Positions 1 through 64,000 of a stretch of 64,000 bases of DNA are shown piece by piece; within the stretch, counting starts at the first letter, position 1; every line of letters begins with the position of its first letter. The translations under genes were made by a program, and so were the position numbers. The notes under the pieces were generated by a model. It did no database searches and was not told the DNA's origin. It saw nothing but the letters and a program-made list of their open reading frames with translations. The stretch is from IMG/VR virus record IMGVR_UViG_3300009183_000095, positions 1-64,000 of that record. The stretch is one strand, 5' to 3'. The DNA comes from a virus.

Positions 1-238
1 CTTCCTTTTGATCCATCATTTCAGAGAGAATGAACTTAGCTTTGTTCAACTGCATACGTACATGCTCTTTAACAAAAGGACCAGCGGGCTCTTGGTGGGC
101 CAGCATCTCTTGTGCATCAGACAACATGCCCATCACCACCATCTCCAAACCGGAGAACTTGGCAGTAATCGATTCCATGTACTGCTCACGAATATCGCTT
201 TCGGTCATACCGTAGCAGTTCTTTTCAAATTCAGTCAT
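1..238 (-). CDS. Hypothetical protein, 3' end cut by window
   Basis: An open frame reads from an ATG at 238 to the window edge (79 codons) without a stop, so the C-terminus is missing. The protein begins MTEFEKNCYGMTESDIREQ and is hydrophilic, mostly helical in appearance and methionine-rich, with no motif I recognise. The upstream stretch AAAGGAAC is a good ribosome binding site, and an early-type promoter lies at 270-298 just in front. No function can be given; position and promoter suggest an early phage gene. Confidence 0.8.
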   Translation of the reverse strand, partial: MTEFEKNCYGMTESDIREQYMESITAKFSGLEMVVMGMLSDAQEMLAHQEPAGPFVKEHVRMQLNKAKFILSEMMDQKE

Positions 239-269
239 ATATGTTCCTTTCTTATTCATCATACGGTTA

Positions 270-298
270 ATTATAGAGATATGTCGAAATTAAAGCAA
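270..298 (-). promoter_or_regulatory. Early-type sigma70 promoter
   Basis: On the minus strand the sequence reads TTGCTT, exactly 17 bases, then TATAAT. The -35 is extended as TTGCTTTAAT. It is one of four near-identical promoters in the window and drives the partial gene at 1-238. A 16-base element shared with the promoter at 2875-2903 lies the same distance upstream. Confidence 0.85.
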
Positions 299-315
299 CA
301 GTTATTTTCTCCAAG

Positions 316-331
316 GAAATCAATGGGTTAC
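316..331. repeat. 16-base element upstream of early promoter, copy 1
   Basis: The sequence GAAATCAATGGGTTAC on the plus strand recurs with one mismatch at 2921-2936. In both places its near edge is 17 bases upstream of the -35 box of an early promoter. The fixed spacing suggests a binding site for a regulator or an UP-like element rather than chance. No protein is known to bind it. Confidence 0.55.
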
Positions 332-562
332 CGCAGTTCTCAGAAAGTAACTAGTTTGTATGCCTCAGAGCCTGGGGAGAACTGGGGATCCCCTACTGCA
401 AGCAGCTCAGTAGGCCGGCCATTATCCCCACCACGAAAGCGGCGTATTCCACGCGATAACCAGCGTAAGCCGCCATCTACCACTACCTTACCCCACCCTC
501 TCCCGTTTTGCACTGAAACCAGTCCTAAAGATACATAAGAGTAACTAGACAAAAGGGCAATC

Positions 563-1063
563 ATGTTTTTCTTCTATCTCCATTCCAAGACCATCATCGT
601 ATCTGACAAAAGACTCCCCCACGAACAAGTACAATCGACCAAGTCTTATGATCTGATTGACATTATCATTCAGCAGCTACACCGCACCTACCCATCCTAC
701 TCTGTGGACAGGCAATACCATATCAAGAAGCAATTTGGATGGAAGTATCTTACTGATGAACAGCGTGAGGAGAATAGGAAGAAGATCTCCCGCTCCCTAT
801 CCGGCCTATTGAAGACCGATGAGCATAAGAGAAAGATATCTGAGTCTCGTAAAGGTAGGTCTAACTTCAAGGGTAAGAGACATCGTGATGATTCCAAGCG
901 TCTCATTATGCATGGGAGGGGTGATCGAGATCCTATCCAGGGCCGTCGTTGGTGCTTTAATCCTTTGACCGGCCAAGAGAAAAGGCAGTACGAACTGCCT
1001 TTGGGTTATAGATGGGGACGTAATCCTGAATGGAAAGATTACCTCAAGAGCGCCTCATTCTAG
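563..1063 (+). CDS. NUMOD3-type homing endonuclease relative
   Basis: This 166-residue protein is the only convincing plus-strand gene in the window. Two NUMOD3-like DNA-binding motifs can be seen, around residues 67-85 (TDEQREENRKKISRSLSG) and 89-103 (KTDEHKRKISESRKGR). They are followed by a C-terminal stretch with FNPLTGQEKRQ and GYRWGRNPEW that is common in phage homing endonuclease families. No GIY-YIG or HNH catalytic motif is visible, so it may be a DNA-binding remnant or use an unrecognised nuclease domain. The ribosome binding site AAAGGG lies five bases before the ATG. The gene converges on the next minus-strand gene and overlaps its end by 20 bases. Orientation and content suggest a selfish insertion. 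Confidence 0.75.
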   Translation: MFFFYLHSKTIIVSDKRLPHEQVQSTKSYDLIDIIIQQLHRTYPSYSVDRQYHIKKQFGWKYLTDEQREENRKKISRSLSGLLKTDEHKRKISESRKGRSNFKGKRHRDDSKRLIMHGRGDRDPIQGRRWCFNPLTGQEKRQYELPLGYRWGRNPEWKDYLKSASF

Positions 1064-1418
1064 CCACCTCCACCGCCTCATCATCTGAAAAGATAGGTAC
1101 CAGGTTGGACTTATGCATCGTTGCAATACCCTTGACCATATTACCAGTATAGACTTTGGGGGCGGCTTTGGCCGTCGAACCCAACCCAGTATCTAACGAA
1201 GGATGATGCTGTACCTCCCTGACGTATGGCTTGGATACGATAGGGGTTAGAATGGAGGATAGTTTCCGGCCTGATAGATGATTGGTATTAGAGTAAGTAG
1301 ACCTATACTTCTTTTCCAACTCGGCATTCTGTAATCGTAATGCTTCCTTGGAGCGGGCAAGCGCTTTTTTGGCCTTCTTCGTGTTGCGCGAAGAGGTATT
1401 GGTATAGATCAAAGCCAT
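1044..1418 (-). CDS. Conserved phage protein of unknown function
   Basis: A 124-residue basic protein. The N-terminal half is rich in Lys and Ala and probably helical (SRNTKKAKKALARSKEAL). The C-terminal part carries the motif KGIATMHKSNLVPIFSDDEA followed by a short basic tail, a pattern I associate with conserved hypothetical proteins of many dsDNA phages. The ATG is preceded by GGAGGAAG. The end overlaps the convergent plus-strand gene by 20 bases. Function unknown. Confidence 0.75.
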   Translation of the reverse strand: MALIYTNTSSRNTKKAKKALARSKEALRLQNAELEKKYRSTYSNTNHLSGRKLSSILTPIVSKPYVREVQHHPSLDTGLGSTAKAAPKVYTGNMVKGIATMHKSNLVPIFSDDEAVEVARMRRS

Positions 1419-1441
1419 TCACTTCCTCCATTCTAAAGATC

Positions 1442-1471
1442 ATTATAACCTTATTCTTTATTCAGAGCCAA
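1442..1471 (-). promoter_or_regulatory. Possible sigma70-like promoter
   Basis: The minus strand reads TTGGCT, 18 bases, TATAAT. The -10 is perfect, the -35 weaker than in the other promoters. It overlaps the end of the gene at 1458-1679 and is well placed to start transcription about 25 bases before the gene at 1044-1418. Confidence 0.45.
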
Positions 1472-1679
1472 CCATCAATATGACGGTCTGTGATTGCTCA
1501 TCGGCTATCGTTCGAACGGGCTTCTGATGATTCCTCATCATCAACTCTTTATAATTCATGTCAATACCTCTGGTCACTAACTCCCAATCACTAGGGAGGG
1601 GTTGGTCGGGATAGGCCATCTTGAACCCCGCCCTTACCGCTATCAACAACGGTTGTGTAATTTCTAATGTAATTTGCAT
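1458..1679 (-). CDS. Small hypothetical protein
   Basis: A 73-residue protein starting MQITLEITQPLLIAV. I chose this ATG because AAAGGAA lies seven bases upstream; an in-frame ATG 48 bases further up has no comparable site. The sequence contains PDQPLPSDWELVTRGIDMNY and has no recognised domain. It lies 11 bases after the gene at 1691-1876 and is probably co-transcribed with it. Confidence 0.6.
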   Translation of the reverse strand: MQITLEITQPLLIAVRAGFKMAYPDQPLPSDWELVTRGIDMNYKELMMRNHQKPVRTIADEQSQTVILMVGSE

Positions 1680-1690
1680 TGTGGTTTCCT

Positions 1691-1876
1691 TTATTGTTTG
1701 TCTTCCCATCTCCATCCGAAGATCCATTCAATCATCTTCCTGTGAAACCATTTAGGCTTCTTCGTCAATCCTATCTTCACATTGTCCGGCCATATGAGAT
1801 ATCCGGCAATAGGAGGGGGACCGTATATGGTCCACCCTTTAGGTTGATACACCTGGGTACTTCTGTTGTCTAACAT
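1691..1876 (-). CDS. Small hypothetical protein
   Basis: A 61-residue protein rich in aromatic residues and proline (GWTIYGPPPIAGYLIWP, then a basic WF/WRW tail). It starts two bases inside the spacing after the AAA ATPase stop and is probably translated by coupling to it, since no strong ribosome binding site is seen. No family recognised. Confidence 0.5.
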   Translation of the reverse strand: MLDNRSTQVYQPKGWTIYGPPPIAGYLIWPDNVKIGLTKKPKWFHRKMIEWIFGWRWEDKQ

Positions 1877-1877
1877 A

Positions 1878-2771
1878 TTAAGCCTGAGTCAACATGTACT
1901 TGGCCAATTGCTCCCAGTTAGAGTTAGAAGTACGAATCTTGATTGTCTGGATGAGAGTTCGGAGTGAGATCTCCTTGGTCAACTCTTTGTTAGAACGAAT
2001 CAAGTTCAATGCATCCCGCTTGAACTGCATAGGCACATTGCCCATGAATTGCTCAGTAGACATGATCGTCTCCATTCGCTCGAGCTTCTGATCCAAAGAC
2101 ATCGACAGATCAATACACATCGAACGAGTCTTCAATGCCTGATTCAAATTCTCAGGAGACAAATTAGAGATGAAGATCACCCCACCCTTGAACTGGAATG
2201 AACGGGGCAAGTTAGGATCCCGCATCTCTGCATTCCATGAAATGATACGCTTATCATACGAATCCAATGCACCCTTCAACAGGTTCAACGCATCTGCATC
2301 CTTCAGAATAGAATCACAATCATCAAACACAATCACACTGTTACGGTTTTCATAAAGCAAACGGAACAGCGCCCTGGCAGTAGAGAAACCCTTGACAACA
2401 CTGAAACACTTCTCAGTCATCACCACCGTTCCATCATCGGCTTCTGATAAGATCACCGACATATCTTTCAGCCCGTTCTTGAGCAAAGACTCATACACCG
2501 TATAAGACTTACCCAAGCCTCCCTCACCAGTAATGATGACCGAGGGAGTTTGACGCTTGGCAACCATCGTAGTCACGCTATCGACAAACGTAAAACGCTC
2601 ATTGATAGGAAACTCAATCGATTGCTCTTTCTGCTTCTGTGCAACTATGACCGAGTCTTCGGCATGCGATTTGAGCTGGCGCTCAACATAGTACTTAGAA
2701 CTAGATTTAACAACCAATTTGTTGTTAGCGTAACCATGATACTTACCGTTAATCAATTCAATCTTAGTCAT
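1878..2771 (-). CDS. AAA+ ATPase, phage early protein
   Basis: A 297-residue P-loop ATPase. The Walker A motif GEGGLGKS is at residues 82-89 and Walker B (SVIVFDDCDS) around 145-154. A sensor-like stretch (VIFISNLSPENLNQALKTR) follows with an arginine that could serve as a finger. The N-terminal 60 residues are a separate small domain. The fold and length fit phage single-domain AAA+ proteins that load or remodel partner proteins on DNA, but the partner is unknown. Two tandem early promoters lie just upstream, so strong early expression is expected. Confidence 0.75.
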   Translation of the reverse strand: MTKIELINGKYHGYANNKLVVKSSSKYYVERQLKSHAEDSVIVAQKQKEQSIEFPINERFTFVDSVTTMVAKRQTPSVIITGEGGLGKSYTVYESLLKNGLKDMSVILSEADDGTVVMTEKCFSVVKGFSTARALFRLLYENRNSVIVFDDCDSILKDADALNLLKGALDSYDKRIISWNAEMRDPNLPRSFQFKGGVIFISNLSPENLNQALKTRSMCIDLSMSLDQKLERMETIMSTEQFMGNVPMQFKRDALNLIRSNKELTKEISLRTLIQTIKIRTSNSNWEQLAKYMLTQA

Positions 2772-2798
2772 ATCAACCTTTCATCATTTAATGTATCA

Positions 2799-2827
2799 AT
2801 TATAGGGAAAGTGGGAAATTAAAGCAA
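2799..2827 (-). promoter_or_regulatory. Early-type sigma70 promoter, proximal of a tandem pair
   Basis: TTGCTT, 17 bases, TATAAT on the minus strand, with the extended -35 TTGCTTTAATTTC shared with the promoter at 270-298. It lies about 28 bases before the AAA ATPase start. Confidence 0.85.
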
Positions 2828-2874
2828 GCTTTTTCTCCCTTCCTTCTAACCCTCTCTCCCTAACCAATGAATGA

Positions 2875-2903
2875 ATTATACTGAATGTCGGTAATTAAAG
2901 CAA
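2875..2903 (-). promoter_or_regulatory. Early-type sigma70 promoter, distal of a tandem pair
   Basis: TTGCTT, 17 bases, TATAAT on the minus strand. Together with 2799-2827 it forms a tandem early promoter for the AAA ATPase operon. Confidence 0.85.
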
Positions 2904-2920
2904 CTGATAAAAACCTCAAT

Positions 2921-2936
2921 GAAATCAATGAGTTAC
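2921..2936. repeat. 16-base element upstream of early promoter, copy 2
   Basis: GAAATCAATGAGTTAC, 15 of 16 bases identical to the copy at 316-331 and at the same distance from its promoter. Confidence 0.55.
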
Positions 2937-2960
2937 ACCTGTATCTCTGTGGCTAATAGA

Positions 2961-2996
2961 CAAAAAAATAGAGGATGACCAAGTCTCTCCCCTATT
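2961..2996 (-). terminator. Rho-independent terminator after the envelope gene block
   Basis: On the minus strand a nine-pair stem (AATAGGGGA with TCCTCTATT, one G-T pair) closes a 12-base loop and is followed by a run of seven Ts. It stands just after the stop of the gene at 3018-3560 and ahead of the tandem early promoters, so it separates the two transcription units. Confidence 0.75.
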
Positions 2997-3017
2997 TCTC
3001 CCTATCTAGACGCTATT

Positions 3018-3560
3018 CTATAGAGGCATCCATAGCCAAATAGCTTGTGACATGAGCAATGCGGCTAGAGCACCAACAACTAATGATGCATCGTAGAGCT
3101 TATTGTTGACTGCCAAGATAGATGCCGTTAACAACACCACCGCTATCTGAAAGAGTGAGCCGGCGTATGTGTACCAAGGTGAACGTGTCTTGGCTACCGC
3201 TCTCTCTGCCTCCAACTTTCGAGCCTTATCCATTAGTTCCTTCTTTCCCTCCCCTGACTGGGGATCGGATTCATATCTGGCTATCTTCTTCTCTAATGAC
3301 TCAATCTTTCTTTTGTCACCCGCTCGTACGGCATCATCCAATGCCATCTCTGCCAATGTTCCTTTGATAGACTTAGCCTGATAGAATGCCCAGGTGTTGT
3401 TAGCATCAATAGTGTTGTTCAATACTTTGGAGGAGTTGCTCCCTCCCATGTAAGTATTGATAGCTAGTAAGGCGGCAAGCACAGTAATGACCCAGCCGGC
3501 TTTGTCCTTGATTAGAGCCTCTCGCTCACTTCTTGATAATGGTTTCTTTTCTTCTGCCAT
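3018..3560 (-). CDS. Membrane protein, DUF4337-like
   Basis: A 180-residue inner-membrane protein. It has one N-terminal membrane segment (about residues 22-40), a long hydrophilic helical middle with DANNTWAFYQAKSIKGTLAE, and two close membrane segments in the last 50 residues. The WAFYQAKSIK motif and the layout are what I know from the DUF4337 family, whose function is unknown. It is last in a run of three small membrane-protein genes and is followed by a terminator. Length fits the family. Confidence 0.7.
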   Translation of the reverse strand: MAEEKKPLSRSEREALIKDKAGWVITVLAALLAINTYMGGSNSSKVLNNTIDANNTWAFYQAKSIKGTLAEMALDDAVRAGDKRKIESLEKKIARYESDPQSGEGKKELMDKARKLEAERAVAKTRSPWYTYAGSLFQIAVVLLTASILAVNNKLYDASLVVGALAALLMSQAIWLWMPL

Positions 3561-3580
3561 GTTGTACCTCTTTAGTTAAA

Positions 3581-4111
3581 TCATTTAGCTAGAGGATTGT
3601 CTAGCGCTCGTTGAATCTTTCTATCCATCTCTCGCTCTAACGTCTTTGCATTAGCCTCTGATTCTTTTCTAACTTGCCTTACCTCATCCCGCACCTCTTT
3701 AACTGCTTGATCGGCCTCTCTGGCCGATTGCTTGGCGCTTCTTTCAACTGTCTCAGTCACTCCCTCCAAACGTCTGATATCATTCTTCAGATCGTTTTTA
3801 ATGTCACGAGTGTAATCGCTGGTCTTTGAGCTGTTTTCTTCAATGACAGCCAGCTTTTTATACACCTCTGTTAGATCGGGGGATATGTATTCAGCTATCT
3901 TCTTCTTCATGCCCATGTAGTCTTTGTATACCTCAAACGTACCATATAGACCTCCTAGAACAGATGATGCAATAGTAAAGGCAACCATCAACTTAGCAGG
4001 GGTGAACTCATAGCCACCGATGCTAATGACTGTATCTTTACTAGCGTACTTCTTTGCTGCTGCTTCTAGTTCGTCGACTTTTGCGTCAACACTTTTAATT
4101 TCTTCTGCCAT
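3581..4111 (-). CDS. Membrane-anchored coiled-coil protein
   Basis: A 176-residue protein with a single membrane segment (about residues 35-55, LMVAFTIASSVLGGLYGTF) and a long charged coiled coil from about 85 to the end (heptad-like Glu/Arg/Lys). The topology recalls hemolysin XhlA-like or spanin-like proteins but no specific family is recognised. It lies one base after the gene at 4113-4457, so both belong to one operon. Confidence 0.65.
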   Translation of the reverse strand: MAEEIKSVDAKVDELEAAAKKYASKDTVISIGGYEFTPAKLMVAFTIASSVLGGLYGTFEVYKDYMGMKKKIAEYISPDLTEVYKKLAVIEENSSKTSDYTRDIKNDLKNDIRRLEGVTETVERSAKQSAREADQAVKEVRDEVRQVRKESEANAKTLEREMDRKIQRALDNPLAK

Positions 4112-4112
4112 T

Positions 4113-4457
4113 TTAGTGATCCTTCATTGATCCGATTTTGTTTTTAATAGCCATTCTATCTTCCAGAATAGCGATGTGTTGACGATTTTCAAAAATTGAG
4201 TCACGATTCTTTTGGATTTCTTTTTCTAAGTCTTGGCGTAGTTTTTCGCGGGCTAATTCAGCACCACTATTGCTTGCCTGTTTATTGTCTGTTGTTACAA
4301 CTAAACTCACTTTCTGATTTAGAATGGTTACATCATGTTGTAATGAACCTAATGCATTGATCAGATAACCAACTGATCCTAGTAGCAATGGTAAAATTGC
4401 AAACAATAACTTCTCTATAAACGCACCTTTTTGATCCTGCTTGTTTTCTTCTGACAT
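4113..4457 (-). CDS. Small membrane protein with coiled coil
   Basis: A 114-residue protein. One hydrophobic segment (about residues 16-34, LLFAILPLLLGSVGYLINAL) is followed by a coiled coil with a basic end. The layout, short N-terminus, one membrane helix and charged helical tail, is the same as in the next gene. It could be a holin-like or XhlA-like protein; this is inference from topology alone. A ribosome binding site AGAGGAAAC precedes the ATG. Confidence 0.6.
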   Translation of the reverse strand: MSEENKQDQKGAFIEKLLFAILPLLLGSVGYLINALGSLQHDVTILNQKVSLVVTTDNKQASNSGAELAREKLRQDLEKEIQKNRDSIFENRQHIAILEDRMAIKNKIGSMKDH

Positions 4458-4479
4458 CTTGTTTCCTCTTTATTATTTG

Positions 4480-5190
4480 TTATCTCCAATATTTGGAGTA
4501 GTCTAAATTATTCCAATGGTTATCATTATTTCTATTCCAAAAGTTCTTAATCAGATACCAAGCCATCCCAAAGTATCCCATCTTTTTAAATCTTCTACTG
4601 TCCTGACCAAAATAATGTTTAATTAATTTGAACTTCTTTACATCATACATTTTTGATAAGAAAAAGTCTTCACTAGTGCCAAACTTTTCTGAAAATCCGC
4701 CCAATCTATCAAACTCACTCTTTCTTGTCAACATGAAAGCTCCAACAGCAAAGGGTACTTTATACTTCATGAGATTGTTTATGAGATTAAAGATCATGAA
4801 CCCTATCTGTGCTCTCATATCTCTATCATAACATTTAATGTTTAATCCAATTAAGTCTAAGTTGTTTGATTCTATCTCATCAACCGCATCACGAATAACA
4901 TTAACATCAAAAAAGCGAACATCAGCATCGATGAATAGAATGTATGGAGTAGTTACTAACTCAGCGCCTCTATTCTTTGCAAAGCTAACTGGGCCCCCAT
5001 CAATGATTTCTACATTCAATTTACCCTTTGTGATCTTAATAACCTCACGAGTATTATCTGTTGAACAGTCAGCAATAATAATTCTGGTACTACCTATCAA
5101 TTGATTACGAAGATGGGTCAATAGATACGCAATATAATCTTCCTCATTCTTACAAGGAATAACAATAGTTATTTTATCACTTAACAGCAT
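4480..5190 (-). CDS. Family 2 glycosyltransferase
   Basis: A 236-residue GT-A fold glycosyltransferase. The N-terminus ITIVIPCKNEEDYIAYLL is the usual nucleotide-sugar binding start, DCSTDN lies near residues 41-46, and the metal-binding DxD motif is DAD near 88-90. A later GGFSEKFGTSEDFFLS stretch holds the ED motif that carries the likely catalytic base. It would move a sugar from a nucleotide sugar to an unknown acceptor. The neighbour is an LpxH-like phosphatase, so an envelope or lipid-linked glycan is a plausible acceptor (inference). Confidence 0.8.
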   Translation of the reverse strand: MLLSDKITIVIPCKNEEDYIAYLLTHLRNQLIGSTRIIIADCSTDNTREVIKITKGKLNVEIIDGGPVSFAKNRGAELVTTPYILFIDADVRFFDVNVIRDAVDEIESNNLDLIGLNIKCYDRDMRAQIGFMIFNLINNLMKYKVPFAVGAFMLTRKSEFDRLGGFSEKFGTSEDFFLSKMYDVKKFKLIKHYFGQDSRRFKKMGYFGMAWYLIKNFWNRNNDNHWNNLDYSKYWR

Positions 5191-5281
5191 ATGTATTTTT
5201 ATGCTTAAGTGACTTCTTTAAGGCTTTGAACCACATTCTCTTTTCTTCTTTTTCATCATTAATTAGAATTGCCTGATACAT
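5177..5281 (-). CDS. Very small basic protein, 34 residues
   Basis: A short frame, MYQAILINDEKEEKRMWF followed by a Lys-rich tail, bridges the gap between the phosphatase and glycosyltransferase genes. It overlaps the first by 23 and the second by 14 bases, which is typical of coupled phage genes. The ribosome binding site is weak (AAAGAAG touching the ATG). It may be a real leader gene or merely an open stretch. Confidence 0.4.
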   Translation of the reverse strand: MYQAILINDEKEEKRMWFKALKKSLKHKNTYAVK

Positions 5282-6053
5282 CTTCTTTATTATCTTTCGT
5301 GATTTCATTATCGTTCTCCCTAGTCCATGTTACTATCTTCCATGTACCATCCTGGTGCTCTACCAAGGCAGTACAACTCTCAACCCAATCACCATCGTTC
5401 ATATAAACAACATCATCTATCATCTTAATTTCTGCATGATGAATGTGTCCGCAGATCACCCCATCATACCCTCTCTTCTTACAATATGCAGCTAGATTCT
5501 TTTCAAACTGAAATATAAAATCTACTGCTTTTTTAACTTGATGTTTAAGAAACTGGCTAAGGCTAAAGTACCCAAAACCAAAACGGCGACGAATCCAATT
5601 ATATTTATTGTTGAGAGTAATAATAATGTCATATGCTTTGTCTCCTAAAAAAGATATCCAAGGTGCCAGTCTAGTAATTCCATCAAACAAATCACCATGT
5701 GTAATTAAATAATGCTTCCCGTCTACTCCTATATGCTCAGCTTGATTCTTTATCTCAATAAGCCCAAATGAAAAGCCATAAGGTATCATTGGTCGTAAAA
5801 ATTCATCGTGATTGCCTGCAACATATACTACTCTTGTCCCGCGCTTGGCATGTCCAAGTATTCTGCGTACAACATTAGTATGACTTTGTTTCCATCGCCA
5901 TTTGTTCTGTTGTATCTTCCAAGCATCAATTATATCACCAACAAGATATAAAGTCTCACAGGTATTATTCTTTAGAAAATTATTGAGAGCCTCTGCCTTA
6001 CAATCTTTAGTACCTAGATGTACATCAGAGATGAATATAGTCTTGTAATGCAT
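5259..6053 (-). CDS. LpxH-like metallophosphatase
   Basis: A 264-residue calcineurin-like phosphoesterase of the UDP-2,3-diacylglucosamine diphosphatase type (COG2908 group). All metal-site motifs are present: D10-x-H12 (ISDVHLG), GD at 39-40, GNHDE near 80-84, THGD near 118-121 and GHIHH near 200. Bacterial LpxH cleaves UDP-2,3-diacylglucosamine to lipid X in lipid A synthesis; the phage enzyme may act on a related sugar pyrophosphate. It overlaps the next upstream gene by one base. Substrate is not proven by sequence. Confidence 0.75.
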   Translation of the reverse strand: MHYKTIFISDVHLGTKDCKAEALNNFLKNNTCETLYLVGDIIDAWKIQQNKWRWKQSHTNVVRRILGHAKRGTRVVYVAGNHDEFLRPMIPYGFSFGLIEIKNQAEHIGVDGKHYLITHGDLFDGITRLAPWISFLGDKAYDIIITLNNKYNWIRRRFGFGYFSLSQFLKHQVKKAVDFIFQFEKNLAAYCKKRGYDGVICGHIHHAEIKMIDDVVYMNDGDWVESCTALVEHQDGTWKIVTWTRENDNEITKDNKEDVSGNSN

Positions 6054-6823
6054 TATCTTCCTATGTATTTTTTAGGTAGTGCTTCTTCTCTTCTTTGTTT
6101 CTCATTTTTTGGAAATAAATCAAATCCTAACTGAGGATATTTTCTCATTCTATCTTCTGCAACCACTATCATTAAAATAAAAATAAACAATAACGTTACT
6201 ATGAACCCGCCAATCCACCAAGTCCATACATAAACCTTCTTCATAAATTTAGCGTGTTCAACCTCTTCACGGTGCTGTCTGTCTATTTGCTTCTTTAACG
6301 CAATTGCTTGTCTTGCATTTAGTATATTTGATGTTTCTTGTACTTCAGTCCATAGCGCACCCAACTCCTTAGGGCTCTGATATATCATTAACTCGCGGAG
6401 ATCAATCTCCATTTGCTCTAACTTCTTCTTCATTAGTACTCTTTGTAGAGCACGACTACCTAAGGAAGTATCACCAGTGTATACTTGATATGACCTTTTT
6501 TCTTCTGCCTCAAATATAGCTATGCACTTGGCTTGATTATCAAAGAAAGCTCCTAGTTGCTGTCCTATCTCAAAGTAAATGTCCCCGGGATCTTTTTTAT
6601 TTAGATCTTTTACTCTAGCTTTCTCTTCATTAAATTGTTTAATTGCCTCAGGAGGAGGCTTCTTTCCTTTGGCAGAATAGGCATTATGAAATTGGTTGTC
6701 TAGATCTTTAAGAACGTCTTTGACGTCCCCTGCTGCACCCTTTATATCTTTATAAAGTTTACAACCAGCTTTAATAGCTGAAACAGCACCATTAGCTAGG
6801 GCAAATAAGGTTATTGGATCCAT
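6053..6823 (-). CDS. Tail-anchored membrane protein, unknown function
   Basis: A 256-residue protein with a helical cytoplasmic body and one strong membrane segment near the C-terminus (about residues 198-222, WTWWIGGFIVTLLFIFILMI), followed by a short basic tail. The N-terminal 40 residues (DPITLFALANGAVSAIKAG) may be a second weak amphipathic helix. It overlaps both neighbours by one base, so it is translated together with the exported protein encoded upstream. No family recognised. Confidence 0.65.
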   Translation of the reverse strand: MDPITLFALANGAVSAIKAGCKLYKDIKGAAGDVKDVLKDLDNQFHNAYSAKGKKPPPEAIKQFNEEKARVKDLNKKDPGDIYFEIGQQLGAFFDNQAKCIAIFEAEEKRSYQVYTGDTSLGSRALQRVLMKKKLEQMEIDLRELMIYQSPKELGALWTEVQETSNILNARQAIALKKQIDRQHREEVEHAKFMKKVYVWTWWIGGFIVTLLFIFILMIVVAEDRMRKYPQLGFDLFPKNEKQRREEALPKKYIGR

Positions 6824-8499
6824 TACTTGCCTTCATATTGCATCTCCACCATTTCACTGTGCAGTCTATCACCTGGACCAAATAGTCTTCTTCCTACTCG
6901 AGCATTATCTATCACGCGCTGGTTCTTGTATACCTCATATGGTTTATAACTTACTCCATCTGGAACAAATACTTTACCATATGCATCAAACCCTGGAGTG
7001 AAAGCCATAGCCTGTAGAACTACATTTTGCACCGCGATTTGCTGATCCATAGAAGCAACCTTGCCCATCTCATTAGCAAGATTCTTTCCTTTTTCTACTG
7101 CGTCTTTCTTTGCTGCTTCTGCTCTTCTTTCAGCAATTTCTTGTCTAGCTGATTTTTGAGGCGCTCCCTTTTCTCCAGCTCCAGCATTAGGTTGAGAGTT
7201 CGCTTGTTGATTTTGGTTTTGTGCTGGTGGTCCATCTTTTCTTTCCGCTTGTTGTGGCTGGGGTTGAGGTCCCCCTGACGATGATGATTGTTGTGGCTGT
7301 ACTAACTGAACTGGAGCAGCAGGAGCAGCAGAGGAGTTAGTAGTTGTAGTTGTAGGAGTAATAGTCTTATCAACATTACTATCTCCAGTCTTAGAAACAG
7401 AAGTAGATACTGTTCCATCGTTGCCAACCGATGCTGATACGGTAGGTGCAGTTTGTGCTATTACGCCAGCAGTAGCTACAGTAGAGGCTATGCCCTGCTT
7501 TTCAAATACCATCTTTCTAGCATATGCCTCACTATAATTAGGACAATCCCTTGCATACAATCCATCTAAACTACATTGCTGGGCTTTGTAAGCTGAGGCA
7601 TAGTTAGGACATCTAGAATTGTATAATCCATTTAATGAGCATTGTTGATTGAAGTATGCTGTCTCGTAGCCCAGGCATGTTGTACTGTATAGGGCGTTCT
7701 GGCTGCATTGCAGGGAAAGATATGCTGAGGCGTATCCCGGACAACTTGGATCCGATAATGTGTTTATCGTACACTGCTGGGTAAAAAAAGCAGCCGCGTA
7801 CCCCGGACACGTAGCACTAGATAATGGGTTAGATGAACATAACTGCGCCTGGTAAGCAGCAGCGTAACCAGAGCAGGATGGAGAATATAAAGGATTGGAG
7901 TTACATGGATCGGATGTATAGTTCATAGTAAGAGAAGGATTTCTTACTTGTGGACCATAATAGCCAGCCCAGAATCTATTATCCTTACCCGTAAACGATA
8001 TAGACATTGCATCTGTTGCTAAAAGACTATACTCATTAGTAAAATTTTGTGTACCAGTCTTTAACTCAAACCCATCAGTAGCTCCATTGTAATTGTATGT
8101 GTAGGACTCAAGTACACTCTTACCTCTAAGAAGATTTACAGTACCAGCCAATGTGCCTGATTGTTGACCTGAGTTATTAATTTGCCAAGAATAATTATAT
8201 CCCTGTATTTTAATACCAGAACCAGAAAGGTCAAGAGCATGTTGAATAGCAAATGCTTCAGCTCCTATAACCTGTGAAGCTGTACCAGGGGTGTATCCAA
8301 ATATCAATGTGTTTGTGTTTTCATTGAAAGCAGGACCGGAACCTCCTCCAGAGGTTCCTCCATTTTGACCAGCTACCGATCCTTTCCATGCTTGAACGGT
8401 AGGGTTTAATATGTTCTCTGAAGTTAGAGATTGAGAATGTGCTTTAGGTAACACACAAGCTAAAGCAACTATGACCAAAAACCAGCTAAGGAATTTCAT
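6823..8499 (-). CDS. Exported protein with six 22-residue cysteine repeats
   Basis: A 558-residue protein with a clear signal peptide (residues 1-22, cut after AHS). A beta-rich N-terminal domain to about 195 is followed by six tandem 22-residue repeats (199-330), each C-x9-C with the pattern C-P-x-Y-A-x-A-Y and QQ. A low-complexity Thr/Ser/Pro/Gln linker and a C-terminal helical domain complete it. Paired cysteines in an exported protein suggest disulphides in the periplasm or at the cell surface. Its role is unknown; the neighbouring gene also encodes an exported protein and both overlap by one base, so they may form a pair. Confidence 0.7.
   Translation of the reverse strand: MKFLSWFLVIVALACVLPKAHSQSLTSENILNPTVQAWKGSVAGQNGGTSGGGSGPAFNENTNTLIFGYTPGTASQVIGAEAFAIQHALDLSGSGIKIQGYNYSWQINNSGQQSGTLAGTVNLLRGKSVLESYTYNYNGATDGFELKTGTQNFTNEYSLLATDAMSISFTGKDNRFWAGYYGPQVRNPSLTMNYTSDPCNSNPLYSPSCSGYAAAYQAQLCSSNPLSSATCPGYAAAFFTQQCTINTLSDPSCPGYASAYLSLQCSQNALYSTTCLGYETAYFNQQCSLNGLYNSRCPNYASAYKAQQCSLDGLYARDCPNYSEAYARKMVFEKQGIASTVATAGVIAQTAPTVSASVGNDGTVSTSVSKTGDSNVDKTITPTTTTTNSSAAPAAPVQLVQPQQSSSSGGPQPQPQQAERKDGPPAQNQNQQANSQPNAGAGEKGAPQKSARQEIAERRAEAAKKDAVEKGKNLANEMGKVASMDQQIAVQNVVLQAMAFTPGFDAYGKVFVPDGVSYKPYEVYKNQRVIDNARVGRRLFGPGDRLHSEMVEMQYEGK
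7510..7905 (-). repeat. Six 66-base coding repeats (22-residue Cys units)
   Basis: Within the exported protein, six units of 22 residues follow without gap. Two cysteines at positions 1 and 11 and a tyrosine at 14 are kept in each unit, while most other positions and nearly all third codon bases have drifted. This means an old amplification under selection. Confidence 0.8.
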
Positions 8500-8978
8500 T
8501 AGTCTTTAGTGCTTTTAATTATCTGAGGTTTACGTAATGGATTTGCTTCCCATAGCTCCTTTGCCTCAGAACCTATCTTACCATCTATAGGGCAAGGTGT
8601 ACCAGCATTCATCATAGCAGTAAATACTCTTTCGTCTTGACAAAGAGTGGATACTGCTGCTACTTTCATTCCCATATCGTATAGGTTCTTAGACAACTTT
8701 AATCGCTCGCAATTCATATCACGAGTAGTTGATCCAAAAGACAATCCTAGGATTTGAGTTTGAACTGCTCCTGATGCGCCTACCGTGCATAGATCGTTAT
8801 TAATGCTCGTTATGGAAGGAGCAACTGCGGTAGGAGGTGGAGACTTAACTGTAGTAACGCTATTACTACTTGAATCTGTCGTGCTTCTCGAAGTCGAATC
8901 AGTGACAATAGGATCTGCTGCTATTGCCAATTGCGAAAACATACCAAAGATAGCCACAACGGCGATCTTTTTGTACAT
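8499..8978 (-). CDS. Exported protein, unknown function
   Basis: A 159-residue protein with a signal peptide (residues 1-20, cut after AIA). A Ser/Thr-rich stretch (about 24-60) leads to a compact C-terminal part with four cysteines (CTVG, NCERL, LCQDE, CPIDG) that could form two disulphides in the periplasm. It is translated just ahead of the cysteine-repeat protein, overlapping it by one base. No family recognised. Confidence 0.65.
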   Translation of the reverse strand: MYKKIAVVAIFGMFSQLAIAADPIVTDSTSRSTTDSSSNSVTTVKSPPPTAVAPSITSINNDLCTVGASGAVQTQILGLSFGSTTRDMNCERLKLSKNLYDMGMKVAAVSTLCQDERVFTAMMNAGTPCPIDGKIGSEAKELWEANPLRKPQIIKSTKD

Positions 8979-8991
8979 TTTTTATTTCCTT

Positions 8992-9222
8992 TTATCTATT
9001 AAGCCACATCATTACAAATTTATTTGCTTGTATCTCGTTATCAAAAAAGTGTAGCTTGGTTTGTTTATTTATTGCGTGGTGCATAATAACAAAAATGGAA
9101 TCCAAATTTGTCATTGAAGCTTTAATATACCAATCGCCTATTCTGACAGGCTCAACAGACGTCAACTCCAACCCATTAAAGTTAGATACTGACGTTACAA
9201 ATTGTTGTTTTTCTTGGGACAT
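8992..9222 (-). CDS. Small hypothetical protein with hidden start
   Basis: A 76-residue soluble protein (MSQEKQQFVTSVSNFNGLEL, ending KFVMMWLNR). No motif recognised. The ribosome binding site AGGAGG is strong but forms one arm of a GC-rich hairpin at 9226-9251, so initiation may be controlled by RNA folding. Confidence 0.65.
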   Translation of the reverse strand: MSQEKQQFVTSVSNFNGLELTSVEPVRIGDWYIKASMTNLDSIFVIMHHAINKQTKLHFFDNEIQANKFVMMWLNR

Positions 9223-9225
9223 AAA

Positions 9226-9251
9226 GCCTCCTCATCTTGTATTTAGGAGGC
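9226..9251 (-). promoter_or_regulatory. Hairpin that pairs with the ribosome binding site
   Basis: On the minus strand GCCTCCT, a 12-base loop and AGGAGGC form a perfect seven-pair stem. The 3' arm is the ribosome binding site of the gene starting at 9222, four bases before the ATG. No T-run follows, so a translational switch is more likely than a terminator. Confidence 0.55.
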
Positions 9252-9270
9252 TGAGTTGTTTGATATGGTA

Positions 9271-9720
9271 TTATATTCCAAATTCTTCAACGTATCGGTA
9301 ATAGAGGCCAGCCTCTCTTCCGAATGCTTCTATCTCCCAGGGCTCATCCCAATAACTAAGAGATTTATCGTTGTAAGTCTTGTCATGCCATCTTGTGGAG
9401 CGAGCACCACATATTCCATCTGACAACTCCCCTAGTGCAAATTGCTTTAGGTGAACCATCTCATGGGCAAGATTCTTTAGAAGATCTTCTTTTGTGGTTT
9501 TCTTGCAAAGCTGTATTCTAAACTCTTTAGTGGTTCTTGTCTTATCCATATACTCACAATAACCAGCTGCATCATCTTCAAGCTTATTCTTTAATTCTAT
9601 TTCAAGATCAACTACTCTAAGGTATTTTTTTGGCATCAATATGGTAGCATAGAACTCAGCAGCTATGGCGAGTTCATCTTTAAACTTCTTTGATCTATGA
9701 CCTTGAACGCTGACTAACAT
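9271..9720 (-). CDS. SprT-like zinc metalloprotease domain protein
   Basis: With the start chosen here the protein has 149 residues. The zinc motif HEMVH is at about 86-90, in a helix (LLKNLAHEMVHLKQFALGE), followed by a conserved SxRWHDKTY stretch and a Trp-Glu-x-Glu-Ala motif near the end, as in SprT-like phage proteins. The ATG at 9720 has AAAGGGA seven bases upstream; in-frame ATGs at 9768 and 9852 would lengthen it, but the longer N-terminus runs into a small gene in another frame. The substrate is unknown. Confidence 0.7.
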   Translation of the reverse strand: MLVSVQGHRSKKFKDELAIAAEFYATILMPKKYLRVVDLEIELKNKLEDDAAGYCEYMDKTRTTKEFRIQLCKKTTKEDLLKNLAHEMVHLKQFALGELSDGICGARSTRWHDKTYNDKSLSYWDEPWEIEAFGREAGLYYRYVEEFGI

Positions 9721-9772
9721 CTCGGTTCCCTTTAGATATCGGTAGTTGAAGGTCCTAGTAAAGTCCATTTCT

Positions 9773-9916
9773 CTAGGAGTCTTCCTTTTCTTCCAGGAGT
9801 CTCCAGAAAGTTGCTGGCCCTTCGTAGAGTGCAAGAAAAAAGTATATCGCATGAATTATTGTGTGTATAATTAAAAACGGGATAATCCAAATAGCATAAT
9901 CAATAGCGCGTCTCAT
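9773..9916 (-). CDS. Small membrane protein, 47 residues
   Basis: A short frame beginning MRRAIDYAIWIIPFLIIHTI has one clear membrane segment (about residues 7-32) and a charged tail. Its ATG overlaps the stop of the helicase gene as ATGA, so it is probably translated by coupling. It is too short for usual gene tables but fills a gap in a tightly packed operon. Confidence 0.6.
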   Translation of the reverse strand: MRRAIDYAIWIIPFLIIHTIIHAIYFFLALYEGPATFWRLLEEKEDS

Positions 9917-11301
9917 TGAAAGTCCTTAAAAACACTTTTATCAATTCGCCTCTCATTATTTATTCTTTCCCCGGCTTGAGAGGTATCAAAGACCGGCCTA
10001 TCATCACTGATATTCTGCTGGGCTAGCTGTTCTACATTGAATAATTTCATTCTAGATTTATCTACCCCTATAACGAACTTTCTATGAAATGATGGATCAG
10101 CATAACGGTTCTTTAACTGTTTAACCATGAATTGCCCTAGATCCTCCAATTCTTCTGAGGATATTAGCGCAAACATTAGGTCAGCTGTGGCAGGGAGTCC
10201 AAACGATTCTGAAGTATCTTCTAGTCCTACATCGGTATTGGAGTAACCCGAGCGAGTAGTCTGAGTAGCAGAAACAATAGGAACTTTAAATTCTACCGCC
10301 AATCCTCTTAACTCTTCAGCAATAGCCTTAATATAACTATAGGAATTAACGCTATTACCAAACTTCAGTCTAGAGCTTACACAGATATTAAGATAGTCGA
10401 TATAGATGATATCAGGTTTAAAATTCCGTTTTAGCTTTAGTTCATTGAGTAGATGCCTGAAGTTAGCAGAACCAGCTGAAGCAGTGGGATACTCTTTAAT
10501 AATGAGTTTACCAGTAGTTTTCTCTTTGACTCTATCTACCTTTCTCTCATATGCATCTTTAGGAAGCATCGATAGCATATCGATAGTCTCATTTAGAAGA
10601 TTGGCATCGATACGCTCAGCAATCTTCTCCTCTGACATCTCTAACGTAATGTATAGTACATTATATCCGGATGAGAGATTAGATGCAGCACAATGACACA
10701 TGAAGAGAGACTTGCCAACCCCAGTACCAGCAAGAGCAATATTAAGGGTCTTAATTGGTAAACCACCCTTTGTAATTTTATTGAAATATTCGAGATCAAA
10801 CTCAACACGTTTTACCTTTGTATGATATGAATCGTACCGCTCTTCAAAGTCATCTAGATAATCATGACCTATGCTTGTATCAAACGATACTCCTAGAGCT
10901 TCCGAAAGTATTTGTGGAATGCTTCCCTTGGACAGCTTCCCACTCTTATCATCTAGTATGTGAATACTTTCAGTGATAGCGTTAATGACTGCTTTATCTT
11001 GACAGAACTTCTCAGTACTATCTACTAGCCATTCTATATCATTATTCTCTTCTTTTAATTCACTTACTAGATTTTTTATTTCATGCACGTCTTCATCAGA
11101 CATACCTGTAATACTATCTGCCTCTATCCTTAACGCTGTAGGAGAAGGAGGCTTATTATATTTTTCTACGTACTCATTAACTAACTTAAACGTAGCTTTA
11201 GTTATTCTATCTCCAAAATACCCTTCCTTAAGAAAGGGGAGGACTTTCCTCAGATATTCCTCGTTGAATAGGAGATTGTTCAGAATCATCTTCTCTACCA
11301 T
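9913..11301 (-). CDS. 41: Replicative DNA helicase gp41 (DnaB type)
   Basis: A 462-residue hexameric helicase that unwinds the lagging strand and works with primase. The N-terminal domain (MVEKMILNNLLFNEEY) is the T4 gp41 type. The RecA-like domain has Walker A GTGVGKS near 191-198 and Walker B IIYIDYLNI near 298-306. The ATG at 11301 follows a GTG codon; GGAAAG lies a suitable distance upstream. The gene overlaps the preceding one by about 74 bases. gp41 lies in the same operon as UvsX, which fits recombination-coupled replication. Confidence 0.92.
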   Translation of the reverse strand: MVEKMILNNLLFNEEYLRKVLPFLKEGYFGDRITKATFKLVNEYVEKYNKPPSPTALRIEADSITGMSDEDVHEIKNLVSELKEENNDIEWLVDSTEKFCQDKAVINAITESIHILDDKSGKLSKGSIPQILSEALGVSFDTSIGHDYLDDFEERYDSYHTKVKRVEFDLEYFNKITKGGLPIKTLNIALAGTGVGKSLFMCHCAASNLSSGYNVLYITLEMSEEKIAERIDANLLNETIDMLSMLPKDAYERKVDRVKEKTTGKLIIKEYPTASAGSANFRHLLNELKLKRNFKPDIIYIDYLNICVSSRLKFGNSVNSYSYIKAIAEELRGLAVEFKVPIVSATQTTRSGYSNTDVGLEDTSESFGLPATADLMFALISSEELEDLGQFMVKQLKNRYADPSFHRKFVIGVDKSRMKLFNVEQLAQQNISDDRPVFDTSQAGERINNERRIDKSVFKDFQ

Positions 11302-11479
11302 CACTTTGTCTTTCCTTCCACGAATGATTAACTAATATTATAGTCTTATCATCATTAATTATCCATTCAAGTTTATCGTCAGGTAACCAATCAGATAAGC
11401 TTCCTTCGGGGAATACAATATATTGTTCTCCGTTTGCATCTTCTTCTACTGTTGCAGTGAATATGTTATTTGATTTCAA
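11228..11479 (-). CDS. Small conserved protein between UvsX and gp41
   Basis: An 83-residue acidic protein. Its first 60 residues (NIFTATVEEDANGEQYIVFP, then DWLPDDKLEWI) resemble AbrB/SpoVT-like swapped-hairpin proteins found in related phages. The last 25 residues are encoded in the overlap with the helicase start and look unconstrained. Function unknown. Confidence 0.6.
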   Translation of the reverse strand: MKSNNIFTATVEEDANGEQYIVFPEGSLSDWLPDDKLEWIINDDKTIILVNHSWKERQSDGREDDSEQSPIQRGISEESPPLS

Positions 11480-11801
11480 GTTGCTTTGCTTTCTCTAATT
11501 CAGAATCTGGAACATGAAACAATAGATCTGGATACATTTCTTTTGTCTTTTTTTCTAACTCTTTAAAATTAGGAGCTTGACAATAAAATTTACCCTCTTT
11601 AGAATACATGCAAAGAGTATCATCTCTAATCTCAATAGTTGCTCGAATGATTCCGGCCTCTGTCATTGCTCTGTTAACTATCTGATCACATTCTTCATCA
11701 GATAGATCTTTCACATTTTTAGCTTTAAATTGAATGTAAGCTTCCCATACTATCCAGAATAGAAAAATGCCAAGCAACATCCCGTAACTAAAATCATTCA
11801 T
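11466..11801 (-). CDS. Membrane-anchored hypothetical protein
   Basis: A 111-residue protein with an N-terminal membrane segment (about residues 7-23, MLLGIFLFWIVWEAYI) and a soluble acidic C-terminal domain. Overlaps both neighbours by a few bases. No family recognised. Confidence 0.6.
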   Translation of the reverse strand: MNDFSYGMLLGIFLFWIVWEAYIQFKAKNVKDLSDEECDQIVNRAMTEAGIIRATIEIRDDTLCMYSKEGKFYCQAPNFKELEKKTKEMYPDLLFHVPDSELEKAKQLEIK

Positions 11802-12075
11802 TCTTTAAGTCTTTTTCTAAAGTTACAAACACTTCTATTTTCTTTTCAGAGGGCCAGGAAGAGCAATAGTCGTTATCCACATCACATATTTGAATAACTT
11901 CCTCTTTAGAAACTACTCGATGAGTAACAATTTGTTCACCAATATGCTTTTGACTGAACTCTTTTGCCTCATTCATTGTAACTGTATCTAACGCGTACTC
12001 TGGATGATTATCTGGAGCCTCAACCACATAACGCATATGAAAAGAAGATACACATTCTACCATCACTAAAGCCAT
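11794..12075 (-). CDS. Small hypothetical protein
   Basis: A 93-residue soluble protein beginning MALVMVECVSSFHMRYVVEA, with a repeated beta-strand look and no known motif. GGAGTATATT precedes the ATG. It sits in the UvsX to gp41 operon and overlaps the next gene by eight bases. Confidence 0.6.
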   Translation of the reverse strand: MALVMVECVSSFHMRYVVEAPDNHPEYALDTVTMNEAKEFSQKHIGEQIVTHRVVSKEEVIQICDVDNDYCSSWPSEKKIEVFVTLEKDLKNE

Positions 12076-12084
12076 AATATACTC

Positions 12085-12288
12085 CTAGATTTTTTTATTA
12101 CAATTAAAACTATCAGTTCCCACTCTGAATGCATTAGCGTACTTACAGTTTAAAGATATTTCAACTGAAGACATATGTGCTCCTAGATTATATCCTAAAA
12201 AGAATATTATAGCAATGAGTAATCCTGTCGGAGATACTTTTCGAAAGAAGGCCTTAACCCTCTTTGCCTCTCCGGGTAGAAAGATCAT
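12085..12288 (-). CDS. Small membrane protein
   Basis: A 67-residue protein with a basic N-terminus, one membrane segment (about residues 22-38, [16 protein letters not shown]) and a short C-terminus with two cysteines. The ATG overlaps the UvsX stop as ATGA, which suggests coupled translation. Confidence 0.6.
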
Positions 12289-13340
12289 ACCTCTTCCGTT
12301 TCTTCCTCAACAGCAGGAACAAAACCAGTACCATAACTAAATTCTTTCTTTGCAGCTTCCTCTAGTTTTTGTAGTACCTCAGGGGTATAATACTTCTCAG
12401 GCTCCTCATTAATATTCTTACCAAAGACCTTTGATCCATCAGGAAGTTCGTATCGAGTAGATACCTTCTTAAAGATCCCATACTTCTCAGCCAAGTCTAA
12501 TAATCCGAAGTATTTGTCGAGACCTTTGGAGTAAGTAAGTAGCACTTCTGCTTGGGCGTGCTCCTTGGATAACCTAGACTTATACATTCTGACTTTGATG
12601 ACGTTTCCAACCACTTCTGTTCCATCTTTTTCTTTTCTTTTGGTGAGCATAGCAATAGTGCTAGCTGCGTATTTGAGTCCTGTTCCACCACCGAGCTCCT
12701 TCATAGGTACATAAGAACCGACCAAATCATATACGTGATTGGTCACCAACATCGGCACCTTAACCTTAGCCAGCTTCAGAGTAAGAACTCTAAAGGCAGC
12801 TTTAATGACCTGTGCCTTAGTCATATCTCTTGTATCCTTACCTTCTAAAGAATCTTCCATCTCTTTAGAGGTAGATAGTAAACCTAGACTATCCAGAACA
12901 AACATCATGGGAGGACGTTTATCTTCTGGTTGTTTATCGTATGCATCAATCATCTTGAGTGCATGAGTTTTAAATTTCTGAATGGTATCGGGTTCAGCAA
13001 TAATAACTCTGGAGGTATCAATACCTCTTTCCTCCATCATTGCTTTAGTAACAGAAGCTTCAGTATCATAATATACTACTCCGGCGTTTTTATTTTGCTC
13101 AAGGAAGGATCTGACGACCCCAAGAACGAAGTAAGTCTTACCAGTAGCGGACTCTCCTGCAAAAGCAGTAACTTTATTATCAGGTACGCCACCAAAGATG
13201 CTACCTGAGAGAACAGCATTGAGAATATAGCAACCAGTATCAATAAAGCCCCCAAACTCAGCACTACCGTTGCCGTCAATGGCCATAGAAGTATCTTCAT
13301 CCTTTAATTCCTCAACTAAGTTTCTAAAAAAATTACTCAT
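12285..13340 (-). CDS. uvsX: RecA-like recombinase UvsX
   Basis: A 351-residue strand-exchange protein. Walker A GESATGKT is at residues 62-69, Walker B ([11 protein letters not shown]) near 144-154, and a DNA-binding loop region with [14 protein letters not shown] near 217-230. It coats single-stranded DNA with help from UvsY and starts recombination-dependent replication. Length is close to T4 UvsX (391) and other phage homologues. Its ATG overlaps the stop of a 58-codon gene. Confidence 0.93.
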
Positions 13341-13513
13341 TGTATGCCCATTTCTATTTGTCGTTTATAAAGTTTGTCTAGCTCTTCCATTGCTAGTAGT
13401 ATACCTATTGGAAGACTCATTTCTTTCTCAGCATCTCTTACTGCATTTGCAAGTGATCGTGATAGTCTTATTTCTTCAAAGGTTGTCAGTTTGTGGACTT
13501 CGAAGTTTTCCAT
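13337..13513 (-). CDS. Small hypothetical protein coupled to UvsX, 58 residues
   Basis: A 58-residue frame ([20 protein letters not shown], ending with [13 protein letters not shown]) with helical, charged character. AAGGAG lies seven bases before its ATG and its stop overlaps the UvsX start as ATGA. These two facts make it a real gene. It overlaps the preceding gene by 38 bases. Function unknown. Confidence 0.7.
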
Positions 13514-13706
13514 TATACGGCTCCTTATCTAATATATCAGGACTATTTTTTGCAAGCCTATCCAAATCGTAAGTACTTGGGTAATGTCTCAAGCACCCTC
13601 TCGCCTTTTCCTTAACCTCTTTTGGCACTCTAGGAGTACGAATAAGCTCAATTAAAAATTTTTCAGTAAATGCTAATGCACGATATCTTTCATCTGGTAA
13701 TGTCAT
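13476..13706 (-). CDS. BPSL0761-like small protein
   Basis: A 76-residue protein with the pattern MTLPDERYRALAFTEKFL, RTPRVPKEVKEKARGCLRHY and PSTYDLDRLA. This matches what I know of the BPSL0761 family, small proteins of unknown function mostly in beta- and gammaproteobacteria. In a phage it is probably host-derived or shared. Only the last 10 residues, in the overlap with the next gene, lack family resemblance. Confidence 0.65.
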   Translation of the reverse strand: MTLPDERYRALAFTEKFLIELIRTPRVPKEVKEKARGCLRHYPSTYDLDRLAKNSPDILDKEPYNGKLRSPQTDNL

Positions 13707-14629
13707 TAAAAGGTACCTCCATCATTTCCATTATCAAATATCTTAATTTTATCTTTATCAATCTCTATTTTACCGGCTTTTCGTTTTTCGTTCAACTCAT
13801 GAGTTCTCTTCAGCCACAAAGGTACTCGTGACTTCTTTTCTTCCTCTTCTTGAACTGCTTTAACCATAACATCAGCTATAGGGTCAGGTTTTCGTAACTG
13901 ACTATTAGCGGCAATTAGTAATGCTAATGCTAAAGGATCAAATACAGCCACGATAAGAATAATAACCCATCTAACAGCTTGATCTATGACAGAATCTGCT
14001 GAGTCACCATAGATGAGTTCAGCAATGTATTTAATAGGTCCAACTTCAGAAGCAATTTTTCTTAATTCTGCTGCTATGGGAGCCTTCTCTTCATTTAGTC
14101 TTGTAACTCGTGCTTGTCCTTGGGATATTTCAGCCATGAAGCTAGAACGTTCCTTCTGCTGGCTCCTTCGTATCTGAAAAGCTCTTTCTGTTCCTTTATC
14201 ATCCGACGTTCTAGCGATCGTCTGGTCGACTTGTTGATCAAGTTGTTGGAGGGCTCTTCTTGCTGCGTCAATGGTTTCTTTTTCATATTTTATCTTCTCG
14301 TCTATTAATGCAATCTTACTAGCAACATCCCCTGTAGGAACTGCCTGATCTAAATGTGCTTTAGACAAGTAACCAAACGTACCCATAGAAGTTATAAGCA
14401 TAAGAATACATACAGCAATTATTAAATAATACTTTATAGTTGCGGGAGCATTATGCCAATTTCTATACACCCAAGACACAGCAACAATCTTAGACAGACC
14501 AAGCGAGCCTCCCATAATAACTATCGACCAATATGCCGATGGAAAGATCGTAGTCAGTCCTACAATGGAGAAGTACTCAGCTACTCCGGATAGTAATAAT
14601 GCTGTGAATAAGGTTATATGGTTAATCAT
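13706..14629 (-). CDS. Multi-pass membrane protein with coiled coil
   Basis: A 307-residue protein. Three membrane segments lie in the first 105 residues, a long coiled coil from about 110 to 200, then one or two more membrane segments around 215-245, and a charged tail (VPLWLKRTHELNEKRK). The same layout is known from T4-like phages of aquatic bacteria as a conserved protein near DNA polymerase. Function unknown; anchoring replication to the membrane is only a guess. Confidence 0.65.
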   Translation of the reverse strand: MINHITLFTALLLSGVAEYFSIVGLTTIFPSAYWSIVIMGGSLGLSKIVAVSWVYRNWHNAPATIKYYLIIAVCILMLITSMGTFGYLSKAHLDQAVPTGDVASKIALIDEKIKYEKETIDAARRALQQLDQQVDQTIARTSDDKGTERAFQIRRSQQKERSSFMAEISQGQARVTRLNEEKAPIAAELRKIASEVGPIKYIAELIYGDSADSVIDQAVRWVIILIVAVFDPLALALLIAANSQLRKPDPIADVMVKAVQEEEEKKSRVPLWLKRTHELNEKRKAGKIEIDKDKIKIFDNGNDGGTF

Positions 14630-14924
14630 TTACTATATTTTTCACCCTTAATATAAATGCGTTTACCTTGGTTGTTCTATCAGGCCAATAAATGTATTCT
14701 TTATTATCGTCTTTAGCTAGATTTAAAAGCAACGGCATAATTGTCTTATACAACTGTTCTAGTTTACCTTTATATGTTTCTTCAATAGCTTCTAGTTCTT
14801 TGGACTGGTTATTTACTTGCTGTTGAAGCATATTTTCACGTTCCTTCAACTCCTCCTCACTTACGGCTGAGAAGCCAAAGTCATTTTCATAATCATCTAA
14901 TGATAGGTTTAGTTTGCTCTTCAT
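14622..14924 (-). CDS. Conserved small protein after DNA polymerase
   Basis: A 100-residue protein starting MKSKLNLSLDDYENDFGFSA, with a coiled coil in the middle and a C-terminal part YIYWPDRTTKVNAFI. The ATG at 14924 overlaps the polymerase stop as ATGA; an in-frame ATG 42 bases up lies inside the polymerase gene. It recalls T4-like proteins that follow gp43. Its function is unknown. Confidence 0.65.
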   Translation of the reverse strand: MKSKLNLSLDDYENDFGFSAVSEEELKERENMLQQQVNNQSKELEAIEETYKGKLEQLYKTIMPLLLNLAKDDNKEYIYWPDRTTKVNAFILRVKNIVND

Positions 14925-17464
14925 ACGAAGAATGCCTCCAATGTGTTTCGTTTTTCTGTTCTCCATCCAATCGTTTCAAGAATAGATTGTAGAGGATCAA
15001 TGAATGCTTTTTCAAATTGCTTATCATAATCAATGAGTCTATCTAGATCTAACTCTTTAGGTAACTTACCTGGAGTAGAGATAACATGCTCACCCAAGTA
15101 GTTAGGAGTCTTGATATAGCAGAACTTAACCTTATCTCCTCTATGAATAAGGTCATACTTCTTATCTAGTTTCTTTAACTTTAAGAAGTGATTATAAAGT
15201 ATAGCACCCTTCACATGGATAGGGGTACCTAGTTTGAAAGGCTTGCCCTCATTTCTCTCTTCCCATTTATCTATATCTTTACATCCCCGGGGAAAGGCTA
15301 CCTCTTCAAACGGCAACGTAAAGAACTTATCTCTTGTCTTTTGAATAAACTCAATCACTTCATCTTCAGTAGATGTCATGATAAGATTAAAAGCTTCTTT
15401 AATCGAGTTCTTTACTACCTGAGGGGTAGAGCTTCTTACAGCCTCAACACCCATCATCTTTAATTTAGGCTCAGTATAACGAACACCCTCATTGTCATAT
15501 ACGTTAAGAATATATCTCTTCTTAGCAATAAAGATACCCTTGTCAGCAATTGCTTCTCGCTTCATCTTCATCTTCTGTGCATATGCATTAACATACACTG
15601 CGAGCTCATCGTATCCCTTGTCTATGAAAGGCTCAAGCACTGAATTACAATAGGTATCAATCATAGTAATGATCTTGGCTTTATCAGGTATCTCTTTACC
15701 CTCAAACGCTTTCTTAATGAAAGGACCAAAGTCAATATACATGGAGTCAGTATCTACTGCAATAACATAATCTACTTTATTAGTCTTTAGTACTTTATTA
15801 AAGTATTCATTGATTTTATCTTCCATCCAACGAATAGACAATTGACCAGACTTAGTAATAGACTCAGCAAAACGGGTATCAAACCAGCGAAAGTATTTGT
15901 TAGCTAAAGCACCATAAGCGGAGTTAAGTTGAATCTTTTTAGCCAGCTGCATATTATGGTAACGAGAGATTGCTTTTTCATTCTCGTAGTTATGATCTTT
16001 TTCATAGGCTTTTTTTGCCTCGATCATTTTATTTTTATATCGTACTCGATCGTTGTACATCTTCTCCATTAACTGTGGGAGAAAGCCTTGACGGTCTTTA
16101 TCATAATAACACCCAGTTGCTGCTACAGCATAGTTCTGAGATAACATCTCATTACGAATACCTAGATCGTTTAGTGCCCCATTCAGTATCTTATCTACTC
16201 CATCGGACGTAGCCAGGGAACTAAATGTGCCCTTATAAGTCTCTGGTGAAATATTATACTGCATGATGAGGTGAGGGTATAGACTATTCAAGTCAAAAGA
16301 TACAACCCACTCATGCATTCCTACTTGCGGATCTTTTACATAAGCACCTACAATAGGTTCGTCTTTTGTTCTTGATCTAACATCATTCATTGGTACTACT
16401 ATGCCTTGATCAAGCAAGTAATTATGAATAATAATATCCCACATACGAACAGATGTAAAGGTGTCTAGGTAGTTAACTTTAGCATCGTATGCAATAGCAA
16501 GAACTTGCTCAATGAATTTGAGCTTATCCTCCATCTTATAAACCAGCTCTACATCTCGAATATTATACTCGATATACTTCTGAAAGTCTTTCTCGTAAAA
16601 ATCTGTAAGGTTCTCGTAACCAAGCGCTTGATAGTCTAACTTACGTTCACCAAGTACTACAAAGGCAATATGATCTAGCTTATAGGACTCCTGCATAGAG
16701 AAGGAAAACTTCTTATACAGTTGCATATAGTCAAGAATAGTAATACCAACAATTACCGGTATGTTATAGACACGCCCAGCAATTTCAATTTCACGTTCAC
16801 CTAATATGCCCCAGGGAGATAGTTTCTTTGGAGCTTCTGGTCCCAGTAGTCTTCCAATGCGATTGAGCATGTAAGGCATATCAAAGAACTCAACGTTCCA
16901 CCCTGTAATAATATCAGGTAAGAACTGCTTGGTTCTCCAAACGGTAATGAACTTGTTTAGTAGATCGTTTTCGTCTTTACACTTAAGATAGGTGATGTTT
17001 TCATTAGGTACTTTAAAATCAAAGTATCCAAATACTACTGACTTACCGTTTTTAGTGAGTGTAATAGCAGTAACTGGTCTATCGGCTAGACTAATATCTG
17101 GAAAGCCTCCATCGGCTTCAATCTCAATATCGATAGTGACTACAGATACCAGTTTAGGGTCATAGTCAATCTCACCTTGATAGTAATCATTTATAAAGGT
17201 ATAGACAAATTGATTAAGTCCGTATAGCTCTTTACCCGATACACCCTCATACTCTTTCATGTAGTTGCGGGCTTCGTAAACGCTATCAAACTCTTTTTTA
17301 TAGACTGACTTACCAGAGAGAGTTTTATATTCCTCTTGGCTAGTCTTTGCATTAGTGAATAGATAGGGCTGGTAGGGAATAGCACGTTGAATACGCGTAC
17401 CGTCTTCAAACCCTCTTAACAAAATCTCACTCTTATGTAAATGAACACTAGTATAAAAGTTCAT
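14921..17464 (-). CDS. 43: DNA polymerase gp43, family B
   Basis: An 847-residue replicative polymerase with 3'-5' exonuclease. Exonuclease motifs are TIDIEIE near 108-115, and TGWNVEFFDMPY near 181-192. Polymerase motif A is SFDLNSLYPHLI near 391-402, motif B KKIQLNSAYGA near 513-523, motif C AVDTDSMYIDF near 564-574. The end (FIDPLQSILETIGWR, then LEAFF) carries the clamp-binding tail. It is a little shorter than T4 gp43 (898). No intein or split was seen. A TTGATT/TATAAT promoter lies immediately upstream. Confidence 0.95.
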   Translation of the reverse strand: MNFYTSVHLHKSEILLRGFEDGTRIQRAIPYQPYLFTNAKTSQEEYKTLSGKSVYKKEFDSVYEARNYMKEYEGVSGKELYGLNQFVYTFINDYYQGEIDYDPKLVSVVTIDIEIEADGGFPDISLADRPVTAITLTKNGKSVVFGYFDFKVPNENITYLKCKDENDLLNKFITVWRTKQFLPDIITGWNVEFFDMPYMLNRIGRLLGPEAPKKLSPWGILGEREIEIAGRVYNIPVIVGITILDYMQLYKKFSFSMQESYKLDHIAFVVLGERKLDYQALGYENLTDFYEKDFQKYIEYNIRDVELVYKMEDKLKFIEQVLAIAYDAKVNYLDTFTSVRMWDIIIHNYLLDQGIVVPMNDVRSRTKDEPIVGAYVKDPQVGMHEWVVSFDLNSLYPHLIMQYNISPETYKGTFSSLATSDGVDKILNGALNDLGIRNEMLSQNYAVAATGCYYDKDRQGFLPQLMEKMYNDRVRYKNKMIEAKKAYEKDHNYENEKAISRYHNMQLAKKIQLNSAYGALANKYFRWFDTRFAESITKSGQLSIRWMEDKINEYFNKVLKTNKVDYVIAVDTDSMYIDFGPFIKKAFEGKEIPDKAKIITMIDTYCNSVLEPFIDKGYDELAVYVNAYAQKMKMKREAIADKGIFIAKKRYILNVYDNEGVRYTEPKLKMMGVEAVRSSTPQVVKNSIKEAFNLIMTSTEDEVIEFIQKTRDKFFTLPFEEVAFPRGCKDIDKWEERNEGKPFKLGTPIHVKGAILYNHFLKLKKLDKKYDLIHRGDKVKFCYIKTPNYLGEHVISTPGKLPKELDLDRLIDYDKQFEKAFIDPLQSILETIGWRTEKRNTLEAFFV

Positions 17465-17495
17465 ACATTCCTTGAATTATAACTAACTGTAGTCG

Positions 17496-17524
17496 ATTAT
17501 ACAGCCTTTCAGCAATTAAATCAA
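17496..17524 (-). promoter_or_regulatory. Sigma70-like promoter of gp43
   Basis: TTGATT, 17 bases, TATAAT on the minus strand; the -35 overlaps the stop of the preceding gene. Transcription would start about 25 bases before gp43. It shares TTGATT with the promoters of gp55 and UvsY. Confidence 0.8.
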
Positions 17525-17841
17525 CCGTGAAGGGTTTGGGCAATTTGAATGCCAGATCCAAACATCCTGTTGTAGTTATTTCGTAAGTCTAATGACGGGT
17601 CATGAGTGATAATTACAATCTCTGACTTAATTGTAAACGAAGAATCGTTTGAGTATGGGAGGAAGGGTGCAAGACCAAGACTTACTTGGGTCTGGGATTG
17701 TCCAGGTACCATGTAGATAGATGCAACATCTTCTAGTGTGATTGTACTGTTTAATTCAGAACGCTCTTTTAGCTTTCCGATAATTTCATCACCACTTAAC
17801 AATTTTAAACAGATAATATCACCAATTGATTTGTTTTCCAT
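17521..17841 (-). CDS. Lsm-like small phage protein, paralogue 1
   Basis: A 106-residue protein with CLKLLSGDEIIGKL near residues 11-24, a following beta-rich part and PFLPYSNDSSFTIKSEIVII. The same order (K-L-x-SG-x-EI-x-G, then P-F-x-P-x-x-D, then a strand) is seen in the protein at 36439-36834, so the two are probably paralogues. The N-terminal motif recalls Sm/Lsm-type folds known in T4-like phages. RNA binding would be the obvious test; it is not shown by sequence. Confidence 0.6.
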   Translation of the reverse strand: MENKSIGDIICLKLLSGDEIIGKLKERSELNSTITLEDVASIYMVPGQSQTQVSLGLAPFLPYSNDSSFTIKSEIVIITHDPSLDLRNNYNRMFGSGIQIAQTLHG

Positions 17842-17855
17842 AATTAATCCTTAGA

Positions 17856-17874
17856 AGGGGGCATTGCGCCCCCT
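17856..17874 (-). other. GC-rich hairpin between genes
   Basis: AGGGGGC and GCCCCCT form a perfect seven-pair stem with a five-base loop, 15 bases before the ATG at 17841. No T-run follows in the minus direction, so it may be an RNA-stability element or a weak terminator. Confidence 0.5.
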
Positions 17875-17889
17875 GTTTAGTTTCTGGGC

Positions 17890-17958
17890 TTACTTTTCTT
17901 TTGGAAAGTTAAGTTGTTCCCATTCTTCATCTGATACTGGCCACCAATAGATATTCAT
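17890..17958 (-). CDS. Very small protein, 22 residues
   Basis: A frame of 22 codons, MNIYWWPVSDEEWEQLNF plus KEK at the end. Its ATG overlaps the stop of the preceding small gene as ATGA, so coupled translation is likely. The aromatic and acidic make-up is not random-looking, but the size makes this uncertain. Confidence 0.45.
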   Translation of the reverse strand: MNIYWWPVSDEEWEQLNFPKEK

Positions 17959-18071
17959 CTTGAGTATCTTTCTGCCTTATGTTTACGCATGAGGATAATA
18001 CCTTCGATGATACCGTGGTAAGTATTATAGATGCCTTTTCCTACAGACTTAAAGAGTTTCAGCAACGGCAT
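17955..18071 (-). CDS. Small basic protein after Hsp20, 38 residues
   Basis: A frame of 38 codons beginning MPLLKLFKSVGKGIYNTYHG and ending in a basic tail. GGAGGAAAA lies directly upstream of the ATG, one of the best ribosome binding sites in the window, and the start lies 23 bases inside the end of the heat shock gene. An amphipathic helix is likely. Function unknown. Confidence 0.6.
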   Translation of the reverse strand: MPLLKLFKSVGKGIYNTYHGIIEGIILMRKHKAERYSR

Positions 18072-18573
18072 CTTTTTCCTCCGGAGTCAATTGCTTGGCA
18101 GAGGAACGAGATGTTTTACTGGTTTCCTTAACCTCTATCTTCTTTGGCTTTTTGTGTTCGGGAATAATTCTTTCCAGAGCAATCTTCAACATACCATTAA
18201 ATAGTTCAGCATCTTTAATCTCAATTTGATCATTGAGAGCAAAGGTTCTGGTAAAATTGCGAGCAGCAATACCTTTGAAGATATAGTCAGTAGTGTCTTC
18301 TGACGTATTACCCTTAACAATCAATTTGTCTTCGGCGAACTCAATCTCAATGTCTTGTCTAGCAAAGCCAGCCACAGCCAATTCGATTGTATAGGTGTTC
18401 TCACCTGTTTTCTTGATATTGTATGGGGGGTAGTTGGGGATGTTTTTAGCAACATCATCGTGAAGCTTGGCCAATCTGTTGAATTGTTCATCGAAACCGA
18501 CAAAGAATTTGTCAACGTCTTTGAATACAATAGAAGGGTTAAGCATAGCGTCAGGCATGAATTTTTGAATCAT
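18049..18573 (-). CDS. hsp20: Small heat shock protein, Hsp20 family
   Basis: A 174-residue alpha-crystallin type chaperone. The crystallin domain spans about residues 48-142 (PPYNIKKTGENTYTIELAVA to the edge strand), with AGFARQDIEIEF and FTRTFALNDQIEI as typical landmarks. The tail is basic and lacks a clear I-x-I motif. Such proteins hold unfolding proteins and are common in T4-like phages of aquatic bacteria, where they are thought to act in capsid assembly. AAGGAG stands eight bases before the ATG; a late promoter box lies 110 bases upstream. Confidence 0.9.
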   Translation of the reverse strand: MIQKFMPDAMLNPSIVFKDVDKFFVGFDEQFNRLAKLHDDVAKNIPNYPPYNIKKTGENTYTIELAVAGFARQDIEIEFAEDKLIVKGNTSEDTTDYIFKGIAARNFTRTFALNDQIEIKDAELFNGMLKIALERIIPEHKKPKKIEVKETSKTSRSSAKQLTPEEKDAVAETL

Positions 18574-18606
18574 ATTGATCTCCTTGTTAAGCGAGTTAAG
18601 TTAATA

Positions 18607-18627
18607 TCCATCCCCGAAGGCGATGGA
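18607..18627 (-). other. UUCG-tetraloop hairpin
   Basis: The minus strand reads TCCATC-G-CC-TTCG-GG-GATGGA: an eight-pair stem with one bulge, capped by the very stable C(UUCG)G loop. It lies in the leader of the heat shock gene. Hairpins of this loop type are known between T4 genes. It has no T-run. Confidence 0.6.
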
Positions 18628-18680
18628 TCGAGAAATATTTTACTAGCCTTCCTCGAACTGCTAGGTCTTTGCAGACATTT

Positions 18681-18688
18681 TATTTATA
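18681..18688 (-). promoter_or_regulatory. T4-type late promoter box
   Basis: A perfect TATAAATA on the minus strand, just after the Hc1-like gene. It would drive the heat shock gene in the late phase, with a leader of about 100 bases that contains the UUCG hairpin. Confidence 0.6.
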
Positions 18689-18692
18689 TGCG

Positions 18693-18890
18693 TTACTTAG
18701 CTTCTTTTTCAGCTTTTCTTGCATTTCTTACTTCTGTAATTTCATTACGCATTGCCTTAATTAATTTAGACATATTTTGTAATGACTTACGAGCACGGGT
18801 TCCAGCGGCGTTATTCCCCTTTTCAAACTTTTCGTTTTCAAATAAGAAGTCTTCCATTTCTTTCTGGAGTAGATCTACATTTTTTTCCAT
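18693..18890 (-). CDS. Histone H1-like protein, Hc1 family
   Basis: A 65-residue basic helical protein. The stretch FLFENEKFEKGNNAAGTRAR is followed by KSLQNMSKLIKAMRNEI, which matches the pattern of the Hc1-type histone-like family named after the chlamydial nucleoid protein. Hc1-type proteins bind DNA and can compact it. Position between RegA and the heat shock gene suggests a role in nucleoid or replication control, but this is inference. Confidence 0.7.
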   Translation of the reverse strand: MEKNVDLLQKEMEDFLFENEKFEKGNNAAGTRARKSLQNMSKLIKAMRNEITEVRNARKAEKEAK

Positions 18891-18894
18891 TTTA

Positions 18895-19305
18895 TTACCT
18901 CATGTTATTATCACTTCTTGGCTTTTTGCCAATATTATATTTGGTCACTAGTTCCCACTCATTCTTTTCTTTGTAAGGAAGAACTTTAATTTGTGAGAGC
19001 ATAGCTACCGGCTCTTTGGACTTAATGGGGTCTATAAGTTGTACAAGTCCCCATTCAGCAATCAAATTTGCAATGCTATTTCTTCTTGCTTTATCTTCAT
19101 CAGAGAAGTCCGATGGTTTTCCATCTAACAAGAACAATTCTTTAAAGTGCACAATATAGTACCGGCCTTGTTTATGAAGGATATGGCAAGATTGATATAG
19201 TCTTTGGTCTTTTTTTGAGGCTACGCCGATTCGAGTCAAGGTCTCTCTTACTTTAAGAAAGTCATCTTCACTCTTTAATCTAACCTCCACTAGAGAGTCT
19301 AACAT
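18895..19305 (-). CDS. regA: Translational repressor RegA
   Basis: A 136-residue RegA, the T4 early-mRNA translational repressor that covers ribosome binding sites. Landmarks are VEVRLKSEDDFLKVRETLTR at 6-25, the CHILHKQGRYYIVHFKELF stretch, and the helix with DEDKARRNSIANLIAEWGL. Slightly longer than T4 RegA (122). It overlaps nothing and stands directly after gp62, the same order as in T4 (45-44-62-regA). Confidence 0.9.
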   Translation of the reverse strand: MLDSLVEVRLKSEDDFLKVRETLTRIGVASKKDQRLYQSCHILHKQGRYYIVHFKELFLLDGKPSDFSDEDKARRNSIANLIAEWGLVQLIDPIKSKEPVAMLSQIKVLPYKEKNEWELVTKYNIGKKPRSDNNMR

Positions 19306-19686
19306 TTATCCACCTTTTTGTAATTTTTGTTTTATCATATCGAGCTGCTGGGGGGATAATAACGCTAGAGCCTGGAGAGCCTTTTCATTGCTGTATCCAT
19401 AGTATTCTTTAACCATCTCTAAACCATTAATATCCTGCTTCTTCACCCATTTAGCAAATCGTTTTTGGGGTCTTATGCTATTTAGCAGATAATGAAATTG
19501 TAATTTCTTATCTAGGAAGTGGTGTTCGTTTATAGAGTTAGCGTATAGAATGGTATCCTTAAAGTATGAAAATGCCTTATTAACCATCCACGGATTATAT
19601 CCCGTCTCGGCTAACTGCTCATTATCAGAATTACTAATTATATCTTTATGACTATTAATTGCGTTTACATATTCAAACGGATTCAT
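19306..19686 (-). CDS. 62: Clamp loader small subunit gp62
   Basis: A 126-residue helical protein. The start MNPFEYVNAINSHKDII and the place between gp44 and RegA identify it as gp62, which forms a 4:1 complex with gp44 to load the clamp. It is shorter than T4 gp62 (187), as is usual in T4-like phages of aquatic bacteria. The motif WMVNKAFSYF is kept. Confidence 0.82.
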   Translation of the reverse strand: MNPFEYVNAINSHKDIISNSDNEQLAETGYNPWMVNKAFSYFKDTILYANSINEHHFLDKKLQFHYLLNSIRPQKRFAKWVKKQDINGLEMVKEYYGYSNEKALQALALLSPQQLDMIKQKLQKGG

Positions 19687-19937
19687 AATTTAATCTCTTT
19701 GTATTCACGAGGATTATCTAGACTAACTTCACTTTCAGTTTCAATCCATACTCTTGCCCCGCAACTTAGAGGCTTATCAGGGGAGTAAATAACCTTACTT
19801 GGACCATTGATAGTGACGCCATCGGCATAACGATTGGACTTACTAGTTTTCACCGTAAAAACTGGAACGCGTTCATCTGTATCAACCTTACGATTGTGCC
19901 TGATGTACGCCTGGTTTACGTGAATACGAGTCTTCAT
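19683..19937 (-). CDS. Conserved small protein between gp44 and gp62
   Basis: An 84-residue beta-rich basic protein with HVNQAYIRHNRK near the start and GAKVWIET-like ending (GARVWIETESEV). It overlaps gp44 and gp62 by four bases each. Similar small proteins stand at this place in related phages. Function unknown. Confidence 0.6.
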   Translation of the reverse strand: MKTRIHVNQAYIRHNRKVDTDERVPVFTVKTSKSNRYADGVTINGPSKVIYSPDKPLSCGARVWIETESEVSLDNPREYKEIKL

Positions 19938-20869
19938 TTGAACTCACATTCCACCATAATCTCAGTCAAGCAGGCAAGCATATTAATCTCTGCATCAGCT
20001 ACAAAAGCAGCCTTATACTGATAGTCAGCTACAATTAAAATCAATTGAGGTATGCTAGACGGCTTAAGGAATTGAGCGGCAGAGTCGTAAAGTTTTCTAA
20101 AGAACGGTGCACTATCTAAATCATTATTCTCTCCAATCCAAGTACGAACGGATGTGAAATTTTTATCTTTAAGATAAGAGATGAGTGTCTTTAGAGATTC
20201 ATCTTGAAAGTTGGTAAGCATACCAGTATCAATTTTACCGGTAGCAGAATAGCGCTGGAGTTCGTTAAGAGTCTTTCTAAAGTCTGGAAAGTATTTTTCT
20301 ACTACTCCTGCAACAGCTTTCTGATCATACTCTACATTCTCAAAACCAAGAATATCAACAACTCGTTTATAGAAAGCAGTAGCAATCTTTGGTCGTTCAT
20401 CTTTAGGAATACTAAACTCAATGACGCTACACCTAGAGTGTAGTTCAGGGATAATTCTATTCTTGTAATTACAAGTTAGAATGAAGCCACAGTTCCTCGA
20501 AAACTCTTCCATAAAGTTTCGTAGAGCGGGCTGAGTAGAGTTAGGATTTAAGTAATCAGCTTCGTCGATAATAACATATTTACGACCACCAACAAGACTA
20601 ACAGTGGATGCAAATGACTTAATATCGTTCCTAAGAGTGTCAATATTTCCATATAACGATCCGTTTATCATATAATAATCACAACCGATCTCGTCCATCA
20701 TTGCACGAGCTACAGTCGTCTTACCTACCCCAGCCTTACCGGTAAGAATAAGGTTAGGAACATTATCCTGCTCAATAAACTTCTTAAATGTTGCTTTATA
20801 CTCAGCAGGTAAAATAGTATCTTCTATTTTGTGAGGGCGATACTTTTCAACCCAAAGAAATTCATCCAT
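19934..20869 (-). CDS. 44: Clamp loader large subunit gp44
   Basis: A 311-residue AAA+ ATPase that opens and places the sliding clamp. The start LWVEKYRPHKIEDTILP is the family signature. Walker A GKAGVGKT is at 44-51, Walker B VIIDEADYLN near 98-107, and the SRC motif is HSRCSVIEF near 144-152. Length matches T4 gp44 (319). Confidence 0.94.
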   Translation of the reverse strand: MDEFLWVEKYRPHKIEDTILPAEYKATFKKFIEQDNVPNLILTGKAGVGKTTVARAMMDEIGCDYYMINGSLYGNIDTLRNDIKSFASTVSLVGGRKYVIIDEADYLNPNSTQPALRNFMEEFSRNCGFILTCNYKNRIIPELHSRCSVIEFSIPKDERPKIATAFYKRVVDILGFENVEYDQKAVAGVVEKYFPDFRKTLNELQRYSATGKIDTGMLTNFQDESLKTLISYLKDKNFTSVRTWIGENNDLDSAPFFRKLYDSAAQFLKPSSIPQLILIVADYQYKAAFVADAEINMLACLTEIMVECEFK

Positions 20870-20894
20870 ATTAACTCCATAATAAAAAAATCAA

Positions 20895-21548
20895 TTAACC
20901 AAAAGTAGAATTAGCTTCAGTTGCAAGCCAATACGTAACATCCTTACCCTTAAATTCAGAAATACTATTTTTAGAGATACTTACAGAATAGTCCCCTGGG
21001 AGCATCTTCAAATTATCTGCTCTAAAGATCATTCTAAATTTTAGATCAGTCTGTCCTAATGTAATACGAAAATCATCTGAGGTAGGATTTTTAGAGTCCA
21101 TAGCTTGTAGATAAATTTCTCCATCCTGTCCTACTACCGCAAGCTCGGGTAGTTGCATTACACCCATAGCCCTCATTGTACTGGCTAATTGTACTTCTTG
21201 CAACTCAAATTTGATCTCACACTCAGGCATCTTGATGTCTTTAGCAGGAGTAACAACTAAGGACGGATCTGCAAATGTAAATTTAACTTTCTGTCCTCCT
21301 CCTTTAACCACCATAAAGTTAGTATTAATATCTAACTCGGGAGAATTAAACAGAGATAGTACGCTTAGAAATTTAGAGATGTCATAGATAGCAAAATTAG
21401 AATCAATTTGCTCACCAATGGTTGCTTTAGCCATCATCGTTTTATTCGGGGTACAGGTAGTTAAGCTGTTCCCCGGTTTAAACACTATAGATGGATTAAT
21501 CGTTGAAAAGTTTTTCAAAACTTGTAATGTTCTTCCTTCAATTTTCAT
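20895..21548 (-). CDS. 45: Sliding clamp gp45
   Basis: A 217-residue DNA polymerase processivity clamp, which forms a trimeric ring and also serves as a late-transcription activator. Start LKNFSTINPSIVFKPGN and the KFTFADPSLV stretch are typical. Length matches T4 gp45 (228). First gene of the 45-44-62-regA group. Confidence 0.92.
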   Translation of the reverse strand: MKIEGRTLQVLKNFSTINPSIVFKPGNSLTTCTPNKTMMAKATIGEQIDSNFAIYDISKFLSVLSLFNSPELDINTNFMVVKGGGQKVKFTFADPSLVVTPAKDIKMPECEIKFELQEVQLASTMRAMGVMQLPELAVVGQDGEIYLQAMDSKNPTSDDFRITLGQTDLKFRMIFRADNLKMLPGDYSVSISKNSISEFKGKDVTYWLATEANSTFG

Positions 21549-21570
21549 AATATAGACCTTTCAGTTATTG

Positions 21571-22536
21571 TTACGCTTGTGCTAGCTTCTTTTCTTTTTT
21601 AAGTTGTCCTACATCTGCGGTAGCCGATGCACCAATCTGCGCTAGATCGATTAATGAACCACCAAATACATAACTACCAACGTGCTGTAGTTTCATCCAA
21701 GGACAGAACCATACCTTACAACCCATCTTCTCTACATTGTAACAGAACATATAGTCCTCAGATAGATAGCGCTTCGAAGCTGTTTTTTCAGCAGTTAGTA
21801 ACAGCTTGGCTAGTTCTTGAACTCCTTCAGACTTACCTTCAGCTACATCGGTCATAATTTTATGAAGAGCTTCTGGGCTATAACCTCTATCGATGATACA
21901 GTCAAAGTAGGCCATAATCTGTCTAGAGCCATCAAAATGTTCTGTACGAACATGATCAGGTTTATATTTTTGATTAGGATACACTTGATCGTATTTTGCA
22001 AAAACAGACTTCTTAATCATCATAAAGCCTGTACCAATTTCCATCACCTGTACTGGCTCTCCAAGAGGAATCTCTCTTTGACCTGATGCAGGATTAAAGA
22101 CATAATCACCAACGAAGTTTTCAAGCTTGTTAGGATCTTCATCTGCGAAACCCTTATCAACAGCGTGCTTGATCTTCTCCCATGAAATACATTTCTTAGG
22201 ATAAGGTCCTCCAATAACATCGTAAGGGCTATCATCGGTCTGCATTGCCATCATAGCAATAACATCTTGCGGATTAAATCCAATATCACTATCAATGAAC
22301 ATCAAGTGAGTGGCATCACTTCGAATAAATTCATCCACACAATAGTTACGTGCACGAGTAATTAATGACTCATTAAACAAATAGTATAGTTGTAGAGGAA
22401 TACCGTACTTGGCACAAAAAGCAGATAAGTCTGCTACCGAGCGAGTATAGAGACCAGCACATTGGCCGCCATACATCGGTGTGGCTACAAATAATTTTTT
22501 CTTCTGTAGCTCTTCAATATTAATTTCTAGTTGCAT
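21571..22536 (-). CDS. Glycosyltransferase, phage GT-A type
   Basis: A 321-residue protein. KKLFVATPMYGGQCAGLYTR opens a nucleotide-sugar binding fold, ITRARNYCVDEFIRSDATHL leads to the metal-binding LMFIDSDIGFNP at 78-89, and GTGFMMIKKSVF and SEDYMFC mark acceptor and catalytic parts. Similar enzymes are common in large T4-like phages next to the clamp gene, and the acceptor is unknown. It stands after the nucleotide metabolism genes and overlaps the dUTPase-like gene by 17 bases. Confidence 0.75.
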   Translation of the reverse strand: MQLEINIEELQKKKLFVATPMYGGQCAGLYTRSVADLSAFCAKYGIPLQLYYLFNESLITRARNYCVDEFIRSDATHLMFIDSDIGFNPQDVIAMMAMQTDDSPYDVIGGPYPKKCISWEKIKHAVDKGFADEDPNKLENFVGDYVFNPASGQREIPLGEPVQVMEIGTGFMMIKKSVFAKYDQVYPNQKYKPDHVRTEHFDGSRQIMAYFDCIIDRGYSPEALHKIMTDVAEGKSEGVQELAKLLLTAEKTASKRYLSEDYMFCYNVEKMGCKVWFCPWMKLQHVGSYVFGGSLIDLAQIGASATADVGQLKKEKKLAQA

Positions 22537-23035
22537 GCTCTACTCCATATTTTTTATCGTGTTGTTTATTAATGCCGTAGTCACCATCATAGGATGAAAG
22601 AGCTTCAGCGTCGAAAAGTAAAAATTGACCAATTCGTGTGCCCTTCTTGATACGAGCAGGACCAATAGTCACATGTAATACACCTGCCATTACTCCGTGA
22701 TAACCCGAATCATATAAGCCAGATGTAATGAATAATCCATTTCTATTTAAAGTAGAACGAGTAATAACCCACCCTGCTTCATTCTCACCCACCTTAATAA
22801 CGTTCTCCATAACAATTTCATAACTTCCTACTGGAAGGAAAAAATAGCCGGAAGTATCGGGAGTCATCTCGAAAGACGTACCTCGATGTTTTTTGTGGTC
22901 GTTGGAAATTTCAAAAGGATCGGTATTGATAACAAAGACTTTATCTAGTCTAAGATCTACCGCATTGGGCTGGCTGTCGCCATCTAATATATTAGTAAGC
23001 TCTGATCTTGAATTAAGACCAAGTATGTGTTTCAT
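22520..23035 (-). CDS. dUTPase / dCTP deaminase family protein
   Basis: A 171-residue trimer-type enzyme. RSTLNRNGLFITSGLYDSGYHG combines the dCTP deaminase-like arginine-serine stretch with a dUTPase motif 3 (LYDSGYHG holding the catalytic Asp and Tyr), followed by IKKGTRIGQFLLF. It would keep dUTP low and feed dUMP for thymidylate; I cannot decide between dUTP hydrolysis and dCTP deamination. The ATG at 23035 is chosen because GGAG precedes it by nine bases. Confidence 0.75.
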   Translation of the reverse strand: MKHILGLNSRSELTNILDGDSQPNAVDLRLDKVFVINTDPFEISNDHKKHRGTSFEMTPDTSGYFFLPVGSYEIVMENVIKVGENEAGWVITRSTLNRNGLFITSGLYDSGYHGVMAGVLHVTIGPARIKKGTRIGQFLLFDAEALSSYDGDYGINKQHDKKYGVEHATRN

Positions 23036-23039
23036 TAAG

Positions 23040-23669
23040 TCATTCTCCAAAATAATAAGGATTTTCAACTGTCTTAAAAGCATAGACAGGTTCCATAGTG
23101 TTGTCAAGGAACTTCATTCTAATTACATTATTAGGTTGAGTCGGTTGGCTACCATCGAACTTAGTCGATGAAATATTTAGCTCTTCGTCCACGAACATCG
23201 GGGATATTTCATTTCTAAATAAAAATAATTTTCTTTCTTTTTGAAGTAGACAGCTAAAGGTACCGTCCATTTCGTTAAGCGCGCTCCAGCCCCTACTAAG
23301 ATCTACTAGCATGATAAGGGTATCCCAGTTAATATAAGCTGGATATTTTTCTGCCCTCAATTTCTCAATTACAGATGCTTTAATAATCCCGTTATGCCAC
23401 AAATACCATCCGTTCAATATAGCTGGATGTATGGAGGTTGTATCTTTCGTATCAGAAGTAGGAGCTTGTACGTGCACAATTCCATAATAATACTCAGGTA
23501 CATCGATTTTATCTAGATTAATGGGACCAAGTTGCTGAGATACAATATTTAGTGTACCTGTACCGTAGTTAAATAAAGAAAAAGAATGGGAGTGTTGTCC
23601 TCGATAAGAATTGAGTTCAACTAACTCCCTAAGTTTTTTAGTATTTTTAGACCCTACAATAGCACACAT
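23040..23669 (-). CDS. Class II glutamine amidotransferase
   Basis: A 209-residue glutaminase domain with an N-terminal nucleophile: Cys2 (MCAIVGS), then YRGQHSH near 22-28, GIVHVQAPTSD, LWHNGII, and DGTFSCLL. It frees ammonia from glutamine for another enzyme. No synthase domain is attached, so the partner must be separate. QueC is only one gene away, and fused Gat-QueC proteins are known in archaeosine synthesis, so it may act on a 7-deazaguanine. Equally, stand-alone copies occur in T4-like phages without QueC. Confidence 0.78.
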   Translation of the reverse strand: MCAIVGSKNTKKLRELVELNSYRGQHSHSFSLFNYGTGTLNIVSQQLGPINLDKIDVPEYYYGIVHVQAPTSDTKDTTSIHPAILNGWYLWHNGIIKASVIEKLRAEKYPAYINWDTLIMLVDLSRGWSALNEMDGTFSCLLQKERKLFLFRNEISPMFVDEELNISSTKFDGSQPTQPNNVIRMKFLDNTMEPVYAFKTVENPYYFGE

Positions 23670-24172
23670 TAGTCTTTACCTTGAATAAATGCTTGAACGG
23701 CTATTATAGTAGCTTTTGGTTCAATATGCAAGTGCCCATTTCCTCCTTGCTGAATGAACTTATGAATGACATCTACAGTATCATCAATCATGAATGATTG
23801 AGAGTTAGCGTATCCAGATTTAAACCGTCTTCCTGGAACTGTAACAACCGGATATTCAATATTGTTTTTCAAGCACCATTGCATCTTTTGTAATGATACC
23901 TCGGTATGTCTGTCAAAGCCTCCAGTAGAAGTAAGAATACTTTTTTGGATGCTTTTAGGTGTTTGATGTAAGTAGTCAAGCAGCTCGTCCATACCGGGAA
24001 ACTTATCTAGATTTTTAAATCCATCATCATCTACAAATTGATGCCAGTACTTAGTATAGAGACCCTTTTCTTTTTGGTCTCTTACCTCTTTAGGAGAGAT
24101 GCCAAATCTCTCTTCATATGTCTTTTCAAAATTGGATAAGACACCATCCATATCAATATAAATTGTTCTCAT
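23669..24172 (-). CDS. HAD-family 5'-deoxyribonucleotidase-like protein
   Basis: A 167-residue HAD phosphatase. YIDMDGVLSNF near residues 5-15 gives the nucleophile and acid Asp pair, LTSTGG near 77-82 the second motif, and FMIDDTVDVI near 126-136 the metal-binding motif. The length and motifs fit cap-less 5'(3')-deoxyribonucleotidases. It overlaps the amidotransferase start by one base. Confidence 0.78.
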   Translation of the reverse strand: MRTIYIDMDGVLSNFEKTYEERFGISPKEVRDQKEKGLYTKYWHQFVDDDGFKNLDKFPGMDELLDYLHQTPKSIQKSILTSTGGFDRHTEVSLQKMQWCLKNNIEYPVVTVPGRRFKSGYANSQSFMIDDTVDVIHKFIQQGGNGHLHIEPKATIIAVQAFIQGKD

Positions 24173-24181
24173 ATTTCACCA

Positions 24182-24946
24182 TTACGTAATAAGATAACTC
24201 CACGGGATTTGTTTAGCATAAGGAATGGGATCAACCATCTTTGCTTTAATAAAATTCTGAATACGCTCACTACACGAAGGACACTCTCCGCAACTCTCAC
24301 CTACTGGTGTAGGATTATAGCAGGTCAATGTGAACTCAAGTTTAACATCACCAATCTCTTTAGCAATCTCAATCTCTTGATACTTAGACAATAGACTAAA
24401 AGGAGCTTCTAGTTTTACTTTATGAGTCCTATTTTGATTAGCAACTGCGTTCATCGAGTCAACAAACTTCTGAGTAGTATCCCAGTACCCATACTCATCA
24501 TGTACTTGCAATCCAGTAAATACATGAGAGGCTTTATTAGCTTCAGCGAAAGAAAAAGCCAGAGAGTTAAGAATCATATTCCTAAACGGTACATAAGTCT
24601 TTGGCTGAGGATCTCCTAACACATCTTTAATAGTAGGCATCGCAACATTAGTACCACCAATATTAGCAGACATGTTTTTAGCAATTTCACCTAGAATATT
24701 AAGATCGAGAATCTTATGCTCAATGCCAAGATACTCACAAGTAGAAGCTGCCATCATCAACTCTCGTTTCTGCTTCTGCCCATAATCATATGATAGAGCA
24801 AACACTCGTTTATTACCATACTTCTTAGCCAAGATATAAGTCATAATGGTACTATCCATACCACCAGACAATACACTAACTACGTTTTCGTTTGTTTCCG
24901 GTAGACTTTGCAGAGCTTGTTGTAGGTTCATATTTTTCTCCATCAT
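24182..24946 (-). CDS. queC: 7-cyano-7-deazaguanine (preQ0) synthase QueC
   Basis: A 254-residue enzyme that turns 7-carboxy-7-deazaguanine, ammonia and ATP into preQ0. The PP-loop SGGMDS is at 27-32. The C-terminal zinc site is visible as CYNPTPVGESCGECPSCSER near 216-235 with four cysteines. Its start overlaps the preceding gene by about 70 bases. Together with FolE, QueD and QueE it completes preQ0 synthesis in the phage. Confidence 0.93.
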   Translation of the reverse strand: MMEKNMNLQQALQSLPETNENVVSVLSGGMDSTIMTYILAKKYGNKRVFALSYDYGQKQKRELMMAASTCEYLGIEHKILDLNILGEIAKNMSANIGGTNVAMPTIKDVLGDPQPKTYVPFRNMILNSLAFSFAEANKASHVFTGLQVHDEYGYWDTTQKFVDSMNAVANQNRTHKVKLEAPFSLLSKYQEIEIAKEIGDVKLEFTLTCYNPTPVGESCGECPSCSERIQNFIKAKMVDPIPYAKQIPWSYLIT

Positions 24947-25214
24947 CCTTTAATTCTTGTCCGTATAATTTAATTTCATATTCTGCTCTATTTACTTCTT
25001 TTATTTCGTAAGTATTGTTAAGTGACTCTTCAAACTTCTTCCACGAATTAAGATTGTACCCTCTACATGGTATTTCGTAAGAAAACCCATCTGACATCTT
25101 AGCCGTCATTATAAAATACGCGTCCCGATCAACTTTAGGTTCTTGTTTTTTATTTGTTGTCGTCGGCGTGATTATAGGCTTTTTGTTTGAGGGCTTCAAC
25201 ATAGATTGCGGCAT
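24876..25214 (-). CDS. Hypothetical protein before QueC
   Basis: A 112-residue protein with a basic Thr/Pro/Lys-rich N-terminus and a small folded part (DAYFIMTAKMSDGFSYEIPC, then NSWKKFEESL). The ATG at 25214 has AGGAGGAG seven bases upstream. The last 24 residues lie in the overlap with QueC and are low complexity. No family recognised. Confidence 0.6.
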   Translation of the reverse strand: MPQSMLKPSNKKPIITPTTTNKKQEPKVDRDAYFIMTAKMSDGFSYEIPCRGYNLNSWKKFEESLNNTYEIKEVNRAEYEIKLYGQELKDDGEKYEPTTSSAKSTGNKRKRS

Positions 25215-25365
25215 CCAATAACTCCTCCTGTAAGTGAATAAGCCATTGTAATGTAGATAAGTCGTCTCTTTCTGTTGTTACACCGTACTTCTTATACCCT
25301 GCTTCCATTCTAGTTTTGAGCATGTTGGATACGCGTTGTACATTGGGGTCGATCCATTTTTCCAT
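25150..25365 (-). CDS. MazG-like small phage protein
   Basis: A 71-residue helical protein. RMEAGYKKYGVTTERDDL and LQWLIHLQEELLDAAIYVEA hold the E-E-x-x-D-A pattern of MazG/dUTPase-like four-helix nucleotide pyrophosphohydrolases. It is short for an active enzyme and may work as an oligomer. It stands directly after QueF, with the ATG one base from the QueF stop. Confidence 0.6.
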   Translation of the reverse strand: MEKWIDPNVQRVSNMLKTRMEAGYKKYGVTTERDDLSTLQWLIHLQEELLDAAIYVEALKQKAYNHADDNK

Positions 25366-26294
25366 TATTGTCTCGCAGTCTTAGTACACGGTATGTTATG
25401 AGATGCAATATTAGCAATACCATCAATTAAGAAAGTATTAGAAGCTCGTATAGGATTAATATCAATACCACCACGGCGAGTATATAAACAAGTAACCAAT
25501 AGTTCGGTAGGCTCTAACATATCATGTAATCGTTTATAGATGCATTCACAAATCTCTTCATGAAAATGATTCTCTCGTCTCATAGACACAATATACTGCA
25601 ATAGAGACTCAGGGGTAACTGTTTTCTTACCTCTAATATGAATATAAACATCGCCCCAGTCCGGCTGATTAGTTACTCTACAGTTCGATCGCAACGAAGA
25701 AGATCTCCACTTATCAGCATAGCGCCCGGAGCTGTCTACTACTTGTAGTATCTCTGGGCTCTCGTTATAGTGAGAAAAGTCAATCTCTTCTACATTAACA
25801 AAATCTTCTAGGGAAACAAAATCACCATTCAATGGTCTTTGAGTATCAAAGTCACCGGTAAATATACTACAATGTACTTTTCCTCCAACTGCTTCACTCA
25901 TATGTCTTTCAATGGTCTCCTGAACGTTATACAGACCATCCCAGGTCCACATCGTCTTTGCCATATTATAAGAGTTTAAATAAAGCTTAACAGACTTTGA
26001 CTCAACAATATTAGGAGTATCAGAGCTATAAGCGAACTTAAGCCAGCCAGAGACAGGAAAGCCGTTAACCATAAGAGTGGAAAACTCATAAGCGTTCCAT
26101 GCATCTGCTCCAACAAACGGAAGAGATTCCTCTTCAATATCATACTGCGTACGATTAAGTTTGCGCGGTACAGCAACCAAAAGACTTGCATCGACCTCAT
26201 CAGGTGTGACATATGGCTTAACAATAGACCCATCTCCTGCCTTTCCTAAATGAACAGAAACTAGTTTATTTAATTCTTCTTGATTATCACTCAT
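25365..26294 (-). CDS. queF: PreQ0 reductase QueF
   Basis: A 309-residue NADPH-dependent nitrile reductase of the long, two-domain type, making preQ1 from preQ0. The catalytic cysteine is Cys205 in LRSNCRVTNQPDWGDV, with Asp212 in place. The NADPH-binding ESKSVKLYL stretch is at 98-106 and the substrate motif YTRRGGIDINP at 271-281. Length is close to E. coli QueF (282). Its presence means that the end product carries an aminomethyl rather than a nitrile group. Confidence 0.92.
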   Translation of the reverse strand: MSDNQEELNKLVSVHLGKAGDGSIVKPYVTPDEVDASLLVAVPRKLNRTQYDIEEESLPFVGADAWNAYEFSTLMVNGFPVSGWLKFAYSSDTPNIVESKSVKLYLNSYNMAKTMWTWDGLYNVQETIERHMSEAVGGKVHCSIFTGDFDTQRPLNGDFVSLEDFVNVEEIDFSHYNESPEILQVVDSSGRYADKWRSSSLRSNCRVTNQPDWGDVYIHIRGKKTVTPESLLQYIVSMRRENHFHEEICECIYKRLHDMLEPTELLVTCLYTRRGGIDINPIRASNTFLIDGIANIASHNIPCTKTARQ

Positions 26295-26827
26295 TAGCGT
26301 CCTTCCAAAAAATTCATAATTGTTGTAACTCTATCTCTAACAGTACCTTTAACTCGTTGCATAGGTAATTTTCTTTTTTCTATCTGATGTTCAAATAGAT
26401 CAGCAATCTTATCTCTAAACTTCGTATCAGTACTTCTCGTTCCATCATCCACAATATCAAATTCAGGTTCAATATAAAATACATGATCGTACATCGGCCA
26501 TACTTTATCAAATACTTGATTAACATACTCTAACGTTGGCTGATTAATATGAGCAAGATTATACAGGTAGTAAGAATAAACTACCCCATCTAATACAGTA
26601 CGATCAGTAAGCATATCGTTATGAAGAAAGACATTAACAATATGCTCATTCATAATTAAACGCTGAGTATTATCATTACCTTGCTCATTGATCGGTAACC
26701 CATACCCCTTCACCCTGCGTGTTACTTCATCGCAGATAGTATATTTTTCAAATAATTTTTCCGAGCGCAAAGCATTAAGTAGAGTAGTTTTACCTACCGA
26801 CTGCGCCCCACTAATTCCAATTCTCAT
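26294..26827 (-). CDS. P-loop kinase, NadR/AAA_28 type
   Basis: A 177-residue P-loop protein. Walker A GAQSVGKTT is at residues 6-14, DRTVLDGVVYSYYL near 76-89 and a Walker B-like HVFYIEPEFD near 115-124 follow. The pattern resembles NadR-type or deoxynucleoside monophosphate kinases. It stands between QueF and the formyltransferase, overlapping the latter by 17 bases, so a role in nucleotide supply is plausible. The substrate is unknown. Confidence 0.7.
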   Translation of the reverse strand: MRIGISGAQSVGKTTLLNALRSEKLFEKYTICDEVTRRVKGYGLPINEQGNDNTQRLIMNEHIVNVFLHNDMLTDRTVLDGVVYSYYLYNLAHINQPTLEYVNQVFDKVWPMYDHVFYIEPEFDIVDDGTRSTDTKFRDKIADLFEHQIEKRKLPMQRVKGTVRDRVTTIMNFLEGR

Positions 26828-27374
26828 TTAATAGTAACCTCGTCTTTATAAAATCAACCCATAGTTGTATGGATATAAATTTTAGTTTAGTACATAGTGA
26901 GTCAAGCGTCTCACCCTCTTCAATGCTGCATGTTTGAATACGTAGAATCTGCCCTGCGTCTACTTCAGGTACTACACTATGAATTACAGTTCCAGTGGAG
27001 GGAAGTTTTAGATCTAAAGCTTTCTGTTGAGGATCTTTACCTTTAAGAGATGGGTAAGTTACTATGTCGCCTGGATGTCCGTTGAATATATTGAACTCAT
27101 TACAAATATGTTCCGGTAATATTCTAAGATATCCGTGAAGAGTAATAATCCAAGAAGCTTCTATTTCGTACCTAACAAATGACATTATATCATCATGCTT
27201 TAACTTTACAACATTGTAAGTTTGCATATCTGGATGCCATTTACTCTCATCCATATTATTTGTAAGAACTATAGACGGTTGGTATCCTAGGTTATCACTT
27301 ATACCTACAATCTCCGATCCAGTCTGACTGAATAAAGCTACCCAACCGGCCTTACGTATAACATGGTTACCCAT
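26811..27374 (-). CDS. Formyltransferase, predicted dPreQ1 formyltransferase (DpdN-like)
   Basis: With the start at 27374 the protein has 187 residues of the formyl-THF-dependent transferase fold (PurN/Fmt core). The catalytic triad can be placed: Asn98 and His100 in FNGHPGDIVTYPSLKG, and Asp139 in TGTVIHSVVPEVDAGQIL. PurN itself works in purine synthesis, yet here the gene overlaps dpdA by eight bases and is followed by queF. A dPreQ1 formyltransferase, DpdN, has been predicted in phages with formylated 7-deazaguanine DNA. An upstream start at 27434 would add 20 residues lying inside dpdA. Confidence 0.8.
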   Translation of the reverse strand: MGNHVIRKAGWVALFSQTGSEIVGISDNLGYQPSIVLTNNMDESKWHPDMQTYNVVKLKHDDIMSFVRYEIEASWIITLHGYLRILPEHICNEFNIFNGHPGDIVTYPSLKGKDPQQKALDLKLPSTGTVIHSVVPEVDAGQILRIQTCSIEEGETLDSLCTKLKFISIQLWVDFIKTRLLLNENWN

Positions 27375-28155
27375 TAACAATCGCTCTAAAGCACTCGACG
27401 TTATAGGTAATTCTGTTGAGAGTGTCATTATCAACCTCGCTATTAATCATAGTATAAAGTTTCTGAGAAGGTTTATCCTCTAGACCCTTATCACCATTAT
27501 ATCTTATTCCTTTTAATCCTGCAACTACTGGATTTGACGTATCAATAGAATCAATCCAAGTATAGCCTCTATATGATTCAAACTCCTGAGGTAGTCCACA
27601 TCCAAGTAGGTGATGTGGCTTGTCTTGATTAATGATATCATTAGCTAACATATAGTGAATGAGTGCATCTCGCCCGTACATGTAATGATGAAACTTAGTA
27701 GGTAGTTTACCATTGACATCTTCATTTACAAAGAAAGAATAATCAAACGAAATAGCTATCTTATCAACATAAGATTCAATCTCTTGATAGCACCAAATAA
27801 TTTCGTCTAAAGTTTTGCCTTGCACCACACCAATACATTGACCCGGTAGATCATGTAGCCAATTCTTAACGTTAGCAACTGTCTTTTCCGCTCCCTCTAA
27901 CACATCGGGAATAATAAAAGCAGTAGGATGTAGATATTCGATCCACTTACAGTACTTGTTTTCATCAAATGCTTCGCCGAGTTCAAAGATAGAGTTATCT
28001 AAAATAATTTCACGACCTTTATTCTTTGCCTTTACAAACAGATCTCGATATTCTTCACTCTCTTCAAACAAGTGAACTAGGGCATAATCATAATCAGTAA
28101 CTTCCTGTATGCGAGGAAAAATAGAGATGGGGGCTTCGTGGGCAATCTTAATCAT
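27367..28155 (-). CDS. dpdA: DNA 7-deazaguanine transglycosylase, DpdA-like
   Basis: A 262-residue TIM-barrel protein related to tRNA-guanine transglycosylase. Landmarks are EIILDNSIFELGEAF (49-63), IIPDVLEG (81-88), CIGVVQGKT (107-115), HLLGCGLPQEF (182-192) and WIDSIDTSNP (200-209); the aspartates in the first and last are candidate catalytic residues. The C-terminal CxCxxC zinc site of tRNA enzymes is absent, and the protein is shorter, both as in phage DpdA. It would replace guanine in DNA by a 7-deazaguanine. Surrounded by all synthesis genes. Confidence 0.88.
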   Translation of the reverse strand: MIKIAHEAPISIFPRIQEVTDYDYALVHLFEESEEYRDLFVKAKNKGREIILDNSIFELGEAFDENKYCKWIEYLHPTAFIIPDVLEGAEKTVANVKNWLHDLPGQCIGVVQGKTLDEIIWCYQEIESYVDKIAISFDYSFFVNEDVNGKLPTKFHHYMYGRDALIHYMLANDIINQDKPHHLLGCGLPQEFESYRGYTWIDSIDTSNPVVAGLKGIRYNGDKGLEDKPSQKLYTMINSEVDNDTLNRITYNVECFRAIVNG

Positions 28156-28546
28156 TAAAATTATACTCCTGTTGTTTTCTTACACGTTCACGTTCACGTT
28201 TTTGATAGTACTTTGTACCGAGAAATTCCATCTTTTGAATAATCTCGTTTACCTGCTCTTTGGATAGCATAACAATTTCAGTTACTCCACCAATTTTTTC
28301 TTCAATCCAAAGATTCTTAGGATAGAATGTTTTGAAGGTCTCTTCAACCCCCTTCATCTCATCCAATGGGCCAGCAACAGTTTTCATGATTTTAATTTCC
28401 CACTTGTCATACTGCTCAGGCTCATACTTGAACCTCTCCGCAGCATCCCAATTGGATGTATGACCAAACTTATAGAAGTCTATCTGTTTGGTTTCCTTGT
28501 TCGTGAACCTTGCAAGATACATCTTGCCTATCTTCTCCGTCATCAT
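28148..28546 (-). CDS. T5orf172/GIY-YIG-like small protein
   Basis: A 132-residue protein with KMYLARFTNKETKQIDFYKF followed by GHTSNWDAAERF, and a later glutamate in KGVEETFKTFYP. This order (Y-L, F-x-K-x-G-x-T, R, then E) recalls GIY-YIG nucleases of the T5orf172 type, but the match is loose. The start at 28546 is chosen because upstream codons lie in the preceding gene. It overlaps dpdA by eight bases. Confidence 0.5.
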   Translation of the reverse strand: MMTEKIGKMYLARFTNKETKQIDFYKFGHTSNWDAAERFKYEPEQYDKWEIKIMKTVAGPLDEMKGVEETFKTFYPKNLWIEEKIGGVTEIVMLSKEQVNEIIQKMEFLGTKYYQKRERERVRKQQEYNFND

Positions 28547-28787
28547 AACTACCTCTCTCACGTTGTTCAAATTTCTTTTCTTGTATTGTTTTCTCGCCCC
28601 AAACACGTCTAGGGTTTGAACATAATAAACATTTAGGATTACCGCAATTCATTGCATGATGTTTAGCAAACTTATGAGGTTCTTTTACAGGTACTCCAAA
28701 TTCTTTTGCAATCTTTACCTGTCTTTTTATTTGCACTTCCTCTTGATGGAGACGTTTGCTGTGTTTTTGTTTATCTTCTTCATGCAT
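28470..28787 (-). CDS. Small zinc-finger-like phage protein
   Basis: A 105-residue basic protein with HHAMNCGNPKCLLCSNPRR near residues 43-61: His and Cys residues spaced for one zinc ion (C-x4-C-x2-C with a histidine pair). I associate this pattern with conserved small proteins of T4-like phages. GGAGAAAAT precedes the ATG. The last 25 residues lie in the overlap with the next gene. Confidence 0.6.
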   Translation of the reverse strand: MHEEDKQKHSKRLHQEEVQIKRQVKIAKEFGVPVKEPHKFAKHHAMNCGNPKCLLCSNPRRVWGEKTIQEKKFEQRERGSYDDGEDRQDVSCKVHEQGNQTDRLL

Positions 28788-28796
28788 ATTTTCTCC

Positions 28797-29084
28797 TTAA
28801 AATGTCATTCTAATTAGCCCTATAGTATCAATAGTGGTTAACAGGATGTAGTTAGCCAACATGCCAAATGATTTCCGAGTATAACTAGCCCAAGCGTACA
28901 TAGCGCAACCACTAATCCAAACAGGATAAAGAGCCAGTAGGGGAGGATTAGGCACGGTAAGCGCCATTGTAATCGAACACCCAATACTAATAGCCCAAGC
29001 GAGCAACTCAACAACAAAACGAAGCTTGTTAGAAGTCCAGTCATCTTTTATCCATTCAAGTGTAGGTCTGAATATATCCAGCAT
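28797..29084 (-). CDS. Small membrane protein
   Basis: A 95-residue protein with three predicted membrane segments (about residues 22-42, 47-65 and 72-90). FVVELLAWAISIGCSITMAL and a central PNPPLLALYPVWISGCA are notable. Similar short proteins occur in T4-like phages of aquatic bacteria. Its function is unknown. Confidence 0.65.
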   Translation of the reverse strand: MLDIFRPTLEWIKDDWTSNKLRFVVELLAWAISIGCSITMALTVPNPPLLALYPVWISGCAMYAWASYTRKSFGMLANYILLTTIDTIGLIRMTF

Positions 29085-29365
29085 TAGACTTTCTTACCTT
29101 CCCCTGCAAGGAAGTAATTGGTTACTTTAGTCATCATAGTGGTTTTGGACTGTACAGCTTGAATTATATTGATAAACTTCTGTTTGGTTTCTTTCTTACC
29201 TGTAGAAGCTTCAATAGCTTGAATGCAGAGGTTACGGAAATCCTCCACATGCATGACGGTATAGTTATCGAAGATATTTTTTATCATGTCTTCGCCTATT
29301 CCGTCATGTTTGACGCGAGCCTTAGAGCTGGTCTGAGTAGTTGTAATCACGGTAGTTCCTTTCAT
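29084..29365 (-). CDS. Early hypothetical protein
   Basis: A 93-residue basic protein starting MKGTTVITTTQTSSKARV with a helical body. AAAGGAACT precedes the ATG. It is the first gene behind the early promoter at 29377-29405 and so leads the operon that carries dpdA, the formyltransferase, queF and queC. No family recognised. Confidence 0.6.
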   Translation of the reverse strand: MKGTTVITTTQTSSKARVKHDGIGEDMIKNIFDNYTVMHVEDFRNLCIQAIEASTGKKETKQKFINIIQAVQSKTTMMTKVTNYFLAGEGKKV

Positions 29366-29376
29366 AATGATGATTC

Positions 29377-29405
29377 ATTATAGTATACTACCGAAATTAA
29401 AGCAA
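29377..29405 (-). promoter_or_regulatory. Early-type sigma70 promoter of the dpdA operon
   Basis: TTGCTT, 17 bases, TATAAT on the minus strand, with TTGCTTTAATTTCGG shared with the promoters in the first 3 kb. It lies between folE and the gene at 29084-29365, so the transglycosylase, formyltransferase and reductase genes downstream are expected early. Confidence 0.85.
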
Positions 29406-29413
29406 CAGATTTT

Positions 29414-30109
29414 TTATAGGCCTTTTCCATACGATTGCTGTAGCGCTATGTTATCGAAAAATTCTTTCTTTACTGACGCGTCATGAAATTGACCGTGTAG
29501 TACTGTCGTTTGAGTAAGTGAACTATGAGCCATAATTCCTCGGTTCTCACAACACCCGTGAGTAGCTTGGACATATACACCCACATCCTTACTATCGGTA
29601 GATGCAATTATTTCTCTAGCAATGTCGTTGCAGAGCTCTTCCTGTAACGTTCCACGGCGAGCACACCATTGAGCGATTCTAGTATATTTAGATAAGCCAA
29701 TAAGTTTATTAGCGGCGATAATCCCGATGTATGCCACACCAGATACAGGCTGGTGATGATGACTGCACATAGAGCGCAATTCGCTACGGACAACTAGCAT
29801 ACCTTCGTAACGGTCTTGCGAGTCATTAGGAAAAGCGGTTGCTGTAGGTCTGTGGTCATATCGCCCTGCCATTATTTCATTAAAGTACATTTTAGCAAGG
29901 CGCTTGGCTGTACCTCTACTATTAGGATCGTTTTCACGGTCAATTAATAATACATCCAAAACTTTTTCAAACGCTTCTGTAGCTTCTGTAATTAGTGTCT
30001 GTTTAGTAATATCATCACCAACATACTCACTAATATTATCTCCAGCCCAGAAGCGCTTACCATCAGATTTCATTCGTTTGCGAATAACTTGTGATAGATT
30101 TTTTTCCAT
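29414..30109 (-). CDS. folE: GTP cyclohydrolase I, FolE
   Basis: A 231-residue enzyme that opens GTP to dihydroneopterin triphosphate, the first step to 7-deazaguanines. SMCSHHHQPVSGVAYIGI and NKLIGLSKYTRIAQWCARR are the core motifs, and the zinc ligands can be seen as Cys in SMCSHHH and in GCCENRG. The usual MTMRG motif is replaced by CCENRG. The ATG at 30109 is preceded by GAGGG; a TTG 15 bases up is an alternative. Confidence 0.92.
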   Translation of the reverse strand: MEKNLSQVIRKRMKSDGKRFWAGDNISEYVGDDITKQTLITEATEAFEKVLDVLLIDRENDPNSRGTAKRLAKMYFNEIMAGRYDHRPTATAFPNDSQDRYEGMLVVRSELRSMCSHHHQPVSGVAYIGIIAANKLIGLSKYTRIAQWCARRGTLQEELCNDIAREIIASTDSKDVGVYVQATHGCCENRGIMAHSSLTQTTVLHGQFHDASVKKEFFDNIALQQSYGKGL

Positions 30110-30116
30110 AATACCC

Positions 30117-30665
30117 TCAGTCAATTAGATTCTCTTTCCACTCACGGTGACCTTCTCTATATGCCATATTGCTAATAGTCTCTCTTACCTCTACTCTATA
30201 GCACCAAAGGCGTTCTGCTTCACTAGGTCCCCACATATCTGGAATATATACTCCATTAACGTATCGGTAGAGCATATCAGAAAGACCTTCACAACCAAGC
30301 TTTGGAAGAATAGTTAACTTAGCCATCTTTTTATCTTGCAAAAGTTTAAACGTTTCTAACTCTGGGTCATCTTCAGCTACTAATAAAGTATGATCAAACT
30401 GATCTTCTAAAATTCCTTTTAGTTCTTTTAGACCGCCATAATCAGCAGCCCAGTTGCGTACATCAAGATCATCAGTACCAAAAAAGAATCTCATAGAAAA
30501 ACTATAACCATGAATTAAGTTACAATGGGAGTCTGCTCTCCATTGACGATATGCACATGGAAATGCATTGTGATATTCTTTAGTACTCGTATACTTGTAT
30601 TGTACTGGGTGACGTAAATACTGTCTATGGTCGCTTACTACTGGTGTTCCAAAATCATCTGACAT
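30117..30665 (-). CDS. queD: 6-carboxytetrahydropterin synthase QueD-like
   Basis: A 182-residue protein of the QueD/PTPS fold. The catalytic cysteine fits Cys48 (SHCNLIHGYSF), and FDHTLLVAEDDP holds the His of the catalytic pair; RVEVRETISN carries the acid. Two zinc ligands of classical QueD appear changed: a Tyr (39) where the FSAAHRL His is expected and Tyr54 in HGY for HGH. It makes carboxytetrahydropterin for QueE. CAGGAG precedes the ATG. Confidence 0.85.
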   Translation of the reverse strand: MSDDFGTPVVSDHRQYLRHPVQYKYTSTKEYHNAFPCAYRQWRADSHCNLIHGYSFSMRFFFGTDDLDVRNWAADYGGLKELKGILEDQFDHTLLVAEDDPELETFKLLQDKKMAKLTILPKLGCEGLSDMLYRYVNGVYIPDMWGPSEAERLWCYRVEVRETISNMAYREGHREWKENLID

Positions 30666-30689
30666 ACTGTTCTCCTGTGTTTATTTTCA

Positions 30690-31103
30690 TTATACCTTTT
30701 CCCACCAAAAGTCTATCCAATTGGTTATGATTTGTCTATCAATCATCCATCCCCAATAATTCGGCTTAAATGATTGACCGGAGTTATAAACGAGGCTTGC
30801 AGTGTCTACATGACCATGAATAGCTATAATTTCCTGCATCGTCTGACCTGTATCAACTATATCATCAACGAGCAATATTTTATCGTTTAACTTAAATCCT
30901 AAATCAATTACAGTGGGTTCATTCTTTGACCAATGTAACGCTTGAAAGGGGATGTTCATTTTATGGCTTAATGCCACAGCAGGTATTACACCCCCTCTTG
31001 CAATACCTACAATACAATCATATTTTTTACCTGATTTTTCTACACTCTCAGCTATTCGATTTACATCACGTGTAAATGCTTCAAAGTTATAAAATAAGTT
31101 CAT
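30690..31103 (-). CDS. Purine-type phosphoribosyltransferase
   Basis: A 137-residue PRTase fold enzyme. The PRPP loop is KILLVDDIVDTGQTM near 75-89, and the N-terminal IVGIARGGVIPAVALS near 34-49 holds the pyrophosphate loop. It resembles xanthine or hypoxanthine-guanine phosphoribosyltransferases. It starts on the QueE stop (TAATG) and lies before QueD, inside the deazaguanine operon. Salvage of the guanine that DpdA releases is an attractive guess. An ATG 12 bases further up is possible. Confidence 0.75.
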   Translation of the reverse strand: MNLFYNFEAFTRDVNRIAESVEKSGKKYDCIVGIARGGVIPAVALSHKMNIPFQALHWSKNEPTVIDLGFKLNDKILLVDDIVDTGQTMQEIIAIHGHVDTASLVYNSGQSFKPNYWGWMIDRQIITNWIDFWWEKV

Positions 31104-31957
31104 TAAGTACCCCATTCATTTTTAAAGAGAGGCACTTGTAGTCTATCAGAATATCTGAAACCTTTTTTCATTGCAAGATCTGCAACAGCTCTGTTGTTCA
31201 TATGGTATACAGACTCTACACCACCAACAGGCATCAAATAAACCGGTCCATTAAAGCCATAGTCACGATATGCCTCAACCGCGCGACTTGCTTCATCTGC
31301 ATCTTCTTGTGTTGCTACTACAAACTTCAGATAGGTATAGCCAATGCCACTATAAGCGGATACTACCTTTGGTTGAATTGCTTCTTCCCATGACTCACCT
31401 GATACAGATAGTTTAGGTGATACGGAGAAGGTAAGGCTGCTATATTCTCTATCGTTAACGAAAGTCCATTCGTTAAGATATTCTTTAAGAGAATCAGAGA
31501 GAGGTTGAGTACCGTTAGTTTCAAACGTTAACTCTTTTAGACCCCTCATACATGGCTGTAGTAGAAGGTCAGGGTATGCACGTTGCCAACCCAGTAGAGG
31601 TTCACCGCCGGTGATTACGAGATGTTCGTCTTTCCATTCCTTGTGCGGTAGAAGATCAACAATTGAAGTGGCAAGACTATCAACAGGTACAACAGGGCTA
31701 AGATGCTTAAAGCGCACATCCCAGCTAGCATAACTATCACACCCGGTAGATACCAAAGGGAGTGCTTTATACTCTGTGTAATTTTCGGGGTTGATTTTAA
31801 GGTGCTCATCACTTTTTTGTCCTTTCGGCATACCAAAACCTGAGCATGTGAAGTTACATCCAAATGTTCTTAGGAACACGGACGGGACGCCCATATAGCG
31901 ACCTTCACCTTGAATGGAGTAGAATAACTCCGCGACTTTAAGTTTCTGCAATCTCAT
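31103..31957 (-). CDS. queE: 7-carboxy-7-deazaguanine synthase QueE
   Basis: A 284-residue radical SAM enzyme. ELFYSIQGEGRYMGVPSVFL is the family start. The iron-sulphur cysteines appear as Cys34 and Cys38 (GCNFTCSGFGMP) and Cys73 (TGCDSYASWD), so the third ligand is displaced by a 34-residue insertion, a form I know from phage QueE. VITGGEPLLGW follows near 115. It converts carboxytetrahydropterin to 7-carboxy-7-deazaguanine. It overlaps the deformylase gene by 20 bases. Confidence 0.92.
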   Translation of the reverse strand: MRLQKLKVAELFYSIQGEGRYMGVPSVFLRTFGCNFTCSGFGMPKGQKSDEHLKINPENYTEYKALPLVSTGCDSYASWDVRFKHLSPVVPVDSLATSIVDLLPHKEWKDEHLVITGGEPLLGWQRAYPDLLLQPCMRGLKELTFETNGTQPLSDSLKEYLNEWTFVNDREYSSLTFSVSPKLSVSGESWEEAIQPKVVSAYSGIGYTYLKFVVATQEDADEASRAVEAYRDYGFNGPVYLMPVGGVESVYHMNNRAVADLAMKKGFRYSDRLQVPLFKNEWGT

Positions 31958-32561
31958 CTCCTAGTTTACGTGGAAGGGCACGTGATAAGTTATGTAGGCT
32001 ACCTACAGCTCTTTTCACTTGTCTGTCTCGAATTTTTTTCTGTCTTAACGCTCTATCTAAAAGTAGTTTATGAGCTCTTGTAGTATAGTCTATTCCATTT
32101 AAATGATCCAGCTCATGTAGGATACACCTGGCTGTCATACCAATAAACTTCTCCGTTACAGTCTCTCCTGTGTACTTGGTATAACGTACTTTGATAATAG
32201 CTGGGCGTTTAATTTTAACAAAGAACCCTGGGCGAGATAAGCACCCCTCCTCTAGGGAATTCTCTTCCATGGATGTATCAATTAATTTAGGATTAAACAA
32301 TGCAAGAGGGGCTTGTGAATGTAATACAAACACACTATAAGGAATGCCTACTTGATTGGCTGCTAATCCTAGCCCGTTATACTTTGACATAGTAGCAATT
32401 AAATTATTTGCTAACTCGGCAGGGTTCATAGGAGGGTTTTTAAAATCAAATCTCTCCGTAGGCTTATGCAGTATAGGATTAGTACAAGGTAGTACATCGT
32501 AAATAGTTGGCTCCGGAGGCTTGGGAGCATCTACTATTTCATAATTCATTGTTTCAGTCAT
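31938..32561 (-). CDS. def: Peptide deformylase
   Basis: A 207-residue iron or zinc hydrolase that removes the formyl group from new proteins. All three motifs are present: GLGLAANQVG (63-72), EEGCLS (104-109) and HELDH (149-153). The C-terminal 40 residues are very basic. Phage deformylases are known in T4-like cyanophages and others. It stands between gp46 and QueE. Confidence 0.93.
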   Translation of the reverse strand: MTETMNYEIVDAPKPPEPTIYDVLPCTNPILHKPTERFDFKNPPMNPAELANNLIATMSKYNGLGLAANQVGIPYSVFVLHSQAPLALFNPKLIDTSMEENSLEEGCLSRPGFFVKIKRPAIIKVRYTKYTGETVTEKFIGMTARCILHELDHLNGIDYTTRAHKLLLDRALRQKKIRDRQVKRAVGSLHNLSRALPRKLGDEIAET

Positions 32562-34273
32562 TGTGATATCCTCGAAAAGTTCTTATGTTTCTCAAACTTA
32601 ATTACACTGTCAAACTTATCAAACAGCTGATCACCTTTGTGACTAATAATAAAAATATTAGTATCACCGGTAATAGTGCTGATGATCTTTAAAAACTCGT
32701 CTGTGCCAGCGTTATCCAAAGACGAGTCAAACACTTCATCCATTATGAGAAGATTAGTACTAGCACTATTGCGAAGCTTAGCCACAGCTCTCCAGGTAAA
32801 TAGTAGAGCCAAGTCAATTCGCATCTTCTCACCCTCTGAAAAACTCTCGTAACTAAATTCATCTCTAAACCTCGACTTTATCTTCTCTTCAAAATTTTCA
32901 TTCAATTCAAAGTTAACAAAGAAGTCCATGGCCGCCAGGTACTTGTTGATCAACTTATTCATTACTGGAATATATTGTTTAATAATTTTAGTTTTAATGC
33001 CAGAATCTTTTAATAATAACTGTGCTACATCCAACACTCCTTTATCAGTTACAAGATCTTCTTTGAGTTTAATCATATCACCTAACTCAATTTTTAACTG
33101 TTTTAATTCATCAGAAGTGTCTTCATTAGATGTATTACTACCTTGTAGCTTAACTATTTCATTTTTAATATCTGTTATGAATTGGTTCCAGGTCGTAACC
33201 TGTACATTTAAGTTAGATATTTGTTGATTACAAGTGGATATGTCATTTAATATATTATTGATAGTCTCTAGACGGGTATTAAGAGCACAATACTCTTCCT
33301 CAAGTTTGGTTTTTCCTTCATTGATTTCAGTAACTTGGGTAGTGTCTCGTTCAATAATCTCTTGTTTATGCGAATGTTCAATCCCCTGGCGGCATGTTGG
33401 ACAATCGTTATGTTCTTGAAAGAACGAAAGTTCTTTTTCAAGCTTGCTAAGTCGTTGATCAATCTGGGCGCCCAAGGTATCCAACTTTTTGATTTTTTGC
33501 CGTACTGAATCTTTATCAGAAATAGAATGATTGGCAATTTCAAGTAATTTTGAAATTCTATTGATGTCACTGTTCGCTGTTTGAATTTGACCATTGTATT
33601 CCTCGATCTTTTCTTCTTTCTGCTTTATTATTTCATCAGTATTGGCTTTGAGTACATTAATATGTTTCTTTAATATAACAATCTTCTCACCATTAGATTT
33701 AATATTATAGTCAGTATCGGTAATAGAATTTCTATTCTCTGTTACTTTTTCTTTAAGTAATGTATTCATTGTAGAGAAAATCTGAATATCTAATAGGTCC
33801 TCAATCACCTCTCTTCTATGCATTGCTGACAACTGCATGAACGGAACAAACGATGCACTACCTAATACTACAATTTGACTAAATGACTTATGATTGAGAC
33901 GGAGAATATTTCTCTCGAACATCTCTTGATACTCTTTTGACTCAGCATCTTGGTTGAGCATATTACCGTCTTGGTAAATTTCAAACAAAGTCGGCTTGAT
34001 GCCTCTCTTAATAGTAAAGTTTCTTTTACCAATAGAAAAATCCAGATGAACTTCTAAGCCCTTCTGGTTAATGGCATTTACTAGTTGAGGTTTATTAATC
34101 TTACGAAACGGCTTACCGTATAAAGCAAACGATAAAGCATCTAAGATGGTAGACTTACCCGCACCATTCTCACCTACTATTAACGTTGACTTAGTCTTTG
34201 TGAAATCAATCTCTGTGAAAGTATTTCCAGTTGATAGAAAGTTCTTCCACTTAATATTTTTGAAATAAATCAT
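32558..34273 (-). CDS. 46: Recombination endonuclease subunit gp46 (Rad50-like)
   Basis: A 571-residue SMC-type ATPase. Walker A GENGAGKST is at 34-42, the zinc hook NDCPTCRQG lies in the middle of the coiled coil, signature SFSEGEKMRIDLALLF near 480-495 and Walker B LLIMDEVFDSSLD near 510-522. It works with gp47 to resect DNA ends. Length matches T4 gp46 (560). Confidence 0.93.
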   Translation of the reverse strand: MIYFKNIKWKNFLSTGNTFTEIDFTKTKSTLIVGENGAGKSTILDALSFALYGKPFRKINKPQLVNAINQKGLEVHLDFSIGKRNFTIKRGIKPTLFEIYQDGNMLNQDAESKEYQEMFERNILRLNHKSFSQIVVLGSASFVPFMQLSAMHRREVIEDLLDIQIFSTMNTLLKEKVTENRNSITDTDYNIKSNGEKIVILKKHINVLKANTDEIIKQKEEKIEEYNGQIQTANSDINRISKLLEIANHSISDKDSVRQKIKKLDTLGAQIDQRLSKLEKELSFFQEHNDCPTCRQGIEHSHKQEIIERDTTQVTEINEGKTKLEEEYCALNTRLETINNILNDISTCNQQISNLNVQVTTWNQFITDIKNEIVKLQGSNTSNEDTSDELKQLKIELGDMIKLKEDLVTDKGVLDVAQLLLKDSGIKTKIIKQYIPVMNKLINKYLAAMDFFVNFELNENFEEKIKSRFRDEFSYESFSEGEKMRIDLALLFTWRAVAKLRNSASTNLLIMDEVFDSSLDNAGTDEFLKIISTITGDTNIFIISHKGDQLFDKFDSVIKFEKHKNFSRISQ

Positions 34274-34752
34274 GCACTAAACCACTCCGGTATCGGTCTG
34301 TTGGTCCATCTTGCAAAAGATGCTTTAGCCCCAACGTAATAATTTTTATATGATTGAATTGTACTTTGGTGTTTGTACTCATCAGGCATGGCGGGAGGTG
34401 GATCTGACCACTCTGCATTAACTATATTGGAGGGAGGGTCGTAGAGGATGTTAATTAGTCCTTCACGCTCTACCTTATGCACCTTACCATATCGATGAGT
34501 ATACTCCTTACACAACTCCCTTAACAACATCCATAACCAATTATAATGTTCTTTATTGGTCCTCACCCATACAGCCGATGGATGATTTTTATGGGTCAAT
34601 TTATAGATAGGCTTTATTACCTGATCTCCATCTAGCATATGATGGGCGTTAGATAGAAGTTGTGCAGTCTCCAATATCATTTTAACAACATGCTTATCAC
34701 AATGTTGTTGTGCACATGTCGCAGGGTCATAATCAAGATAAAATATATTCAC
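34270..34752 (-). CDS. Conserved phage protein between gp46 and gp47
   Basis: A 160-residue protein starting MNIFYLDYDPATCAQQHCDK, with HVVKMILETAQLLSNAHH and KYTHKNHPSAVW-like segments rich in His, Trp and Cys. I know it as a conserved T4-like phage protein with no set function. It overlaps gp46 by four bases and lies three bases after gp47. Confidence 0.75.
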   Translation of the reverse strand: MNIFYLDYDPATCAQQHCDKHVVKMILETAQLLSNAHHMLDGDQVIKPIYKLTHKNHPSAVWVRTNKEHYNWLWMLLRELCKEYTHRYGKVHKVEREGLINILYDPPSNIVNAEWSDPPPAMPDEYKHQSTIQSYKNYYVGAKASFARWTNRPIPEWFSA

Positions 34753-34755
34753 GGA

Positions 34756-35814
34756 TTACTCCAATGTTAATGCCTCATTGTATAGACTTCTTAATAAATT
34801 TTCCAGCTTTTGTTTGTCAGCTTTAAGTTCTAACTGATCTACGTACTTGTTAAGGATAGTCAGAGTATCTTCTGCCTCGTTAACTATGTCCTCGTCATCC
34901 TCTAAATTTAAGTTCAAATGATCCTCAACAACTTGTAGATCAACCACTCCGGCCTTTTCCAGTCTATCGATGTACATATCAAACCAGGTGGGGTTAATTT
35001 TATTGGTAACAATTACTTTAACAATACAACCTTTATACTGACTAAGGTCCATGGATACAATTTCAGTCATCGTAGCATTGATATCATCGTACCATACTTT
35101 ATGGAACATCTCAAATGGATTCTTTATAAATTGTAACTCTCTTGTTTCTGTATCCAGTATATGAAAACCTTTTGGATCAGACCAATCAGACCAAGTCATC
35201 TCATAAGGCGTACCGGTATAGGTGATATTACGTCTTGTGGAGCGGTGGTGGTAGTGACCAGATATAACAAGGTCGAACTTATCAAATATACTAGGATCAA
35301 GCCCCTCATCGTTTACTGCTCCTTTGTACATCTCAAACCCTTGTATCTCAAAATGACCGCAAACGATTTGAGCTTTTGATTTATGTAACGCATCTATTAC
35401 TACATTATAGTTGTCATTACAAATCCATGGAACAGTAAGAATATCTACTCCGTCAAATTCTAGCAGGGTAGGTTCGTTAATACACTTTATGTTGTGATAC
35501 TCACCTAATAGTAGATTGGGTGAGTTAACATCATTGGTATTCTTAAAGTAAGTATCGTGATTGCCTGTCAATAAACAAGCAGTATACTCGTTGTTGATTC
35601 GTTCAAAGAAGTACTCTTTTGCACCACTCAACGTATTGAAGTTAATAAACTTTCTTCTATCAAATACATCACCTAACTGAATGATGTGAAGGATGTTATT
35701 TTTTTCTAGATAGGGAAAGAACACTTCGTTGTAGAATTTACGGAAGTGTTCTTGAAATATTGGACTATCACCTCTAGCCCCAAAATGTGTATCACCTAGG
35801 ATTGCTATCTTCAT
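34756..35814 (-). CDS. 47: Recombination endonuclease subunit gp47 (Mre11-like)
   Basis: A 352-residue metallophosphoesterase nuclease. ILGDTHFGARGD, QLGDVFDRRKF, LTGNHDTYF, VCGHFEIQG and SGHYHHRS are the metal-binding motifs in order. It pairs with gp46 in double-strand break resection. Length matches T4 gp47 (339). It overlaps gp55 by 23 bases. Confidence 0.93.
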   Translation of the reverse strand: MKIAILGDTHFGARGDSPIFQEHFRKFYNEVFFPYLEKNNILHIIQLGDVFDRRKFINFNTLSGAKEYFFERINNEYTACLLTGNHDTYFKNTNDVNSPNLLLGEYHNIKCINEPTLLEFDGVDILTVPWICNDNYNVVIDALHKSKAQIVCGHFEIQGFEMYKGAVNDEGLDPSIFDKFDLVISGHYHHRSTRRNITYTGTPYEMTWSDWSDPKGFHILDTETRELQFIKNPFEMFHKVWYDDINATMTEIVSMDLSQYKGCIVKVIVTNKINPTWFDMYIDRLEKAGVVDLQVVEDHLNLNLEDDEDIVNEAEDTLTILNKYVDQLELKADKQKLENLLRSLYNEALTLE

Positions 35815-36382
35815 CTACAATATCCTCGCTTAAAATAATATCGTCATCTTCCATAAACTTTTCGAGACCCTTTTTACGCTTGACTCTTTTCTTATCAAGC
35901 CCTTCCTCAAAGCTTTTAATAAATTCTGAAATACTTTCATTATCTACATCAACATATACAGGTACAAAGTCTCCATCTTCAAACTCACCTTGCTCTACCA
36001 GCGTATTCATAATAAGAGAATTCTCTACTGTCTTGTGCTTGATATAGAGTTGTTTCTTTTCTTTTTGTATTCTTCGAAGAAATGCAAAATAGATAATTTG
36101 CGTAAAGTAAGCAAAAGGATTATTCGATTTATCAGGATCAAAATTATCAATGTAGCAAATACAATTCTCAATTCCATCTGATACCATTTCTTCCCTATAC
36201 GAGTAGTTAATGAAGTTAGGCTTCATAGAGAGTCTATTAGCGATCATTAACATACACTCGCCCAGATACCTAGGTATGACCGGCTTGGGAGTGCTATTCT
36301 TTTTTGATTCGATGACGGCGTTTCGATATTCTACTATCGACGCAAGCATCAACTTGTTATCTACGTAATGGTTATCTGACAT
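35792..36382 (-). CDS. 55: Late transcription sigma factor gp55
   Basis: A 196-residue sigma-like protein. EEMVSDGIENCICYIDNFDP and NNPFAYFTQIIYFAFLRRIQ form the region 2 helix that binds core polymerase and melts the -10. T4 gp55 (185 residues) recognises TATAAATA boxes with gp33 and the clamp gp45; such boxes occur in this window. gp33 was not found here. Confidence 0.88.
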   Translation of the reverse strand: MSDNHYVDNKLMLASIVEYRNAVIESKKNSTPKPVIPRYLGECMLMIANRLSMKPNFINYSYREEMVSDGIENCICYIDNFDPDKSNNPFAYFTQIIYFAFLRRIQKEKKQLYIKHKTVENSLIMNTLVEQGEFEDGDFVPVYVDVDNESISEFIKSFEEGLDKKRVKRKKGLEKFMEDDDIILSEDIVDEDSNPR

Positions 36383-36407
36383 TTATACTTTCACTTTCAA
36401 CAGAGTT

Positions 36408-36436
36408 ATTATAATGGTACATAAAATAAAAATCAA
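36408..36436 (-). promoter_or_regulatory. Sigma70-like promoter of gp55
   Basis: TTGATT, 17 bases, TATAAT on the minus strand, in the gap after the Lsm-like gene and 26 bases before the gp55 start. Confidence 0.75.
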
Positions 36437-36438
36437 CT

Positions 36439-36834
36439 TTAATTAATTGTCACACGACCTTTAATTCTTTCGACCATGGCCATAGTAGCTTCTACTTCTT
36501 CTTCTGACATCTCTACAGGCTGAGCGGCATCATTTAATTCTTCATTGATCATTTTGTCAACGTTTTCTTGAATGACTCTTAATGCGTTATCATAGTAGTT
36601 AAGCATACCTTTTTTAGGTATAGCAATTGCAATAATATGACCACGATCAAAGGTAATGTCTTGATCGTCAGCAAAGGGAATGAACCGTTGAATTGATACT
36701 GAAGGGGTATGGTTGGGGCTCTTCATGAAGTAGTTCAACTGTAGGGGATTTGTTACGTCAATGTGGGTTGTGTTGGAATTGCTTATCACACCGACAATCT
36801 CGGCACCACTAGATAATTTGATTAAGGATACCAT
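36439..36834 (-). CDS. Lsm-like small phage protein, paralogue 2
   Basis: A 131-residue protein with LIKLSSGAEIVGVI at 4-17, QRFIPFADDQDITFDRGHII in the middle and an acidic helical tail. The order of motifs follows the protein at 17521-17841. The start overlaps the UvsW gene by 26 bases. Possible Sm-like RNA-binding protein (inference). Confidence 0.6.
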   Translation of the reverse strand: MVSLIKLSSGAEIVGVISNSNTTHIDVTNPLQLNYFMKSPNHTPSVSIQRFIPFADDQDITFDRGHIIAIAIPKKGMLNYYDNALRVIQENVDKMINEELNDAAQPVEMSEEEVEATMAMVERIKGRVTIN

Positions 36835-38293
36835 CGTTACTCCTGAGATTTACTGAGTATATTTTATAATTAAATTTTTCTTCATTGTATATCTTCATTC
36901 TTTCAGCGAAGTGAAGTAGTGTATGATTCTTTTTTGTTTTCCAACTCAAATCATCAGCTAGGTCATACAGTACAGCCTCCGTTTTAAAGTCACCTTTACG
37001 AAGACCTCGCCCTATAGATTGCAGTGTTCTAATTCTAGATTTGCTGGGGCTGGCAAATATAATATTATGTAGGTTACGTATATTTACACCAGTACTGAAC
37101 GTACCATAAGAAGCTACTATGATTGCTTTCTTTTCTTGCTCTACCGCTTGTCTAATATCTTCTCTTTTAAACCCATCTACAGTACCGTCTACATAGAATA
37201 CTTTATTGTTATCAGAACCAGCGAGAATCAGTTTAAACAGGTTCTGTCCTTGATCTATAGTCTTGAATAAGACTAGTGTGTTCCCTTTGAGAGACAAGGA
37301 GAGATTACGGATAAACTCATTTCTCTCTACACTCTTGGCTAAGAAGTCCGTCTCTGTAGGGTAATCACAACCTTTGTATTGTTGCTTAATGCTGTCTTCA
37401 TAATTTAGAACTATGGCTCTAATATTAAGTTCGGATAGATGCTTCTGTTCTATAAGCTCAGCTGTAGTGGTTACTCTTCTAGTTGTGCCAAAAAGACCTT
37501 GTAATACTAGCTCATGGGTTTGTGATCCATCTAAGGTACCAGTGAATCCAAACCTATATGGACAATCAACTAGTTTAGTAAGTATATCGGTCAGGCATTT
37601 TGCTTTGAATAGATGAGCTTCATCTCCTATTACACAATGGTATTGCTCAAACCATTCCTTTGGTAACTTGTATATGGATTGCCAAGTAGTTACGACGAAT
37701 GGTTGATCAGTATCTTTTTCTTGACCTGAAAATATTTTATGTACTTTACCTTTAACTAGTCCATAGTCTTCAAAGTCAGATGCCATTTGATGTACAAGGG
37801 AGGTAGTAGGTACTACTATGAGAACTTTTTTCTTTTTAGACTCATACAATCTACATAACAAGTAAATAATTAGTGACTTACCTGATGCGGTGGGAGATAA
37901 TAATAATGCACGCTTCTTTCTTACGGCGTGAGTGAAGGCTTCTAGCTGGTAATCTCTTGGAGTTTTATTGGTGGGTAGTTTAAGTTTTTTACAGAACTTT
38001 TCTACCTCAGCAAGAGAAATATTTTGATCACCAAAATCACTTCCTTCATGATATGTAATTTCGTATTCTCTTTCTTTACAGAAATTTTCTACATGCTCTC
38101 TTAACCCAGCATACACCAAGTGTGTAGCAGTAGAAAATAATCTTATCTTACCATCCCATACTCTTCTCTTGTATGCTGGAGAAAAGCGTGCACCGGGTAC
38201 GGCAAAAGTAAAGTACTCAGAAAGCTCTCTTGCGATGTCTTGTTCGCAGTGAACTTTAATATAAACTTCTGAATACTTCTCTATTGATATCAT
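36809..38293 (-). CDS. uvsW: DNA helicase UvsW
   Basis: A 494-residue superfamily 2 helicase that remodels branched DNA and R-loops. Walker A SPTASGKS near 132-139, VIGDEAHLF near 222-230, FTGTLDG near 254-260, and ASYGTFSTGVNI and SIGRGLRKG in the C-terminal half. The N-terminal 90 residues are the UvsW substrate domain. Length matches T4 UvsW (503). It overlaps UvsY by four bases. Confidence 0.93.
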   Translation of the reverse strand: MISIEKYSEVYIKVHCEQDIARELSEYFTFAVPGARFSPAYKRRVWDGKIRLFSTATHLVYAGLREHVENFCKEREYEITYHEGSDFGDQNISLAEVEKFCKKLKLPTNKTPRDYQLEAFTHAVRKKRALLLSPTASGKSLIIYLLCRLYESKKKKVLIVVPTTSLVHQMASDFEDYGLVKGKVHKIFSGQEKDTDQPFVVTTWQSIYKLPKEWFEQYHCVIGDEAHLFKAKCLTDILTKLVDCPYRFGFTGTLDGSQTHELVLQGLFGTTRRVTTTAELIEQKHLSELNIRAIVLNYEDSIKQQYKGCDYPTETDFLAKSVERNEFIRNLSLSLKGNTLVLFKTIDQGQNLFKLILAGSDNNKVFYVDGTVDGFKREDIRQAVEQEKKAIIVASYGTFSTGVNIRNLHNIIFASPSKSRIRTLQSIGRGLRKGDFKTEAVLYDLADDLSWKTKKNHTLLHFAERMKIYNEEKFNYKIYSVNLRSNDGILNQII

Positions 38294-38724
38294 GCACCAA
38301 CCTTAAACTTCTCCCAGTCTACAGCAGCTTTAATCTGATAGCCTCTAGCAGGGAGTGACTTAATTATAGATTCTACAAACTCTACTTTGTCACGTTGTAG
38401 GTCTGCTCTTGCGGAAAGCTTTGCTATGTCAGGATCACTTTCCAAGTACATAGGAATATCTGATCGAAGTATTCTTAGAGGGTTAGGCTCCCAGTGATTG
38501 CTTCTTAGCTCTTCTTCACTGATAGTACCTGCGTAGTATTCGTATTTGAGACGTTTAAGATTAATCATCTGGTACTCAAGCGACCGTAACTGTGTTCGTT
38601 CGGCGGCAAATATTTGATAGTATTTGGAATGCAGTTGAGGGATGCGTAAGGACTCTTCACCTAATTCAGTACGGTCGATGCATGCATCACGTTCCCACAA
38701 TTTTTGAATTTCATCAAGCTTCAT
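38290..38724 (-). CDS. uvsY: Recombination mediator UvsY
   Basis: A 144-residue helical protein. LDEIQKLWERDACIDRTELG at 3-22 and LHSKYYQIFAAERTQL are typical. It helps UvsX replace the single-strand binding protein. Length matches T4 UvsY (137). Promoter TTGATT/TATAAT directly upstream. Confidence 0.9.
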   Translation of the reverse strand: MKLDEIQKLWERDACIDRTELGEESLRIPQLHSKYYQIFAAERTQLRSLEYQMINLKRLKYEYYAGTISEEELRSNHWEPNPLRILRSDIPMYLESDPDIAKLSARADLQRDKVEFVESIIKSLPARGYQIKAAVDWEKFKVGA

Positions 38725-38750
38725 AATTAATCCACGAGTAAATAATGTAT

Positions 38751-38779
38751 ATTATAACTGAAATGAATCTTTAAATCAA
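38751..38779 (-). promoter_or_regulatory. Sigma70-like promoter of UvsY and UvsW
   Basis: TTGATT, 17 bases, TATAAT on the minus strand. The -35 lies inside the last codons of the tube-like gene at 38771-39322. Confidence 0.8.
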
Positions 38780-39322
38780 GTGCTCTATTTCGTATCTCTG
38801 TACATTGAATGACACTGACGCATTAACATAATCTACATCAGTCATAGTAGAGTCAAAGTTAATGTCTGTTAATGTAATTGGATAGATGTCTTTAAAGTTA
38901 ATGTTAACGATTGGATTTTTTGCACTAGATAGAATTGTCAGGGTAGCATCTGAATATACACCCTTACCTGAACCTTGTTGTTGTTGTCCTGTAGCAGTGT
39001 TGCCTCTAGATAGAGCATTACTTTTATATTGATCAAAGTTATCGGGAAAGCCGATTGCTCTAATCCAATTATAAACTTCTAAGTAATTGCGTAGTTCCTC
39101 GTCTACTCTAAATGTAATCTGAAGTATACCGTACGTTAAATGGTCACCAGCAATTGCCAGTTTAGAGAAAGGGGTAGGGACTTGAGTTTCACCCAAAGTC
39201 AAAGACGGAACATTAACCGATTGCACAAAGAAGTTTACCCCTGGCGTTCTTTGGATTTGAAATTTAAATCCTAACGGGGATAAGAAGTTTGAATTAGTAG
39301 GTATATTTGTGATTGCGCTCAT
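38771..39322 (-). CDS. Tail tube-fold protein, gp3- or gp19-like
   Basis: A 183-residue structural protein. LSPLGFKFQIQRTPGVNFFV and PFSKLAIAGDHLTYGILQIT are typical of the T4 tail-tube fold. The place after gp23 and before UvsY matches a tail completion protein called gp3 in related phages; a second gp19-like protein is encoded at 45559-46110. No ribosome binding site is seen: the ATG stands 14 bases after the T-run of a terminator. Confidence 0.75.
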   Translation of the reverse strand: MSAITNIPTNSNFLSPLGFKFQIQRTPGVNFFVQSVNVPSLTLGETQVPTPFSKLAIAGDHLTYGILQITFRVDEELRNYLEVYNWIRAIGFPDNFDQYKSNALSRGNTATGQQQQGSGKGVYSDATLTILSSAKNPIVNINFKDIYPITLTDINFDSTMTDVDYVNASVSFNVQRYEIEHLI

Positions 39323-39335
39323 ACGATTATTTAGG

Positions 39336-39368
39336 CAAAAAAAAGCCCCGCTTTTTAAGACGGGGCTT
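39336..39368 (-). terminator. Rho-independent terminator after gp23
   Basis: AAGCCCCG and CGGGGCTT form a perfect eight-pair stem with a 10-base loop, followed by eight Ts on the minus strand. It ends the highly expressed capsid gene transcript. Confidence 0.92.
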
Positions 39369-39405
39369 CAAGTGCGCTTGTTATTATTATTTTTTAACGC
39401 TAATC

Positions 39406-40749
39406 TTACATTAGGTTGTTAACGAGTACACGGCGATAGTATAAGTTACTATTCTCAGTGATACGTCCTAAACCTTCTGTTCCACCTTCAGCAAACGGAT
39501 TAGCAACCATACCGTAACGGGTCTTGAAGCCAATCTTAGGTTGGAAAGTGTCTTGATCAACTGCACGAACCATTTGTAGAGGAACGTATGGGCAGTAGAA
39601 CAAACCAGCGTCAAATGCAGAAGAACCTTTGTAACCCATCAAGAAGAAGTTACCACCGGCATATGGGTCGATGTAAACACGAATACGACCGTTTAGAACA
39701 CCTGCGAAAGTGTTACCAGTGTCATCTACTTGTAGGTTATTGCTGTTAAGAGCAGGAGCGTAGTCAAGTACACCAGCCATTTGCAATGCAGACGCTACAT
39801 CTGAAGAGCAAAGAACGATGTTACCTTTTCCACGACGTGTATCTTTTGCAATTTGGTTAGCTTCACGCTCTAATTGGAACATTAAGCCTTTAAATTTCTC
39901 AACTGACCAACGACCGTTAGAGTCGGTGTCTAAGTCGAAAATACCTGATGTTGTTGTACCAGCGGTAGCACCACGAGCAGCAGAAACATAAATTGTACGA
40001 ATAACTTCGCGGTTAATTTCAGCTAAAATTTCAGCAGAAAGAATGTTTGACAATTCTGTTTCAGCATCAAGACCGTGAATTGCTTTCAAGTCTTGAGCAA
40101 GTTCCATTGAGTACTCAGCTTTTAGAGCACGTGACTTAGCTGTCACAGTAACCTTCTCGATAGAGAAAGCCATTTGTGGGAAAGCTAATGATGCGTTAGA
40201 GCCTAGGTATTCTGCAGACGCTGTTGATAGACCACCGGCAAAGTTAACGTTTGCAGATTGTGCTAGCAAGGTTGTGTTTGCGCCAGAACCTGTGTTACCA
40301 ACTTGTGTGTTACCAATTTGGTTACCACCGCCAACGATTGTTGAGAAGGCTGTGTTAACTTCATTGTAGAAAGTTTCTGTAGCTGTTTGGTTAGCGTAAC
40401 GAGCACGCATTGCGAAGATAAGACCAGTAGGTCCAGTCATTGGCTGAACGCCGCAGATATCATACGCAATCAAGTTTGGCATTGCACGGCGAACTAGAGA
40501 GATCAATACAGGGTCAAATGTATCAATAGCACTAGAACCGTCACCAGCTTGAACCGAGTTAACAGGTTGATTTGCTTCAAACAACTGTTGGCTTCCACGA
40601 ACCTGATTACCAGCCTCGCTTAGAGCTCTTTCAGTGTTTTCTAAGATTGTAGCAGTTACTGCGCGCTTATGCGGATCCTTGATCGATTCTAGATCTGGAT
40701 GCTCGAGTACAGGCTGCCATTTTTTTTGAATTTCTTCATTTAAGTACAT
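39406..40749 (-). CDS. 23: Major capsid protein gp23
   Basis: A 447-residue HK97-fold capsid protein. QKKWQPVLEHPDL near the start, PMTGPTGLIFAMRARY near 100-115, the TVTAKSRALKAEYSMELAQD stretch and FNPFAEG-like VANPFAEGG near the end are family landmarks. About 65 N-terminal residues would be removed by gp21. Shorter than T4 gp23 (521), as usual in marine relatives. No gp24 vertex gene follows. Confidence 0.95.
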   Translation of the reverse strand: MYLNEEIQKKWQPVLEHPDLESIKDPHKRAVTATILENTERALSEAGNQVRGSQQLFEANQPVNSVQAGDGSSAIDTFDPVLISLVRRAMPNLIAYDICGVQPMTGPTGLIFAMRARYANQTATETFYNEVNTAFSTIVGGGNQIGNTQVGNTGSGANTTLLAQSANVNFAGGLSTASAEYLGSNASLAFPQMAFSIEKVTVTAKSRALKAEYSMELAQDLKAIHGLDAETELSNILSAEILAEINREVIRTIYVSAARGATAGTTTSGIFDLDTDSNGRWSVEKFKGLMFQLEREANQIAKDTRRGKGNIVLCSSDVASALQMAGVLDYAPALNSNNLQVDDTGNTFAGVLNGRIRVYIDPYAGGNFFLMGYKGSSAFDAGLFYCPYVPLQMVRAVDQDTFQPKIGFKTRYGMVANPFAEGGTEGLGRITENSNLYYRRVLVNNLM

Positions 40750-40785
40750 GTGAGTTTCCCTTCCTTGTTAAAATTGGGTTATTTT

Positions 40786-40793
40786 TATTTATA
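40786..40793 (-). promoter_or_regulatory. T4-type late promoter box of gp23
   Basis: A perfect TATAAATA on the minus strand, 36 bases before the gp23 ATG, as expected for gp55-dependent late transcription. Confidence 0.8.
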
Positions 40794-40797
40794 ATTA

Positions 40798-41769
40798 TTA
40801 TTTTTTAGCGGTACGAGAAATGGCTTGCATGTAGCGAGCTACCACTGGATCCGATGAACCAACTTTCTTTTCGGCTTCTGGTTCCTGAGCAGTCTCAACT
40901 TCACTCTCAACAATATCGCTGCCTGCTTGCTTATTAGTAAAATAGTTTTCTTTAACGATTTCTAATTTACGTTTATAAGTTTTTTCATCAATGTATTCAA
41001 CGCCCTCGGCTAGAGTCTCGAATTTCTCTACTTGAGTAGCAGCAAGACCTTCAGCAACTTCAGCAAAAATAACTTGCTTGGTGTAACTGTCTACCTGCTT
41101 CTTCAGATCGATATTGTCTTGAACAGCTTCGTTGAGTTTTTGATCCAGCTCTTCCACTTGCTGTGATAGGGTCTCTACCACATCAACTTTCTCTAGAGGG
41201 ATGTCAATATAATTCTCTTCGAATAGTTGCTTAAGTCCGGCGATAAACTCTTCAGTAATTTCGCCTTTTAATGAACTTTCAACAGCTAGCTCGTTTTGCT
41301 CCATCCACTCTGCAACAACGTAGTTTAGATATTCATCAATGCGTGCATTGGTTTCTTCTACGAATGTTGTTACCTGCTCTTCTAATTGTTCTTGGTGTTC
41401 TTTTTCGATTTGCTCTTTAAGCTCATCAACCTTGGCGTTGACAGCTGCTTCGAAAATTGTGGTAGCTTTTTCTTTGAACTCTTCAGAAAGCTCCTCACCG
41501 TCAAATAACACAGCCATGTCTTCTTTCATAGAGACAGATGCTTTGTTCTTTGCAGAAGAGTCTGTAGTAGCTTTAGAGTTATTCTCTGAGCTAGTCTCTT
41601 CTTGGCCAGGGTTGTTTGGATCCTGAATCTTGTTCATGGCTTCCCCGTTAGATAGGTTAGACTTGGGAAGAGTAGCGCGAACACCGGTTGGATCAGCTGA
41701 CATAGCTTTGCCAGTTTGACCACCACCAGATTCCACCTTCTCTTCAATTTTTTGTTTTTCTTTCAACAT
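40798..41769 (-). CDS. 22: Prohead core scaffold gp22
   Basis: A 323-residue, very acidic, helical protein with long coiled coils (about 100-250). Its position between gp21 and gp23 identifies it as the main scaffold. The first 70 residues are polar and low complexity. gp22 is cut by gp21 during maturation. Confidence 0.85.
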   Translation of the reverse strand: MLKEKQKIEEKVESGGGQTGKAMSADPTGVRATLPKSNLSNGEAMNKIQDPNNPGQEETSSENNSKATTDSSAKNKASVSMKEDMAVLFDGEELSEEFKEKATTIFEAAVNAKVDELKEQIEKEHQEQLEEQVTTFVEETNARIDEYLNYVVAEWMEQNELAVESSLKGEITEEFIAGLKQLFEENYIDIPLEKVDVVETLSQQVEELDQKLNEAVQDNIDLKKQVDSYTKQVIFAEVAEGLAATQVEKFETLAEGVEYIDEKTYKRKLEIVKENYFTNKQAGSDIVESEVETAQEPEAEKKVGSSDPVVARYMQAISRTAKK

Positions 41770-41798
41770 ATTGGACTCCTGTGTAGGGATTTATTTAC

Positions 41799-41806
41799 TA
41801 TTTATA
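41799..41806 (-). promoter_or_regulatory. T4-type late promoter box of gp22
   Basis: Perfect TATAAATA on the minus strand, 29 bases before the gp22 ATG. Confidence 0.75.
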
Positions 41807-41809
41807 ATT

Positions 41810-42469
41810 CTAAACCTTTGATAGATGCTTAAGAAAGTTTTCGAATACTTTAATTTTTACTTCTTCTAAATTTCTTGAAGAAGCGCGCTTGACTTCTTTA
41901 TGCATTTCTTCTATCTGATGTGCTTTTAGGATTCCATTATCCCAAACCCATTCAACACCCTCCATAATACCTCTTACAAAGGCATCAGGGGCAGATGGAT
42001 CTGCTACAATATCGGCGGCAGTAGCAAGATAAAAATCATCCTGCACCTCCATCACACCGCTCTTTGTTTCCTTTAGAGAACCCATGCCTCTAGAAGAAAC
42101 TCCTAACTGTGCACCCTCTTCGATTAAGCTTTTAACTATGTTTCCATAAGGGGTGTCTAGTATCTTTGCCTTGCCTATGACATCATTGCCTTCTAATTTT
42201 AACGATTTAATCATATGGCTGGCGCGCTCGAGATTAATGGTAGGACCGGATGGATGTCCTAACTCACCATAAGCACGATTCTTTTCGACGTATTCTTTAT
42301 TATAACGACCAAGTTCTTTTTCCATAATGTGTTTACGATAAACACGATTATTTCTATTGGCTTGCTCTGTCTGCATGAACACACCGTGTATATAGAAGTC
42401 TTTTTTACCTGATTCTTTTTGTTCAACCAGGTAGTCAACTTCTTCAACTAATTCGGTAAAGAGCTTCAT
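41810..42469 (-). CDS. 21: Prohead protease gp21
   Basis: A 219-residue serine protease of the herpesvirus-assemblin type. The catalytic His is in AYGELGHPSG near 68-77, the Ser in LGVSSRGMGSL near 122-132. It cuts the scaffold and capsid proteins at Glu sites. Length matches T4 gp21 (212). Confidence 0.92.
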   Translation of the reverse strand: MKLFTELVEEVDYLVEQKESGKKDFYIHGVFMQTEQANRNNRVYRKHIMEKELGRYNKEYVEKNRAYGELGHPSGPTINLERASHMIKSLKLEGNDVIGKAKILDTPYGNIVKSLIEEGAQLGVSSRGMGSLKETKSGVMEVQDDFYLATAADIVADPSAPDAFVRGIMEGVEWVWDNGILKAHQIEEMHKEVKRASSRNLEEVKIKVFENFLKHLSKV

Positions 42470-42478
42470 GTGTTTTCC

Positions 42479-42772
42479 TTAAAGGTATGCAACCGAGGTT
42501 GCTCTAATAGTGTCCGCTGCAGATACAAAAGCTCCTGATACCTGGATGGTATCTGTTGGTAGCTTAACAATGTATTCTTGGCTAAAATTTGTAGAATGGT
42601 GTCCAAGTGTAAAGGTTGCTTTTACAGAACCAGTGTTCGAGGCCAATTGAATAAGACAAGAATTTGAACCATCTAAATTAACGAGCCTAACTAACGAAGC
42701 GGAGCTGACGTTGCTAGCTGCAGTATTAACAATAGATACTTCAGATGATAGTATTTTAATTACTTCTGCCAT
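42479..42772 (-). CDS. Putative head decoration protein, paralogue A
   Basis: A 97-residue beta-rich protein, EVIKILSSEVSIVNTAASNV opening and GHHSTNFSQEYIVKLPTD in the middle. It is clearly related to the protein next door (42781-43062). Both stand between gp21 and the gp68-like protein in the late head block. Head decoration or minor capsid role is inferred from place and size. Confidence 0.7.
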   Translation of the reverse strand: MAEVIKILSSEVSIVNTAASNVSSASLVRLVNLDGSNSCLIQLASNTGSVKATFTLGHHSTNFSQEYIVKLPTDTIQVSGAFVSAADTIRATSVAYL

Positions 42773-42780
42773 AAATCCTC

Positions 42781-43062
42781 TTATAAACTGTATGCAACAC
42801 TGGTTGCTAAAGTGGTACTTACACCGCTAGTCAACAGTTTATCTGTTGGATCTTTTACTAGAATCAATCTTGCGAAATCAGTACCTTTATGTCCTAATGT
42901 AGTAGTAGCCTTTGTTGAGCCGTTTGCGTAAGTAAGACTTATCACACTAGATATGGACGCGCTGGTGTTAACGAGTCTTACTAGCACGGCTCCACTAACC
43001 GTATTACCAACAGTATTTGAAAGAGAAATCTCTGATGATAATACTTTTAAGGTACTAGCCAT
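42781..43062 (-). CDS. Putative head decoration protein, paralogue B
   Basis: A 93-residue beta-rich protein, STLKVLSSEISLSNTVGNTV opening and GHKGTDFARLILVKDPTDKL in the middle. Shared landmarks with the neighbour are SSE, VLVRLVN, K-A-T, LGH and PTD, in the same order. A tandem duplication is the simple reading. Eight bases separate the two genes. Confidence 0.7.
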   Translation of the reverse strand: MASTLKVLSSEISLSNTVGNTVSGAVLVRLVNTSASISSVISLTYANGSTKATTTLGHKGTDFARLILVKDPTDKLLTSGVSTTLATSVAYSL

Positions 43063-43690
43063 TTACAGCCTCTTTATCGTTACTATCTAACTCAAGCAAT
43101 TTGATAATTTCTTCTGATTGACCTGATTCAACTAACTCTAACATAGCTTGTCTGTTCTCTTCTGAGAGTACAGAAAATAATTCTAATAGTTTAACAGTAC
43201 TATCTGATACTTCTGCCTCTTCTTTTGCTAGAACAGGCTTTGCATATTCACCTTGTTGAAGAATTTGATCATGTATGTCTTGCAACTGGCGATGAATGTG
43301 TTTAATATCACCAACATGACCCCAATGGGCTTGACCTTGGTTGTAACCTTTTTTATCAGTTACTGCACTGTAGTGTTTGGAAAGACCGCCATGTATATTC
43401 TTTAACAGTTTAGCAGCATCGGAGTGGTATTTTTCAAACTGTGCATGTGACTGTTCACCCTCTTGAATTGGTTCTGCCTCTTCGTATACCTTTTCGTCTT
43501 CACCTTGATCGTAGCCGTGCTTTTCTTCTTTACGTTTAACGGTCTTTACATTAGTAGCTTGAAACACATCGTCTTTATTGCCATTTCTATCGGCAGTCTT
43601 AACGACAATATGTTTATCCATAAACTTCTGCTCATCGCCAGCTTTAGGTCTATAGACCTCAAGCATTTTTTTAAGCGTCTTGGCCATCAT
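43055..43690 (-). CDS. Prohead core protein, gp68-like
   Basis: A 211-residue charged helical protein between the decoration genes and the gp67-like protein. Rich in Glu, Lys and His (QAHWGHVGDIKHIHRQLQDI). Its place and character suggest the gp68 position of T4, but T4 gp68 is 141 residues and similarity is not clear by eye. Confidence 0.6.
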   Translation of the reverse strand: MMAKTLKKMLEVYRPKAGDEQKFMDKHIVVKTADRNGNKDDVFQATNVKTVKRKEEKHGYDQGEDEKVYEEAEPIQEGEQSHAQFEKYHSDAAKLLKNIHGGLSKHYSAVTDKKGYNQGQAHWGHVGDIKHIHRQLQDIHDQILQQGEYAKPVLAKEEAEVSDSTVKLLELFSVLSEENRQAMLELVESGQSEEIIKLLELDSNDKEAVNG

Positions 43691-43895
43691 TTTCCCCTTG
43701 GGTTACTTCGGTAGCATCTTCTTCTGCTGATTTGACTTCTTGATCGCCAAACATATTCTTTGCAAACTGTGCTTTCTTTTCCTGCACAGCATCGTAGACC
43801 TTATCCATCATTAGCTGATTGAAATGATCTTTAAAAGTAGAAGGTTCTGCATCTACCGCTGAGTTAATTAAATCTGCGACTGTAATAGTTGTCAT
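43671..43895 (-). CDS. 67: Prohead core protein gp67-like
   Basis: A 74-residue protein, MTTITVADLINSAVDAEPST then KDHFNQLMMDKVYDAVQEKK and an acidic tail. Size, place after gp20 and the LMxxKxxDAxxxxK helix fit gp67, which is cut into internal peptides. It overlaps the next gene by 20 bases. Confidence 0.7.
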   Translation of the reverse strand: MTTITVADLINSAVDAEPSTFKDHFNQLMMDKVYDAVQEKKAQFAKNMFGDQEVKSAEEDATEVTQGENDGQDA

Positions 43896-43912
43896 TAAGT
43901 TGTCTCCAATGA

Positions 43913-43924
43913 TATTTATTTATT
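43913..43924 (-). promoter_or_regulatory. Possible late promoter box of gp67
   Basis: Two overlapping AATAAATA boxes on the minus strand (one mismatch to TATAAATA), about 18-22 bases before the gp67-like ATG. Confidence 0.4.
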
Positions 43925-45518
43925 GCTGTTCTTGAGGTGGTAATTCTTGAGAAGGCTGCCCTGGCATTCCAGGTTGTCCAGGCATACCTGGTTGTCCTTG
44001 TCCGTCAACAGCCGTTTGATATTGTTGGATTTCCATTTCATCAGAAATTTCTTCATCCATTTCTTCAATATCATCTTCTGTTTGCATTAATATATTTTTG
44101 CGAATCCATGTATGAGAGTAATATTTACCTGCGTAAGGATCTATTTCCTGAAGCACGGCAAGTCTCTCTTTCATCACATCTATGTTTTTAAGTTCGGCAA
44201 AGAAGTTGTCTTGTGCATACTCAAATTTAATAGATTGACCAAAGGTTTTCCAATCATCGGTGGTAATAATACCCTTAAGAATTAGTTGTCTCTCTAGCGA
44301 CTTAAGGAACAGCTGGTTAAATTTACCTCTTAGTCTATTAACAAATTTGGAAAACTTAACCTCATCACGAGTAATCTCTGTTGAACGACCCATATTAAAG
44401 GATGCGTCATTCTGTAATCTAGTAGGCGGAACGTTAAGAGCTTGTAGAAGTTTCTTTTGAAAATATTCTACATCTGTCATCTCGCCTAGGTTTTGACCAC
44501 CTGGTAGAGTTGTAATTTCCGTACCTCGATTACCTTCACGTCTAGGAAGCCAGTAGTCTTCCATCATTGTCATAAATTTACGATCATCTCTGATCTCTCC
44601 AGACGCTTGATCGTAAACAATTTTATTCTTATGGCGTTGCATCATATCACGAAGATATTGTTCAGCCTTCATCTTTGGAAGATTACCTACATCGATGTAG
44701 AATATTCTTCTTTCAGGTGCTCTAGATACTCTGTAAATAACAGTAGCATCTTCTAATGTACGCAATTGATTTAAGGATTTAATTGCTTTATGTAAATAGG
44801 AAAGAACGTTTGTATTATTCTTATCCATTAAACCAGAAACTACATGTACAATACTATCTTTTGCAATTCTTAATCCAGTGGTAGTAGCGCCAGGATTAGG
44901 ATTACCTGCACCCCAATTAGCCTTATCATTATAAATGTAGTACTCTTTACTTACACCGGTAAGGGTGGCTTGAGTAGATGGATCTTTTTTCTTTTTGACC
45001 TCTCTGATTTTACGAATCTTACGAGGGTCAATATATCTTAATTCTTTAAGTCCTTGACGAGGGTCTTTCTCATCAATAATAGCATGGTAGTATAATCTTC
45101 CGTCTACGTACCAGCGTCTAAAAATTTCATATGCTTGATTGTTAAAGTTAAGAAGCGTTAGAATATTATCAAATTCTGTTTTAATTAACTTCTTAACGTT
45201 AGCACCAACCTCAACATCATCTAAAACAATATCAACTACATCTTTTTCTTTTTCTACTACTATAGCTTCATTAACTATATCATCAACGGCAGAATCTATT
45301 TCCGGATGTTGAGCCATTTCTCTATAACGGGTAACAAGCTCGGACTCGGTTCTAGCTGAACCTTCTAAGTCAACATACGTCCCATAAACGCCACCGGCAG
45401 CAACAACAACAGCACCATCCGTATCGTCCGATTTAGGGACGAAGGATTTCTGCCTGTCATCAACAAGCTGCTGCTCTTCTTGGGTGCGGCGTATTTCAAA
45501 GCCGAAAAAATTTGCCAT
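43920..45518 (-). CDS. 20: Portal protein gp20
   Basis: A 532-residue portal that forms the dodecameric DNA gate. YREMAQHPEIDSAVDDIVNE near 67-86, FRRWYVDGRLYYHAIID near 140-156, and the RVSRAPERRIFYIDVGNLPK stretch are family landmarks. The C-terminus has a Gly/Pro/Gln tail with repeats of PGQPGM. Length matches T4 gp20 (524). Confidence 0.95.
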   Translation of the reverse strand: MANFFGFEIRRTQEEQQLVDDRQKSFVPKSDDTDGAVVVAAGGVYGTYVDLEGSARTESELVTRYREMAQHPEIDSAVDDIVNEAIVVEKEKDVVDIVLDDVEVGANVKKLIKTEFDNILTLLNFNNQAYEIFRRWYVDGRLYYHAIIDEKDPRQGLKELRYIDPRKIRKIREVKKKKDPSTQATLTGVSKEYYIYNDKANWGAGNPNPGATTTGLRIAKDSIVHVVSGLMDKNNTNVLSYLHKAIKSLNQLRTLEDATVIYRVSRAPERRIFYIDVGNLPKMKAEQYLRDMMQRHKNKIVYDQASGEIRDDRKFMTMMEDYWLPRREGNRGTEITTLPGGQNLGEMTDVEYFQKKLLQALNVPPTRLQNDASFNMGRSTEITRDEVKFSKFVNRLRGKFNQLFLKSLERQLILKGIITTDDWKTFGQSIKFEYAQDNFFAELKNIDVMKERLAVLQEIDPYAGKYYSHTWIRKNILMQTEDDIEEMDEEISDEMEIQQYQTAVDGQGQPGMPGQPGMPGQPSQELPPQEQQ

Positions 45519-45534
45519 AATGTCCTCAATAGGC

Positions 45535-45552
45535 GGGCGGCCGAAGCCGCCC
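45535..45552 (-). other. Perfect UUCG-tetraloop hairpin between gp19 and gp20
   Basis: GGGCGGC-TTCG-GCCGCCC on the minus strand, seven GC pairs capped by a very stable tetraloop, with no T-run behind it. It may protect the gp19 mRNA 3' end or act as a partial terminator. Confidence 0.75.
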
Positions 45553-45558
45553 TATATT

Positions 45559-46110
45559 TTAAGATCCACCAGCATTACCAGTAATACCACCTGATACTTC
45601 ATGGTAGTCATACTGGAATGTTACGGTGAATTCTTCAATTTGATCAGTTGAATTCCAATCCACGTCAATAGGTGAAATTTCAGAAGGGTAAATGCCACTG
45701 AACGTATATGTTCTAATAGGATTACCCGTTTTAGAATATTGTGTAACTTGTGCTGATGATTTATATAGGAGAGGGGATGCAGATCCAAACAATCTTACGT
45801 TTCCTTGTAAGGAGTTAATCTTGTTTGACCACTCTTCCATAGAGTTACGAATCAAAAAGTCTTCGTCGTTTATTACAGTAACTGTCCACTGTCCAAACGT
45901 TCTGTCGCCAGCCAGTCTAATCTTTCTACCAAAGTAAGGTACTTCAATTGTACCTAAAGTAGAAGGTGGAATCTGAGCTGCTCTAACCAGGAACGGAACC
46001 TTGATATCGGCTACTGAGTTAGCTGGGTTAGTAATCGTTACCTGGAAAAGACTATTTCTAGCCCCTCCCAAGGTTAACTGACTTCTAATCTCGTTTACAT
46101 TAAATGCCAT
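45559..46110 (-). CDS. 19: Tail tube protein gp19
   Basis: A 183-residue tube monomer. GGARNSLFQVTITNPANSVA, TLGTIEVPYFGRKIRLAGD and TFSGIYPSEISPIDVDWNS are characteristic. It stands between sheath gp18 and portal gp20 as in T4. Length matches T4 gp19 (163) roughly. Confidence 0.92.
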   Translation of the reverse strand: MAFNVNEIRSQLTLGGARNSLFQVTITNPANSVADIKVPFLVRAAQIPPSTLGTIEVPYFGRKIRLAGDRTFGQWTVTVINDEDFLIRNSMEEWSNKINSLQGNVRLFGSASPLLYKSSAQVTQYSKTGNPIRTYTFSGIYPSEISPIDVDWNSTDQIEEFTVTFQYDYHEVSGGITGNAGGS

Positions 46111-46133
46111 GTTTTGTTCTCCTTGTTATTAGT

Positions 46134-46141
46134 TATTTATT
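46134..46141 (-). promoter_or_regulatory. Possible late promoter box of gp19
   Basis: AATAAATA on the minus strand, one mismatch to the late box, 24 bases before the gp19 ATG. Confidence 0.45.
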
Positions 46142-48257
46142 AGAACTGTCCAACAACTTCGGAGAATTCAACACCTGTTCTAACAGCTGTAAAGTTCAGC
46201 TGGATGTAATTAATAGACTTAGCAGGCTTAATGTAAATATCGCCAACAAATTCATTCCTGTCAATTACTTCAGGAGTGTTGTTTGTCTCGTCGCACACGA
46301 CTTTAAAGTCGTAGATACCACGTCTACCCTGAACATCACGTAGGAATGGTTCTACCAAGTTTCTGAACTGTGCTCTGGTGAATTCGTCGTTGAATTCAAA
46401 CATGGTAAACTTAGCGGCTGTAGAGATTGCTTTTTCTAGAACAATGAACAGACGACGCACGTTAATACGATCGAATGCAGATGTCTTATTCAACAATGTC
46501 TTATCGCCATATAAGATGGTACCTTGACCAGGGAACGTAACAACAGGATTGATACTGTTCTTATACAGAACATCTCTTTCACTCTTGTTAGGATTGTAGG
46601 CAAGCTTAACCACATTCTTAATAGCGCCTCTGTTGAAGCCAGCAGGTGAGAACCAAGGATCCCTTGTATCATCTGTTCGAACACATAGACCGGCAACATC
46701 ACCGTTCAATGGAATGTATCGATACAAGTCGTTGTATTTGTCGTACTGATATTTGTAACCGGAATCTAGTACGGCATAAGAGGTTGGAGTTACAGCATTT
46801 CTAAATGTAACTACCTTATCTACTTCATCTGCTGCAGCATTTAAGACTACTGCTTCTTTATACGGTGATATAAAAGCAACGCAATCTTTTCTTGTTTCGC
46901 AAATATTGTCGATAATGTAATTAGCTACTTGTGTGTTAGATGTGCCGCCTCTTGCTTTACCAGCAAGAATTAACGAAATATCTACACTCTCAGAAGACTT
47001 GAAGAAGTCATAACCTGAAGTTAGTTCGGTAACTGGAATAGAACCTTCGTCAGACCCATCTGAACCACCAACAAAAGATTGTGATAGTGGTAAGTTGTTA
47101 GCTTGACTTGCCATATAAACAGCAGTGTTAGTATAACCAGATGCTCTGTTTACGTTGTAGTACACATACTTGGATGTAGAGTTAATAACATCCTTAATAT
47201 GAAGTGAAGCTCCATCTTCGGTCTTTGCATCAGTTGCTCTTGAAAGCCCTTGATAGGCTTCTAGAATTGTACCTGGAACACCAGTAAACTGTCCGTCTTC
47301 ATCCTCAACAACCACGTGCACCTGATCGACAGCTGCAGAGTTACCAAAGTTTTGAACATAAGGTGAAGTACCTGGTGCTGCATCTACGTTAAGTGCATAC
47401 TCCCAATAACGTTTTAGATAACCAGCAGATGTAGTTAGAACGTTAGCAACAGAAATGTTACCGTAATCAGAAAGTGTAAACTTGCTCTCAACGTTTACAG
47501 TTACGTATGCGTGAGTAGAGTTTGTAGTAGTTGTTCCAATAGATGAAACTTTAACCAGCTTAGTGCCGATAGAGGTATTACCTAGTTCGATCAAGTCACC
47601 AACAGTTAGCAAGTCTCTTAGAGTATTAACTCTAGTAGTAGCTTCACTTAAAATACCGGTTGATGAATTAGCAACTTTAAGAGTTACTGTATTGGCACCA
47701 GTATTAGCAACAATACTTGTTAGCTGACCGTTAGAGCTTAAATTAGCATTACCTCCGGTTAGCGAGGTATTTGAAAAATATGTGTTTGGAGTATCACAAA
47801 CAGATATCTTTAACGAATTACCTAGTGCGCCTGGGTAGCGAGCAATGTAGCGAACGTTAGTTTCACCACCGATAGCTGATTGTACAGTAGAGTCGTCAAT
47901 CTGATCATCATTTTTGATAATTAAGCTTGAATTTGTGGTAACTGCACCTACGTTTGCATAAGCAGAAAGTACACCAGTGACACCAGTGGCGTCAGCAGTG
48001 TTTGCCGCTCTAACTACATATAGCTTGTTACCATATGATAGAAAGTTGGCGGCAGTAAAGAATGTTTCAGGGTTTAAATTGGTAGGCTTACCAAAACGCT
48101 GAACTAGTGTTGATTCAGAATCGATTAGAATACGCTTGTCGATAGGTCCCCAACGAAACACGCCGGCAAAGGCGCCTTCAGTTGTAGAAACCGCAGGAAC
48201 AACCGTAGTCAAGTCAATTTCAGTTATATTTACGCCTGGACTAACTTGAAATGGCAT
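46140..48257 (-). CDS. 18: Tail sheath protein gp18
   Basis: A 705-residue contractile sheath protein. The start SPGVNITEIDLTTVVPAVST and the C-terminal domain with RINVRRLFIVLEKAI, FNDEFTRAQFRNLVEPFL and FKVVCDETNNTPEVID are typical. Length near T4 gp18 (659), the middle being variable. Confidence 0.95.
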   Translation of the reverse strand: MPFQVSPGVNITEIDLTTVVPAVSTTEGAFAGVFRWGPIDKRILIDSESTLVQRFGKPTNLNPETFFTAANFLSYGNKLYVVRAANTADATGVTGVLSAYANVGAVTTNSSLIIKNDDQIDDSTVQSAIGGETNVRYIARYPGALGNSLKISVCDTPNTYFSNTSLTGGNANLSSNGQLTSIVANTGANTVTLKVANSSTGILSEATTRVNTLRDLLTVGDLIELGNTSIGTKLVKVSSIGTTTTNSTHAYVTVNVESKFTLSDYGNISVANVLTTSAGYLKRYWEYALNVDAAPGTSPYVQNFGNSAAVDQVHVVVEDEDGQFTGVPGTILEAYQGLSRATDAKTEDGASLHIKDVINSTSKYVYYNVNRASGYTNTAVYMASQANNLPLSQSFVGGSDGSDEGSIPVTELTSGYDFFKSSESVDISLILAGKARGGTSNTQVANYIIDNICETRKDCVAFISPYKEAVVLNAAADEVDKVVTFRNAVTPTSYAVLDSGYKYQYDKYNDLYRYIPLNGDVAGLCVRTDDTRDPWFSPAGFNRGAIKNVVKLAYNPNKSERDVLYKNSINPVVTFPGQGTILYGDKTLLNKTSAFDRINVRRLFIVLEKAISTAAKFTMFEFNDEFTRAQFRNLVEPFLRDVQGRRGIYDFKVVCDETNNTPEVIDRNEFVGDIYIKPAKSINYIQLNFTAVRTGVEFSEVVGQF

Positions 48258-48307
48258 TTTTTTCTCCCTTCAGAGGTTTTAATCATTACAGTAAGACTGT
48301 CTTATTC

Positions 48308-48315
48308 TATTTATA
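48308..48315 (-). promoter_or_regulatory. T4-type late promoter box of gp18
   Basis: Perfect TATAAATA on the minus strand, 50 bases before the gp18 ATG, in the gap after gp17. Confidence 0.75.
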
Positions 48316-48329
48316 AATCTAAGGATTTA

Positions 48330-49994
48330 TTATTTTTGCATCCAATTTTCGATAGATTCACCGACTAAATCGGTTATTCTTTCTTGACGATGATAAGGAT
48401 CCATTAATTTTTCAATATCAATTGGATCAATTACATCAGAATTATCGTTATAGATGCCAAAAGGTGTCAGTTCATCTTCGAGTCTCTGTATGTTTTCTTC
48501 TTGAAATAGTTTTCTAATATCCGTTGCCATCAATTCTCTAAAATAACCTTGGTCTACTAACCACGAGAATATAACGCAACACATGACCAAATCGTCATTA
48601 CCCTCTTCGGCTTCGTACGATGGCCCCTTGGCTACAAATCTAAACATCTCCTGTAAAGTTTCGTAGTCATTAATAATCAGCTTATCATTCTCAATCAATG
48701 ATTTAAAATTAGAGCATCCAAGCTTTTTAACTGTCTTAGTAGTTCTAACTCCAGCATGTGCCCCGCTCCCAAACCCCGAGCTTATGATTACGCCTTTGGT
48801 TTGACTTGTAGCGGTAAATAGCATTTGTTCATATTCAAGATCATGATATAATATATCGGCTACCTGCTGTCCTACATCGTTAGTTTCAACCAATACAATT
48901 GAATTATTGTAATGCTTGGCTACCTGTCTGATGACTGCTGGGTAGTTTAATGGATCAATAGTTTTATTTCGATATGTAAATACGTCTTTAAATGGATACT
49001 CGGTCACATCAAATATCTTGAATGCAGAGTAATCTCCATCTTTACCTCTTGCCGTATCTACTGCTGTTACATAAAATCTATCGGGTTCCGGCTCCTCATA
49101 AACCTTGTAATTCTCGTCTGCCTTAAGTGGATCATTATAAGACAGTTGTCTTAATTTTGTTCCTGAAATAAGGGTGGCTGACGATCCTAAAAATTCACAT
49201 TCAAACTCCTGTCTAAATTGCTCTTCAGAAGTATTTCTAATGGTTTCTTCTTTCCAGGCTTGATCTCTACCTGGAACATCAGACCAATGTACATCAATTC
49301 TCTTATAACTGTTTCTTCCCTTCTCACTATCATTCCACAATTTGTAAAATAAGTTGAGTCCATTAGGGGTTGATGTTATAATAACTTTGGTGGTTTCACC
49401 TGATGATATAGTTGGATATACAGATGAAAAGAAACTACTCTGTATATTAGACGGAACGAACGCAAATTCATCTAGGTAAATTAAGTTCTGAGACGTACCA
49501 CGGATGGCAGAAGAAGCGGTTGAGCTTGCTTGGATCTCAGATCCATTTTCCAGTTTAATATTACCTTTATTCCATTCTACAATACCCTGCTGCAGCCATT
49601 TTGGTAAATGTTCATACGCAAGTTGTATTCTAGAAAGGATCTCTACTGCCTGAGCCTCTTTGTTAGCAAGAATCGCTATTGAGTACTGTTCATTGAACAA
49701 CACACTCCACAACATAAACCCGACCACGGTTGTAGTTTTACCAACCTGTCGAGGCATTTTACAAATAGTAAAGCGCTCTCTATAGAAGGTACTAAGCATA
49801 TCCTTTTGAAAGGAGTATGGCTCAAATGGTACCAATCCTCTATCAACGTGAACAATCTTAACATAATTTTCAATAAAGTATACCGGATCTCTGGCACACC
49901 TAATATATTCTTTGACTTGTTCAGGTGTCCATTCTATCTGGACATCACTTCGTTTTAGATTCCTGTTACCAAGGTACGTATCATTTTTGCTCAT
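48330..49994 (-). CDS. 17: Terminase large subunit gp17
   Basis: A 554-residue packaging motor. Walker A-like MPRQVGKTT near 98-106, Walker B LIYLDEFAFV near 170-179, and in the nuclease domain VTAVDTARGKDGDYSAFKI near 311-329 and NDDLVMCCVIFSW. It cuts concatemers and pumps DNA into the head. Length near T4 gp17 (610). Confidence 0.95.
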   Translation of the reverse strand: MSKNDTYLGNRNLKRSDVQIEWTPEQVKEYIRCARDPVYFIENYVKIVHVDRGLVPFEPYSFQKDMLSTFYRERFTICKMPRQVGKTTTVVGFMLWSVLFNEQYSIAILANKEAQAVEILSRIQLAYEHLPKWLQQGIVEWNKGNIKLENGSEIQASSTASSAIRGTSQNLIYLDEFAFVPSNIQSSFFSSVYPTISSGETTKVIITSTPNGLNLFYKLWNDSEKGRNSYKRIDVHWSDVPGRDQAWKEETIRNTSEEQFRQEFECEFLGSSATLISGTKLRQLSYNDPLKADENYKVYEEPEPDRFYVTAVDTARGKDGDYSAFKIFDVTEYPFKDVFTYRNKTIDPLNYPAVIRQVAKHYNNSIVLVETNDVGQQVADILYHDLEYEQMLFTATSQTKGVIISSGFGSGAHAGVRTTKTVKKLGCSNFKSLIENDKLIINDYETLQEMFRFVAKGPSYEAEEGNDDLVMCCVIFSWLVDQGYFRELMATDIRKLFQEENIQRLEDELTPFGIYNDNSDVIDPIDIEKLMDPYHRQERITDLVGESIENWMQK

Positions 49995-50355
49995 TCTGTC
50001 GTTTTAAGAATTGTTGTAATTCGGTAGTACTACCAACAAATAAGTTGTTATTGATAGTTTTTGGTTGATGTGGATCACTGGCTTCAATATCTTTTTGCTT
50101 TTTCTTTAATTCAAGCAAATCTTTATTTATTTCAGCCATGTTTTTGATAAGAGTGGCAGCCACTTCGTAAGCACGAGGATGTTGTGACATGCCAGCCACA
50201 TCTAATATACCGTTGAGTGCTTCGTTGCCTTTCTCTATGATGTTAATCATATTGCCGCGAGCATACTCGTAATCATTTGGAGTTTTTTCCAAAATAACTT
50301 CTGTCTTCTTATCCGGTAACGGCATTAAATCTAATGCCTGATCAATTTGTTTCAT
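49981..50355 (-). CDS. 16: Terminase small subunit gp16
   Basis: A 124-residue helical protein. ANGN-like DYEYARGNMINIIEKGNEAL and PRAYEVAATLIKNMAEINKD are the gp16 core helices. Shorter than T4 gp16 (164). It overlaps gp17 by 14 bases and gp15 by four. Confidence 0.88.
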   Translation of the reverse strand: MKQIDQALDLMPLPDKKTEVILEKTPNDYEYARGNMINIIEKGNEALNGILDVAGMSQHPRAYEVAATLIKNMAEINKDLLELKKKQKDIEASDPHQPKTINNNLFVGSTTELQQFLKRQNEQK

Positions 50356-51167
50356 ACACTACTCCTGGTTATCACATAATCCCAATCAGTATTAGAGGCA
50401 ATTGTAGATCTATCAACAGTTAGAGAGGCATTGGTAGTAGCAGTACCGTTAGCCAATTGACCTGGATAAACTGTAACGTTTTCTTCTGGAAGGGATGTTA
50501 TATCTGTAGTTGAATAGAAGTTAGTGTTGGCAAGAGTAATAATACCAGATCTGGTAATTGGACCAAATAAGTAAGTCTTCATAGTGAAGTCTAAAGTCCA
50601 AATTATTATTCTTCTTTCGTCAGCAGCACCTTCATAATTATCTTGTACCGTTACGTTATTAATAATGGTAGGAATATCTAAAGCGAGATTTATTTCAGGA
50701 ATCAATTGAACGGTAGCTGTCCATTCAGGAGAAAAATAAGGAAGAATTTGTTCAACAATTCTTGTTCCATCTTCAGCATTTCTTACCATAATATTCAATG
50801 AAAATCCAATATTGTATGGTACTGGATTATATACGTAGCGATTTTGTGTTGCTGGATCATCACCAGTAGTAGTTGCTTTTACTCTAAACTTATTAACGGT
50901 AGGCAATTTACGCTGAGGGTCGTATTGTAGTGATGTCATCTCAAATGACATTCTAGGTAATATTACTGCAACCGGTCTTGTTAAAGAGGGGTCAGCTACT
51001 ACTCTTGAAAGAGTCTTCTCTTTCGGTCCGTAAGTAATAGGAACCTTAACTGTCTGCACCTCAACCCCGCTACTATCGTCTCTAGTAATAAAGATATCGT
51101 TAAACAAAGTACCAAAAAGAATTACATTTTTTCTTAATGTCTTATGATAGAAGGTATGTCCAAACAT
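50352..51167 (-). CDS. 15: Tail sheath stabiliser gp15
   Basis: A 271-residue tail terminator. FYHKTLRKNVILFGTLFNDI at the start, VPITYGPKEKTLSRV and LPRMSFEMTSLQYDPQRKL are typical. It joins tail and neck. Length matches T4 gp15 (272). Confidence 0.92.
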   Translation of the reverse strand: MFGHTFYHKTLRKNVILFGTLFNDIFITRDDSSGVEVQTVKVPITYGPKEKTLSRVVADPSLTRPVAVILPRMSFEMTSLQYDPQRKLPTVNKFRVKATTTGDDPATQNRYVYNPVPYNIGFSLNIMVRNAEDGTRIVEQILPYFSPEWTATVQLIPEINLALDIPTIINNVTVQDNYEGAADERRIIIWTLDFTMKTYLFGPITRSGIITLANTNFYSTTDITSLPEENVTVYPGQLANGTATTNASLTVDRSTIASNTDWDYVITRSSV

Positions 51168-51898
51168 TAGAACGTACCCCCTTCACTGAAAGGATCTATT
51201 TCACTAAAATCCATAAATTCATCTGATTCAGTTTCTATTTCATCATTATCTGCGGTTGGGTCCATTAAATTCTCATCAAAGTTTTCATTAAGCAATCTAG
51301 ACCCGTCCTCTAATAGTATAGAGTAGGGATTACTATCTTCAGTATAGATACCAAAGTTAGTAGAGGTAAGATTAAAGTTTCTGTAGATATTATCAATAGC
51401 TGTAATACCAGTATTGAATTGTTGACCACTGTATTCGAATAATTCACATACTAGATCAAAGGTCTGTAGTGAACCTAATTGATAGAATATTGCTTCATGC
51501 TCAACAAATTTAATCTCATAAAGCTTGTTATTGATTGGAAAGAATATTAAATCACCTTCATTAGGTCTTACCAGTCTAGCGCTCGCTCCTACTTCGTCGT
51601 GGAATACTCTTCTGGATATAGTGAAGGTAATTCTATCTCTTATTTCAAGATTAAATTTAGTTAATAGATCTCCATCCCCCTCAAACCCTTGTACATTTTT
51701 AATGTACATTTCAACAAAGAACGGTTTATTGTATTGAGCTAGAGGATCTTCTCCGTAAATACCATCGTATGCCACCAGTGTCTTAGGCATATAATACATG
51801 TCCATGCCGTACATCCTAATAGACTCAATTATTAAATTTTCTATTAATAATTGTTCTTGGCTGGACTGGTAGTTGTTGAAGAAGACATTTGTTGGCAT
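51167..51898 (-). CDS. 14: Neck protein gp14
   Basis: A 243-residue neck protein. QEQLLIENLIIESIRMYGMD and YYMPKTLVAYDGIYGEDPLA open it, GDLIFFPINNKLYEIKFVEH lies near the middle. The C-terminal 60 residues are acidic. Length matches T4 gp14 (256). Confidence 0.92.
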   Translation of the reverse strand: MPTNVFFNNYQSSQEQLLIENLIIESIRMYGMDMYYMPKTLVAYDGIYGEDPLAQYNKPFFVEMYIKNVQGFEGDGDLLTKFNLEIRDRITFTISRRVFHDEVGASARLVRPNEGDLIFFPINNKLYEIKFVEHEAIFYQLGSLQTFDLVCELFEYSGQQFNTGITAIDNIYRNFNLTSTNFGIYTEDSNPYSILLEDGSRLLNENFDENLMDPTADNDEIETESDEFMDFSEIDPFSEGGTF

Positions 51899-51899
51899 G

Positions 51900-52643
51900 T
51901 TATCCTATCATATCCATTGCTGGAAGAGAAAGATTAGTAACCATTTGATATTCCATCTCTTTAATCTCAGCATCTGCTTCTTCGTATATTTTTTGCCCGT
52001 TAAATTGAACACCACCTGGTAATTGTAGACCTTCAAACTTTTTCAAGTTATTACCCCACTGCCTTTTAATAAGAGCGGTACAGTAATTACCTAACCAACG
52101 ATCACCCCAGGCGTCGTTGTAAATATCCGGATCTACTACTTGATATGCTTCTACTACTACAAATTGCCCGGTTTCAATCTTATCCATATCCATATCTAAC
52201 CACAACTGGTTTCTATGTCTATTGTATCTGATAGGATTTTGACCAACCAGCATTTCTTGCACCATACCTAAATGCTGCATAACCATGTAATAAGGTACCA
52301 TGGATACTGATGTTAGAGTGTATAAATCGTTTAACGCTATTTGATAACGAATATTAAATAGATCTTGAGTGCCAACTGTAACATCACCAATTGGAAAAAT
52401 ACGAACAGCCCCTATAATGTTTTGGGGTAGTGTAATGTATTTGTTTGCTTTATCAGTATCGGTCATTTGATACTTGTAGTAGATTCTTTCGGAACCATCA
52501 AAGTGATAATCCCAATAGTATTTAAGAGCTTCGTCGATGCGATCATCTACTTGATCATCATCGACGTTAATCTCTATAACTGGTTTGCCTAGTTTTCTAA
52601 GGCAATATTCTTTAAATTCGTCGCGAGAGGTTGGAATGGCCAT
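51900..52643 (-). CDS. 13: Neck protein gp13
   Basis: A 247-residue head-completion protein. SRDEFKEYCLRKLGKPVIEI and VDDDQVDDRIDEALKYYWDY at the start, and DPDIYNDAWGDRWLGNYCTA later are family landmarks. Slightly shorter than T4 gp13 (309). It follows directly on the fibre assembly gene. Confidence 0.92.
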   Translation of the reverse strand: MAIPTSRDEFKEYCLRKLGKPVIEINVDDDQVDDRIDEALKYYWDYHFDGSERIYYKYQMTDTDKANKYITLPQNIIGAVRIFPIGDVTVGTQDLFNIRYQIALNDLYTLTSVSMVPYYMVMQHLGMVQEMLVGQNPIRYNRHRNQLWLDMDMDKIETGQFVVVEAYQVVDPDIYNDAWGDRWLGNYCTALIKRQWGNNLKKFEGLQLPGGVQFNGQKIYEEADAEIKEMEYQMVTNLSLPAMDMIG

Positions 52644-52661
52644 ACTAACTCCTTTTAAGAG

Positions 52662-52669
52662 TATTTATG
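52662..52669 (-). promoter_or_regulatory. Possible late promoter box of gp13
   Basis: CATAAATA on the minus strand, one mismatch to the late box, 19 bases before the gp13 ATG. Confidence 0.4.
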
Positions 52670-52681
52670 GTATCGCGATTA

Positions 52682-53086
52682 TTAAGGTTTAGCCGGCCAG
52701 TTCAATTCGAACGGGTCTTGGCCGGACTGTGGTAGGTCCCTTAATGCTTGAATATATGTTAAAACAGGGGTAATGTTTTCTGACGGAGTAGCGTTAATTG
52801 CCACTTGTTGATTATATCGATCAACTCTCCAAAGAACTTCTTGCATTCTCTTTTCGCGCTCAACCCTTATTTCTCTCCACTTTAATTCATTATCCAGATA
52901 CCATTGTTTGCTTTCAAAATTCCAAGAATGGTAGTCTGAAGGTCTCATTGGTACAGATGGGTCTTCATACCTTCTTGGAGATCCTTGATAGTATTCTAAA
53001 GTGACCGAATCTACATACGTCTGCATTGTAACTACAGACGAATTCTGTTGTATGAATTGACTAATTTGTGATGGTAGATCTGCCAT
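52682..53086 (-). CDS. Tail fibre assembly chaperone-like protein
   Basis: A 134-residue protein. The C-terminal stretch TYIQALRDLPQSGQDPFELN is the pattern (YRQALRDxPxQ-x-P-x-x-x-WP) of phage tail assembly chaperones linked to fibre genes. The N-terminal half has many Tyr and Trp (PSDYHSWNFESKQWYLDNEL). It lies directly after a giant collagen-like fibre gene, which fits a chaperone or fibre-attached role. Confidence 0.7.
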   Translation of the reverse strand: MADLPSQISQFIQQNSSVVTMQTYVDSVTLEYYQGSPRRYEDPSVPMRPSDYHSWNFESKQWYLDNELKWREIRVEREKRMQEVLWRVDRYNQQVAINATPSENITPVLTYIQALRDLPQSGQDPFELNWPAKP

Positions 53087-53087
53087 T

Positions 53088-56000
53088 TTAGTATCCTGTC
53101 ATTGTTGGAAGTAACACGATTCTGTAGAAGTTGTTTTGAGTCAACGAACCTACCGTAAACGAGTTAGCAGTAAACGTTGTTAGTGCTGTAGTAGTATGGG
53201 AAACGTTACCGGTTGCACCATAGAACGCACCGTAGTTAATTACCCATCCTGCCATAGGTGTCCATGGTAAGTATAAGTTCTTAGTTACAGAGGTTGCAGC
53301 AGCTTTAAATACTCCAGAATCGTATACAGCGTTAAATGTTGCTGGCTTCCAGTTTCTAACAGTGCTCATACCACCTAGAGTAATTTCACCTAAGCTATGG
53401 TATTGAGAGTTAGATCCAGGTCTGTAATATGTTTTTATTAAACCGTTTATATTACTACTATATTGATTTGGTAAATTAAATCCAGTTCCTGTACCATTAT
53501 TAAATCTTACATCTGGAGACATTACTACCCCGGCATTCCAAGAAGAATCATACACGCTACTAGAAATGTAAGTATTAACAAAATGGTATTGATCGGCATA
53601 TGCCCAGCCCTGTTGTGCATGAGCATATGCATTACCTTGTAGTGCTTCACCGTTCACATACAAAGATGGTGCTATTGTATATGTGGTGTTAGTTGCAATA
53701 GTATTGATTGTATTCTGGCTCAATGTAACAGTAGCGCCACCACCATTAGTTCTAGAAATAGAAGTAATGTACATATATTGGCCGTTAGTTGCATTACTAG
53801 AAACAAGACCGGTGCCAGTCAAGGTATAGTTTCTACGTAATCTTCTAATTGCTTGATTGTTAGTTGTATTAGAAGCAATTGTCATTGTTGTAGAGTTATT
53901 AGCGAACGTAGCACCCAATGTAAAGTTCGGGAAGCCAGTTGCGTCTAATGCTGTATACATCAATAGGGTATTACCAGCCAAGTTAGCAGAAATTTCATGA
54001 CCTGTTGGGCAGTAAATTCTAAACTTAGATAGCGGTTGGAATGTCATGGTAATGTTATTTCCAAGCGCGGAGGCATTTGCGGTACTCTCAGTGTACATAG
54101 AATACAACGTAGTAGTCGTGTCACCAACATTGAAGTAGCAGAAAGTAGCTGCTGGAATACCAGTACCTGTTACATAGTAATAACCTGGTGCATGGGCCCA
54201 TGAGGCTGTTGGGAATACAGTATTACCAGAATATAGGTACATTGTAGAATTGCTCGCCAATGTATTGGCTGTACGGGTAAACGATGCACCGCTGTTAGCT
54301 GGGTTAGAGTATTCAATACTGTAAATATGGGAACCAATTGGTATACCGTTACCTTGAACACCAGTTCCTACCGGAACCCATTGCATACCGTTTGCACTGT
54401 AAGTATAGCAGTTAACAATAGATGAAGCAAACGTAGGTGAGGCTGGATTATCGTAGTTAGAGTTAGAAGCAAATACAGGGGTAATAGTTAATGCATTGTT
54501 AACCATATGCTTATGAGCAACGTATGGTCCCCCTTCTACCTCTATTGTTCCAACGAACCCGTTAAGGGCAGATGCTGTAGTGCTTAATGCACCTAAAGTA
54601 AGGGTTGTAAGTGAATTCATGCCTGCAGCAACAGTACCACCGTAGTTCCAAACCGGTATACCGTCTATAGTCATAGAGGTAGAATTGAATGGATTTTGAG
54701 GGTTATGAGAAACAACTAATTCATGTTCTGCTTCATCACCAAAATCGATAATATTTGGTGGTTGGAATGCACTTAATAGATCCCAGGTAGAACCAGTAGA
54801 TGACAAATAAACAGTAAGTCGTCTATCACCTGCATTAGTAGTATTAGCTAATGCACCGTATTGTATGTAGATACCTGAAGTACCACCGGAGACTGACGCC
54901 AGCGTACGGATAGCTTGCACAGCACTGTTAACATAGTTCTTGTTAATATCACTGATACGGAATCTAAATCTTGTTGACCATGGACGACCCAAGACAGATC
55001 TTGAACCATAAATTTCATAACCGGCTGGAATAGCGGCGGTTGCATTCATATGGTTAAAGTGGAATCTGTTAGAGTAATAATGAGGTGAATTATTAGGAGC
55101 AGCAACTACCCCTACACCTCTCATCATAATATCAGATACTTGAGAGTTAGCATCGCTGCCAGTATAAGACCAACCACCTGCAGCTAATGCAGCTGCAGCA
55201 CCGGTGATAACTTGGTCTCTAAGCTTCCAAGGAGTTTGTATAATGTTAGGAGTTAAACTGTTAGTATTAGCCAGGTAATCGTAGTAACCTGCATTATGCA
55301 TGTTGGGCAAGTATACTGATAGATCGGAAGTATTAGCTGACTTAATAAACAAGTTAGCCATACCACCTTCAGTACCTATTACAGTCCAAGAGCCTGTACC
55401 GTCTACAGAATAAGGAGTAAATTTATATGGTAATGCAAATGTTCCAGTACCCGACCTTGTAGATCTCTTACCTACGTGTCTAATATATGTTGCTGTTGCA
55501 TCTGTAGGTGCAGTTCCTTCATAATATAACTGGAACGGTTGTTTGTGATTAATTAAAATAAATCCAAACGTATTGTATAGAGGTGTAAAGAAGGAATTAG
55601 AAAAATAGTTGGCAGGTAATTGATATGGAGGAGTATTAATAGGTGCATATCTACCTCTCAAGACATCATAGCTTGGTTCAGTGTTACCTTTAACAGAGTA
55701 TACAAGGTTGGCAGACCCGGCTACCGATAGGTAGAATACTCGAGAAGAGCCTGAGTTTGGACGGGCAAAGTTAGTTGGGGTTACTACGTATGGCGAACCT
55801 ATAGTACCAGCACCAGAAATAGTACATACAGTATTTGGATAATGATTAGTTTTTACCCATCCATCAGTATATGGACCAGCAAAGTCTAAATAGGTACCGG
55901 AAGTATTAGCAGCTAATTGAGATGCCCATGTAAAGCCATATTGAGATATATCAATTAAATAAGCATTACTATTGGCATCATTAGTCATTGCGTAGAAAGA

Positions 56001-57851
56001 AGATATTACTGTATTAGTAGACTCCCCTACAGCATCAGTAGCGCCATCTTTTGTATATGCTAATTCAATTAAACCTGACCAGTTAGTAAATGTAACGTGG
56101 TTGTTAAGTGAGTTGAAAGTACCGGACTGACTAAACAAAGACTGAGCTACAGAACTGCTCAAACCATTTGGCTGTGAATTCCATACCCCGTAGGTGGTGA
56201 ATCTATCTCTTATGTCTTGCAATACTATATTAGCATCAGGTGAATGATCAATAATTAATTCATCTTCGGTATGTCTATATAGACTGTTAGTAGTATCATA
56301 TAGTAAATAATACTTTTTAAACCAATTATGTCCCCAGTAATCGTTGGTGATTAAGGCACTAACGTATGAGTTAGCGCCGCTGCCAGATGGAAGCACTGGT
56401 AATGCATTTTGGTTAGTATAGTCTATACCGTTGAATGAGTTACCTTGGGCTTGTACACCTGGGTAAATACCCTCAGTTGGGAACGGTACACTATTAGCTT
56501 TAAAGTTACCAAGATATAGATCAGCAGATTGATTGTATAGGTATCTTGCTGAACCTTGAACTGCATCACCTTTTTGGCCTTGAGAGCCGGTACTACCAGT
56601 GGCGCCAACCTCACCTTTTTGACCTTTGTCGCCTTTGGAACCAGCAGATGAAAGATATACAACAGCGTTGTTAGTGGCAGCTACACCAGTATTAGATACT
56701 AATGTAGCACTGAAGGTTTGGAATGGAACAGGTGCAGCAGTGTTAGTAACTGCTGCACCGGTAGGAACATATACAGCATAGTTAGTAGCATTAGAGTACA
56801 CAGTCATTGGCAAACCGTTGCCTGCCAGATATGAAATATAAGTGTTTTCAGACGTTAGAGAAGAATTACTTGAAATATAAACGTTACCGCCACTGTAGGA
56901 AAAGACAACGTTAGAATAAACTACATTTCCTTGTTGTATTAATACTTCATCTAGATACCATTTTTGGTATTGTATATAAGGGTTTGAACCGATACCTTGG
57001 AAGTTTTGAACCAAAGTAAAGTAATTGGTATTACCAGAAGAAGGTATAAAGGTGTTATCTATTACTGAGTTGGTCCAAGCCCCAGCCGACAAGCTTAAGC
57101 TGCCTAAAAGACTAACTGCGGATGAATTAACGGAGTATACACGTACAGGGTAAGTATTGGTCCAATCGGAGTTAGCTCCTGCCAAAATATTCAGTCTAAG
57201 TAATGTATTTGATCCAAAGGTAGATGAGTTAAGGTTCTTAGAAACTATAGACCTTAAAACATAATAATTACTTGTGTAAAATCCAGAATCGTAGTAAACA
57301 TAACCATTAGAAAATCCAATATATGTACCGTCTGAACCAGCGGGAGCAGTAATGTTAGTATTAGATAGGTACCCATATGAGTTTGAAACGTACCCAGCAT
57401 TGTAAGATTGTATGCTATAACTACTAGTCCAAGATGACCCAGTAGTAGTATTCTGCCATGCACTTACAAAGTTGGCACTATTTGCGCCATTATTCATATC
57501 ATCATTTAAGGCAGTTACAAGAGTTGTAAATCCAATAGCTTGCGTAGCAGTAATAGGGAAGACATTTGCATATGTTCTGGCAGTAATTTGACCTACTAAA
57601 CCAGAGCCTGCAGGTCCAGTGGCACCGGTCGATCCAGTCGATCCTGTATCCCCTTTAGCCCCCGTCGATCCTGTATCACCTTTATCCCCCTTAGTTCCAG
57701 CGCCAACTTCACCTTTGGCACCTGTCGAGCCGGTACTACCAGTGGCGCCAACCTCACCTTTAAGGCCTTTGTCGCCAAGTTCACCTTTTTGGCCTTTTTC
57801 GCCTTTAGGGATGTTGTTTTGAATTAAATCTGTTAAATTTATAGTTGCCAT
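53088..57851 (-). CDS. Giant collagen-like tail fibre protein
   Basis: A 1587-residue structural protein. Residues 16-84 are Gly-X-Y repeats ([16 protein letters not shown]) with a second tract near 405-430. Between and after them lie long beta-rich, Asn/Ser/Thr/Tyr/Gly-rich regions that look like fibre shafts and a lectin-like concanavalin-type domain around 1030-1110 ([13 protein letters not shown], then [12 protein letters not shown]). It is probably a receptor-binding fibre. It is followed by the assembly chaperone-like gene. Confidence 0.8.
56560..56645 (-). repeat. Collagen-like tract, inner
   Basis: Gly-X-Y triplets ([16 protein letters not shown] and on) within the giant fibre gene; the DNA is similar to part of the tract at 57600-57806. 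Confidence 0.75.
57600..57806 (-). repeat. Collagen-like tract, N-terminal
   Basis: About 23 Gly-X-Y triplets at the N-terminus of the giant fibre, rich in KGD, KGE and GSTG. At DNA level short units recur nearly unchanged, so slippage and recombination are likely here. Confidence 0.8.
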
Positions 57852-57854
57852 ATA

Positions 57855-60800
57855 TTATGCCTGACTCTCTGTCCAAGAAATACGACCGGTAATTTGAAAC
57901 GGATTAGTTGCCGTAACCGTTGAAGGATCTTCTACCAGTCTTGCCGTTATTGTTAGTACATCCGGACCATCCGGATAAGCGTTATCTCCACCCAATATAG
58001 CGTTTCCTAATGTTGCTACTTCGCCTAATGTCAATGATGTTGCAGTCTGTGTACGAGCTGTGTTACCTGAGGAGCCTTGTGCACGGAAAGAATAAACCTT
58101 AACACCGCTAGTTGATGAATTCAAAGAATCATGGTAAATAACTTGTGATAAACTAGGAGGATTTACTCGAACCCAGTTACTACTATCGATACGTGAATTT
58201 AATACCAAAGAAACCTCAACGGAATGCGTAGTTAAAATACTGACACTAGAAAGTATAAGCTGCATTCTATTTATAATTTCGCGCTCACCTAAGCTTCCAA
58301 TAGTGCCAGAATCTACAGATGGCGATAATCTAATAGAAATTAAAGGTATGTCATAAACTAATGAATCTTGACCGGCAGTAATTGTATATGTAGAAGCTTG
58401 TCCTGCCGATGCTGCTGCGGTAGGTGCAGAATCTATCATCATTAATGTTCTATAGCCAATCGAGGTACCGTTAGCATACTTAATAGGGTAGCTTGGTTGA
58501 TATGGCTGATATGGAATAATCTTATTAGAAGTTGGTAGTGTAGTTTTTGTTCCGGCTGGAATATTATTACCAGAAATAGGCAACCCTGTAGCTACTGATG
58601 AAAGAGTAGCAGCAGGTGTAATTACTGTTACTGCATAACCCACAGACAATAAACCGTTATTTGAGACGTATGGCTGAGAAGTACCTTCAATATAACCGGA
58701 GAACGTAATTTGTGAATTTCCAGTAAACGTTAATTGATTACCTGAAGCAGTAAATAAGTAAGCTTTATCATCATCGTATCTACCATCCATAATAACCGAT
58801 GTGCCCCAGTGAGCTAGAGCTGGTACGTAAGAAGGAGAACCAGAACTAGATACTTCGTATCTACAAGGTAAGTTACCCGATCTTAGATAAGCTTCTGTTT
58901 TCTGGTTATTGTGAATGAATTCGTGAACATACTGAACACGACCCTCTGTATCTTTAAATCCAAATCTAACCTTACCGGCACCATACCAAGAATAATCAAT
59001 GTACGCCATTTGAATTTTGTGTATATCTAGAGTATATCCGGTAGGACCGGTTCCATCACACTCATCTATAGTCCAACTAGACTGCGCAGTACGGGTTGTT
59101 TCTGTAAGGGTAACTATTATGTTAGAGGCGCTAGTACCTCTATAAAAAGGTGAAATATTAAAAGAAGTATCGCTGTTTACTTGTAGTACCTTATAGCTCT
59201 GACCTTTAATAACAACATAATCACCTGCACTTATTTGAGATGAATAAAGTGTACCAGAACCAGTAACTAACCCGCTTTTAAAGCTTACCGTAGCTGTACC
59301 GCTTAATTGACTTGTACTAGATCTTCTACATGCATATAAACTGTTTCCATCATACTCCCAAAATAATCCGTTTTGATCATCAAATAATCCTAACCTTAAA
59401 GCACAATTATTCCAGGAATTAACGTAGTACTGTACCTTACCTCCAGCGGTTGTTCCTGATGGACCTCCAGATTGATTAACAGTAATAGAGAATGTATATG
59501 GATCAACAACTGTAATGTAGTAGCTTTGATTCCATCCTGAGTCAGTGGCTCCAGAAATGGTTACTTGAGAGCCGGTAGCTAATCTATGTGGATTACGAGT
59601 ATATACGGTTCCAGTTGCCGACCCTCCACTGTATGATGTTCTTGTTAAACTATCAATTACAGTTGAAGGTGAGAAGTTAATGGCTAGTGATACTTGAATG
59701 CCTTTACCTGATTGGTAACGGAAATATTTTCTAGTTTGTCTAATCATCGTACTAGACGGATTAGTACTTGGAATTAGTTCTACCCCTCCATCATATGGTC
59801 TATGTAAAGCAAACCCATCAGACCTTAAGTATAATTGAGTTTTAATACTGTAAGCTAGGCCAGTTCCGTTAGCGGGAGCTGAATCATTTACTGACATACT
59901 AGTCTTAGAAAACACAGCGTTAACAGTGGTAGAAAATGTATTACCTAATGTAAAGAAAGCATTAGCAGTAATAGAAATACCAGCACCTCCTGTTGCAGGT
60001 ACTACAATACCGTTTATATCTGAATTGATTGCATCAAAGTAAGTATTGTAAATTCTAAATTGGTTGGTTGGTGTAACTGTATTAGAAACGTTTACATAAT
60101 AGAATGTATTGGTTTGTATTGAAACACCAGTATTAGTATTAAACTTAATAGCTGTACCATCAATAGACATATTGTGGGCGGCATTGACGATAAACGTACC
60201 GTTGGTGGTATTAGCATCTGTACAAGTTAGAAGAGCTGTATTACCGGGGTAATAAATTTTAAGTGAACTGCCTTTCTTATAATAAGCAGTAAAGTTAGTA
60301 CCATTACCTGTGATTGTTTTTGTATTAGCGGTTACGTTAACGTTACCATATCCTAATGGTTCCCCAATCATAGAATTAGTAGATAGAGTGTGAACCCCGG
60401 ACCCGGTAGTAGATAAGTTTACTAAATTTTGGGATAATAATGCATCTGTTTTTGTATATGACAAATACACCCAATCATTAGTTAACTTAATAACGTAATA
60501 ATTTGTATTGTTTGCAAGTCCTCCGCCAATAGCTGACCCAGTAGTTGAGTAAGTAACTTGAGTACCAGTTCTCATTCTGTGATCTGGGATAAAGATGGCA
60601 GAATTTGTTAGGTTAACCGCGGAGTTTCCAGAAAAGTTTTTAATTCTATTAAATACAGCTTTACCCGCATACATTGTAAAAGATGTAGAGTTTGACGTTG
60701 CATTAATTGTATATACACCGTCACTAGAGCCAACATTCTCATTGGTAATAAGTTGTGTACCTTGGGATGCAGTGGTTAAATCAAACATTTCAGCTTGAAG

Positions 60801-62849
60801 AAATACTCCATTACCAGATAGAGGATATCCAATAGGTACAACATCGGCAGTATTAGAAGATGTAGCACCAGCTGATGACCAGAAAAGTGTAAATGTGTTA
60901 GTAGTATCGGCTTTTACGAAATAATGTTGACCGGATTTTAATCCCCCAATAGGGACAGATGCAGTATACTTAATACCTTTACCTGTAGAATATCCGTGTA
61001 GGTTAGCTAGGAAGACGTTTGCAGTTGCACCTAGTGTTACAAAGGTAGTATTCTGAACAACGGTTAAGTTAGCTGTTGAGTAGCCGTTAGATGTATTGGC
61101 AAGTTTAAAGCGATCAGTAGTACTAGCAAATACATAATATGTAAAACCATTACTTAATCCCCCAATTGCTGTATTACCTTCTGTAGTGTATATAACGGCA
61201 GTACCATCGGTCATACCATGATTGGCATAATAAATGGATTCGTTATTTGCTTCTGCACGCTTAGAAGAAAACAACAAATTAGCAGTTCCTACATCTTGTA
61301 TTTCTACCTCGTTGCCTGAAGCTACTGAAAGAAGTTTAAATCTATCATTGTCATATTTACGAACAACGTAATTAGAATATAGAGCAAGAGTTTGAGGTAC
61401 AGTATTGGTACCGGTACCTAGTGTTAGAGTGACAATGTCATTATCTGTAAATCCATGATTAGCATATCTAATAGTATTCTTTGACGCTATAGTACTGACA
61501 GGCATTAAGAAGCCACCTTGCACATTATTAGCTGCAAGGTTAGTAATAGATCCGCCAGTAGATGTACCATAGTTAAATTCGTACGCACTGAATTGTTGTT
61601 TAGAATAATAAATTTTATAATCTGCAGCTGCTCTATTATTAATAGAGCGTGAATAACTAGAAACATTTCCAGAACCTGCAGTATGTCCCACAAACACTAC
61701 GGGGTTATTTTGAAGTGCAGACCATCCCAGATTGGCTCCTATGGTAACTGAATCTCTACCGGTAGATGTATTTGCTGCTGTAAGAGGATATACTCTAAAA
61801 AATGCATGGGGCTGACCAATAACATTAACATCTGACTCACCAAGAGCAAAATTAATAGTGTTGCCGTATGCCCCAGCACTATCAGGCCCGATTAAAACTA
61901 ATGTGATTGCAGATCCATTATTAGTACTGCCGTTTATATAATATACTTGATGATCAATTACAGTAGTGTCGATATTATTTGATGTAGCACCTTTAGCATA
62001 TAGCCAGTACTCCCCTACATTAGGTACAGTTCCATTAAAATCATTTAAGATTAATGAAGAATTTATTTTAGAATATGTTCCAAATGTAAAAGTATTTGTA
62101 GCTTTATAATCTGTGGGTTGAATGGCAGTCCATTCATAGTCAGTATTACCAGAACCGGATTTGGTATTTGCTACTACATTATAAGCAATAGTTGCGTAAC
62201 CGTTTACAGTAACTTCTGTATTAGCATTAAAGAAAAATTTAGTTGTACCAATGCTATTAAGCATGTACAATGATGTTTGAGCTATAAGACCGGAAGGGTA
62301 AGTAGTTTCAACTAAGAATTGAGAATTAGCACTTTGCTCAGTAGTAATATTAACTAAATCGTCAATATCAAATAGTGAGCCTTGATATACAGAACCTGGA
62401 TAGATTTCTGTATATGTGTCTTTTACTGAACCTGTAATATTAAGAGCATTTTTAGCTCTGTATGTAAATATAGTTGCACTAGGAACTGTATCAACTATAA
62501 AAGTTCCGTCACAGGTAATTTTTGTAGTACCAATAACAATGATTGGTGAGCCTGGGTTTAAGTTATGGGGTAGACCTGTAGTAACGGTTACTTTATTACT
62601 TCCATTTGTTACTTGAATATCACCAAATGTAAGAGTATCGTCACCTTGACGAGCAAAAAAAGTAGGAATGTTATTTACTAGTTCTAGGGTTTCCCATCTA
62701 GTGGCTTGAAGACCATATTCAAAGTCAGTATCAATTAGCGCCTCGGGCTGACTAACTCTGAGCTTGGAAACGGGATCATACAAAGCCTCAACTGGCTTGA
62801 ATGTTACATCTCCGCTTATTCCTGATGCATCTATTGAATCTAACGACAT
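57855..62849 (-). CDS. Giant fibre/baseplate-associated structural protein
   Basis: A 1664-residue beta-rich protein with several related modules of about 90-110 residues that hold N-T-Y-Y-V or F-K-L-A phrases (such as NHGMTDGTAVIYTTEG, NRFKLA-type and SNGFTYYVFAST). These modules look like tandem fibre-shaft repeats. The N-terminus DSIDASGISGDVTFKPVEAL may attach to the baseplate. A C-terminal domain (VVTLTETTRTAQSSWTIDEC and later) might bind a receptor. The ATG is one base past the end of the gene upstream. Confidence 0.75.
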   Translation of the reverse strand: MSLDSIDASGISGDVTFKPVEALYDPVSKLRVSQPEALIDTDFEYGLQATRWETLELVNNIPTFFARQGDDTLTFGDIQVTNGSNKVTVTTGLPHNLNPGSPIIVIGTTKITCDGTFIVDTVPSATIFTYRAKNALNITGSVKDTYTEIYPGSVYQGSLFDIDDLVNITTEQSANSQFLVETTYPSGLIAQTSLYMLNSIGTTKFFFNANTEVTVNGYATIAYNVVANTKSGSGNTDYEWTAIQPTDYKATNTFTFGTYSKINSSLILNDFNGTVPNVGEYWLYAKGATSNNIDTTVIDHQVYYINGSTNNGSAITLVLIGPDSAGAYGNTINFALGESDVNVIGQPHAFFRVYPLTAANTSTGRDSVTIGANLGWSALQNNPVVFVGHTAGSGNVSSYSRSINNRAAADYKIYYSKQQFSAYEFNYGTSTGGSITNLAANNVQGGFLMPVSTIASKNTIRYANHGFTDNDIVTLTLGTGTNTVPQTLALYSNYVVRKYDNDRFKLLSVASGNEVEIQDVGTANLLFSSKRAEANNESIYYANHGMTDGTAVIYTTEGNTAIGGLSNGFTYYVFASTTDRFKLANTSNGYSTANLTVVQNTTFVTLGATANVFLANLHGYSTGKGIKYTASVPIGGLKSGQHYFVKADTTNTFTLFWSSAGATSSNTADVVPIGYPLSGNGVFLQAEMFDLTTASQGTQLITNENVGSSDGVYTINATSNSTSFTMYAGKAVFNRIKNFSGNSAVNLTNSAIFIPDHRMRTGTQVTYSTTGSAIGGGLANNTNYYVIKLTNDWVYLSYTKTDALLSQNLVNLSTTGSGVHTLSTNSMIGEPLGYGNVNVTANTKTITGNGTNFTAYYKKGSSLKIYYPGNTALLTCTDANTTNGTFIVNAAHNMSIDGTAIKFNTNTGVSIQTNTFYYVNVSNTVTPTNQFRIYNTYFDAINSDINGIVVPATGGAGISITANAFFTLGNTFSTTVNAVFSKTSMSVNDSAPANGTGLAYSIKTQLYLRSDGFALHRPYDGGVELIPSTNPSSTMIRQTRKYFRYQSGKGIQVSLAINFSPSTVIDSLTRTSYSGGSATGTVYTRNPHRLATGSQVTISGATDSGWNQSYYITVVDPYTFSITVNQSGGPSGTTAGGKVQYYVNSWNNCALRLGLFDDQNGLFWEYDGNSLYACRRSSTSQLSGTATVSFKSGLVTGSGTLYSSQISAGDYVVIKGQSYKVLQVNSDTSFNISPFYRGTSASNIIVTLTETTRTAQSSWTIDECDGTGPTGYTLDIHKIQMAYIDYSWYGAGKVRFGFKDTEGRVQYVHEFIHNNQKTEAYLRSGNLPCRYEVSSSGSPSYVPALAHWGTSVIMDGRYDDDKAYLFTASGNQLTFTGNSQITFSGYIEGTSQPYVSNNGLLSVGYAVTVITPAATLSSVATGLPISGNNIPAGTKTTLPTSNKIIPYQPYQPSYPIKYANGTSIGYRTLMMIDSAPTAAASAGQASTYTITAGQDSLVYDIPLISIRLSPSVDSGTIGSLGEREIINRMQLILSSVSILTTHSVEVSLVLNSRIDSSNWVRVNPPSLSQVIYHDSLNSSTSGVKVYSFRAQGSSGNTARTQTATSLTLGEVATLGNAILGGDNAYPDGPDVLTITARLVEDPSTVTATNPFQITGRISWTESQA

Positions 62850-62850
62850 T

Positions 62851-64000
62851 TTAGCTCCGTACGTACATTAAGTATCTAGCTACTATTTTTAACCCTGTTT
62901 TTGGTTTGCCATTTAAAGACAATGTAGTACCTGATGCTGTATATGCATTGGTTGCTCCCGGGGTTTGAAGCACCCCACCAATTGTAAGAGATAATTGATT
63001 TTCGCTGGTTACGCTATGTGAAAGTGTAAAGGTATTTGAAGTACCATTACCTGTAAATATATCCGGTGAATATTTAGGTATGAGTGTATCTAATCCAGAA
63101 AGCTCACCCGAGGAACCTTTTTCACCTTTTGTTCCTAGGGTAGTGATTAACTTCCAATCACTTACATTATATAAGAATTGAAGCGAAACACCTTCTATGT
63201 CTACTACTGTATTTGATGTACTACCACCAATTGTACTGCCATTGCCATAAACGTTTAATCCAATAACCTTGCCTGCAATATAGACAGCATCACCAGTACT
63301 TGGTCCTGATGGTAACGAGATAGTAAACGCACCACCAGTTGTATCGGCTAGAATTCTATCTTGACTGACAGCTGTATAATTAGACGTACGTCTTACCCAG
63401 AATGGATAACTATCACCCTTTTGTCCAAGGGCTGCAAATAAATTCCAATCACCATTCAAATAAGTTAGCGTGATGCTTATAGTACTATAATTAACTACAA
63501 CATCATTAGATGATCCTGATATAGTATGACCATTACCAGCAATTATTAAACCTTGGGTTTGCCCTTCTATGTAAACAGAATTACCATCGGTAGGACTAGC
63601 GGGTAGTGTAACTGTGAATGCTCCGCCAGTAGTATTTACAAGAACTCTATCTTCTAGATTAGCAGTATAATTAGCCGTCTTAGTAATCCAAAGAGGAATG
63701 TTATCCCCCTTATCGCCCTTAACACCTAATGTAGTGTATAGCTTCCAGTCCCCACTTAAATATGTAAATGTAAGAGCGACACCAGAAGTATCGATAACAA
63801 CATCATTAGTTGTACCGTTAATAGTCTTACCGTTTCTTGCAACAGTACAACCATACGAACTACCGGAAATATAAACCGAATCGCCGTTTGTAGGTGATGT
63901 TGGTAAGGTAATCGTAAATACACCACCAGAACTATCAATTAAAATTCTATCTTCTGATTGCGCGCTGTAGTTGGATGTTTTTACCATCCACAGAGGAATA
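62851..64000 (-). CDS. Repeat-built fibre protein, N-terminus cut by window
   Basis: The frame is open to the window edge: the codons before the first internal ATG read IPLW, exactly as in the inner repeats, so the true start lies outside. At least 382 residues remain. Three repeats of about 96 residues each carry DRIL(I/A)D-T/S-GG, TLP-x-S-P, a NG-x-x-I-x-G strand, LTYL-x-GDW and a KGD/KGE link. The C-terminal domain (FTGNGTSNTFTLSHSVTSEN) is a common phage fibre end. Structural role in the fibre is likely. Confidence 0.75.
   Translation of the reverse strand, partial: IPLWMVKTSNYSAQSEDRILIDSSGGVFTITLPTSPTNGDSVYISGSSYGCTVARNGKTINGTTNDVVIDTSGVALTFTYLSGDWKLYTTLGVKGDKGDNIPLWITKTANYTANLEDRVLVNTTGGAFTVTLPASPTDGNSVYIEGQTQGLIIAGNGHTISGSSNDVVVNYSTISITLTYLNGDWNLFAALGQKGDSYPFWVRRTSNYTAVSQDRILADTTGGAFTISLPSGPSTGDAVYIAGKVIGLNVYGNGSTIGGSTSNTVVDIEGVSLQFLYNVSDWKLITTLGTKGEKGSSGELSGLDTLIPKYSPDIFTGNGTSNTFTLSHSVTSENQLSLTIGGVLQTPGATNAYTASGTTLSLNGKPKTGLKIVARYLMYVRS
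63100..64000 (-). repeat. Tandem ~290-base coding repeats in fibre gene
   Basis: Three units, each about 96 residues, are recognised by IPLW/YPFW + K/R-T-x-NY + DRxL and the GDW ending. The first is cut by the window edge. Protein similarity is high but DNA has drifted. Confidence 0.7.

Follow-up and report, generated by a model that had tools for sequence, protein, structure and literature searches.

A PurN-like formyltransferase encoded with DpdA and QueF in a phage family is a probable DpdN-type preQ1 N-formyltransferase

Which amine does a phage formylate when it carries a PurN-like formyltransferase gene that overlaps dpdA and is followed by a kinase gene and queF? The original prediction for this locus, which lies in a window of 64,000 nucleotides (the whole stretch of DNA analysed here, taken from a phage record of 64.7 kb that carries T4-like replication genes), was that the gene is not a purine gene and that the acceptor is preQ1, either as free base or in DNA. 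The analysis described here leads to the same view: the gene very probably (about 87%) encodes a DpdN-type preQ1 N-formyltransferase, which would place a formyl group onto preQ1 for the phage DNA, giving fdPreQ1. The idea of a preQ1 formyltransferase is well supported but not new, and the name DpdN already exists. Cui et al. are said to have found 2'-deoxy-7-(formylamino)methyl-7-deazaguanine (fdPreQ1) in phage DNA in 2023, and reportedly predicted a dPreQ1 formyltransferase that they named DpdN; to our knowledge its function is so far a prediction only. The window enzyme has the same predicted role as DpdN, which is likewise found in phages with a 7-deazaguanine DNA pathway, DpdA and QueF, and we know of no difference between the two.

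Among named phages, Flavobacterium phage vB_FspM_immuto is the closest; we take it to be the phage of the published fdPreQ1/DpdN case, its gp204 (YP_010114479.1) presumably being the published DpdN. This protein, annotated as phosphoribosylglycinamide formyltransferase, is about 50% identical to the window formyltransferase and is its only near-full-length phage match in the annotated phage collection. The order dpdA, formyltransferase, kinase, queF is the same in both phages, but immuto has a short extra ORF between dpdA and the formyltransferase gene, and its folE, queD, queE and phosphoribosyltransferase genes are arranged differently. In the window the cassette lies on the minus strand and runs queE, phosphoribosyltransferase, queD, folE, several small ORFs, dpdA, formyltransferase, P-loop kinase, queF, two small ORFs and queC, so that the predicted kinase and queF are indeed found downstream.

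Table 1. Features of the formyltransferase locus, in window coordinates.
Feature	Position	Strand	Remarks
formyltransferase (DpdN-type, predicted)	26811..27374	-	187 aa, preferred ATG start; PF00551, PurN-type fold (model and Foldseek)
formyltransferase triad codons	N98 27081-27083; H100 27075-27077; D139 26958-26960	-	invariant in 27/27
dpdA, DNA-guanine transglycosylase, predicted TGT fold	27367..28155	-	stop overlaps formyltransferase start by 8 bp
P-loop kinase (AAA_28)	26294..26827	-	same operon as formyltransferase
queF, preQ0 nitrile reductase making preQ1	25365..26294	-	QueF_N and QueF domains
queC, preQ0 synthase	24182..24946	-	PF06508, 185 bits
folE, GTP cyclohydrolase I	29414..30124	-	PF01227
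queD	30117..30665	-	PF01242 and PHROG QueD-like
queE, radical SAM	31103..31957	-	PHROG QueE-like, E 3e-54

The formyltransferase ORF was first called at 26811-27434 on the minus strand, from a TTG codon. The conserved N-terminus of the family starts close to an ATG at 27374, which makes this codon the likelier start and the TTG at 27434 a probable miscall. With the ATG start, the overlap with dpdA that had been reported is 8 bp long and not 68. It is not special to this phage, being present in 59 of 106 scored family loci, with 4 or 8 bp as the commonest lengths.

The protein matches Formyl_trans_N (PF00551) with 35.8 bits against a cut-off of 26.1, and the Asn-His-Asp triad of the 10-formyl-THF transferase fold, which the original prediction had described as intact, is present in the window enzyme and in all 27 family members (187-residue numbering in Table 1). 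Structure prediction, proposed earlier as a check, gave an AlphaFold2 model (from 26 sequences) with a mean pLDDT of 93, for which the 24 best PDB matches in Foldseek are all PurN-type enzymes. Another explanation of such a gene would be a purine-biosynthesis PurN taken from a host, as the annotation in immuto implies and as cyanophages carry; fold and triad are those of PurN, the nearest solved family, the donor is probably also the same, and the immuto and cyanophage versions bear the PurN label. Yet the window protein scores only 40 bits against the PurN equivalog TIGR00639 (cut-off 150.1), and falls below the PurU and ArnA equivalog cut-offs as well. A tree was built with PurN, Fmt, ArnA and PurU of E. 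coli as references, together with PurNs from two bacteria and two cyanophages and two more Fmts; in it, all phage family members together with one Microcoleus protein form a clade of their own (support 100/100), separate from cyanophage and host PurN.

When the family is mapped onto E. coli PurN, the triad N106/H108/D144 is kept in 27/27 members, and so are H137, G11 and S8. The substrate side differs, however, if Asn13 and Glu173 (GAR side) and Arg64 are, as we assume, substrate-side residues of PurN: Glu occupies the position of Asn13 in 26 of 27 members, Ser or Ala that of Glu173 in all 27, and the position of Arg64 is not conserved. The statement that no other purine synthesis gene is present held for the two families searched, AIRS (PurM/PurL) and GARS (PurD), both of which are absent from the window record, which at 64.7 kb may be a fragment; nor was AIRS found in 14, or GARS in 13, further phage records searched, among them 12-13 longer ones. 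The same searches did detect both families in a Microcoleus genome and in most of the control genomes. We thus discarded a purine role on the equivalog scores, the separate clade and the absence of AIRS and GARS from the phage records searched; with the tie of the gene to dpdA and queF also against it, a host-derived PurN is a highly improbable explanation. Fmt has the Formyl_trans_N domain and the triad in common with the phage enzyme, and its nucleic-acid-linked amine acceptor would provide an analogy. Here too the score is far below the cut-off (28.6 bits against 201.5 for TIGR00460), and the 187-residue protein stops after the N-terminal domain, leaving no room for the C-terminal tRNA domain of Fmt.

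The surrounding cassette suggests where the acceptor could come from. A catalytic Cys, Asp, His and Glu together with an ESKS motif are the marks of the QueF nitrile reductase, and all are kept in 107/107 phage QueF sequences; the window QueF itself scores 233 bits, below the TIGR03138 cut-off of 293. With these residues intact, the phage should have preQ1 at its disposal, and with it a primary amine. The window DpdA shares 53% identity with the protein annotated as DpdA in immuto. At the sequence level its profile matched a DNA-guanine transglycosylase only weakly (E 0.15), so a model (built from an alignment from which one row of the annotated phage collection was left out) and a fold search were used; the model matches TGT structures in Foldseek (E 1.5e-8), which confirms, at the level of the predicted structure, that the window dpdA encodes a TGT-fold protein.

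Two further genes of the region deserve mention. The phosphoribosyltransferase gene (30690-31115), part of the cassette here and in immuto, has xanthine phosphoribosyltransferase as its best NCBIfam match, below the cut-off, and one may speculate that its product recovers the guanine that DpdA sets free. A protein starting MCAIVGS (23040-23669), encoded close to queC both here and in many T4-like relatives, resembles a class II glutamine amidotransferase without a Pfam match; again as speculation, it might be a separate partner that supplies QueC with ammonia. PDB sequence searches with this protein and with the P-loop kinase yielded no informative match.

The relatives of the window enzyme form a phage family, with at least 576 matches in IMG/VR against two contigs among 84,980 species genomes, the scan patterns used for the two being slightly different. 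Synteny with dpdA and queF is near-obligate. Among 76 loci selected by the formyltransferase, dpdA lies upstream in 72, the remaining four being cut by a contig end, and queF lies downstream in 70, with five others cut and one true exception (L110). A second set (n = 45) contains dpdA in 42 loci and queF in 41; its gaps are a bacterial locus without either gene (L112), L111 without queF, and loci with nearby contig ends (L130 and L140 for dpdA, L147 and L151 for queF). Since such sampling favours the formyltransferase, loci with enough downstream DNA were also selected by dpdA. The formyltransferase and queF occur together in 64 of these, queF alone in one, neither in four (three of them close Campylobacter relatives) and the formyltransferase alone in none. 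The co-occurrence has p = 6e-6, or 1e-3 if the three Campylobacter phages are treated as one, although both values ignore phage relatedness and the phage counts are not phylogenetically independent. Conversely, queF is found without the formyltransferase in other phages: 67 phage records match queF, and in the annotated phage collection the formyltransferase is matched over most of its length only by the four immuto records.

The acceptor named in the original prediction is well supported because the enzyme fails the PurN test, falls into its own clade, has replaced substrate-side residues, is syntenic with dpdA and queF, and is accompanied by a QueF with intact catalytic residues. On this basis FolE, QueD, QueE and QueC would convert GTP to preQ0, which QueF would reduce to preQ1 with its free CH2NH2 group, while DpdA would exchange guanine in phage DNA for the 7-deazaguanine. 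The formyltransferase, using the Asn-His-Asp mechanism of PurN and Fmt, would transfer a formyl group from 10-formyl-THF to the preQ1 amine, with 7-(formylamino)methyl-7-deazaguanine (fdPreQ1) as the expected end product in DNA. Published base chemistry fits this proposal. Unformylated dPreQ1 (mass 295) was found in the DNA of Vibrio phage 6E351A, which has queF (PMC12028318), and our search found no full-length formyltransferase match in Vibrio phages; the DNA of Streptococcus phage Dp-1 contains dPreQ1, and for Campylobacter phages a high level of modification by dADG is reported (PMC6884629).

The kinase gene that directly follows and overlaps the formyltransferase gene raises the question of whether the formamide is an end product at all, or an intermediate that the kinase or another cassette enzyme converts further; of 76 loci with the formyltransferase, 57 also have the kinase. 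The kinase gene, however, directly follows dpdA in Campylobacter CP220-group phages that have neither queF nor formyltransferase (L156:10676-12036); CP220 itself has the dpdA and kinase pair, with no QueF_N match and no formyltransferase match. Nor was the kinase detected in a group of loci having both formyltransferase and queF. The kinase thus tracks dpdA, and probably belongs with DpdA rather than with formylation. We rejected it as a step of a formyl pathway on account of its presence beside dpdA in the Campylobacter phages, and further conversion of the formamide appears quite unlikely.

For the preQ1 formyltransferase proposed here, the order of formylation and insertion is less clear-cut, with formylation after insertion slightly favoured. 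A tentative version, to which we give somewhat less than even odds, is that the acceptor is preQ1 already in DNA and that the Glu replacing Asn13 of PurN recognises the flipped-out base. Should this be true, the enzyme would depend on 10-formyl-THF and would formylate a base that is already part of DNA. In the opposite order, a serious competitor that we rate a little lower, the enzyme would formylate the free preQ1 base and DpdA would insert formyl-preQ1 directly. The translational overlap with dpdA would suit such a shared small-molecule route, as would a protein that consists of a bare PurN-type domain with an acidic pI of 5.6 and no added nucleic-acid-binding domain. DpdA is likewise acidic though it acts on DNA, so that charge decides nothing and was dropped as a hint of DNA binding. 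Two loci, L255:5278-8326 and the shorter L259:7935-10424, keep dpdA, kinase and queF and lack the formyltransferase between dpdA and the kinase gene. At every position that is conserved among the other DpdA proteins, theirs are unchanged. This would be expected of a DpdA that inserts plain preQ1 with or without the formyltransferase, and it argues weakly against insertion of the formylated base. Both loci would provide natural controls, expected to carry plain dPreQ1.

The preQ1 context is not without exceptions. In two related phages dpdA and the formyltransferase gene overlap or are adjacent (L110:7244-8525 and L111:786-2196), and queF was found neither in L110, a 40-kb record, nor in L111, a bacterial assembly; there the host may supply preQ1, or else the enzyme has a different acceptor. 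The Microcoleus member of the clade is the last gene of a run encoding a radical SAM protein, a thymidylate-kinase-like protein, a DegT aminotransferase, a phosphoribosyltransferase and the formyltransferase (L112:4752-8537), with neither dpdA nor queF nearby. In a search of 60 cyanobacterial genomes with the family profile it scored 188 bits, and other formyltransferases 66 at most. Standing beside a DegT-type aminotransferase without dpdA and queF, this member indicates that the tie to preQ1 does not hold throughout the family.

What is added here to the existing picture of DpdN is a phage family with many members, a nested dependence among genes in which the formyltransferase goes with queF and queF with dpdA, and a residue signature that separates the family from the database label 'phosphoribosylglycinamide formyltransferase' and names residues to mutate. 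These features would help to predict in which phages the DNA bases are formylated, a modification that could plausibly protect against restriction enzymes.
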